DNA of 32,361 nucleotides, taken from assembly GCA_022822425.1 (NCBI GenBank), contig JAJEBS010000132.1, positions 1 to 32,361 of the forward strand. Direction: 5' to 3'. Every line of letters begins with the position of its first letter. Position 1 is the stretch's first letter. The position numbers and the translations under genes were made by a program. The notes below the pieces were generated by a model that saw only the letters and a list, made by a program, of their open reading frames with translations, did not search any database and was not told the DNA's origin. This DNA comes from Gemmatimonadota bacterium. Lineage in GTDB: Bacteria > Gemmatimonadota > Gemmatimonadetes > Longimicrobiales > Gaopeijiaceae. Below are positions 1 to 32,361 of the stretch, piece after piece.

Positions 1-126
1 CACCACCGCCAGGCACACCACCACCACCGCGCCGGACTGGTAGAGGGGGTTCCACTTCCAGCCGTAGAGCCGGTCGAGCCAGGCGTCGACGCGTCTCAGG
101 GACCGCCCGAGGATTCGCTTGAGCAT
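1..126 (-). CDS. Cytochrome b-like protein, N-terminal fragment (cut by window edge)
   Basis: Only the first 42 codons lie in the window. They start at an ATG on the minus strand (124-126) and run off the left edge. The peptide has a basic amphipathic start, then DAWLDRLYGWKWNPLYQSG, then a valine-rich hydrophobic stretch that begins a membrane helix. A 'NPLYxxG' segment just before the first helix is typical of the cytochrome b/b6 N-terminus of bc-type complexes, which pass electrons from quinol. This is a family resemblance from a short piece, not proof. The gene is divergent from the Rrf2-terminal oxidase operon, so a quinol-oxidising complex feeding that enzyme is plausible. Another membrane protein cannot be excluded. 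Confidence 0.5.
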   Translation of the reverse strand, partial: MLKRILGRSLRRVDAWLDRLYGWKWNPLYQSGAVVVVCLAVV

Positions 127-304
127 GGTGGATGTCGCCGAGTCGGCCGGTTCCTCTGTCGGGAATCGCGCTCGTCCCCGCCTTCAGACCGACCGGACCC
201 GAGTCGGCCTGGACCGAGGCAACGAACACTTGCGCACGCAATATAGTCATATCATCATGTTTTTATCCAGATATGGCGTCACCGGGAAATGAGCGAGACA
301 TCGC
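127..304. promoter_or_regulatory. Divergent intergenic control region with AT-rich dyad
   Basis: This 178-bp gap separates the leftward cytochrome b-like gene from the rightward Rrf2 operon. Most of it is GC-rich, but 240-275 is unusually AT-rich. An imperfect dyad lies there: CATATC at 248-253 and GATATG at 270-275, with two more symmetric pairs inside (257-258 with 265-266), spanning 28 bp. Several TANNNT hexamers overlap it. Rrf2 proteins commonly repress their own operon by binding dyads of this size over the promoter, so this is the likely operator/promoter. That is inference; no exact match to a known IscR or NsrR box is claimed. Confidence 0.45.
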
Positions 305-727
305 ATGACCTCCAGGACGGCAGGCAACGCCCTGCGTGCCGCGATCTGCATCGCCCAGCGGGAATCGCCGGAACCGGTGACCGCGCAGGCGCTCGCCGCG
401 GAGCTCGACCTGCCGCGCAACTACCTGTCGAAGACGTTGCACCGGCTCGTCCAGGGAGGCGTGCTGCGTGCGATCCGCGGGAGAGGCGGCGGCTTTCGGC
501 TGGCAGCGTTGCCGGCGGAGATCTCGCTCCAGCGCGTCATCCACGCCATCGATCCGGACGGGCCCGAACGGCGCTGTCTGCTCGGGCGCCCGGAGTGCCT
601 GGAATCGCGTCCCTGCGCCACCCACCACCGCTGGTGCGAGGTGCGCGCAACCGTGGACCGGTTCTTTGCCGAGACGACGCTGGGCGACCTGCTGGCCCCG
701 GCCCCCGCGCTTCCTGGGCGCGCCTGA
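305..727 (+). CDS. Rrf2-family transcriptional regulator with Fe-S type cysteines
   Basis: A 140-residue protein with an Rrf2 winged-helix domain (about 5-85), including the wing 'RGRGGGFRLA' near residues 58-67. The effector region has Cys91, Cys98 and Cys104 (C-x6-C-x5-C), plus Cys111. IscR, NsrR and RsrR hold an Fe-S cluster with three cysteines in this region, and NsrR uses it to sense NO; the first spacing here is one residue longer than in IscR. The ATG at 305 is the only possible start, because an in-frame stop lies at 290-292. The stop is 28 bp before the next gene, so the regulator heads the heme-copper operon and probably controls itself. The signal could be NO, redox state or Fe-S status; NO is favoured only by the unusual active site of the downstream enzyme. 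Confidence 0.88.
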   Translation: MTSRTAGNALRAAICIAQRESPEPVTAQALAAELDLPRNYLSKTLHRLVQGGVLRAIRGRGGGFRLAALPAEISLQRVIHAIDPDGPERRCLLGRPECLESRPCATHHRWCEVRATVDRFFAETTLGDLLAPAPALPGRA

Positions 728-755
728 CCCTGCAAGCCCGAAGGAGCACACACCC

Positions 756-941
756 ATGTCGGACTCCGTCTCCCCTTCCCCGCCCCCGGGTCACGAGAAC
801 GAGACCCCCATTCCCCTCATGCAACGTCTCTACGACAGCCCGTTTCTGCTGCTCATCGCGTGCATCGTGGTGATGTTCGTGTTCTTCACCGCGTGGGGCA
901 TGATCGAAATCATGTCGCTCGAACCCGCACCCTTGCCGTAG
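756..941 (+). CDS. One-helix small subunit of the heme-copper enzyme
   Basis: A 61-residue protein preceded by a good ribosome site (AAGGAG, 741-746). The first 25 residues are Pro/Ser-rich and soluble; about 28-50 form one transmembrane helix (LLLIACIVVMFVFFTAWGMI), followed by a short tail. It sits 14 bp before subunit II. Small one-helix subunits are known in this position for ba3-type (subunit IIa) and cbb3-type (CcoQ) enzymes. By position and topology this is probably a structural or assembly subunit of the same complex. It has no catalytic motif, and sequence similarity alone would not name it. Confidence 0.65.
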   Translation: MSDSVSPSPPPGHENETPIPLMQRLYDSPFLLLIACIVVMFVFFTAWGMIEIMSLEPAPLP

Positions 942-955
942 GGAGGCCGCCACCG

Positions 956-1519
956 ATGTACCGAACGGGAATCGAGCCACCGGAACGGATCTGGTGGAAG
1001 AAGATCGACCGCCACGAGAAGGTATGGGTGTGGATCGCCTTCGCGTGGTGCATGGTGCTCTTCGCGATGATGCCCATCTGGCATCTGAGGGGCGGCCAGA
1101 ACCCCTCCGGGATCCGGCATCGCGTGGAGCCGTCCGACTACCAGGCCAGGGTCACGGAGTTCATACAGGAGTACCAGGTGGGCACGGACAACGGCTTTCC
1201 CGTGGTCGAGCCTCCCCCGGGGAGCGATGTCTACCTGCAGGCGACGAGTTTCGCATGGATGCCGGTGCTGCGGCTGCAGCAGGGAGCCGAGTACGTCCTC
1301 CATCTCTCGTCGCTGGACGTGAACCACGGGTTCAACCTGTACCCCCTCAACATCAATTTCCAGGTCGTTCCCGGATACGACTACGGCCTCCGGGTGGTCC
1401 CCAACGAGCCCGGTGAGTTCCACATCATCTGCAACGAGTTCTGCGGAATCGGCCACCACCTGATGGTCGGCAAGATCGTCGTGGAGCCGGCGGACGCGGA
1501 ACAGGGAGGTGACCGGTGA
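956..1519 (+). CDS. Heme-copper oxidoreductase subunit II (CuA domain)
   Basis: A 187-residue subunit II with a short cytosolic start, one membrane helix (about 23-42) and a periplasmic cupredoxin domain (about 90-180). The binuclear CuA ligands are all present: His124 in DVNHGF, then Cys159, Glu161, Cys163, His167 and Met170 in the CNEFCGIGHHLM segment (C-x3-C-x3-H-x2-M). A single helix rather than the usual two is typical of ba3/B-type enzymes and relatives. CuA takes electrons from cytochrome c or a blue copper protein and passes them to subunit I. The TGA stop overlaps the GTG start of subunit I (GTGA, 1516-1519), indicating translational coupling. Confidence 0.93.
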   Translation: MYRTGIEPPERIWWKKIDRHEKVWVWIAFAWCMVLFAMMPIWHLRGGQNPSGIRHRVEPSDYQARVTEFIQEYQVGTDNGFPVVEPPPGSDVYLQATSFAWMPVLRLQQGAEYVLHLSSLDVNHGFNLYPLNINFQVVPGYDYGLRVVPNEPGEFHIICNEFCGIGHHLMVGKIVVEPADAEQGGDR

Positions 1520-3237
1520 ACCTCTTCCGGACCTGCCCGACGACCGGCCTTCAGGTGCATCGAACCGCCGACCGCCTCATTCAGGCCAACGCGGTCGCGG
1601 CAACCGTCGCGCTTCTCATCGGCGGAGTCGCGGCGCTGCTCGTTCTGCTGACGCGCTGGGAGGTCGTCCTCCTCCTCGACGCCGGCATGTTCTACCGCAT
1701 GCTCACCGTGCATGGCATGAACATGCTCATCTTCTTCATCATCTTCTTCGAGATGGCGGTGCTCTACTTCGCCTCCGCCGTCCTGCTCAACTGCAGGGTG
1801 CCCGCGCCCAGGACCGGCTGGATCGCCTTCGCGCTCATGGTGATCGGGGCGCTGATGGTCGAGTGGACCATGTGGACCGGCCGGGCCGACGTGCTGTTCA
1901 CCTCCTACGTGCCGCTGCGGGCGCACCCGCTCTTCTACCTCGGGGTGATCCTGTTCGCGGTCGGGGCGCTCACCGTGGTCGGGCACTTCTTCGGCATCCT
2001 GACCATCGCGAGGCGCGAGAAGACGTTCGAGGGCTCGATGCCGCTGGTCACCTTCGGGGCGCTCACCGCGGCCGCGATCGCGGCGGTGACCCTGCTGCAC
2101 GGGGCGATCATCTACATCCCCACCTTCCTCTGGTCGCTCGGCCTGATGGAGGTGGATCCCCAGATGTACCGCCTGATCTGGTGGGGACTCGGCCACTCCT
2201 CGCAGCAGATCAACGTGGCCGCCATGGTCTCGATCTGGTACCTGCTGGGCGCGCTCACCGTGGGTGCGGTGGTCCTGAACGAGAAGGTGAGCCGGACCGC
2301 TTTCGTGCTCTACGTCCTGTTCATCTCGATGGCGTCCGCGCACCACCTGCTGGTCGACCCCGGGATGGGACCGGCGTGGAAGATCTGGAACACCAGCTAT
2401 TTCATGTACATGGCGGTCCTCGCCTCGATGCTCCACGGCTTTACCGTGCCGGCCGGCGTCGAGTTGGGGATGCGCCTGCGGGGGGCGGCCCAGGGGCTCT
2501 TCGGGTGGCTGAAGCGAGCGCCCTGGGGCGATCCGGGATTCAGCTCGCTGGCCTTCTCCATCGTGGTGTTCGGTTTCGTGGGCGGGATCACGGGAGTCAC
2601 CTTCGGCACCGAGCAGATCAACATCATCGCGCACAACACGCTCCGGATCCCCGGCCACTTCCACGCCACCGTCGTGTCGGGGACGGCGATGGCCTTCATG
2701 GGGATCACCTACTACGTCATTCCGCTCATCTTCCGGCGAGAGATCGCCTTCTACCCGCTCGCGCGCATCCAGCCCTACCTGTTTGCCGTCGGCATGCTGA
2801 TCTTCTCGATGGCGATGACCTTCGCGGGCACCTTCGGAATGCCGCGCCGGCACTGGAACGCCTCATTCACGGGCGCGGTCTTCCAGCCGGAGTTCTCGCC
2901 CGCCGTCAACCTCGTGATGGGGGTGATGGCGGTGGGCGGCCTCATCGCCATCGCCGGCGGCGCCATCTACATCGTGGTGACGGTGGTCTCGGTGTTCTTC
3001 GGGAAGAAGATGGCCGCGGACGACTCCGGGTTGGGCGCCGAGGGACGCGGACTGCCGCCGGGCATCACCCATCCGCCGCGCGCGCTGGTGGAGGAGGACA
3101 GGGCGGCGCTCGAGCCGGCGGGCCGCCTGGGGCCGGTTCCCGGAACGATGGTGCTGGTGTTCATCTTCCTGGCCGCGTTCATCACCTACTACTTCGTCAA
3201 CTGGGCGCTCCTGTCGTTCCTGTGGGAGGTGGGATGA
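1516..3237 (+). CDS. Heme-copper oxidoreductase subunit I, candidate nitric oxide reductase
   Basis: A 573-residue, multi-helix catalytic subunit starting at GTG. Metal ligands are visible: His66 (VHGMNM, low-spin heme), His227 (CuB), His276-His277 (SAHHLLVDPG, CuB), His381 (high-spin heme) and His383 (low-spin heme, in GHFHATVV). The overall form and the one-helix CuA subunit II resemble B-type (ba3) enzymes. In A/B-type oxygen reductases the residue four after the first CuB His is the Tyr cross-linked to it (HPEVY). Here the segment is GHSSQQINVA, so that position is Gln231. Loss of this Tyr is a hallmark of NO-reducing heme-copper families, including CuA-containing ones such as eNOR. Automatic naming would be 'cytochrome c oxidase subunit I'; NO reduction is inferred, not shown. 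Confidence 0.9.
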   Translation: MNLFRTCPTTGLQVHRTADRLIQANAVAATVALLIGGVAALLVLLTRWEVVLLLDAGMFYRMLTVHGMNMLIFFIIFFEMAVLYFASAVLLNCRVPAPRTGWIAFALMVIGALMVEWTMWTGRADVLFTSYVPLRAHPLFYLGVILFAVGALTVVGHFFGILTIARREKTFEGSMPLVTFGALTAAAIAAVTLLHGAIIYIPTFLWSLGLMEVDPQMYRLIWWGLGHSSQQINVAAMVSIWYLLGALTVGAVVLNEKVSRTAFVLYVLFISMASAHHLLVDPGMGPAWKIWNTSYFMYMAVLASMLHGFTVPAGVELGMRLRGAAQGLFGWLKRAPWGDPGFSSLAFSIVVFGFVGGITGVTFGTEQINIIAHNTLRIPGHFHATVVSGTAMAFMGITYYVIPLIFRREIAFYPLARIQPYLFAVGMLIFSMAMTFAGTFGMPRRHWNASFTGAVFQPEFSPAVNLVMGVMAVGGLIAIAGGAIYIVVTVVSVFFGKKMAADDSGLGAEGRGLPPGITHPPRALVEEDRAALEPAGRLGPVPGTMVLVFIFLAAFITYYFVNWALLSFLWEVG

Positions 3238-4250
3238 GCGAGCGGAGAGACGCTCACGCGGCCGCCGCCGGGGCTTCCGCGGGCGGGGCGGGCCGCGGGC
3301 CGGCGGGCGGAAACGACGAGCCCGCGCAGGCGGCTGTTCGCGGAGCGATGGCGGCCATGGCAGCGCTGCTCGCGATCACGGTCGCGTGGTGGGCGCTGGC
3401 GCTCTGGCCGGTGCCGGGGGTCCCGCCGGCGTGGCTGGAGCGTGCCCGCCAGGTGTGCTTCAACGCGGGTCCCTCCGGCCTCCCCGACGCTTCCGGGTGG
3501 ATACTCCTGGTGGGCCAGCCCATCGGCATGCTGGCGGTGCTCATGGTGATCGCGGGGGATGCGGTGCGGGAGGGGCTCGTGCGGGCGAGGGAGAGATCGG
3601 CGGGCCGGGTCGCGCTCGCGGCGGGCGCCGGGGTGGTCGTGGCGGGAACGGCGCTGGCGGTCGTGCGCGTTGCCGGGGCCCCGGGGGACTCCGAGTGGCT
3701 GGAGGCGGCCCGCGCCGAGGTGCCCGCCACCTATCCGCGCCTGGACCGCCGCCTTCCGGCCATCGAGCTCGTCGACCAGCACGGCGACGCGTTCACCTGG
3801 GAGCGCATCGCGGGCCGCCCGGCGCTCCTGACCTTCGGCTTCGGGCACTGCGAGACCGTCTGTCCCATGACGGTCATGAACGCGCGCCGGGTCCAGGACC
3901 GTTTCCGGGGGGAGGGCCGGGAGATGGCGCTGGTGGTGATCACGCTCGATCCCTGGCGCGACACTCCCTCCCGGCTTCCCGCCCTGGCGCGACAGTTCCA
4001 CCTCGGCGGCGAGGGTTCGCACGCGCATGCGGAGGAGGGCGGGGAGGACGCCCGATCCTTCCTCCTGTCCGGCACGGTAGACGACGTCAACGCGGCGCTC
4101 GACGCGTTGCAGGTGGCCCGCGAGCGGGTGCCGCGCACGGGAGACATCGTGCATCCGGCTCTCGTGTACCTGCTGGACGCGGAGGGTACGGTGGTCTACG
4201 CTGCGAGTGGGCACGCCGACCTGATCGAGGAGCTGGCGCGCCGCATGTAG
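3234..4250 (+). CDS. SCO/SenC family copper chaperone with N-terminal membrane domain
   Basis: A 338-residue protein whose ATG overlaps the subunit I stop (ATGA, 3234-3237). Residues about 165-338 form a thioredoxin-like SCO domain with the copper-binding pair Cys206-x3-Cys210 (GHCETVCP) and the distal His307 (DIVHPAL). SCO proteins deliver copper to, or reduce, the CuA site, which fits the adjacent subunit II. The first 150 residues are unusual for SCO: a basic, Ala/Gly-rich head, then three likely membrane helices (about 36-60, 88-109, 125-147) with a conserved-looking loop around CFNAGPSGLPDASGW. Typical SCO proteins have one anchor helix and about 200 residues. The extra domain may be a fused subunit of the complex; its role is unknown. 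Confidence 0.85.
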   Translation: MSERRDAHAAAAGASAGGAGRGPAGGNDEPAQAAVRGAMAAMAALLAITVAWWALALWPVPGVPPAWLERARQVCFNAGPSGLPDASGWILLVGQPIGMLAVLMVIAGDAVREGLVRARERSAGRVALAAGAGVVVAGTALAVVRVAGAPGDSEWLEAARAEVPATYPRLDRRLPAIELVDQHGDAFTWERIAGRPALLTFGFGHCETVCPMTVMNARRVQDRFRGEGREMALVVITLDPWRDTPSRLPALARQFHLGGEGSHAHAEEGGEDARSFLLSGTVDDVNAALDALQVARERVPRTGDIVHPALVYLLDAEGTVVYAASGHADLIEELARRM

Positions 4251-4332
4251 AAAGCGTCCCCGGACCCGGCCGCTCTCGCGACCGGCCGCGACCCGGGACG
4301 GGCGGAGCTTCTCGCGACCGGGACGGACCAAC
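4251..4332 (+). terminator. GC-rich hairpin region after the SCO gene (possible terminator)
   Basis: The 82-bp gap holds an inverted repeat CGGCCG at 4267-4272 and 4283-4288 (10-nt loop) and a 12-bp direct repeat TCTCGCGACCGG at 4274-4285 and 4310-4321. No T-run follows, so a classical intrinsic terminator is not proven. The second repeat copy lies just upstream of the peptidase start. Confidence 0.3.
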
Positions 4333-5979
4333 ATGAAGACGACGCGAATCACGATGCGAGGATGGGCCGTGGCAGCCCGTGGACGAACTTCCCGCGGCAT
4401 TCGAGCCGGGATGCTGCTGGCCTCCGCCGCCGCGCTGGCGGATCCGGCACAGCTTGCGGCGGCGCAGGGACTGGCAGTGCCCGATCCGGTGCTCGAGGGC
4501 ATCTGGGCCGAAGCGATGGACAACTCGCAGATCGAGCCGATGGGACAGGTGCTCCTGGACGCCATCGGCCCGCGGCTCACCGGCTCGCCGCACATGGAGC
4601 GAGCCCAGGAATGGGCGGTCTCGATGCTGGCCGGCTGGGGCGTGGAGGCCCGCACCGAGGAGTACGGCACCTGGGAGGGATGGGACCGCGGAGCCAGCCA
4701 CGTGGACCTGGTGTCGCCGCGGGTACGCTCGCTGGAGGGGCGCATCCTGGCCTGGAGCCCCGGGACCGGGGGCGCGCCGGTGGAGGGCGGCGTCGCCGTC
4801 CTCCCGGAGATGCGCTCGCCGGCGGACTGGCAGGCCTTCCTGGGCACGGTGAGCGGGAAGTGGGTGATGTTCTCCTTCCCGCAGCCGACCTGCCGCGCGG
4901 ACGAGCAGTGGGTCGAGTTCGCGCAGGAGGGCTCGTACGAGACCATGGCCGAGGCGCGCTCCGGAGCTAACCGGGCCTTCAACCAGAGCCTGGCTGCCAC
5001 CGGATCGCGCGATCCGCGCCGCCGCGACCTGCACGCGCAGATCGAGGAAGCGGGCGCGCTCGGCATCGTGACCTCGCTCTGGCCGGGCTCCTACGGGACC
5101 ACCCGCGTCTTCAACGCCTACAACCGCGAGACCCCCACCTTCGAGCTGGGGTGCGAGGACTACGGGCTCGTCCATCGTCTGGCCGCCAACGGACAGGAGC
5201 CGGTGCTGCGGCTGACCGCGGAAGCCGAGAATCTGGGCGAAGTGCCGGTGTCGAACGTCATCGGCACCATCCCGGGAACCGAGCTCCCGGACGAGTACGT
5301 CATGCTCTCGGCCCACTTCGACTCGTGGGAGGGCGGTTCGGGCGCCACCGACAACGCGACCGGCTCGCTGCTCATGCTCGAGACCATGCGCATTCTGTCC
5401 GCCGTCTACCCGAACCCGAAGCGCACCATCCTCATCGGGCTCTGGAACGGGGAGGAACAGGGGCTCAACGGCTCGCGCGCCTTCAGCGAGGACCATCCCG
5501 AGGTGGTGGAGGGGCTGCAGGTGCTCTTCAACCAGGACAACGGCACCGGACGGGTGGTGAACATCTCCGCCCAGGGGTTCACGGAGGTGGGATCGTCGCT
5601 CGCGCGATGGCTGACGCGGGTGCCGGTCGAGGTCTCCGGCCACGTGAGCCTCAGGCTCCCGGGCAACCCCGGCGGAGGCGGCTCGGACTACGCCTCCTTC
5701 GTCTGCCACGGCGCGCCCGGCATCAACCTGAGCGCGCTGTCATGGGACTACGGGTCGCACACCTGGCACACCCACCGCGACACCTTCGACAAGCTCGTGT
5801 TCGACGACCTGAAGAACAACGCGGTGCTGGCCGCCTCGCTGGTCTACCTGGCGTCGGAGGACGACCGGCGGGTGAGCCGCGAACGGCGCGAGCTGATCAT
5901 GGGACTGGGGGGAACCGGTGGGCGCTGGCCGGAATGCACGCCGGCGGTGCGGAGTTCGCGGGCAAGCCAGCGGATGTAG
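4333..5979 (+). CDS. Exported M28 family zinc metallopeptidase
   Basis: A 548-residue enzyme. An N-terminal signal region (hydrophobic about 26-45, AAAQG cleavage-like end) sends it to the periplasm or outside. The catalytic domain has the two-zinc aminopeptidase ligand set: His328 and Asp330 (SAHFDSW), Asp340 bridging (GATDNATG), Glu374 as the general base with Glu375 as ligand (NGEEQG), Asp402 (NQDNG) and His481 (HTHRDTFD). Residues about 130-290 form an inserted PA-like domain, common in this family. The role is removal of N-terminal amino acids or dipeptides from extracellular peptides. The start is uncertain: ATG 4333 and ATG 4354 are both possible and neither has a strong ribosome site. 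It is not obviously linked to the operon before it. Confidence 0.9.
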   Translation: MKTTRITMRGWAVAARGRTSRGIRAGMLLASAAALADPAQLAAAQGLAVPDPVLEGIWAEAMDNSQIEPMGQVLLDAIGPRLTGSPHMERAQEWAVSMLAGWGVEARTEEYGTWEGWDRGASHVDLVSPRVRSLEGRILAWSPGTGGAPVEGGVAVLPEMRSPADWQAFLGTVSGKWVMFSFPQPTCRADEQWVEFAQEGSYETMAEARSGANRAFNQSLAATGSRDPRRRDLHAQIEEAGALGIVTSLWPGSYGTTRVFNAYNRETPTFELGCEDYGLVHRLAANGQEPVLRLTAEAENLGEVPVSNVIGTIPGTELPDEYVMLSAHFDSWEGGSGATDNATGSLLMLETMRILSAVYPNPKRTILIGLWNGEEQGLNGSRAFSEDHPEVVEGLQVLFNQDNGTGRVVNISAQGFTEVGSSLARWLTRVPVEVSGHVSLRLPGNPGGGGSDYASFVCHGAPGINLSALSWDYGSHTWHTHRDTFDKLVFDDLKNNAVLAASLVYLASEDDRRVSRERRELIMGLGGTGGRWPECTPAVRSSRASQRM

Positions 5980-5993
5980 GGGCGGGCTGGACG

Positions 5994-6041
5994 CCAACCG
6001 CAAGACGGTTGGCCGATCGAACCGGGGTGCGTCTTGCGGTT
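5994..6041. terminator. Overlapping inverted repeats between convergent genes
   Basis: Between the convergent peptidase and transporter genes lies a perfect 7-bp hairpin (CCAACCG 5994-6000, CGGTTGG 6006-6012). Part of its left arm also belongs to a perfect 12-bp inverted repeat (5996-6007 with 6030-6041, 22-nt loop). The two folds exclude each other. A bidirectional terminator is the simplest reading; no long T-run is present. Confidence 0.5.
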
Positions 6042-6064
6042 TGCTGATCGACCGGGAGAGCGTC

Positions 6065-7279
6065 TTACGATGTGTCCCCTCCCCCCACCCATCGGTCGAC
6101 CACCACCGACGTGGTGATCTGACCCCACAGGTTGGTCACCGTGCGGAACATGTCGGGGATGCGGTCGATTCCGAGCAGGATGCCCAGCCCGCCGAGCGGC
6201 ACCCCCGCGACGTCCAGGGCGGGCGCCATGGTGAAGATGCTCGCCGACGGCACCGGCGCGATGGTGAGCGCGACCAGGAAGACCGCGAGCACCGCCCCGC
6301 CGGCCGCGGCGAGCGGGAACGGCACCTCGAACAGGTGCGCCAGGAAGACCACCGCGGCCCCCTGGAAGAGCGCGCTGCCGGGCCGGTAGAGCGACGCGCC
6401 CAGCGGCAGCACCAGGTCGGCGACGTTGTCCGACACGCCCAGCTTCCCGCTCGCCTCCTGGAGCGACGCCGGGAGGGCGGCCACCGTGCTGGTGCTGGCG
6501 AAGGCGATGGAGGTGGCCCCGAACACCCCGGTCACGAAGCGCCCCGGGCCGATGCCGCCCACCCAGCGCAGGAGCACCAGGAACACCCCGCCGGTGAACA
6601 GGACGAGCCCCGCGAGCACGGCCGCGACGAAGATCGCCAGGCTCTGCACCAGGTCCCACCCGAGCTGCGCGGTCACCGGGGCGGCCAGCCCGAACACCCC
6701 AACCGGCGCGCACCAGAGCACCCACCAGACCAGCTTGACCAGGGTTGCGGAGACCGCCTCGGCGAAGGCGAGCAGTTGCTCCTTGTGCTTCCCCCCGAGC
6801 GCCGCCGCGGCCGCCCCGAAGAGCGCCGTGAACACGATCAGCGGGAGCAGGCTTCCCGCCGAGGCGGCCGCGAAGGGGTTGGGCGGCACCAGGGTAACCA
6901 GGAAGTCGACCACGCCGGGGATTGCGGGGGCGGCCTGCTCCCCCGCCGCCGGCATCGCGATGTCGGGCGCGAAACGCAGGAAGAAGGCCATGCTGGCCAT
7001 CCCCAGCACGATCGCCGGCGGGGTGGTGATCCAGTAGAAGCCGAGGGTGGTGCCGCCCAGCCGTCCCAGCCTGCGCAGGTCGCCCAGCCTGGCCACCCCG
7101 ATGAAGATTACCGCCATGACCAGCGGGATCACCACCATGCGGATGGCGTTCATGAAGACGGTGCCGATGGGCGCGGACCCGACCGCCACCGCCATGAGCG
7201 CGTCCGAGCCGGTGGCCGCGGCGAGCAGCCCGACCGCGAAGCCCAGCACGAGCCCCGCGGCGATGAGGATGTGCAGCAT
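6065..7279 (-). CDS. SLC1/DAACS family dicarboxylate-amino acid transporter with altered cation sites
   Basis: A 404-residue, multi-helix membrane protein of the GltP/GltPh (SLC1) family. Recognisable parts are the serine-rich hairpin segment STSTVAALPAS (about 262-272), the helix 7 motif region LPLGASLYRPGSALFQ (291-306), the second hairpin (about 340-352) and helix 8 DMFRTVTNLWGQ (376-387). Asp376, Arg379, Thr380 and Asn383 match substrate-binding positions of helix 8, so an acidic substrate is likely. The usual cation motif NMDGT is replaced by YRPGS, and the Asp equivalent to GltPh Asp405 is Gln387. Na+ coupling as known for the family is therefore doubtful. It lies alone on its strand between convergent and tandem neighbours, with no clear ribosome site. 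Confidence 0.88.
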   Translation of the reverse strand: MLHILIAAGLVLGFAVGLLAAATGSDALMAVAVGSAPIGTVFMNAIRMVVIPLVMAVIFIGVARLGDLRRLGRLGGTTLGFYWITTPPAIVLGMASMAFFLRFAPDIAMPAAGEQAAPAIPGVVDFLVTLVPPNPFAAASAGSLLPLIVFTALFGAAAAALGGKHKEQLLAFAEAVSATLVKLVWWVLWCAPVGVFGLAAPVTAQLGWDLVQSLAIFVAAVLAGLVLFTGGVFLVLLRWVGGIGPGRFVTGVFGATSIAFASTSTVAALPASLQEASGKLGVSDNVADLVLPLGASLYRPGSALFQGAAVVFLAHLFEVPFPLAAAGGAVLAVFLVALTIAPVPSASIFTMAPALDVAGVPLGGLGILLGIDRIPDMFRTVTNLWGQITTSVVVDRWVGGGDTS

Positions 7280-7323
7280 GGAGGTACTCTACACCCGGAC
7301 CGGCGGTGGAGCGAGGGAAGGGG

Positions 7324-7351
7324 TTCCGGTGCGCGCGCCGCCGCGCCGGAA
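7324..7351 (-). terminator. GC-rich hairpin after the plug-domain gene
   Basis: An inverted repeat TTCCGG/CCGGAA (7324-7329, 7346-7351) extends inward to a 10-bp stem with one G-U pair and an 8-nt loop. It starts 12 bp past the stop of the leftward gene at 7363. There is no T-run, so this is a candidate only. Confidence 0.35.
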
Positions 7352-7362
7352 AGACTACCGCA

Positions 7363-8121
7363 CTACCGGATCACCGTGGGCTCCAGTCGCACGCTCGCGG
7401 CGTACTCCATGAAGTGGTGCGTATAGGCCCGAATGTGCGTTCCCCCTCCGAAGACCTCGAGCATGTACAACTGGTTGGTCGGAATGTCCTCCAGTTGAAA
7501 CCAGCCCCCGGGCATGAGGATCTCGTCGAGATACACCACGGGTTCGACCGCGCCATACACCTTGCCACGGTAGTAGACGCACGTGGTCCCGGCGCACGGG
7601 GTCGTCACGACACCTGCTTGCAGGTCCACGAACTCGGCGGCCGACCAGTAGCCGCTGCGCACAAGGTCCTCCCGATCAAAGGTGCGGACGGCGGTATCAA
7701 CACCCCGCCGCCGGCGTTCGAACCGGTCGGCCACGATCTCCAGACCTTCGAGCAGAATCGGATCGGGCTGCATCCGAAGGGCGATCCGATCCCACGGTGC
7801 GGCGGCCTCGACCCGGGATTCCAGCGTGGCATATCCGAGCCGCTCCACGGTAACCAGGTGGGTTCCGGCCTCGATCCCGCACAGCGCGAACCAGCCATTG
7901 TCCGTAGTAAGCGATCCCCAATCCGACCCCTCCGCCGAAACATGGGCATCGCTCAGCGGCATCTCGGTGCCGGCATCGACGACAACCCCGAGGATCCGTG
8001 CCTCGTCGTCCAGGCATGCGGGCTGTTCCTGCTGTGCGGCGGCCGGAGAAACGAGGCCCAGGGCCAGGACCCCGATACCCACCGCCTGGACCACCATCGC
8101 GCCCCGGAGGGATGCAGACAT
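7363..8121 (-). CDS. Exported CarboxypepD_reg and TonB-plug-like protein without barrel
   Basis: A 252-residue protein. A signal peptide (about 1-30, ending SPAAAQ) is followed by a carboxypeptidase regulatory-like beta domain (about 42-118; ILGVVVDAGTEMPLSDAHV, then DNGWFAL and GTHLVTVERLGY). About 120-250 resemble the plug of a TonB-dependent receptor (ILLEGLEIVADR, then PVVYLDEILMPGGWFQLEDIPTNQLYMLEVF). No beta-barrel follows; the gene stops where the plug ends. Four cysteines (36, 81, 176, 181) could form disulfides. Full-length SusC-like receptors have the same first two domains plus a barrel of several hundred residues. It could be a secreted accessory or periplasmic binding module; its function is unknown. 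The start at 8121 is supported by the signal peptide; the ribosome site is weak. Confidence 0.75.
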   Translation of the reverse strand: MSASLRGAMVVQAVGIGVLALGLVSPAAAQQEQPACLDDEARILGVVVDAGTEMPLSDAHVSAEGSDWGSLTTDNGWFALCGIEAGTHLVTVERLGYATLESRVEAAAPWDRIALRMQPDPILLEGLEIVADRFERRRRGVDTAVRTFDREDLVRSGYWSAAEFVDLQAGVVTTPCAGTTCVYYRGKVYGAVEPVVYLDEILMPGGWFQLEDIPTNQLYMLEVFGGGTHIRAYTHHFMEYAASVRLEPTVIR

Positions 8122-8257
8122 CGTGCAATCTCTCGTGACAGGGGAGTTGGCCGCGCAAGGGAGTACGATACCCCTGTTCGCGTCCGGCGGATCCCCTCCT
8201 GAGACACCGCCACCACCAGCGGCTTACCTTCCTCCACCCCCAACCCGGAGCCCTCCC
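8122..8257. promoter_or_regulatory. Divergent intergenic region
   Basis: A 136-bp gap between the leftward plug-domain gene and the rightward endonuclease-like gene. A small dyad GTACGATAC at 8162-8170 supplies TANNNT hexamers on both strands, a possible shared -10 area. GGAG at 8247-8250 is the ribosome site of the rightward gene. Nothing else is evident. Confidence 0.25.
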
Positions 8258-8668
8258 GTGAACGACCCCTACCTCCTCGCGATCGCCATCCTGGGCAGCC
8301 TTCTCGCCCTCACCGCCCTCGTCCTCGCCATCGTGCTGCGGCGCTACACGCGGTTGCGGCTGGAGCTGCCGGCCAGGTTGCGGGAGGCGCGCGAGGACGC
8401 GGTAACGCGCAGCACGGCGGTCACGCGCGGGCAGGCTTTCGAACACCTGGCCCCCTTCATGGACGACTTCGGATACCATCCCCGGGACGCCCGCTTTCTC
8501 GGCAGCCCCATCGACCTCGTCGTCTTCGACGGCCTCGGCGAGACCAATGTGCGCGAAATCGTCTTCGTGGAGGTCAAGACAGGCCGGTCTCGCCTGAGCG
8601 CGCGTGAGCGGGCGGTGCGGAAAGCCGTGCTCGAAGGGCGGGTGAGATGGCGGGAACTGCGGGCCTGA
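8258..8668 (+). CDS. Endonuc_Holl family membrane-anchored nuclease-like protein
   Basis: A 136-residue protein starting at GTG, with GGAG eight bases upstream. Residues about 5-28 form one membrane helix, followed by a basic helical region and a nuclease fold. The segment DARFLGSPIDLVVFDGL (77-93), then IVFVEVKTG (101-109) and LSARERAVRKAVLEGRVRW, matches the family described as related to archaeal Holliday junction resolvases. Asp86 with Glu105-x-Lys107 form a PD-(D/E)xK site. Function is not established for most members; DNA cleavage is inferred from the motif, and membrane anchoring makes a classical resolvase role doubtful. Its 3' end overlaps the convergent FkbM gene by 95 bp. Confidence 0.82.
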   Translation: MNDPYLLAIAILGSLLALTALVLAIVLRRYTRLRLELPARLREAREDAVTRSTAVTRGQAFEHLAPFMDDFGYHPRDARFLGSPIDLVVFDGLGETNVREIVFVEVKTGRSRLSARERAVRKAVLEGRVRWRELRA

Positions 8669-9551
8669 CCACATCCGCGCGCCGGAACAGCCCGTTCATC
8701 AGCGTGCGGCACTCCACCCGATATCCCTGCTTCAGGATCCAGGACTCCAGAGCCCGCGAGTCGGCGCCGGGCTTCAGCTCCACCAGAAGCAGGCGGGGCC
8801 GGAGGCTCGGAGGAGCGGCGGCGAAGAACGGCTCGAGAACGTCCCGCTCGTGACCCTCCACATCCACCTTCAGGCAGTCGATGCGCTCGAGCCCCGCCTG
8901 GCTGACGATCGACGCGAGGGTACGCACCTGCACGGAAACGACCTCATCCACGCCGGGCTCCGCATCAGCCCTGACGGGTTTCCGCGCCAGCCGGTTCTCT
9001 CCCGAGTTTACGGAGTTGCGGATGAGCCGGCCGGCCGCCGGAGCAGCGCCCACTGCGGACTCGACGATGCGGACCGACTCCTCCAGTCCGTTGGTGCGCA
9101 GGTTGTAGCGGAGCTGGTGCACCAGCTCCGGGTCGGGCTCGACCGCGACGATGCGCCCCTCACCACCGGTCAGCGACGAGATCCAGAAGGTGTAGCCGCC
9201 GACGTTTGCGCCGACATCGACGAAGGTGAATCCGGGCCGCACCCAGGGCCCGAGCCGAAGGCGCTCACGGTAGTCCCAGTGCCAGGGCAGGAAGAGGATG
9301 CGTGCCTCCGACACGGAGCGGTTGGGATGAAGCCTGAGCCGCTGTCCCCAGACGACGGTGTCCACCGGACCGTCCAGGCGGCGCACCCGTGCCAGCCGAC
9401 GGGTGAGCAGGATGAAGCGGCTTGGCAGCCAGGAGCCCAGCAGCCTCAGCGTGAAGCTCGATCCCCGCGAAACAGTGAGCCAGAACCGGCTCCAGGGATC
9501 GGGCCGGAGTGTGCCCCAGGGACTCTCGGGGCTAAAATAGTCGCATGACAT
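8574..9551 (-). CDS. FkbM family SAM-dependent methyltransferase
   Basis: A 325-residue protein. The SAM-binding motif I is FVDVGANVGGYT (110-121), followed by the acidic loop VAVEPDPE (135-142), the LKVDVEGHE motif (227-235) characteristic of FkbM enzymes, and LLLVELKPG (254-262). Family members O-methylate sugars or other polar groups on natural products or surface glycans; the substrate here is unknown and no glycan cluster is nearby. The last ~30 residues are Ala/Pro/Arg-rich and lie wholly within the 3' part of the convergent nuclease gene, so they may be a run-on tail. The start at 9551 overlaps the divergent permease start by 7 bp, and no ribosome site is visible. Confidence 0.85.
   Translation of the reverse strand: MSCDYFSPESPWGTLRPDPWSRFWLTVSRGSSFTLRLLGSWLPSRFILLTRRLARVRRLDGPVDTVVWGQRLRLHPNRSVSEARILFLPWHWDYRERLRLGPWVRPGFTFVDVGANVGGYTFWISSLTGGEGRIVAVEPDPELVHQLRYNLRTNGLEESVRIVESAVGAAPAAGRLIRNSVNSGENRLARKPVRADAEPGVDEVVSVQVRTLASIVSQAGLERIDCLKVDVEGHERDVLEPFFAAAPPSLRPRLLLVELKPGADSRALESWILKQGYRVECRTLMNGLFRRADVVRPAVPAISPALRARLSAPPAHARSGETGLS
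9533..9538 (+). promoter_or_regulatory. -10-like TAAAAT just upstream of the permease ATG
   Basis: TAAAAT ends 6 bp before the ATG at 9545 and no ribosome site lies between them. This spacing puts transcription start at or next to the start codon, as in leaderless genes. No convincing -35 element was seen. Confidence 0.4.
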
Positions 9552-11323
9552 ACGAAATCGTTTTCGTGCTTGTGGTTGCGGCGGCGGCCCTGGTGCTCTT
9601 CGCCATGGACCGCATCCGGCTCGATCAGCTCTCCATGTCGGTCCCGGTGGTGCTCCTGCTGGGCGGGATCATCGGTCCCCGCGAGGCGCTTTCGGGCCTC
9701 TCGAGCGAGGCCACCGTAACCGTGGCGGCGATGCTGGTACTCGGGCTGGGGCTGCGCAAGACCGGCCTTGTGGCGGCGATCGGCATCTGGGCGCGCACGG
9801 CGCCGCTGGGCGGAAAGACCATGCGCATGTTCATCCTCTGCCTGCTGGTGGCCTTCCTTTCGCCGTTCCTGAACAACACCGCGGTGGTGATCGTGTTCAT
9901 CCCGGTGTTCGCGGCGCTCGCGGACCAGGCCGACGAACCGGTCTCGCTGTACCTGATGCCGCTTTCCTTCGTGGCCATCATGGGGGGGACGGTAACCCTG
10001 ATCGGGACCGCCACCAACCTGGTCGTGCACGGGGAGGCGGTCGCGCGCGGGTACGACGAGCTGACCATGTTCTCCATCGCGCCGGTGGGGCTGATCTGCC
10101 TGGCGGTGGGGATGCTCTACCTCTTCACCATCGGACGCCACCAGATGCCCCGGCGGGAGCGGCCGCCGGATCTGTCCAGCCGCTACGGGGTGCGCCGGTT
10201 CACGACCGAGCTGCGGGTGGGACGGGACTCGCCCGCGGCCGGACAAGCGCTGGCCGAGTTGCGCTGGGGCGAGCGCTTCGACGTCGTGGTCGTGGGAATC
10301 GAGCGGGATGGACGGGTCATCTCCCTCCCCGCGGGTGAGCGTGTTATCGAGGCCGGGGACAGGCTCTACGCCCAGGGCGCGGCGGACGACCTGCTGCGTC
10401 TCGCCCAGGCGCAACGGCTGGACACGCCCGAGGGGAAGGCGCCCCAGGAGGCGAGCGAGACCGTCGTCGGGGGACGGATGGTGGAGGTGATCATGGGGCC
10501 GGGTTCGGCTCTGGTGGGGCGAACGCTCAAGGACCTCTCCTTCGCCCAGCGCTACGACGTGACCGTGCTCGGGGTCCAGAGCCACGGCGCGGCGGTCACC
10601 GACCGGATCGCGCAGATGGAGTTCTCCGTGGGCGACATCCTCCTGGTGCGCGGGGAGGCGGGCGCGCTCGACCGCCTGGCCGACGAGCCCGGCTTCATCC
10701 TGATGGCCGAGGTGGACCACCCCGTGGGCAGCCGGCCGCGCGCCGCCTTCGCGGCCGCCATCATGGCGGGGGTGGTGCTGGCCGCGAGCGTCGGCCTCTT
10801 CCCCATCTCCACCTCGGCGATGGCGGGGGTGGCGCTGATGGTGTTCACGGGGTGCGTGCGCGTCGACGAGATCTACGCGGAGCTGGACTGGCTGGTGGTG
10901 TTCGTGATGGCCGGGCTCATCCCGCTGGGGCTGGCGATGGAGTCGACGGGCGCCGCCGCGTGGATCGCCTCGGGGGTGGTGGGCGCGACCTCCGGGCTCG
11001 GCGAGACCGGGATGATCGGGGCTTTCTACCTGCTGACCGCGGTCATGACCGCCGTGGTGGCGAACACCGCCACGGCCGTGATGCTCACCCCGGTCGCCAT
11101 CCTTGTGGCGCAGAACGCGGGGCTGAACCCCTACGCCCTCCTGGTGACCGTGATGTTCGCGGCCTCGGCCTCCTTCGTCACCCCGTTCGGCTACAAGACC
11201 AACGTGATGATCTACTCGCCGGGCGGCTACCGCTTCATGGACTTCGTGAAGGTGGGCGGGCCGCTCAACCTGCTGCTCGCGATCGTGGCGTCGATCTGCA
11301 TCCCCTTCTTCTGGCCGAGCTGA
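9545..11323 (+). CDS. SLC13 family permease with two RCK_C domains
   Basis: A 592-residue inner-membrane transporter. N-terminal helices (about 1-200) include the family signature LNNTAVVIVFIPV (about 109-121). A cytosolic insert (about 210-385) holds two TrkA-C/RCK_C domains, each ending in the pattern 'AGDRLYAQG' or 'VGDILLVRG'. The C-terminal helices (about 395-590) carry the repeated signature VANTATAVMLTPV. Such proteins transport divalent anions such as sulfate, dicarboxylates or other oxyanions; the RCK_C domains probably bind a regulatory ligand. The substrate cannot be read from sequence. It stands as a single gene, possibly leaderless. Confidence 0.9.
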   Translation: MTYEIVFVLVVAAAALVLFAMDRIRLDQLSMSVPVVLLLGGIIGPREALSGLSSEATVTVAAMLVLGLGLRKTGLVAAIGIWARTAPLGGKTMRMFILCLLVAFLSPFLNNTAVVIVFIPVFAALADQADEPVSLYLMPLSFVAIMGGTVTLIGTATNLVVHGEAVARGYDELTMFSIAPVGLICLAVGMLYLFTIGRHQMPRRERPPDLSSRYGVRRFTTELRVGRDSPAAGQALAELRWGERFDVVVVGIERDGRVISLPAGERVIEAGDRLYAQGAADDLLRLAQAQRLDTPEGKAPQEASETVVGGRMVEVIMGPGSALVGRTLKDLSFAQRYDVTVLGVQSHGAAVTDRIAQMEFSVGDILLVRGEAGALDRLADEPGFILMAEVDHPVGSRPRAAFAAAIMAGVVLAASVGLFPISTSAMAGVALMVFTGCVRVDEIYAELDWLVVFVMAGLIPLGLAMESTGAAAWIASGVVGATSGLGETGMIGAFYLLTAVMTAVVANTATAVMLTPVAILVAQNAGLNPYALLVTVMFAASASFVTPFGYKTNVMIYSPGGYRFMDFVKVGGPLNLLLAIVASICIPFFWPS

Positions 11324-11467
11324 GGCGCATACTCCTGCCCGGCAGGGCATCCGCACCCGGGCAACCTCCTCACCGCGAGGCGAGTCACATCGTTACCGAA
11401 CGCGTGAGGCAGTCGGTTCGGTCTCGGGCCTCGTGCGAGCATCGTTCCCGAGGACGAGCGACATGCA
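11324..11467 (+). promoter_or_regulatory. Structured gap with three inverted repeats
   Basis: This 144-bp gap holds TGCCCGG/CCGGGCA (11336-11342, 11357-11363), a possible terminator for the permease. It also holds ACCGAAC/GTTCGGT (11395-11401, 11416-11422; 14-nt loop) and CTCGGG...CCCGAG enclosing a CTCG-TG-CGAG hairpin before the next start. The last two would form a folded leader for the TonB-like gene. No T-run or clear promoter hexamers were found. Confidence 0.3.
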
Positions 11468-12379
11468 ATGACGCCAGGGAAACCGGATCGCGCGGGAGCT
11501 ACCCGCGCCTCGCGCACATGGGCGGCCGCAACGGCAGATGCCCGGCGCAGGAAAAGCCGCCGGATCCTCGCGGCCTCCATGGCGGCCTCCATCGCGCTCC
11601 ATGCGTTCGTCTTTTCCCTCGGGATCGCCCCATCCGCAGCAACCAGCCCGAATGCAGGGATGGACCCCGACCTCCCCGGCTCCCGCACGCCGTTCGAGGC
11701 CCCTTCGGCCATCCGGATCACACGAATCGTTGCCCGCGCACCGGCCACGCGGCCCGAATCGCGCGACACGCCGACCGAGCAGGAGGAGCCGGAGCCGGCC
11801 GAAGCCGACATGGAAGACTCGCCGGCACCGGAGCCGGATGATCCACGACTCGCTCCCGACGTCGAGGCGCGAGAACCTTCGCGCACAGACCGACCTGTGC
11901 TGCCGCGAGCCTCTATATCGACACCCGCCGCCCGGTTCAAGCCCCGGTTCACGAACCCCGCGCTTTGGCGGCGAATCGGGGACATCCGTGCCGATTCGGA
12001 GCCCGCGAGCGAGATTCGCCTGCGCGGCCGCGGGAACGCTGAAGGAGCGCGATACACGCCGAGCGACGCGTGGGCGTTCGACACGTGGACGGCTCACGAC
12101 GCGGCGGGACGACGCTGGGGCGCCGCCCCAGGCGTGATCTACCTCGGCGGGTTCAGCCTGCAGACCTGCCAAGGCCGGTTCGATGCGTCAAACTGCGGGT
12201 TCGGCTTACCCGGCTGGCGGCGAAGGGAATACCAGCGGTTCCTTCAAGCCGTAATGGAAATCGAAGAACAACATCGATGGGGAGGCATCCTGGAACGCGG
12301 TCGGGCGATCGGTGAACGGCGGGACGCGCAACGCCATCCGAAACCGGACTCTGTCCCCGCTACTCGCGATGGCGATTGA
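11468..12379 (+). CDS. TonB-like anchored periplasmic protein of unknown function
   Basis: A 303-residue protein with a basic N-terminus and one membrane helix (about 32-53; RRRKSRRILAASMAASIALH), followed by a long Pro/Glu-rich periplasmic linker (about 60-140). This is the layout of TonB proteins (compare 'SLALHA' anchors). The C-terminal part (about 150-270) does not look like the TonB beta domain. It has a Trp/Gly-rich segment with two cysteines (FSLQTCQGRFDASNCGFGLP) and a helical Arg-rich end. It may be a distant TonB/energiser relative or an unrelated anchored protein. GAGG about 15 bases upstream is a weak ribosome site. Base composition near the 3' end is lower in GC than the neighbours. 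Confidence 0.6.
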   Translation: MTPGKPDRAGATRASRTWAAATADARRRKSRRILAASMAASIALHAFVFSLGIAPSAATSPNAGMDPDLPGSRTPFEAPSAIRITRIVARAPATRPESRDTPTEQEEPEPAEADMEDSPAPEPDDPRLAPDVEAREPSRTDRPVLPRASISTPAARFKPRFTNPALWRRIGDIRADSEPASEIRLRGRGNAEGARYTPSDAWAFDTWTAHDAAGRRWGAAPGVIYLGGFSLQTCQGRFDASNCGFGLPGWRRREYQRFLQAVMEIEEQHRWGGILERGRAIGERRDAQRHPKPDSVPATRDGD

Positions 12380-12415
12380 TATGGACCAGCCAGTCGACAC
12401 CACCCGCCACCTCTC

Positions 12416-13666
12416 TTACGGCCCCAGCGCCCCGATCGGAATCACGCTCACCCCGTCTTCCCGCGTGTAGCCGTAGCCGCTGCTCACGATCAGACCGAGC
12501 GCTGCCGGCTCGCCCATGCGCTTCGGGTCCACCCGTTGCGCCAGTCGCAGCAGGTTGGCGGCGCCCGCATCCGCTCGGCCCTCGCCGAGCTTGACCTCGA
12601 AGGCCGCCCAGCGACCGTCGTTGGCCTGTACGATCGCGTCGACCTCCAGACCGCCCTTCTCGCGGTAGTGGAAGACATCGGCGTCTGCGGCTTGGGCATA
12701 GACGCGCAGATCCCGGACCACCATCGACTCGAAGAGGAGCCCCAGGAAGTCGAGGTCGCGGAGCAGCCGAGGAGGCGTCGCGCGGACGGCGGCCACGGCG
12801 AGAGCCGGATCCGCGAGGTGCCGGATTGGCTTGCTCCTCAGAACCGATCTCGATCTCAGATGCGTCGGCCATGCCGGCTGGTTCTCCACGATCATGATGC
12901 GCTCCAGCGCCCGAATATAGTCGGCCGCGGTGTGCTCCCTGATTGCGGACACGCCTTCGCCGGTGTCCGAGGCAAGGGTCGCGGTCGCCACGGGCGTGGC
13001 GACGTTCCTCGCCAGGGACCGAAGGAGCATGCTTACCCGCACAGGGTCTCGCTTTCTGCCGTCGCCATTGGCGATGTCGAGGCGCCGGATCTCGTCGAGA
13101 TGATCCCTGTTGGCGCGGAGCGCCGTTTGCGTGCTGCGCCCAAGGTTGACGGGCCAGCCGCCTACGCAGATCAACTCCGCCAGGTCATCGAGGAGGATTA
13201 CCGATCTGCCAGCCGTGGCGGGCGTCCCCTCCAGGAGACCGGCCAGCGAGACTTCGCCGGACGAATGACCCAGTTCGAACAGCGAGAGCGGTCGCATGCG
13301 GAGACGCGTCAGGCGCCCGGCGCCGGTATGTCGGGTGGCGTCGTCAGCCGGCACCGCCGACCCGGTAAGGATGAACTGACCCGGCTGGCGCCGATCGTCC
13401 ACGGCCCTGCGCACGTGGTTCCAGATCGCCGGCTCCAGCTGCCATTCGTCGATCAACCGCGGGACGTTGCCGACCAGCACGCGGGCCGGTTCGAGGCTGG
13501 CCAGGCGTCGCGCCACATCGTCCACGTCGAGCCGCACTTCGCTGGCGGCGATCTGCTGCGCCGTGGTGGTCTTTCCGCAGGCCCGAGGGCCCTCAATCAC
13601 GACTGCGCCGGTGGCCTGCAGGCGCTCGGCCAGTTCGCGATCGACGATCCTGGGCTGGTAGGTCAT
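12416..13666 (-). CDS. AAA_14/DUF4143 ATP-binding protein
   Basis: A 416-residue protein. The N-terminal AAA+ domain has Walker A GPRACGKTT (26-34, Lys32), Walker B-like RLIDEW (70-75) and the sensor segment ILTGSA (99-104). The C-terminal DUF4143 region (about 200-390) ends in a nuclease-like fold (VDAIVQANDGRWAAFEVKLG). The start at 13666 (MTYQPRIVDREL) matches the usual N-terminus of the family, although the frame is open further upstream to 13795; no clear ribosome site precedes it. These ATPases are widespread, variable between strains and often mobile; their role is unknown. Four 23-bp repeats lie 110-200 bp upstream. The gene is convergent with the TonB-like gene, 36 bp apart. Confidence 0.88.
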   Translation of the reverse strand: MTYQPRIVDRELAERLQATGAVVIEGPRACGKTTTAQQIAASEVRLDVDDVARRLASLEPARVLVGNVPRLIDEWQLEPAIWNHVRRAVDDRRQPGQFILTGSAVPADDATRHTGAGRLTRLRMRPLSLFELGHSSGEVSLAGLLEGTPATAGRSVILLDDLAELICVGGWPVNLGRSTQTALRANRDHLDEIRRLDIANGDGRKRDPVRVSMLLRSLARNVATPVATATLASDTGEGVSAIREHTAADYIRALERIMIVENQPAWPTHLRSRSVLRSKPIRHLADPALAVAAVRATPPRLLRDLDFLGLLFESMVVRDLRVYAQAADADVFHYREKGGLEVDAIVQANDGRWAAFEVKLGEGRADAGAANLLRLAQRVDPKRMGEPAALGLIVSSGYGYTREDGVSVIPIGALGP

Positions 13667-13958
13667 GTTGGTACCGGCATGGGGGGCTGGCGAGTCCGGT
13701 TGATCGAAGATGGCCGGGGGTTTGTCGGGCCAGCCGCACGAGGATGGTAACCGTCGGGAAGGCTTCAGGGAAGGTGTCAGCGTCAGATTCGGCATCGTAT
13801 CAGCGTCAGAAATGGCGCCCTATTGATGACAGATTTGGCGTATTGCCAACGCCAGAAATGGCGCAGCCAGACGGCGAGTTTCAGCCGCAACTCTCCTGCA
13901 CTCCTCGATCCACGCGCCAATCGAGGTCCGGCGGGCGGCCACTCGGCGGGCGGTCCGG
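13667..13958. promoter_or_regulatory. Upstream region of the DUF4143 ATPase gene
   Basis: This 292-bp stretch lies between two leftward genes. Its only clear content is the 23-bp tandem repeat block (13776-13867). The remainder on both sides is plain GC-rich sequence in which I see no gene, terminator or promoter hexamers. Confidence 0.4.
13776..13867. repeat. Four imperfect 23-bp tandem repeats
   Basis: Units start at 13776, 13799, 13822 and 13845, each exactly 23 bp. The shared core reads CAGAWWYGGCRYM at 13784, 13807, 13830 and 13853 (CAGATTCGGCATC, CAGAAATGGCGCC, CAGATTTGGCGTA, CAGAAATGGCGCA). The last copy contains the dyad GCCA-N4-TGGC, and TTGGC-GTATT-GCCAA spans copies three and four. 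The period is not a multiple of three, so it is not a coding repeat. There are no unique spacers, so it is not a CRISPR array. The position upstream of the ATPase start suggests repeated protein-binding sites. Confidence 0.8.
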
Positions 13959-14555
13959 TCAGGTACCCTCCCTCGACGCCAGGCTGAACGGCTCGCGCGC
14001 GAATACCCGGCGCACCATCGGCTCGAAGAACTCGAGGGGCAGCGACTCGTAGTCGGGATCGAACGCGCACTGGTCCCAGCGGTGGCAGAAGTCCACGGCG
14101 TCCTGATACCAGGGATGGTCGCGGTACCTGTCGCGCGCGTTGCGGTCGCCCCCCACGTGATGGGCGTAGTAGTAGTACTGGAACAGGCCGTGGTGGCGGA
14201 CGATCCAGTGGGTGCGCTCGGTCACGTAGGGGCGCAGCAGCAGCGCGGACAGTTCGCCGTGGCTGTGCGGGGCCAGCAGGTCGTCGATGTCGTGCAGGAG
14301 CGCCGCCACGACCATCTCCTCCTCAGCGCCGTCGCGATGGGCGCGGGTCGCGGTCTGCAGAGAATGCTCCAGCCGGTCGACCTGGTAGCCGGAGAGCGAA
14401 CCGGACAACTGGCGGAGGTGCGCCAGCACCCGGTCCGCGGTGCCGGCGGCGAACTCCTCCTCGAGGCGATCGAGCAGCTCGTAGTCCTCGCGGGTACCGT
14501 CCGCCATGCGGGTGAAGCTCACCACCGGGTCGCCGGGCCTTGCCGTATCGTCCAT
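13959..14555 (-). CDS. HD-domain oxygenase, PhnZ/TmpB-like
   Basis: A 198-residue HD-domain protein. GGGAG nine bases upstream supports the start at 14555. Likely di-iron ligands are His64 (RLEHSLQTA), His88-Asp89 (LLHDIDD), His97 or His99, His121 or His122 (RHHGLFQ) and Asp161 (RWDQ). The layout LEHSLQ..A..(S/D)GA..EMV.AALLHD, followed by a 'HHG-FQ-YY' segment, resembles the phosphonate-linked HD oxygenases PhnZ and TmpB rather than hydrolytic HD enzymes. TmpB cleaves the C-P bond of the hydroxylated trimethylammonium phosphonate to give glycine betaine and phosphate. The divergent neighbour is a TmpA-like dioxygenase, the known partner. The exact substrate remains inferred. Confidence 0.75.
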   Translation of the reverse strand: MDDTARPGDPVVSFTRMADGTREDYELLDRLEEEFAAGTADRVLAHLRQLSGSLSGYQVDRLEHSLQTATRAHRDGAEEEMVVAALLHDIDDLLAPHSHGELSALLLRPYVTERTHWIVRHHGLFQYYYYAHHVGGDRNARDRYRDHPWYQDAVDFCHRWDQCAFDPDYESLPLEFFEPMVRRVFAREPFSLASREGT

Positions 14556-14744
14556 TGCGCGTCACTCCCGCGATGAGGGGTCCTGGCCACCGCAGCGTGC
14601 GCCGAAGCGGAGAGATGTGTCAAGCGGACGCGGGGCACCCTCCTCGGGCTCGGTGCTTGACTCGCACGGCGTGGGCGCACTCTGATACTCGATGGTGGCC
14701 GCGTGCGCTCCGCCCCGGTCACGACGGACCCGAGGAGGTCGACC
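14556..14744. promoter_or_regulatory. Divergent control region of the TmpB/TmpA-like pair
   Basis: Contains the perfect inverted pair GTCAAGC (14619-14625) and GCTTGAC (14655-14661). On the minus strand it gives a TTGACA -35-like hexamer and on the plus strand TTGACT, pointing outward. A GATACT hexamer at 14684-14689 is 21 bp from the plus -35, too far for a standard promoter, and no minus -10 is evident. The dyad may therefore be a regulator site. GAGGAGG at 14732-14738 is the ribosome site of the rightward gene. Confidence 0.4.
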
Positions 14745-15860
14745 ATGCATCACTCGATCACCAGCCTCACCCGGAATGGCGACGCCCTGTCCGCGGTCTG
14801 GTCCGGCGGCGACCGGACCGAGCTTCCCTACCTCTGGCTGCGCGACAATTGCGGGTGCAGCGAGTGCCGCGTCGTGCAGACCACCGAGAAGCGATTTCAC
14901 CTCTTCCGGGTCGACAAGGACCTGAAACCGACGCAGGCCACCCTCGAATGCGCCGGATCCGGCGACGAGGCGATCTCCATCGCCTGGCCGGACGGGCACC
15001 GCACCCGCTACCTCTCGAGCGAGATCCGCGGCCTGCTGAACCGGCCTCGTTTCGACCTGCGCTACTGGGACGGCCGGTTCCAGCCGCGGAGGTTCGACTA
15101 TACGCGGCTGCTGGCGAGCGACCGCGCGGCGGCGGAGGTGATCGAGGAGTTTCTGCAGACCGGCGTCTGCGTGCTGGTCGATGCCCCCTCCGAACCGGAC
15201 TCGTCGGAGCAGCTCGCGACCCGTCTGGGCCCGGTCCGGGAGGTGCTGTTCGAACGCATCCACAACGTCGTGCTCGACCCGAAGGGATACAACATCGCGC
15301 ACACGGGTCTGGCGGTCGCGCCGCACAACGACTTCACCAGCTACACCTGGCCGCCGAGCGTGCAGGCGCTGCACATGCTGGTGAACGAGTGCGAGGGCGG
15401 CGAATCCATCGTCGTGGACGGCTTCGGCCTGCTCGACGGGCTGCGCAGCGACTACCCCGACAAGTTCGACGCGCTGTGCGCGGTGCCGGTGCCGTTCCGC
15501 ATCTTCAGCGAGCGATACGAGGTCTACGCGGCCAACCCCATGGTCGAGCTGGAAAGCACCGGCGAGGTCAGGCTGATACGCTTCAACACCGCGCAGATGC
15601 AGGCCGTCCCCCTCTCGGAGCCGCGGCTGGGCGACTTCTACGACGCCTATCACGAGCTGTCCACGCGCGTCAATGACGTCAGCGCGCAGGTGACCTTCCG
15701 GTTGGAGGGCGGGCAGATTCTGCTGTGCGCCGGGCACCGGGTGCTGCACGGTCGCACCGCGTTGCGTTCGAAGGGACAGCGGCACCTCCAGGACGCCTAC
15801 TTCGAGCACGACAACGTGCGCACCCACCTCAGATGGCTGCGCCTCAGCGGCCGGATCTGA
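14745..15860 (+). CDS. DUF971/TauD dioxygenase, TmpA/gamma-butyrobetaine hydroxylase-like
   Basis: A 371-residue Fe(II)/2-oxoglutarate dioxygenase. The start at 14745 is chosen for its strong ribosome site GAGGAGG; an in-frame GTG at 14703 lacks one. The N-terminal DUF971 domain (about 1-95) carries the zinc set of butyrobetaine hydroxylase: Cys36, Cys38, Cys41 (DNCGCSEC) and His85. The catalytic TauD domain has His194 and Asp196 (APHNDFTSY), His335 (HRVLHGR) and Arg346 for 2-oxoglutarate. Homologues hydroxylate gamma-butyrobetaine (carnitine synthesis) or, as TmpA, 2-trimethylaminoethylphosphonate. The divergent TmpB-like gene favours the TmpA role. The 3' end overlaps the MetF-like gene by 28 bp. 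Confidence 0.85.
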   Translation: MHHSITSLTRNGDALSAVWSGGDRTELPYLWLRDNCGCSECRVVQTTEKRFHLFRVDKDLKPTQATLECAGSGDEAISIAWPDGHRTRYLSSEIRGLLNRPRFDLRYWDGRFQPRRFDYTRLLASDRAAAEVIEEFLQTGVCVLVDAPSEPDSSEQLATRLGPVREVLFERIHNVVLDPKGYNIAHTGLAVAPHNDFTSYTWPPSVQALHMLVNECEGGESIVVDGFGLLDGLRSDYPDKFDALCAVPVPFRIFSERYEVYAANPMVELESTGEVRLIRFNTAQMQAVPLSEPRLGDFYDAYHELSTRVNDVSAQVTFRLEGGQILLCAGHRVLHGRTALRSKGQRHLQDAYFEHDNVRTHLRWLRLSGRI

Positions 15861-16726
15861 AGATCCAGGCCGCGCTCCGCGACCTGACCCTCGGTGCCTC
15901 GGTGGAGATCCTGCCGGGTCGGCTACCGTCTCCGGAAGTCCTCGCCGGCCACCTGCCGCGCAGTGCCTCCGTCTATATTCCGTACCCCCCGAGGAGCCGG
16001 TGGCGGGACACGATCGCCACCTGTGAACAGGTGCTGGCGGCGGGAATGAAGCCGGTGCCGCACCTGCCGGCGCGCTCGGTGCGGAGCGCGGGCGAACTCG
16101 ACGACTGGCTGGCCGCAGCGGTGGAGACGGGAGTGGACTCCCTGATGCTGGTGGCCGGAGACCGCGCCACACCCGCCGGCCCCTACCCCGATACGCCGGC
16201 CCTGCTCGACTCCGGGCTCCTTGCCGAGCACGGTCTCGGGAGGTTCGGCATCACCTCGTATCCGGAGGGACACCCGCTCATCGGCCAGGCCGATCTCGAT
16301 GAAGCACTCCGGCGCAAGACGGAATACGCGCGGGCGACGGGTGCGGAGTTCTGGATCGTGACCCAGTTCGTGTTCTCGCCCTCGCCGGCGCTCGCCTGGC
16401 TGACGCGGACGAGGGACGGGGGTTGCACGCTCCCGGTCCGCATCGGCATGCCGGGGCCCGTCGCCCTGGGCGCGCTGATCGGTTACGCGGTCCGTTCCGG
16501 CGTCGTGGCGTCGGCCCGGGCATTGAAGCGCAAGCCCGACATCGCGCGGTTGGCGGGCAGATGGTCGCCGACTCCCATCGCGCTTGCGCTGGCCCGGTAC
16601 CTGGCCGATCGCGAGAATACGCCTGCCGTCAACATTCATCTCTTCACCTTCGGGGGACTCGGGGACGCCGCCGAATGGCTGTCGAACCTGCGTGCCGCAG
16701 CGGTTGGTTCGCCGGAAACGGGATGA
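15833..16726 (+). CDS. Methylenetetrahydrofolate reductase-like protein (divergent MetF)
   Basis: A 297-residue protein starting inside the end of the dioxygenase gene (ATG 15833). It has the TIM-barrel landmarks of MetF in order: SVEILPGR (about 19-26, compare 'FEFFPP'), PHLPAR (about 74-79, compare 'PHLTC'), DSLMLVAGDR (about 101-110, compare 'ALRGD'), and IVTQFVFS (about 177-184, compare 'TQxxFD'). The match is weaker than for a housekeeping MetF, so it is probably a paralogue with a specialised folate or one-carbon role. Overlap with the dioxygenase gene implies co-expression. If the pathway yields glycine betaine, its demethylation feeds methylene-tetrahydrofolate, which this enzyme could use. 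No clear ribosome site was seen. Confidence 0.78.
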   Translation: MAAPQRPDLKIQAALRDLTLGASVEILPGRLPSPEVLAGHLPRSASVYIPYPPRSRWRDTIATCEQVLAAGMKPVPHLPARSVRSAGELDDWLAAAVETGVDSLMLVAGDRATPAGPYPDTPALLDSGLLAEHGLGRFGITSYPEGHPLIGQADLDEALRRKTEYARATGAEFWIVTQFVFSPSPALAWLTRTRDGGCTLPVRIGMPGPVALGALIGYAVRSGVVASARALKRKPDIARLAGRWSPTPIALALARYLADRENTPAVNIHLFTFGGLGDAAEWLSNLRAAAVGSPETG

Positions 16727-16764
16727 CCCGGCACACAATAGAGAACCTGGCAGGAGGTATTTCG

Positions 16765-18216
16765 ATGGGGCGTCGGACAAACACCTTTCCGATCGGTGCG
16801 GCCTTCGCCGCAGCGCTCGCGGGCTGCGCCCCCGTTGGCGACGCGCCCGCCGTAGACGACGGGACGGCTACCCGCGTCGACGCCATCTTCGCCGACTACG
16901 CCGGCACTTCGGGCCCCGGCTGCTCCCTGGGCGTGATGCGGGACGGCCGCCTGATCCACGCCACGGGCTACGGGACCGCCAACCTCGACCACGGCATCCC
17001 CAACGGGCCCGCGACCATCTTCCGCACGGGCTCGGTCTCCAAGCAGTTCACGGCGGGCGCGATCGCCCTGCTGGCCATCCGGGGCGAGTTGGAGCTGGAT
17101 GCTCCCGTCCAGCGCTACATCCCCGAGTTTCCCGACTACCCCGACCCTCCCACGGTCCGGCACCTGATTCATCACACCTCGGGGGTGCGCGACTATATCG
17201 TGCTCATGTCGCTGGCAGGAAACCGGAGCGAGGACTTCTATACCAACCAGGAGGTTCTTGACGCCATCAACCGGCAGCGCGAGCTCAATTTCACCCCCGG
17301 GGCCGAGTACCTCTACAGCAACGCCGGCTACTTCCTGCTCGGCGAGATCGTGGCCAGAGTTTCGGGACAGAGCCTGCGCGAGTTCGCCGAGAGCGAGTTC
17401 TTCGGTCCCCTGGGCATGACCCATACCCACTTCCACGACGACCACAACGAGATCGTGCCCAACCGGGCCATCGGCTACGCCCCCACCGACGACGGCTTCC
17501 GCATCAACGTGACCACGCTCGACATGGTGGGCGACGGCGGCGTCTTCACCTCGGTGGAGGAGTGGGTGGCTTGGGACCGCAACCTCACCGAGGGCACCGT
17601 CGGCGGGCCCGAGTGGGTGGCGCTCATGCACGAGCGGGGCGTGCTCAACTCGGGTGACACCATCCCCTACGCCTTCGGTATCTCCCATGGCGAGCACAGG
17701 GGGCTGGCGACGGTGGGCCATACCGGCTCGTGGGTCGGCTACCGGGCGGCGATGTCGCGCTATCCGGAGGCCGGCTATTCGTTCGTGGCGTTCTGCAACC
17801 GGTCGGCCATCGCCCCCGCGACGCTCCTCGCGAGCACGGCGGAGATCTACCTGGAGGACGGGATGGAGCCGGTGGAGGAAGCCGCGCAAGATGAGGCGCC
17901 GCAGGACACCGCCGCGGACGAGGCCGCGCCGGATCAAAGCGACCGCGACATTCCGCACCGCGCGCGCTACGGCGGATCCTTCTACAGCCCCGAACTGGAC
18001 ACGACCTATCGGATCGAGGACGAGGGCGGGGCCGGGCTCACGCTCCATGTGGGCCGGCTCGATCCGGCTGCGCTGCGGGCCGAGTCGGACGGGGTGCTTG
18101 CGAGCGAGCGCGGGATGACCTTCCGGTTCTCGGAGCTCGTCGACGGCCGCTACCGCGCGATGATGGTCGACGCCGGGCGGGTGAAGAACCTGCGGTTCGC
18201 GCGGACGGAGGGGTAG
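16765..18216 (+). CDS. Beta-lactamase-family serine hydrolase, lipoprotein
   Basis: A 483-residue protein. AGGAGG at 16752-16757 fixes the start at 16765. The signal peptide ends in a lipobox (ALAGC, Cys21). The penicillin-binding fold has Ser90-x-x-Lys93 (SVSK), Tyr184-Ser-Asn186 (YSN) and His319-Thr-Gly321 (HTG), the class C beta-lactamase/esterase set. An Ala/Asp/Glu-rich linker (about 368-398) leads to a C-terminal lipocalin-like beta domain (about 400-483). Such proteins act as periplasmic D-amino-acid peptidases, esterases or cell-wall enzymes; antibiotic resistance should not be assumed. It is 38 bp after the MetF-like gene but has its own ribosome site and is probably functionally separate. 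Confidence 0.9.
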   Translation: MGRRTNTFPIGAAFAAALAGCAPVGDAPAVDDGTATRVDAIFADYAGTSGPGCSLGVMRDGRLIHATGYGTANLDHGIPNGPATIFRTGSVSKQFTAGAIALLAIRGELELDAPVQRYIPEFPDYPDPPTVRHLIHHTSGVRDYIVLMSLAGNRSEDFYTNQEVLDAINRQRELNFTPGAEYLYSNAGYFLLGEIVARVSGQSLREFAESEFFGPLGMTHTHFHDDHNEIVPNRAIGYAPTDDGFRINVTTLDMVGDGGVFTSVEEWVAWDRNLTEGTVGGPEWVALMHERGVLNSGDTIPYAFGISHGEHRGLATVGHTGSWVGYRAAMSRYPEAGYSFVAFCNRSAIAPATLLASTAEIYLEDGMEPVEEAAQDEAPQDTAADEAAPDQSDRDIPHRARYGGSFYSPELDTTYRIEDEGGAGLTLHVGRLDPAALRAESDGVLASERGMTFRFSELVDGRYRAMMVDAGRVKNLRFARTEG

Positions 18217-18405
18217 GAGCCACCCCTGCCCCGGAACATTCCGACAGGCCGGGCCGCGGGCCGCGTCGGAGTACAATTCCCGCGCCCATCCGGGTACTCT
18301 TGTGGCGCAGTTCGTGCAGGGTTCGGAGCCGGTACCAGGTCCGCCGACGTGGTGGCCGAGCCGGGGAGCCAGGCCCGTCGGTGGCAAAGGGAGGACGTGG
18401 AAACG
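18217..18405 (+). promoter_or_regulatory. Leader of the TonB receptor gene with nested stem
   Basis: A perfect stem CCGACG/CGTCGG (18344-18349, 18376-18381) encloses an inner self-complementary GGCC/GGCC pair, and a GGTACC palindrome lies nearby. GGGAGG (18389-18394) follows eight bases after the outer stem and 11 bases before the ATG, so folding could affect translation. The inner segment GAGCCGGGGAGCCAGGCC faintly recalls the 3' part of cobalamin riboswitches, but the rest of that consensus is not seen. Confidence 0.3.
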
Positions 18406-20742
18406 ATGCGCGCGCGATTCGCGGCGGGGATGCCGATCCTGCTTTCGCTCCTCGCCTTCACTGCACCCCTTCCCGCCTTCGCACAGGCGAGTCAGCTGAG
18501 CGGCCGGATCCGGTCGGACGACGGACGTCCCGTCGAAGGCGCTCTGGCGCAAATCAACCCGGTTGCCGACTCGACGCTCGTCGAATACACCCTTTCGGAC
18601 GAGCTCGGCTTCTTCGCCTTCCGCGACCTGGAGCCGGGTGCATACATGCTCCGAGTGACCAGAATCGGTTTCCAGGAATACCGGGCACTGGTGAGCGTCG
18701 ATGCAGACGGGAGCGAAGTCGAGGTCGCGATGACTTCTCAGGCGATCGCGATCGCGGGCATCACGGTGGAGGCCGAGCGCAGCCGCGCCAAGACCCGCTT
18801 CGAGGAGTCGGCCGGGATCACCGTGCAGGAGATCGAGGCCGCCGCCCTCAAGTCGCTCCCCATCATTGCCGAGTCGGATCCGCTCCGGGCCATCGAGGTG
18901 CTCCCGGGCGTGACCACGGTGTCGGATTTCTCGGCGGCGTTCAACGTCCGCGGCGGCTCCGCCGATCAGAACCTCATCCTCCTGGACGAGGTGCCGATCT
19001 TCAATCCGTTCCACCTGGGGGGGATCTTCTCGGTCTTCAACGCGGACATGGTGGACCGTGTCGAGCTGCAGTCCGGAGGCTTCGCGGCCGAGTACGGCGG
19101 CCGGGTCTCCTCGGTGCTGACCGTCGAGAGCGATCCCGGCGACGGAGCGTTCGGGGTCGACGCGGGCATCAGCGTCCTGGCGTCCCGCCTGGCGGTCAAC
19201 GGAACGATTCCCCGGGGCGCCACCGAGAAGCTGGGGTTCCAGACAACCCGCTGGCGCGTGTCCGGGCGGCGTTCCTACCTGGATGTGCTCTTCAAGCCCT
19301 GGGTCGACTTCCCGTACCACATGTCGGACCTGCAGGGCGTCTTCGAAGCGTGGACGGGGAGCGGAAGCCGGCTCCGTTTCGTCGGGTACACGGGACGGGA
19401 CGTCGTGGACCTCTCGGGAGTGGATGACACGCCCCTCCCGATCCGATGGTGGTGGGGAAACGATGCGATCGGCGGTTCGTGGACGCAGTCGATGAGCGGG
19501 GGCGCTTCGATGGCGGTTCGCGCCTCGCTGTCCCGGTTCGGATCCGATCTGTCCTTTCCGGAGGCCGACGCCGAGTTCAAGACCGCGGTCGAGCAGGCAA
19601 ACGTCGGCGCGGATCTCGAGGTGCTTCCCTCCTGGGCGACGCGCTGGAAGTCGGGCGTAAGCGCCAAACAGGTCTCATACGACAACGGCCTGCTGGGGGG
19701 CGGCTCGACCTTCCTGGACCAGGAGGGGAGCGGCACCGAAATCGCGGCATACAGCCAGGTGCACTGGGACCCCAGTCCGAACTGGCTGGTGGAGGGCGGT
19801 GTGCGTGCGGACTACTGGCGGCCGAACGCAGGTGAGACCGAAACAACGCTCTCGCCCCGGTTCGCCGTGCGGCGCTTCCTGCGCGACAGGAATTCGGCGG
19901 TGCGCCTGGCCGCGGGCCGGTACAGCCAGTTCATCCACTCGACGCGGGACGAGGAGTTTCCCTTCGGGATCGACACCTGGGTGCTGGCGGGCGCGGAGGC
20001 CCCGCGCCTCGTGTCCGACCAGGTGCAGGTGGGCGCCGAGACCTTCTTCGGCGAGGACGACGACTGGTTTGCTTCGCTCGAAGGCTATTTCCGCACCTTC
20101 GACGGGGTCGCCGCGGTGAACGCGGTCGACGATCCCAACGACGACTCGGATGCGCTGGTGGCCGGAGATGGCGATGCCTACGGCGTGGACCTCTACGTGA
20201 AGCGGGACCGGGGCACGACCACCGGCTGGATCTCGGTCTCGTTCCTGAAGACCCTCCGGTCGTTCCCGGACACCCGGGTCGGCATCGAGCCCAAGCCCCT
20301 GATCACCTATCCGCCGGTTTTCGACCGCCGCTTCGAAATCGATCTCGCCCTGCGCAGGCCCCTCGACTGGTGGGGGCTCGAAATCGGCGTCAGGGCCAAT
20401 TTCGGCACCGGACTGCCGTTCACCCGGCCGCTCGGCATCTACAATGTCTATCGCAGCCACCTGACCAACGGCGTCGCGGACGTCGACGACGGAAACGCGG
20501 TGCTGCTCGGGCCGCGAAACGGCGCGCGCTATCCGTCCAGGCACCGGCTGGATCTGTCGTTCCGCAAGACCATCACGAAGGGCTGGGGCACGATGACACC
20601 GTACCTGAGCGTGATCAACGTGACCAACAGGAAGAACCCGCTGTTCTACTTCTACAACTACGACGCCTCGCCCCCGACCCGGGAGGGCGTTTCGATGATC
20701 CCGCTGCTTCCCACGCTGGGCCTCGAGGCCTCGTTCCGATGA
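18406..20742 (+). CDS. TonB-dependent outer-membrane receptor with CarboxypepD_reg domain
   Basis: A 778-residue receptor. A signal peptide (about 1-28, ending AFAQA) is followed by a carboxypeptidase regulatory-like domain (about 30-110; LSGRIRSDDGRPVEGA), a plug (about 135-245; FNVRGGSADQNLILLDEVPI and VELQSGGFAAEYGGRVSSVL), then a beta-barrel to the C-terminus, which ends in an aromatic-Arg (ASFR) as barrels do. It imports a large or scarce substrate across the outer membrane using TonB energy; the substrate is unknown. The ATG at 18406 is preferred over an in-frame GTG at 18397, which is too close to GGGAGG. The next gene overlaps by 4 bp (ATGA) and encodes a partner lipoprotein. Confidence 0.9.
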   Translation: MRARFAAGMPILLSLLAFTAPLPAFAQASQLSGRIRSDDGRPVEGALAQINPVADSTLVEYTLSDELGFFAFRDLEPGAYMLRVTRIGFQEYRALVSVDADGSEVEVAMTSQAIAIAGITVEAERSRAKTRFEESAGITVQEIEAAALKSLPIIAESDPLRAIEVLPGVTTVSDFSAAFNVRGGSADQNLILLDEVPIFNPFHLGGIFSVFNADMVDRVELQSGGFAAEYGGRVSSVLTVESDPGDGAFGVDAGISVLASRLAVNGTIPRGATEKLGFQTTRWRVSGRRSYLDVLFKPWVDFPYHMSDLQGVFEAWTGSGSRLRFVGYTGRDVVDLSGVDDTPLPIRWWWGNDAIGGSWTQSMSGGASMAVRASLSRFGSDLSFPEADAEFKTAVEQANVGADLEVLPSWATRWKSGVSAKQVSYDNGLLGGGSTFLDQEGSGTEIAAYSQVHWDPSPNWLVEGGVRADYWRPNAGETETTLSPRFAVRRFLRDRNSAVRLAAGRYSQFIHSTRDEEFPFGIDTWVLAGAEAPRLVSDQVQVGAETFFGEDDDWFASLEGYFRTFDGVAAVNAVDDPNDDSDALVAGDGDAYGVDLYVKRDRGTTTGWISVSFLKTLRSFPDTRVGIEPKPLITYPPVFDRRFEIDLALRRPLDWWGLEIGVRANFGTGLPFTRPLGIYNVYRSHLTNGVADVDDGNAVLLGPRNGARYPSRHRLDLSFRKTITKGWGTMTPYLSVINVTNRKNPLFYFYNYDASPPTREGVSMIPLLPTLGLEASFR

Positions 20743-21728
20743 TGGCGGGAGCATTTCCCCGGAGGGCGGGCGCGAGCGCCGCCATCGCCACCGCCATCCT
20801 GCTGGGCGCCTGCGAACTCACCGAGGTGACGCTCGCGGAATCGGACGACGTGGTGATCGCCGAGACGCGGCTGGTCCTGAATCTGGAGAGCGGGGACCGG
20901 GCAGCGTCCCTCGATGTGTACACGTATCTGCACCGCACGCTCAGCGCCGCGCGCGCGGACGAGGTGGAGGGAGCCGTCGTGCGCCTGTCCGGCGCATCGG
21001 GCGGAGTCGTTCATCTGAATCCGGCGGACGACGGCGATGCCTGCCTCAGTCAGGACCCGGAGGAACCGAACGAGAACGTCGGGTCCTGCTACCGGGCGGT
21101 CGTCTCCCCTTCGCCCTTCGTCCCCCGGGAAGTCATCGAGCTCGAAGTGGTCCTGGCCGACGGCGGCATCCTCACCGCATCCAGCCAGATCCCGGGCGCC
21201 TTCGACTTCGTCGGGCTGACCCAGGACGACGGGCACTGCCGCATCGAGCCGGACACCAACTACCGGTTCAACTGGACCGAGGCGGCGGGCACGTGGTCGT
21301 ACCTGTCCGACACCTGGCTCAGGGGATTGCCCGAGGCGCTGGCCGGGCGGGACATCGAGGTGCCGGACTCGGTGTACCTGACCGGATTCGGGATCGGCCG
21401 GGAGGACACGGATGTCCTCTTCCCCGGGGAATACGGGCTGTTCGACCTGGGAGACGATGTCGAGACCGACCTGCTCCGCATTCTCGACGACGGCCTCCCC
21501 GGCGGCGCCTGGGGGAAAGTCGCGTTCGCGGCCACCGACCGAAACTGGGTGAACTGGATCCGGGGCGGGAACTTCAACCCCTCCGGGATCATCCGCATTC
21601 CCTCGGTCTTCGGGGATGGGACCGGTTTCTTCGGCACCGCGACACAGCGCGTGCTCCACGTCAGAGCAGGCCCGGGCGGCGAGGGAATGGCGCCTCTGTG
21701 CGGGCCGGCCGCGCCTCCGGGGTCCTGA
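20739..21728 (+). CDS. DUF4249-like lipoprotein, partner of the TonB receptor
   Basis: A 329-residue lipoprotein. Hydrophobic residues about 12-24 end in the lipobox LLGAC (Cys25). The mature part is beta-rich and starts with an immunoglobulin-like segment (VVIAETRLVLNLE), as in DUF4249 proteins encoded next to SusC-like receptors in Bacteroidota and relatives. The start overlaps the receptor stop (ATGA), and two ATG codons (20739, 20742) are possible. Three cysteines (about 105, 119, 169) may pair. It probably sits at the outer membrane and helps the receptor capture its substrate. The DUF4249 assignment rests on layout and neighbourhood more than on strong motifs. Confidence 0.65.
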   Translation: MMAGAFPRRAGASAAIATAILLGACELTEVTLAESDDVVIAETRLVLNLESGDRAASLDVYTYLHRTLSAARADEVEGAVVRLSGASGGVVHLNPADDGDACLSQDPEEPNENVGSCYRAVVSPSPFVPREVIELEVVLADGGILTASSQIPGAFDFVGLTQDDGHCRIEPDTNYRFNWTEAAGTWSYLSDTWLRGLPEALAGRDIEVPDSVYLTGFGIGREDTDVLFPGEYGLFDLGDDVETDLLRILDDGLPGGAWGKVAFAATDRNWVNWIRGGNFNPSGIIRIPSVFGDGTGFFGTATQRVLHVRAGPGGEGMAPLCGPAAPPGS

Positions 21729-21740
21729 GAACTTCGCGCC

Positions 21741-23891
21741 CTACCCCGCCAGCGGATCCGGTCGCAGCTGGAACTGGAGGACCCTGCTGGGCGTGCCCTT
21801 GCCGCCTTCCATGTGGAAAGGCGCGCGCGTGCTCACGGTCGCCCACAGCCCCCTTCCCTTCCAGCCGCCGTCCGGGTCGTCGATGCGGCCGTCCAGCCAC
21901 TTGGTGTAGAAGCCGAGCGGATAAGGGACCCGCAGGACGATCCACTCCCCGTCCACGAGGGCCAGCAGCCCCTCGGATGCGTTGCCGGTGTTGATGGGCA
22001 CGTTCTCGCCCAGCCCGAAAACGTTGAACTGATCGACCCAGGTGTAGTAGCTCGCCTCGGCGCTGCCAGGCGCGGTCACGCCCCGGATCTGCGGGAGCGG
22101 CTCCCGGTGGAAGGTCCAGCCCTCGGGACAGTGCTGGCCCGTGGCCTCCGGACCGTTGAGCGGCCCCGTGCACTTCGTGCGGTCGAAGCTGGCCATGTGC
22201 CCGCTGGCGAGCGCCACCCACATCACCCCGTTGCGGTCGATGTCCCCGCCCCGGGGCGAGAACCCTTCGATGGGCGCGCCCGACGCGTCGAGGGGCAGCT
22301 CGTACAGCTCTGCGAGCGCCGTCGCCGGAGGGTTCGGGCCCGGATCCAGCCGGACCACCGCCCCCGGGTAGCCGAGCGATGTCGCCCACACCGAGCCGTC
22401 CGGGGCGGGCGCGACGGAGTAGAAGCCCGCCACGACCCGCTTGTCCATCGTGGGGTCGACCGGCTCGTCGGGCTCGACGTAGTCGTCCCGCCGGCCGTTG
22501 CCGTTGGTATCGAGGATGAGCGCGGTCCAGCCCTGCGAGGCCTCTTCGTCCCCGGTCTCCTCGAACATCCGGGTATTGAGCCAGCCCACGACCTGTCCGC
22601 CGCCGCTCGTCCAGAGCGTATTGTCCTCGTCCTCCGCGAACATGAGGTGGTGCGTGCTGAAGCAGGTGCGGATGTGGGTGAGCTCCTGCGTCTCCGGGTC
22701 CCAGAGCTGCAGGTGGCGCCGGGCGCTGTTCGTCGGGAAGAGCCTCGCCGACGGGTGGTCCGACCCCTCGCGGCAGAAGTCCGGATTCGCCGGCGGAGCC
22801 ACCGTCGAGGTGAGCCAGAGCCGCCCCCGCTCGTCCAGCATCGGGTTGTGGACGTTGTTTTTGCTCGTCCAGATGACTTCGTCTCCCCAATAGGGCGAGG
22901 GCTCGGGCATCCCCGGACCGGACGCGGGCTGCGTGCTCGGATCGCGGACCGTCAGCGGGATCTGGCTCGCCGCGTGACTCACCGGATCCAGCACCGGCAC
23001 GTAGTCGGCGCTGGCCTCGAGCGCCCCGTAGATGGGGCCGTAGGCGTTGACCGTGGGATCGCGCCGGTCGGTGGACACTTCGTCGTGGAGATAGGCCCTG
23101 GGATCGGCCCAATCCCACAGCGTGACGACTACGTTGCGCTCGATGCCCTCGGGCCGGGGAGGCGTCTCCGCCGGCACCTCGCCCGCCGCGATGCGGTCGG
23201 TCCAGTCCGCGAACATCTCGAGCATCCTCTGCCGGCCCATGCGGTCGAAGCCGCCGCTCATCCCCCCTCCGGCCTGCCCCGACTTGATGCGCCGGTCCCA
23301 CGCGTCCACGGAGGAGGCGAACTCGCCCAGTTCCGCCGGAATGTTGCGGGTGCCGAGGCCGCCCATCTGATGGCACGCCGTGCAGTTGCCCGACTTCAGG
23401 AGCCGCATGAGCTGGGCCTGGTGCTCGAGGTTGGACGAGATGCCGTTCCCTTCGTCACCGGTTCCCGGGAACTCGTGCTCCTCCGGCACCTGGAGCAGCG
23501 ACAGCCAGTAGCCCGCGGGGTAGTATTCCGCGGCTGCGCGGGCGTCGGGCGCCGGCGTCGCGGTCAGGTCGAGGGCCGCTCCCGGCGAGGCGCCCACCTT
23601 GTCCGAATCGACCAGGCCGTAGCCCCGCACCCACACGTCGTAGCTCGCCTCGGGGAGGTCGGGGATGAGGTAGCGGCCCTCGTCGTCGGTCACGACGATC
23701 CGGGCAAAGCGAGTGGGCAGGTCGAGGGTCTCCGCGATCACCCAGACGCCGGCTTCGGGACCGTTGGCGCCGGTCACGACGCCGCTGATGTCGTCGGCGC
23801 CGGTGGCGGGGGCCTCGGCGGCGGGTTCACAGGCCGTGAGCGTGACCAGGGCCGCGACTGCAACCGCGCGCCAAATACGCAATTTCCTCAT
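21741..23891 (-). CDS. Lipoprotein with CarboxypepD_reg domain, one c-heme and a propeller-like region
   Basis: About 716 residues. The start at 23891 is preferred because GGGAGG lies directly against the upstream ATG (23897) but six bases before this one. A lipobox (LTAC) ends the signal peptide. A carboxypeptidase regulatory-like domain follows (about 33-105), then a single covalent heme c site (CTACH, about 170-174) in a small cytochrome-like region, then a long C-terminal part (about 230-710) with repeats such as 'DERGRLWLTS', 'APDGSVWATS' and 'DRNGVMWVAL' resembling Vgb/streptogramin-lyase beta-propeller blades. It is probably a periplasmic or surface redox enzyme. I do not recognise its substrate. 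It is convergent with the receptor operon, with a 12-bp gap. Confidence 0.75.
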   Translation of the reverse strand: MRKLRIWRAVAVAALVTLTACEPAAEAPATGADDISGVVTGANGPEAGVWVIAETLDLPTRFARIVVTDDEGRYLIPDLPEASYDVWVRGYGLVDSDKVGASPGAALDLTATPAPDARAAAEYYPAGYWLSLLQVPEEHEFPGTGDEGNGISSNLEHQAQLMRLLKSGNCTACHQMGGLGTRNIPAELGEFASSVDAWDRRIKSGQAGGGMSGGFDRMGRQRMLEMFADWTDRIAAGEVPAETPPRPEGIERNVVVTLWDWADPRAYLHDEVSTDRRDPTVNAYGPIYGALEASADYVPVLDPVSHAASQIPLTVRDPSTQPASGPGMPEPSPYWGDEVIWTSKNNVHNPMLDERGRLWLTSTVAPPANPDFCREGSDHPSARLFPTNSARRHLQLWDPETQELTHIRTCFSTHHLMFAEDEDNTLWTSGGGQVVGWLNTRMFEETGDEEASQGWTALILDTNGNGRRDDYVEPDEPVDPTMDKRVVAGFYSVAPAPDGSVWATSLGYPGAVVRLDPGPNPPATALAELYELPLDASGAPIEGFSPRGGDIDRNGVMWVALASGHMASFDRTKCTGPLNGPEATGQHCPEGWTFHREPLPQIRGVTAPGSAEASYYTWVDQFNVFGLGENVPINTGNASEGLLALVDGEWIVLRVPYPLGFYTKWLDGRIDDPDGGWKGRGLWATVSTRAPFHMEGGKGTPSRVLQFQLRPDPLAG

Positions 23892-23996
23892 GTCCATCCT
23901 CCCGCTCAGGCCATCCCGAGACAGATAACCCGGGTACTCTGATTGATAGGCGGGAGCGTGATGGCGGGCCAGCGACGCGGATCGACCCGGATACCT

Positions 23997-24500
23997 CTAA
24001 TCGCCACCTCCCGCGCGATGTCGGGTCTCGCCGGGCGGACCAACTCGGTAGGAACGACCAGGCTCCTGCCTGTCGGTCAGAACTTCGGGCAGCGTGCCCT
24101 CCGACTGGCGCTGGACGTAGCTGAGCGCCGCGCGCGCCAGCAACCCGGATCGCGACTGTCGTTCCCGGACGGCCGCCTGATCCACGATGGCCAACACTCG
24201 CTCCGGCAACGTGATGTTGATGCGCCGGGTCTTGCTGGAGAGCTTCGAGATGTCCACGTGGACGATCGCCCACACCCCGTCCCGGTGCTCGTCATCAGCC
24301 TGGTGTTCTTCGAGCGAGGCGCGTGCCGGGATCGGCTCACCGTCCATCAGCAACCCCTCGATATGGCAGGCAATCGCCTCTCGGGCGGACTCCATCGCCT
24401 CGTCGAGGGTGTCCCCGGCCGAGAAGCAGCCGGGAAGATCCGGCACCGTTACGCCATAGCCGCTGCAGGCGTCCTTGTGAATCACGATCGGAAAGCGCAT
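23997..24500 (-). CDS. hicB: HicB-type antitoxin with ribbon-helix-helix domain
   Basis: A 167-residue antitoxin. The N-terminal HicB domain (about 1-62; IVIHKDACSGYGVTVPDLPG, then ACHIEGLLMDGEPIP) neutralises HicA. A C-terminal ribbon-helix-helix DNA-binding segment (about 94-130; RINITLPERVLAIVDQAA) makes it the likely repressor of its own operon. The start at 24500 has GGAGG seven bases upstream and overlaps the hicA stop by one base (TGATG). The final ~30 residues are Arg/Gly-rich and look unstructured. The gene order hicA then hicB is the usual one. Confidence 0.93.
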   Translation of the reverse strand: MRFPIVIHKDACSGYGVTVPDLPGCFSAGDTLDEAMESAREAIACHIEGLLMDGEPIPARASLEEHQADDEHRDGVWAIVHVDISKLSSKTRRINITLPERVLAIVDQAAVRERQSRSGLLARAALSYVQRQSEGTLPEVLTDRQEPGRSYRVGPPGETRHRAGGGD

Positions 24501-24694
24501 CAGCGGTCCTCCCACTTCCAGTCCGCTTGCCGATAGATGCTGCGAAGCGTTCCGATCGGCATATCTTTGCTCGGGTGCTTCACCGTTACTCGGCCGGGCT
24601 TGTCAGGATGAACGAATTGGTGGTGGCTTCCGCGAGTGTTTCGACGCATCCAGCCATCTGCCACCAGCTTGCGAATGATCTGCCTGCTCGACAT
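24500..24694 (-). CDS. hicA: HicA-type mRNA interferase toxin
   Basis: A 64-residue toxin with a double-stranded RNA-binding-like fold. It starts SSRQIIRKLVADGW, and the catalytic histidine is His24 in RGSHHQFVHP, followed by VTVKHPSKDMPIGTL. HicA cleaves mRNA and stops growth when HicB is lost. Length and motifs are normal, so it appears intact. The promoter and a dyad operator lie just upstream, leaving a leader of only a few bases. Local GC is lower than in the neighbours, which fits a mobile toxin-antitoxin module. Confidence 0.92.
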   Translation of the reverse strand: MSSRQIIRKLVADGWMRRNTRGSHHQFVHPDKPGRVTVKHPSKDMPIGTLRSIYRQADWKWEDR

Positions 24695-24697
24695 GAG

Positions 24698-24712
24698 TGT
24701 GTATGGTACACA
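24698..24712. promoter_or_regulatory. hicAB operator: 6-3-6 dyad
   Basis: TGTGTA-TGG-TACACA is a perfect inverted repeat with a 3-bp spacer, three bases upstream of the hicA start and overlapping its -10 element. Ribbon-helix-helix antitoxins bind short dyads like this, so HicB is the likely ligand. Confidence 0.65.
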
Positions 24713-24732
24713 TCACCGGCAAGCGTCGTCAA
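24703..24732 (-). promoter_or_regulatory. Promoter of hicAB
   Basis: Reading leftward: TTGACG (24732-24727), an 18-bp spacer, then TACCAT (24708-24703). The hicA ATG begins eight bases past the -10 element, implying a leaderless or nearly leaderless transcript. The -10 lies inside the operator dyad. Confidence 0.6.
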
Positions 24733-24748
24733 GGAGGAGAGGCGGTAG

Positions 24749-25192
24749 ATGTCACACACAGGGCGATCGCCTGGAAGCCCGGAGAGGAAGCCGAAACTCC
24801 TCTCCGGCGGCAATCCGCAGATCCCGAAGGGCGACGGCGACGCGCCCGTGCAGGCCTACCTCGCGGCCATGCCCGGCTGGAAACGCGAGGTCGGCCGCTA
24901 CCTCGACGCGCTGATCGAGAGCAGCGTGCCTGATGTCCGCAAGGCGGTCAGATGGAACTCACCCTTCTACGGCATCGAGGGCCAGGGCTGGTTCCTCTCG
25001 TTCCACTGCTTCACGAGATACATCAAGGTGACCTTCCTCAACGGCGCCTCACTGCGTCCCGTGCCGCCGGTGAGCTCCAGGCACGAGCACGTGCGCTACT
25101 TCCACATCCACGAGGAAGACGAGCCCGACGAGGAGCTCCTGGCGAGCTGGATCAGGCAGGCGGCGGCGCTACCCGGTGAAGACGTCTTCTAG
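24749..25192 (+). CDS. DUF1801 domain-containing protein
   Basis: A 147-residue soluble protein. GGAGGAG at 24733-24739 is its ribosome site. After a low-complexity N-terminus (about 1-30), the DUF1801 (YdhG-like) domain includes VRKAVRWNSPFYGIEGQGWFL (about 63-83) and the CFTRYIKVTFLNG segment (about 87-99). The family is small, cytosolic and common in soil bacteria; its biochemical role is unknown. It diverges from hicA, and its stop interlocks with the stop of the convergent propeller gene. Confidence 0.82.
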   Translation: MSHTGRSPGSPERKPKLLSGGNPQIPKGDGDAPVQAYLAAMPGWKREVGRYLDALIESSVPDVRKAVRWNSPFYGIEGQGWFLSFHCFTRYIKVTFLNGASLRPVPPVSSRHEHVRYFHIHEEDEPDEELLASWIRQAAALPGEDVF

Positions 25193-26343
25193 TCCCGTCG
25201 GGCCGCCACATTCGCGAAGAGACCGTTCGGCGCCCCTGAATTGGCGGTGACGATGTCCGGGAACCCGTCGCCGTTCAGATCCCCGACGCCCAGCCCGTAG
25301 GTCGAGCAGTCCGCGCACCCGAAGCGGAACTCGTCGAACGCCGCGGGCTCGCCGCCCCGGTTGAAGTAGACGGCGTTCCGCGCGCCCACGTTGGCGACGA
25401 CGATATCCGGGTCCCCGTCGAGATCCACGTCCGCGAGCTGGACCGCGTAGCTCTCGTCGTCGTCCATCCCGAACGGCAGGCTGCGCTCGAACCCGCCCGA
25501 CCTGTCGCCGAAATACACCGCGTTCACCTCGCCGATGTTCGCCGTCACGATGTCCGGGACACCATCGCCGTCCACGTCGCCCACCGCCACTCCGCGCGTC
25601 TCGTCGCTCCCGGTTCCGTATCCGCTCACCCGTTGGAAGCTGCCGCCATCGTTCCAGTGGATGGTGTTCGCTCCACCGTCGCGGTTGGCGAGCACGAGGT
25701 CCGGATCTCCGTCGCCGTCGAGGTCCGCGGCGACGACGTCGATGGTCGAGTCGTCCCCGGCCCCGAACGGCGTTCCCTTGCCGAAGGCTCCGGAGCCGTC
25801 TCCATGGAAGATGAAGTTCTGGCGGGCCCGGTTTACCACGAGGATGTCAACGTGGCCATCCCCGTCCAGATCGGCCAGCGTCAGGCTTCGCGTCGAACTT
25901 GGCGTGCCGAAGGTGGCTCCGGCGTGGAATCGGCCCGCTCCGTCGTTGAAGAAGATGAGGTTCCGCGTGCGGTCGTTCCCCACCGCGACATCCAGGTCTC
26001 CGTCGCCATCGAAGTCGGCGAGCGGGACGGCATAGCTCCCGGCCTCTTCCTCACCCAGCCGCCGCGCCAGCGTGAAGGCGGCGTTCCCGTCGTTGAAGTA
26101 GACCAGGTTCTGCTCAGGCCAGTGGCGCCCGTTGGCGACGACCACGTCCAGCGCCCCGTCGCCGTTTACGTCGCCGAGACTCACGGACGCCGTCAGCTCG
26201 CTGCCTCCACCCAGGGACCGGAGTGGGCGAAAGGTGCGCTCCTGGCCTGCCAGGGGGGTCACGGTGAGCGGGGATGCGAGGAGGGCGGTGGCGGCGAGTG
26301 CCCCACGGAAGCGCTGCTGATCGAGCACCGTCCAATTCCTCAT
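25189..26343 (-). CDS. Exported FG-GAP/VCBS seven-bladed beta-propeller protein
   Basis: A 384-residue protein. A signal peptide (about 1-34) is followed by seven copies of a blade unit with the calcium-binding loop D-x-[DN]-x-DG-x-x-D: DVNGDGALD, DFDGDGDLD, DLDGDGHVD, DLDGDGDPD, DVDGDGVPD, DVDLDGDPD and DLNGDGFPD. Each is preceded by 'LAD' or 'VGD' and followed by 'VVAN'-like strands. Seven copies make a closed propeller, as in integrin-like FG-GAP proteins. There is no extra catalytic or anchoring domain, so it is likely a secreted or periplasmic binding protein; the ligand is unknown. AGGA about eight bases upstream supports the start. Confidence 0.88.
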   Translation of the reverse strand: MRNWTVLDQQRFRGALAATALLASPLTVTPLAGQERTFRPLRSLGGGSELTASVSLGDVNGDGALDVVVANGRHWPEQNLVYFNDGNAAFTLARRLGEEEAGSYAVPLADFDGDGDLDVAVGNDRTRNLIFFNDGAGRFHAGATFGTPSSTRSLTLADLDGDGHVDILVVNRARQNFIFHGDGSGAFGKGTPFGAGDDSTIDVVAADLDGDGDPDLVLANRDGGANTIHWNDGGSFQRVSGYGTGSDETRGVAVGDVDGDGVPDIVTANIGEVNAVYFGDRSGGFERSLPFGMDDDESYAVQLADVDLDGDPDIVVANVGARNAVYFNRGGEPAAFDEFRFGCADCSTYGLGVGDLNGDGFPDIVTANSGAPNGLFANVAARRD

Positions 26344-26408
26344 GTTCCTGCTCCTGCTCAGATGTTTCCCGAGCGCTCAGTGCCCGAATTGATACGTCCG
26401 AGGCTGAT

Positions 26409-26428
26409 GCGCGGCCAGTGCCCCGCGC
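26409..26428 (-). terminator. Hairpin after the TRAP operon
   Basis: GCGCGG (26409-26414) pairs with CCGCGC (26423-26428) around an 8-nt loop, starting eight bases past the stop of the last TRAP gene. There is no T-run. The rest of the 92-bp gap to the propeller gene holds an 8-bp palindrome GAGCGCTC (26371-26378) and no clear promoter. Confidence 0.35.
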
Positions 26429-26435
26429 CTGCCCC

Positions 26436-27710
26436 TCAATACCCCAACACCCCCGGCAGCCACAACACCACCCCCGGCACCACCGCGACCACCACCGTAA
26501 GCCCAAGCATCAGCGCCAGATACGGCCACAGCGGCCGCGCCACCTCCGCCGGCTCGACCCCTCCCACCGAGCAGGCCACCAACAGGCTCACACCCACGGG
26601 CGGCAGGAACACGGAGATCCCCTGGGTCGCCACGATGACGGCGCCGTAGTGCACCGGGTCGATCCCGAGCTGCGTCGCCAAAGGCAGCAGGATCGGCGTC
26701 AGCAGGACCACCGCGGGCACGCCCTCGAGGATGGCCCCAAGCGGCAGGAAGACCAGGATGGTGAGGATCATGAAGCCCACCTGCCCGCCCCCCATCCCCA
26801 CCACCGATGACGCCAGTGCCTGCGGCACCTGCATGACCGCGAGCACCCAGCCGAGGAGGCGTGCGGCGCCCACCACGAACAGCACCATCCCCGAGACCAT
26901 GGCGGTCTGGACGACCTTCCCCCACAGCTCCGCGAGGGTGAGGGACCGGTACACCGGCCCGGCCAGCACCAGCGCGTAGGCGACGGCCACCGCGGCAGCC
27001 TCGGTCGGCGTGAAAAGCCCGAAGCGGATGCCGCCCAGGATGACCACGATCATGAAGAGGGGGAGCAGGGCGTCTCCCGCCGCGCGCCGGATCTCCGCGA
27101 GCGATGCGCGCTCCCCGGCCGGCCATCCCTGCCTGCGCGCCTGCCACCCGATCTGCGTCATCAGGCCCACGGCGATCAGCAGCGCGGGCACGATCGAGGC
27201 GACGAACAGGGCGCCGATGGAGACGTTGCCGATGACGCCGTAGACCACCATCACGATGGCGGGCGGAATGAGGATGCCCATCCCGCACGCCGCTGACACG
27301 ATCGCGGTGGCGCGCGCCCGGCCGTACCCGTTCGCGGTCAGCTGCGGCACCATGATGCCGCCGATGGCGGCTGCATCCGCGGAAGTGGAGCCCGACACCC
27401 CCGAGAAGAACATCTCGGCCATGATGACCACCTGCCCGAGCCCCCCTGGGAGGTGCCCCACGAGCGCCCGCGCCAGCGCCACCAGGCGGCGGCTGATCCC
27501 CCCGACGTCCATCAGGAAGCCGGCCAGAATGAAGAGGGGGACGGCTAGCATGGGGAAGGAATCCATCCCCGCGACGATCTGTTGGGGGATGATGACGAGC
27601 GGAAGGTCCGCCATCACGATGGCGACAACGGCCGCGATCGCGAGCGCGAAGCCGATGGGCACCGCGGCCAGCACCAGGAGGCCGAAGACGCCGAGGAGGA
27701 AGGCGCCCAT
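26436..27710 (-). CDS. dctM: TRAP transporter large permease (DctM family)
   Basis: A 424-residue membrane protein with about 12 helices. Family landmarks include the N-terminal VPIGFALAIAA, the FPMLAVPLFILAG helix, FFSGVSGSTSADAAAIGGIM (about 101-120), and the later GLFTPTEAAAVAVAYAL and FLPLGAILEGVPAVVLLTPI segments. It is the transport subunit of a tripartite ATP-independent periplasmic system that moves carboxylates or similar solutes using an ion gradient. It begins directly after the small-subunit stop. Its ribosome site GGAGG is paired with CCTCC in the same mRNA, suggesting translational coupling. The gene symbol is the family name, not a substrate claim. Confidence 0.93.
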   Translation of the reverse strand: MGAFLLGVFGLLVLAAVPIGFALAIAAVVAIVMADLPLVIIPQQIVAGMDSFPMLAVPLFILAGFLMDVGGISRRLVALARALVGHLPGGLGQVVIMAEMFFSGVSGSTSADAAAIGGIMVPQLTANGYGRARATAIVSAACGMGILIPPAIVMVVYGVIGNVSIGALFVASIVPALLIAVGLMTQIGWQARRQGWPAGERASLAEIRRAAGDALLPLFMIVVILGGIRFGLFTPTEAAAVAVAYALVLAGPVYRSLTLAELWGKVVQTAMVSGMVLFVVGAARLLGWVLAVMQVPQALASSVVGMGGGQVGFMILTILVFLPLGAILEGVPAVVLLTPILLPLATQLGIDPVHYGAVIVATQGISVFLPPVGVSLLVACSVGGVEPAEVARPLWPYLALMLGLTVVVAVVPGVVLWLPGVLGY

Positions 27711-28184
27711 TCAGGAGGTGTCCTCCGTCACCCACCCCGCCACCATGTGCACCACCATCAGCACGCCCGACACCGGCGCCGCCGCATAGACCAACGCTAC
27801 GGGCAGGTTCAGTGCCGGCGAGCGCTCTGCCATGGTGAGGCCCATGAGGGCGATGCCAGTCGCGATGAGGAGGAGCGAGAACAGGAGCACGACCACCCCC
27901 GCGAACCTCTCCGCGGCCCTCTTCGCGCGCGGAGCCAGCGCCTTCGTGACCTGGTCGAATCCGAAGTGCGCCCGATGCTCCACCGCCAGCGAGGCCCCGA
28001 GCAGCGAAACCCAGATAAAGCAGAAGCGCGAAACCTCCTCGCTCCACGGATTCGGATAGGCGAAGAGGTAGCGCATCAGGACCTGGAGCAGGACCACGGC
28101 GGCAACCGTGATGACCAAGCCACCCGCGGCCCAGGTCTCTAACGCGACAAGAGCCCGATTGAGCGCGCGGAGTCGTCGCATCAT
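27711..28184 (-). CDS. dctQ: TRAP transporter small permease (DctQ family)
   Basis: A 157-residue protein with four predicted helices (about 19-39, 52-68, 95-115, 128-150). The DctQ signature is visible as LLQVLMRYLFAYPNPWSEEVSRFCFIW, with the following AHFGFD loop. It forms the membrane complex with the large permease encoded immediately downstream. The start at 28184 has a second ATG three bases later and a GGAG upstream. It lies 48 bp after the binding-protein gene. Confidence 0.92.
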   Translation of the reverse strand: MMRRLRALNRALVALETWAAGGLVITVAAVVLLQVLMRYLFAYPNPWSEEVSRFCFIWVSLLGASLAVEHRAHFGFDQVTKALAPRAKRAAERFAGVVVLLFSLLLIATGIALMGLTMAERSPALNLPVALVYAAAPVSGVLMVVHMVAGWVTEDTS

Positions 28185-28232
28185 TCGCGCTCCACCTCGG
28201 CCCGCGGCATCCGATTGAGTTCCGCGATCATT

Positions 28233-29330
28233 TCACCTCGCACCCTCCGCCTCCTCCACCAGCCGCGCGATGAGCGCCTCGCCGTCCGGCAGCCGATCGG
28301 CCAGTTCGTCCCAGATGCCTGGCCGCACCACCGGTCGGAACGGCGCCAGGTCCGGGCGCGAGATCTCCACGCCCGCGGCCCGCATCTGCTCGATGGCCTC
28401 CGCCTCCATCCGGCGCGCCTCTTCGCTCTGGTACGCGAGCGCATCGGCCGCGGAGCGATCCACGATCTCCCGGATGTCCCCGGGAAGCGCCCGGTAGAAC
28501 GGCTCGTTCACCAGGAGCGTGATCGGGTTGTAGGTGATGGACGTGAAGCTGTAGAACCGGGCCACCTCGTGGAGCCGGCTGCTCACGAACCCGATGGCGT
28601 TCGCCTCCCCGCCGTCGATCACGCCCTGCTGCAGCGCGGAGTAGACCTCGCCGTAGTTCATCGGGGTAGCCTGGACACCGAGCGCGGAGTACGCCGCCAG
28701 ATAGGTCGCGTTCTGCAGGACCCGGAGCTTGAGCCCCGCGAGATCCTCCGGCGCCTTGACCGCCCGGCGCCGATTGTAGACGTGGCGGAACCCGTAGTCG
28801 AGAAAGCCCAGCGAGCGGACCCCCGTGCGCTCCAGCAGCAGCTCGCGCCACCAGTCCCCGACCGGACCGTTCATCACCGCGAGCCCGTGATCCCGGTTCT
28901 CGAAGAGGAAGGGGAGGTCGAACATCTGCCCTTCGGGCACCCAGCCCGAGAGCACGGGCGTGCCCGTGATGGCCATGTGCACCGCGCCGACCTGGATCTG
29001 CTCGAAGGCCACGCGCTCGCCGCCGAGCTGTCCCGACGGATAGATGACGACCCGGAAGCGCCCGTCAGTGCGCTCAAGCATCAGGTCCCGGAAGCGCTCC
29101 GCCAGGAGATGGAACTCCGAGTTGGTCGAGAGCACGTGGGAGAAGCGAACCTCCCAGGTGGGGGCGTCGCCCGGGGGGTTGCCGGAATCGTCCGGTCCGG
29201 CGCTCCGGCACGACACCACCAGGAGCACGGCCAAACCAGCCAGCAGCCCGAATACAGGCAGACGCGAGCGCCTTGGCCGAGCCGGTCTGGTCAGTCGATG
29301 CACCGAGCCGCGTACCAACCCCCTACGCAC
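28233..29330 (-). CDS. dctP: TRAP transporter substrate-binding lipoprotein (DctP family)
   Basis: A 365-residue protein. A basic start and hydrophobic stretch end in a lipobox (VVSC, Cys41), so it is probably anchored to the outer face of the inner membrane. DctP landmarks follow: WEVRFSHVLSTNSEFH (about 59-74), YPSGQLGGERVAFEQIQVGAV, FLDYGFRHVYN, then LKLRVLQNATYLAAYSALG with the Arg that binds the substrate carboxylate, and YSALQQGVIDGGEAN. A carboxylate ligand is likely but not identified. The start is uncertain: GTG 29330 overlaps the end of the SDR gene by 8 bp, and a second in-frame GTG lies at about 29303. Confidence 0.92.
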   Translation of the reverse strand: MRRGLVRGSVHRLTRPARPRRSRLPVFGLLAGLAVLLVVSCRSAGPDDSGNPPGDAPTWEVRFSHVLSTNSEFHLLAERFRDLMLERTDGRFRVVIYPSGQLGGERVAFEQIQVGAVHMAITGTPVLSGWVPEGQMFDLPFLFENRDHGLAVMNGPVGDWWRELLLERTGVRSLGFLDYGFRHVYNRRRAVKAPEDLAGLKLRVLQNATYLAAYSALGVQATPMNYGEVYSALQQGVIDGGEANAIGFVSSRLHEVARFYSFTSITYNPITLLVNEPFYRALPGDIREIVDRSAADALAYQSEEARRMEAEAIEQMRAAGVEISRPDLAPFRPVVRPGIWDELADRLPDGEALIARLVEEAEGAR

Positions 29331-30087
29331 CCCAGATCGTCTGGCCGCCGTCGATGAACAGGCTGGCGCCGGTCACGAGACGAGCCTCGCCGCCGGACGC
29401 GAGGTACACCACCGCCCCTACCAGGTCGTCCGGGTTGCCGATCAACCCGAGCGGGATGCGCGCGAGGCGGCGCTCCCGGAACTCCTCCTGCGCGATGTCG
29501 GCCCGGTTCAGGTCGGTCTCGATGAGGCCCGGCGCGATGGCGTTCACCCGGATCCCGTGGGGCGCGAGCTCGAGGGCCATCTGCTTCGTCAGCATCTCGA
29601 TCCCGGCCTTGGACACGCAGTAGTGGGTGAGGTTCGGGGCGGCCACCGCCTGCCCGGCGGACGATACGTTGACGATGGCACCCGGCGTCCCAGCCGCGAC
29701 CATGCGCCGCGCCACCGCCTGCCCCACCAGGAAGTACCCCTTCAGGTTCACGTCCAGAATGGCGTCCCACTCCTCCTCGTCGATCTCGAGGAGGGGCGTG
29801 CGCTTCAGGATGCCCGCGTTGTTGACCAGGATGTCGATGCCGCCCAGGAAGTCGTGCGCCCCGGCGACGAAGCGTTCGACATCCGATGCCGAGTCCGTGG
29901 ACCCCTGCACGGCCACCGCGCGCCGCCCCATCTCCTCGATCTCGCGGACCGCGCTCTCCGCATCCGCGCGGCTCCGCCGATAGTTGACCGCTACATCCGC
30001 GCCCTCACCCGCCAGCCCCAGGGCGATGGCCCGGCCGATGCTTCGCGAACCCCCGGTGACCAGAGCACGCTTGCCTTCAAGCCGCAT
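29323..30087 (-). CDS. SDR family oxidoreductase (FabG-like)
   Basis: A 254-residue short-chain dehydrogenase. The NAD(P)-binding motif TGGSRSIG (11-18) has Ser in place of the more usual middle Gly. NNAG is at 89-92, and the catalytic set is Asn114, Ser143, Tyr156 and Lys160 (YCVSK). APGLIETD follows. Residue Asn35-Tyr36-Arg37-Arg38 after the second strand suggests NADP preference. The start MRLEGKRALV at 30087 fits the family; the frame is open to a TTG at 30132. It is probably co-transcribed with the TRAP genes, so it may oxidise or reduce the imported compound, for example a sugar acid or hydroxy acid. The substrate cannot be read from sequence. Confidence 0.9.
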   Translation of the reverse strand: MRLEGKRALVTGGSRSIGRAIALGLAGEGADVAVNYRRSRADAESAVREIEEMGRRAVAVQGSTDSASDVERFVAGAHDFLGGIDILVNNAGILKRTPLLEIDEEEWDAILDVNLKGYFLVGQAVARRMVAAGTPGAIVNVSSAGQAVAAPNLTHYCVSKAGIEMLTKQMALELAPHGIRVNAIAPGLIETDLNRADIAQEEFRERRLARIPLGLIGNPDDLVGAVVYLASGGEARLVTGASLFIDGGQTIWGA

Positions 30088-30132
30088 GGAGAGTCCGGAT
30101 CCGGGCCATCCTCTGGCCGCGCCCGTCGCCAA

Positions 30133-32361
<2,229 letters not shown>

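Follow-up and report, generated by a model that had tools for sequence, protein, structure and literature searches.

The window, by which we mean the whole 32,361-nucleotide stretch of Gemmatimonadota DNA analyzed here, opens on a truncated gene for a cytochrome b fusion protein. Beyond an operator-like dyad, and in the opposite orientation, lies an operon in the order Rrf2 regulator, 61-amino-acid protein, CuA-bearing subunit II, heme-copper subunit I and SCO protein (Table 1). An M28 peptidase gene and transporter genes are found 3' of the operon, outside this unit.

Table 1. Features at the left end of the window (positions are those of the window)
Feature	Position	Strand	Basis or remark
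Cytochrome b-2x[4Fe-4S]-FlpD fusion, first 42 codons	1-126	-	Divergent; cut by contig end; translation MLKRILGRSLRRVDAWLDRLYGWKWNPLYQSGAVVVVCLAVV
Operator-like dyad, family consensus TTTATCATATNNTCATGATAAA	243-264		Between divergent starts of partner and Rrf2-eNOR operon
Rrf2-family regulator, C91/C98/C104/H107	305-727	+	PF02082 E=2.4e-28; TIGR00738 above cut-off
61-aa one-helix protein, candidate third subunit	756-941	+	Beside 75/80 relatives (best 80 of 114)
Subunit II, cupredoxin with CuA site	956-1519	+	PF00116 above cut-off
Subunit I, predicted eNOR-type nitric oxide reductase	1516-3237	+	PF00115 E=6.9e-59, Gln231, tree, AlphaFold model
SCO1/SenC copper chaperone fused to conserved N-terminal membrane region	3234-4250	+	PF02630 E=6.8e-26, residues 178-319

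The operon and the active site of subunit I

Translation of the subunit I gene gives a heme-copper protein of 573 amino acids, the GTG start of which overlaps the stop codon of subunit II. All six heme and CuB ligands are present (H66, H227, H276, H277, H381 and H383), and the motif GHSSQQ spans G226-H227-S228-S229-Q230-Q231, with the codon of Q231 at positions 2206-2208. The preliminary description, which had claimed the six histidines and a Gln four residues after the CuB ligand His227, was therefore borne out by the translation and, for Gln231, also by a HMMER alignment; its coordinates and residue numbering for this gene were correct, while the neighbouring genes and the operator lay outside its text. 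In that alignment the B-type oxidase motif has Tyr opposite Q231 and Val opposite Q230, mapped with what we take to be the residue numbers of the ba3 enzyme. The Tyr that marks a B-family O2 reductase four residues after the CuB histidine is thus replaced by Q231 in the window. Against the CtaD oxidase equivalog model, for which the cut-off is 671, subunit I scored 61 bits.

As relatives we took the best 80 of 114 similarity-matched stretches from species genomes and added named plasmid homologues. The subunit I alignment comprised 92 rows, namely the window and 91 open frames, among them the window's own copy (L003). Residue 231 was Gln in 86 rows and Tyr in six, in a set picked by similarity to the window, so that the 86 Gln rows are no random sample of oxidases. 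Besides the window and its copy, the Gln rows consist of four plasmid homologues and all of the species-genome loci, Gln being found in 80/80 of these best 80 of 114 relatives as in the window itself. The Tyr rows are the second oxidase of the window genome itself (L002) and five plasmid homologues. Within the group of 86, which is defined by residue 231 itself, H227, Q230, N233, V238, Y242, H276, H277, S304, H307 and H381 are invariant; H66 is present in 85 rows (the remaining row is gapped), and the H383 column holds His in 84 and Lys in two Thermus rows. In the six Tyr rows, the columns Q230, N233, V238, Y242, S304 and H307 read V, W, Y, Y, S or T, and T, respectively, so that an entire set of columns, around the active site and along the B-family proton path, sets the Gln rows apart from the Tyr rows. 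A candidate proton path comprises S304, H307 and Y242 (86/86), T310 (83/86) and E21 of subunit II (95/96), on a mapping in which Ser304, Thr310 and Tyr242 are what we take to be residues of the ba3-type path.

Conserved residues were also counted in the other proteins of the operon, the row counts that follow including duplicate loci of the same genomes. The CuA ligands H124, C159, C163, H167 and M170 occur in 96/96 subunit II rows, and the SCO protein retains C206 and C210 in 89/89 rows and H307 in 88/89, while its N-terminal region has C75, G88 and W89 in 88/89 rows and P96 in 89/89. The 61-amino-acid protein gave no Pfam match and has Q23, W47 and G48 in 92/92 rows. In the Rrf2 protein, which is probably an Fe-S sensor as judged by its residues, C91, C98, C104 and H107 are found in 45/45 aligned rows (some genomes duplicated). 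Beside the best 80 of 114 relatives we found subunit II in 77 cases, the small protein in 75, the SCO protein in 78 and Rrf2 in 36, with some contigs ending early. These linkage counts were drawn from 80 distinct loci, and a 98-locus tally was not used, because that tally and the row counts hold duplicate loci. The presence of Rrf2 beside only 36/80 of these relatives (best 80 of 114) counts against the explanation of the operon favoured below. The Thermus homologues adjoin Rrf2 and DUF542 genes.

Family assignment and nitrogen context

A Tyr brought to the CuB histidine from another helix, which the preliminary description had set against its own reading, was sought by sequence comparison at the helix-VII position of C-type oxidases, six residues before the HH pair. 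In the window that residue is Ile270, and across the 86 Gln rows it is Ile in 84 and Leu in two. Four cbb3-type rows, all above the ccoN cut-off, carry Tyr six residues upstream of the HH pair; so does a NorB-like row (L120) with a ccoN match below cut-off, and the residue alone is therefore not specific to the C type. Tyr266, also on helix VII and present in 86/86 Gln rows, was rejected as a replacement Tyr because it precedes H276 by ten residues instead of six.

We placed the enzyme in a tree of 52 rows (IQ-TREE, LG+C20+F+G4), drawn with a midpoint root and accompanied by the tool's warning of long branches. The tree sampled 31 of the 86 Gln rows, with two fragments (L121, L122) and one row with a masked active site (L131) excluded, together with A-type, cbb3-type and B-type rows and one NorB-like row; the cbb3 label was later checked against ccoN, and the A, B and NorB-like labels were assigned by motifs that we take to be diagnostic. 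A branch with 100/100 support separated all 31 Gln rows from the others. The 12 Tyr-bearing B-family rows adjoin them (85/77), the A, C and NorB-like rows lie elsewhere, and the NorB-like L120 groups with the C-type rows. The window thus stands outside the clade of Tyr-bearing oxidases, placement inside which was the other outcome that the preliminary description had set against itself. An A- or C-type oxidase was rejected by the tree, and the C type also by the missing helix-VII Tyr. Thermus Gln homologues group with the Gln rows, and the eNOR set of PMC8756737, in the part of that paper available, also names a Thermus sequence, not necessarily one of ours.

An AlphaFold model of subunit I, computed from 59 sequences (the window and 58 of the 80 loci), had a pLDDT of 82.4, with values below 50 at residues 129-132, 278-280 and 364-378. 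Its best structural matches were the B-type oxidases 7deg and 1xme (TM 0.77-0.79, rmsd 7.3-7.8 Å).

The eNOR family has reportedly been dealt with by Hemp and Gennis in 2008 and by Murali et al. in 2024. In the available text of PMC8756737, Gln at the Tyr site is the criterion of eNOR, a cupredoxin subunit II is encoded immediately upstream, and the site residues are tabulated as Y for O2 reductases, E for cNOR and qNOR, N for sNOR, Q for eNOR, D for gNOR and N for CuANOR. According to the accessible sections of PMC11388526 eNOR has been biochemically characterised and is related to the B family, and those of PMC8879329 report NO reductase activity for the B-family subtype ba3-a1, renamed eNOR. 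In the window, Gln occupies the Tyr site, all six His ligands are in place and a CuA subunit II is encoded upstream, and the enzyme falls outside the Tyr-bearing B-family rows. Since eNOR is the one family with Gln in the table (as far as that paper was available), and the window enzyme is CuA-bearing and B-family-related, we name the family eNOR; judged from sequence, the enzyme is an eNOR by published criteria rather than by direct comparison with a characterised eNOR sequence such as that of Rhodothermus marinus. The preliminary description had proposed an NO reductase of the CuA type or some other heme-copper enzyme of non-standard kind, which Gln231, the tree and the CuA ligands support; it had also held that the family could not be decided by eye, and what it left open there can be named through the published site residues. 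We consider it very probable that the whole is an eNOR-type NO reductase operon with predicted NO reduction.

Other NO reductases fit less well. By the same table, in the text available, cNOR and qNOR carry Glu where the window has Gln, and were rejected; the lone NorB-like row, L120, falls with the C-type rows. The CuA-bearing or B-related families (bNOR/CuANOR, sNOR, gNOR and nNOR) have a B-family ancestry in common with the window enzyme, as well as a cupredoxin subunit II in those described (PMC8756737 and PMC11388526, each available in part), but the tabulated site is Asn in sNOR and CuANOR (bNOR) and Asp in gNOR, as against Gln in eNOR alone, nNOR being outside the table; we give next to no credence to any of them.

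An oxygen reductase of the B family that lacks the Tyr and yet reduces O2, with NO reduction as a side activity at most, seems to us very unlikely. The ba3 oxidases are known to reduce some NO, the nearest solved folds are those of B-type O2 reductases, and the records of named homologues are annotated cytochrome oxidase. Yet the Tyr, the adjacent Val, the Trp, the second Tyr and the Thr of the path are all replaced in 86/86 Gln rows, no substitute Tyr occupies the C-type site, and the genome already has two further heme-copper oxidases, both with Tyr. The association with NirK described below and the eNOR activity reported in PMC8879329 (available in part) likewise argue against it.

With eNOR as the preferred assignment, we surveyed its distribution across 96 genomes from the host's family, counting as carriers those with a subunit I match at E<=1e-80. 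Carriers numbered 25/96 in the family and 2/8 in the genus, a patchy presence as expected of an accessory trait. The copper nitrite reductase NirK was found above cut-off in 8/25 carriers vs 6/71 non-carriers (Fisher p=0.0077, uncorrected for kinship) and was missing from 17/25 carriers. Sec-type NosZ, present in 6/25 carriers vs 16/71 others (p=1), showed no association, and a link of eNOR to N2O reduction was rejected. NirK lies within the flanks covered at 6/80 loci among the best 80 of 114 (L027, L033, L039, L052, L065 and L073), and at L103, on the same contig as L027, it lies 3' of SCO and one methyltransferase gene; eNOR and NirK in one operon are described for Ardenticatena in the available text of PMC4653789. 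In the window assembly, which is 89% complete, a search that covered NirK and Sec-type NosZ found neither above cut-off, which makes NO clean-up likelier than a full pathway in this host. The likely role is thus removal of NO that other organisms or chemical reactions produce. We count the NirK association, the patchy presence, the Rrf2 and DUF542 neighbours in Thermus and the two Tyr-bearing oxidases of the genome in favour of the eNOR reading, and the carriers without NirK, the lack of association with NosZ and the negative search of this assembly against it. The idea that eNOR explains nor-less Gemmatimonadota (PMC12569097) was dropped, as the Nor set of that survey, in the part available, included eNOR.

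That such an operon would by default be called cytochrome c oxidase, as the preliminary description expected, is confirmed by the annotation of the named plasmid homologues, and PMC8756737 remarks, in its available part, that many putative eNOR subunits are mislabelled. Where eNOR genes are labelled cytochrome c oxidase, NO-reducing and N2O-producing capacity can be missed.

The divergent partner gene and the shared intergenic region

The gene at the left end of the window continues on another contig of the same genome, where residues 65-513 are encoded (G000:C71:17861-19207). A full-length partner with Cytochrome_B, Fer4_7 and FlpD domains is present in G081 (L104:3329-4870, minus strand), whose subunit I is 99% identical to that of the window. 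In an alignment of 75 rows, duplicates included and three short open frames excluded, the heme histidines H79, H93, H180 and H194 are present in 75/75 rows, the eight ferredoxin cysteines in 73 to 75, and C382, C402, C427 and C432 of the FlpD region in 72 or 73. Partner residues 275-487 match residues 556-769 of HdrA2 at 47.9 bits, vs a whole-protein cut-off of 1100. A ferredoxin-FlpD order is common to the partner, the C-terminal region of HdrA2 and MvhD/FlpD carriers, whereas the partner has a four-His cytochrome b at the place where HdrA2, in what we take to be its layout, has a flavin part.

The partner follows eNOR closely. At a threshold of E<=1e-30 it was found in 24/25 eNOR carriers and 0/71 others among the 96 family genomes, the carrier without it being G070. 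In a sample of 121 phylum genomes that overlaps the former, the figures were 29/30 and 1/91, assuming the same draw for both searches, with genomes without a match mostly unlisted; the eNOR gene of the carrier without partner in this sample (G187) is cut at a contig end. At the locus level (best 80 of 114), the partner lies beside eNOR in 68/80 cases, 46 divergent upstream, 21 codirectional downstream and one codirectional upstream; the gene is absent from 4/80 loci whose flanks are full (L036, L039, L063 and L083, the last with a more distant copy) and from 8/80 whose flanks are short. Among the carriers of both is the culturable, non-pathogenic Defluviimonas sp. SAOS-178 (L084). A tblastn search of 72,556 plasmid records found it in one, adjoining eNOR.

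The near-strict co-occurrence, and a linkage that in several phyla survives rearrangement between a divergent upstream and a codirectional downstream position, speak against the alternative that the cytochrome b-ferredoxin-FlpD protein is unrelated to eNOR turnover, for example as a sensor or repair protein of the regulon, and that eNOR takes its electrons solely from complex III, through cytochrome c or a cupredoxin. On the other side, G181 (L135) has the partner and its neighbour gene without any eNOR match, and no partner gene was found within the stretches covered at the Thermus, Thermomicrobium, L036/L132, L039 and L063 eNOR loci. Three Rieske-domain matches above cut-off elsewhere in the window genome also make complex III, and so the ordinary route, possible. 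We put this alternative at just below an even chance.

A protein of about 170-200 amino acids adjoins the partner cytochrome b, and at 11 loci, including L052, L060 and L077, the two are naturally fused in one open frame. Its model, computed from 53 of 57 references, is confident (pLDDT 90.2) and combines a single helix with beta strands. His79 and Met80 are found in 53/53 rows, and in 66/67 and 67/67 rows of a second alignment, and two Cys are nearly invariant. Neither Pfam nor NCBIfam matched it, and comparison with the PDB, whether of sequence or of fold, gave nothing significant (best Foldseek E 0.045); a known cupredoxin or cytochrome was rejected for want of any family or fold match.

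Between the two divergent units, the exact core TCATATNNTCATG of the dyad stands at positions 247-259; the right arm is poorly matched and the window dyad scores 13/20 overall. A score of 13/20 or more was reached by 35 of 36 distinct regions upstream of Rrf2, vs 8/720 mononucleotide shuffles, a count that is partly circular because the consensus was taken from the scored regions and several are near-identical; the window dyad scores lowest among the 35. In the 4.4-Mb assembly the core has a single occurrence, at this place, and the reversed control has none; the core is short, and with up to two mismatches it is no commoner in the window than by chance. G181, which has the partner and lacks eNOR, contains no core with zero or one mismatch, and its two matches with two mismatches are near chance. 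One regulon for both divergent units is the simplest reading, in which the Rrf2 protein would bind the dyad.

From the observed sequence, ligands, conserved replacement, phylogeny, linkage and dyad we infer the following scheme for NO activity, the electron and proton paths and regulation by NO. Electrons would enter at CuA of subunit II and pass to the low-spin heme (H66/H383) and on to the high-spin heme (H381) and CuB (H227, H276, H277), where 2 NO + 2 e- + 2 H+ would give N2O. Gln231 would replace the His-Tyr cofactor for O2 splitting, and His307, predicted near Gln231 in the B-family proton path and Thr in 6/6 Tyr rows, may form part of the proton supply; a proton channel has been proposed for eNOR in the available parts of PMC8114936 and PMC10734462. 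Copper would be loaded by SCO, and the Rrf2 Fe-S regulator, possibly sensing NO, would act on one operator covering both divergent units.

The partner cytochrome b may be the electron donor to eNOR, with its Fe-S tail presumably on the cytoplasmic side. A dedicated NO-reducing module could then consist of eNOR, the cytochrome b-FlpD protein and the membrane-anchored His-Met beta-sandwich protein, with electrons passing from a cytoplasmic Fe-S/flavin donor or quinol to CuA, bypassing complex III, and with one operator for both halves in Rrf2-bearing members. We advance this module tentatively, as a real possibility that falls somewhat short of an even chance; if true, electrons would reach a heme-copper enzyme by a new input route. 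The portions of the eNOR literature covered do not state the electron donor, and the partner, a near-constant neighbour of eNOR rich in redox centres, makes the donor question directly testable. A single ORF from Chloroflexi that matches cytochrome b6, FeS and FlpD appears in an appendix table of PMC8756737, in its available part, where it is not tied to eNOR, and the link between partner and eNOR was not found in the accessible portions of the open-access literature searched, a search that did not extend to the paper defining eNOR.

Comparison with known heme-copper enzymes

The window enzyme shares with eNOR the Gln at the Tyr site, the six His ligands, a CuA subunit II encoded directly upstream and kinship with the B family; no difference emerged in this comparison, which was made with published descriptions and not with reference operons. 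On the strength of these sequence features, the enzyme is best regarded as a further member of the known eNOR family.

With the ba3-type B-family enzymes, represented by Thermus thermophilus ba3 (1xme), it has in common the fold, the histidine ligands and CuA, and presumably also the path residues Ser304, Thr310 and Tyr242. The Foldseek alignment of 1xme with the window model gave a TM of 0.77 by query and 0.79 by target, with an rmsd of 7.8 Å over 573 columns. Unlike the ba3 type, however, the window has Gln231 for Tyr, Gln230 for Val, Asn233 for Trp, Val238 for Tyr and His307 for Thr, and its group is separate from the ba3-type B family in the tree. The CuANOR/bNOR of Bacillus is likewise a CuA-bearing NO reductase with B-family kinship, but it differs from the window in having Asn instead of Gln at the site, as tabulated in the available text of PMC8756737.

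Low-spin heme ligand and reading frames of subunit I homologues

Sequence alignment of subunit I showed that Lys replaces the expected low-spin heme His in the GHFK motif of three eNOR-type genes from Thermus thermophilus (L086, L087 and L134), with His at the final position of this motif in the remaining 84 aligned sequences that carry Gln at position 231. As the sequence of L134 is almost identical to that of L086, the three genes essentially amount to two alleles. At the Burkholderiales locus L083, the open frame of subunit I is unusually long (738 codons), and a search of the locus found neither a separate subunit II nor the small protein adjoining subunit I.

Coordinates of the features discussed
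Feature	Location	Positions	Strand	Details
SCO fusion	window	3234-4250
AAA_14-DUF4143 ATPase	window	12416-13795	-	PADLOC match to candidate defence family PDC-S01, E=3.6e-67
Catalase-peroxidase-like protein	window	30133-32271	-	712 aa; two heme-peroxidase stretches, PF00141
eNOR-type subunit I gene	L086, Thermus thermophilus plasmid	11995-13680		GHFK
eNOR-type subunit I gene	L087, Thermus thermophilus plasmid	11995-13677		GHFK
eNOR-type subunit I gene	L134, Thermus thermophilus plasmid	2495-4180		GHFK
Subunit I open frame	L083, Burkholderiales	5467-7680
Cytochrome b-ferredoxin-FlpD gene and neighbour	L135, G181	5969-8918

N-terminal region of the SCO fusion protein

The fusion protein encoded in the window carries, N-terminal to its SCO domain, a membrane region with a conserved motif of its own, for which a Pfam search returned no match. 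Within this region, C75, F76, G82, P84, G88, W89 and P96 are kept in 86 to 89 of the 89 aligned rows.

The cytochrome b-ferredoxin-FlpD gene

This partner gene is split across two contigs of the window genome, with one part at the start of contig C47 and the other at the end of contig C71; the two contigs therefore probably adjoin in the genome. In G181, a genome of the same phylum, the gene and its neighbour are present without eNOR, and a match to the heme O/A synthase query adjoins the pair. This locus (L135) offers a natural case for learning the role of the module independently of eNOR.
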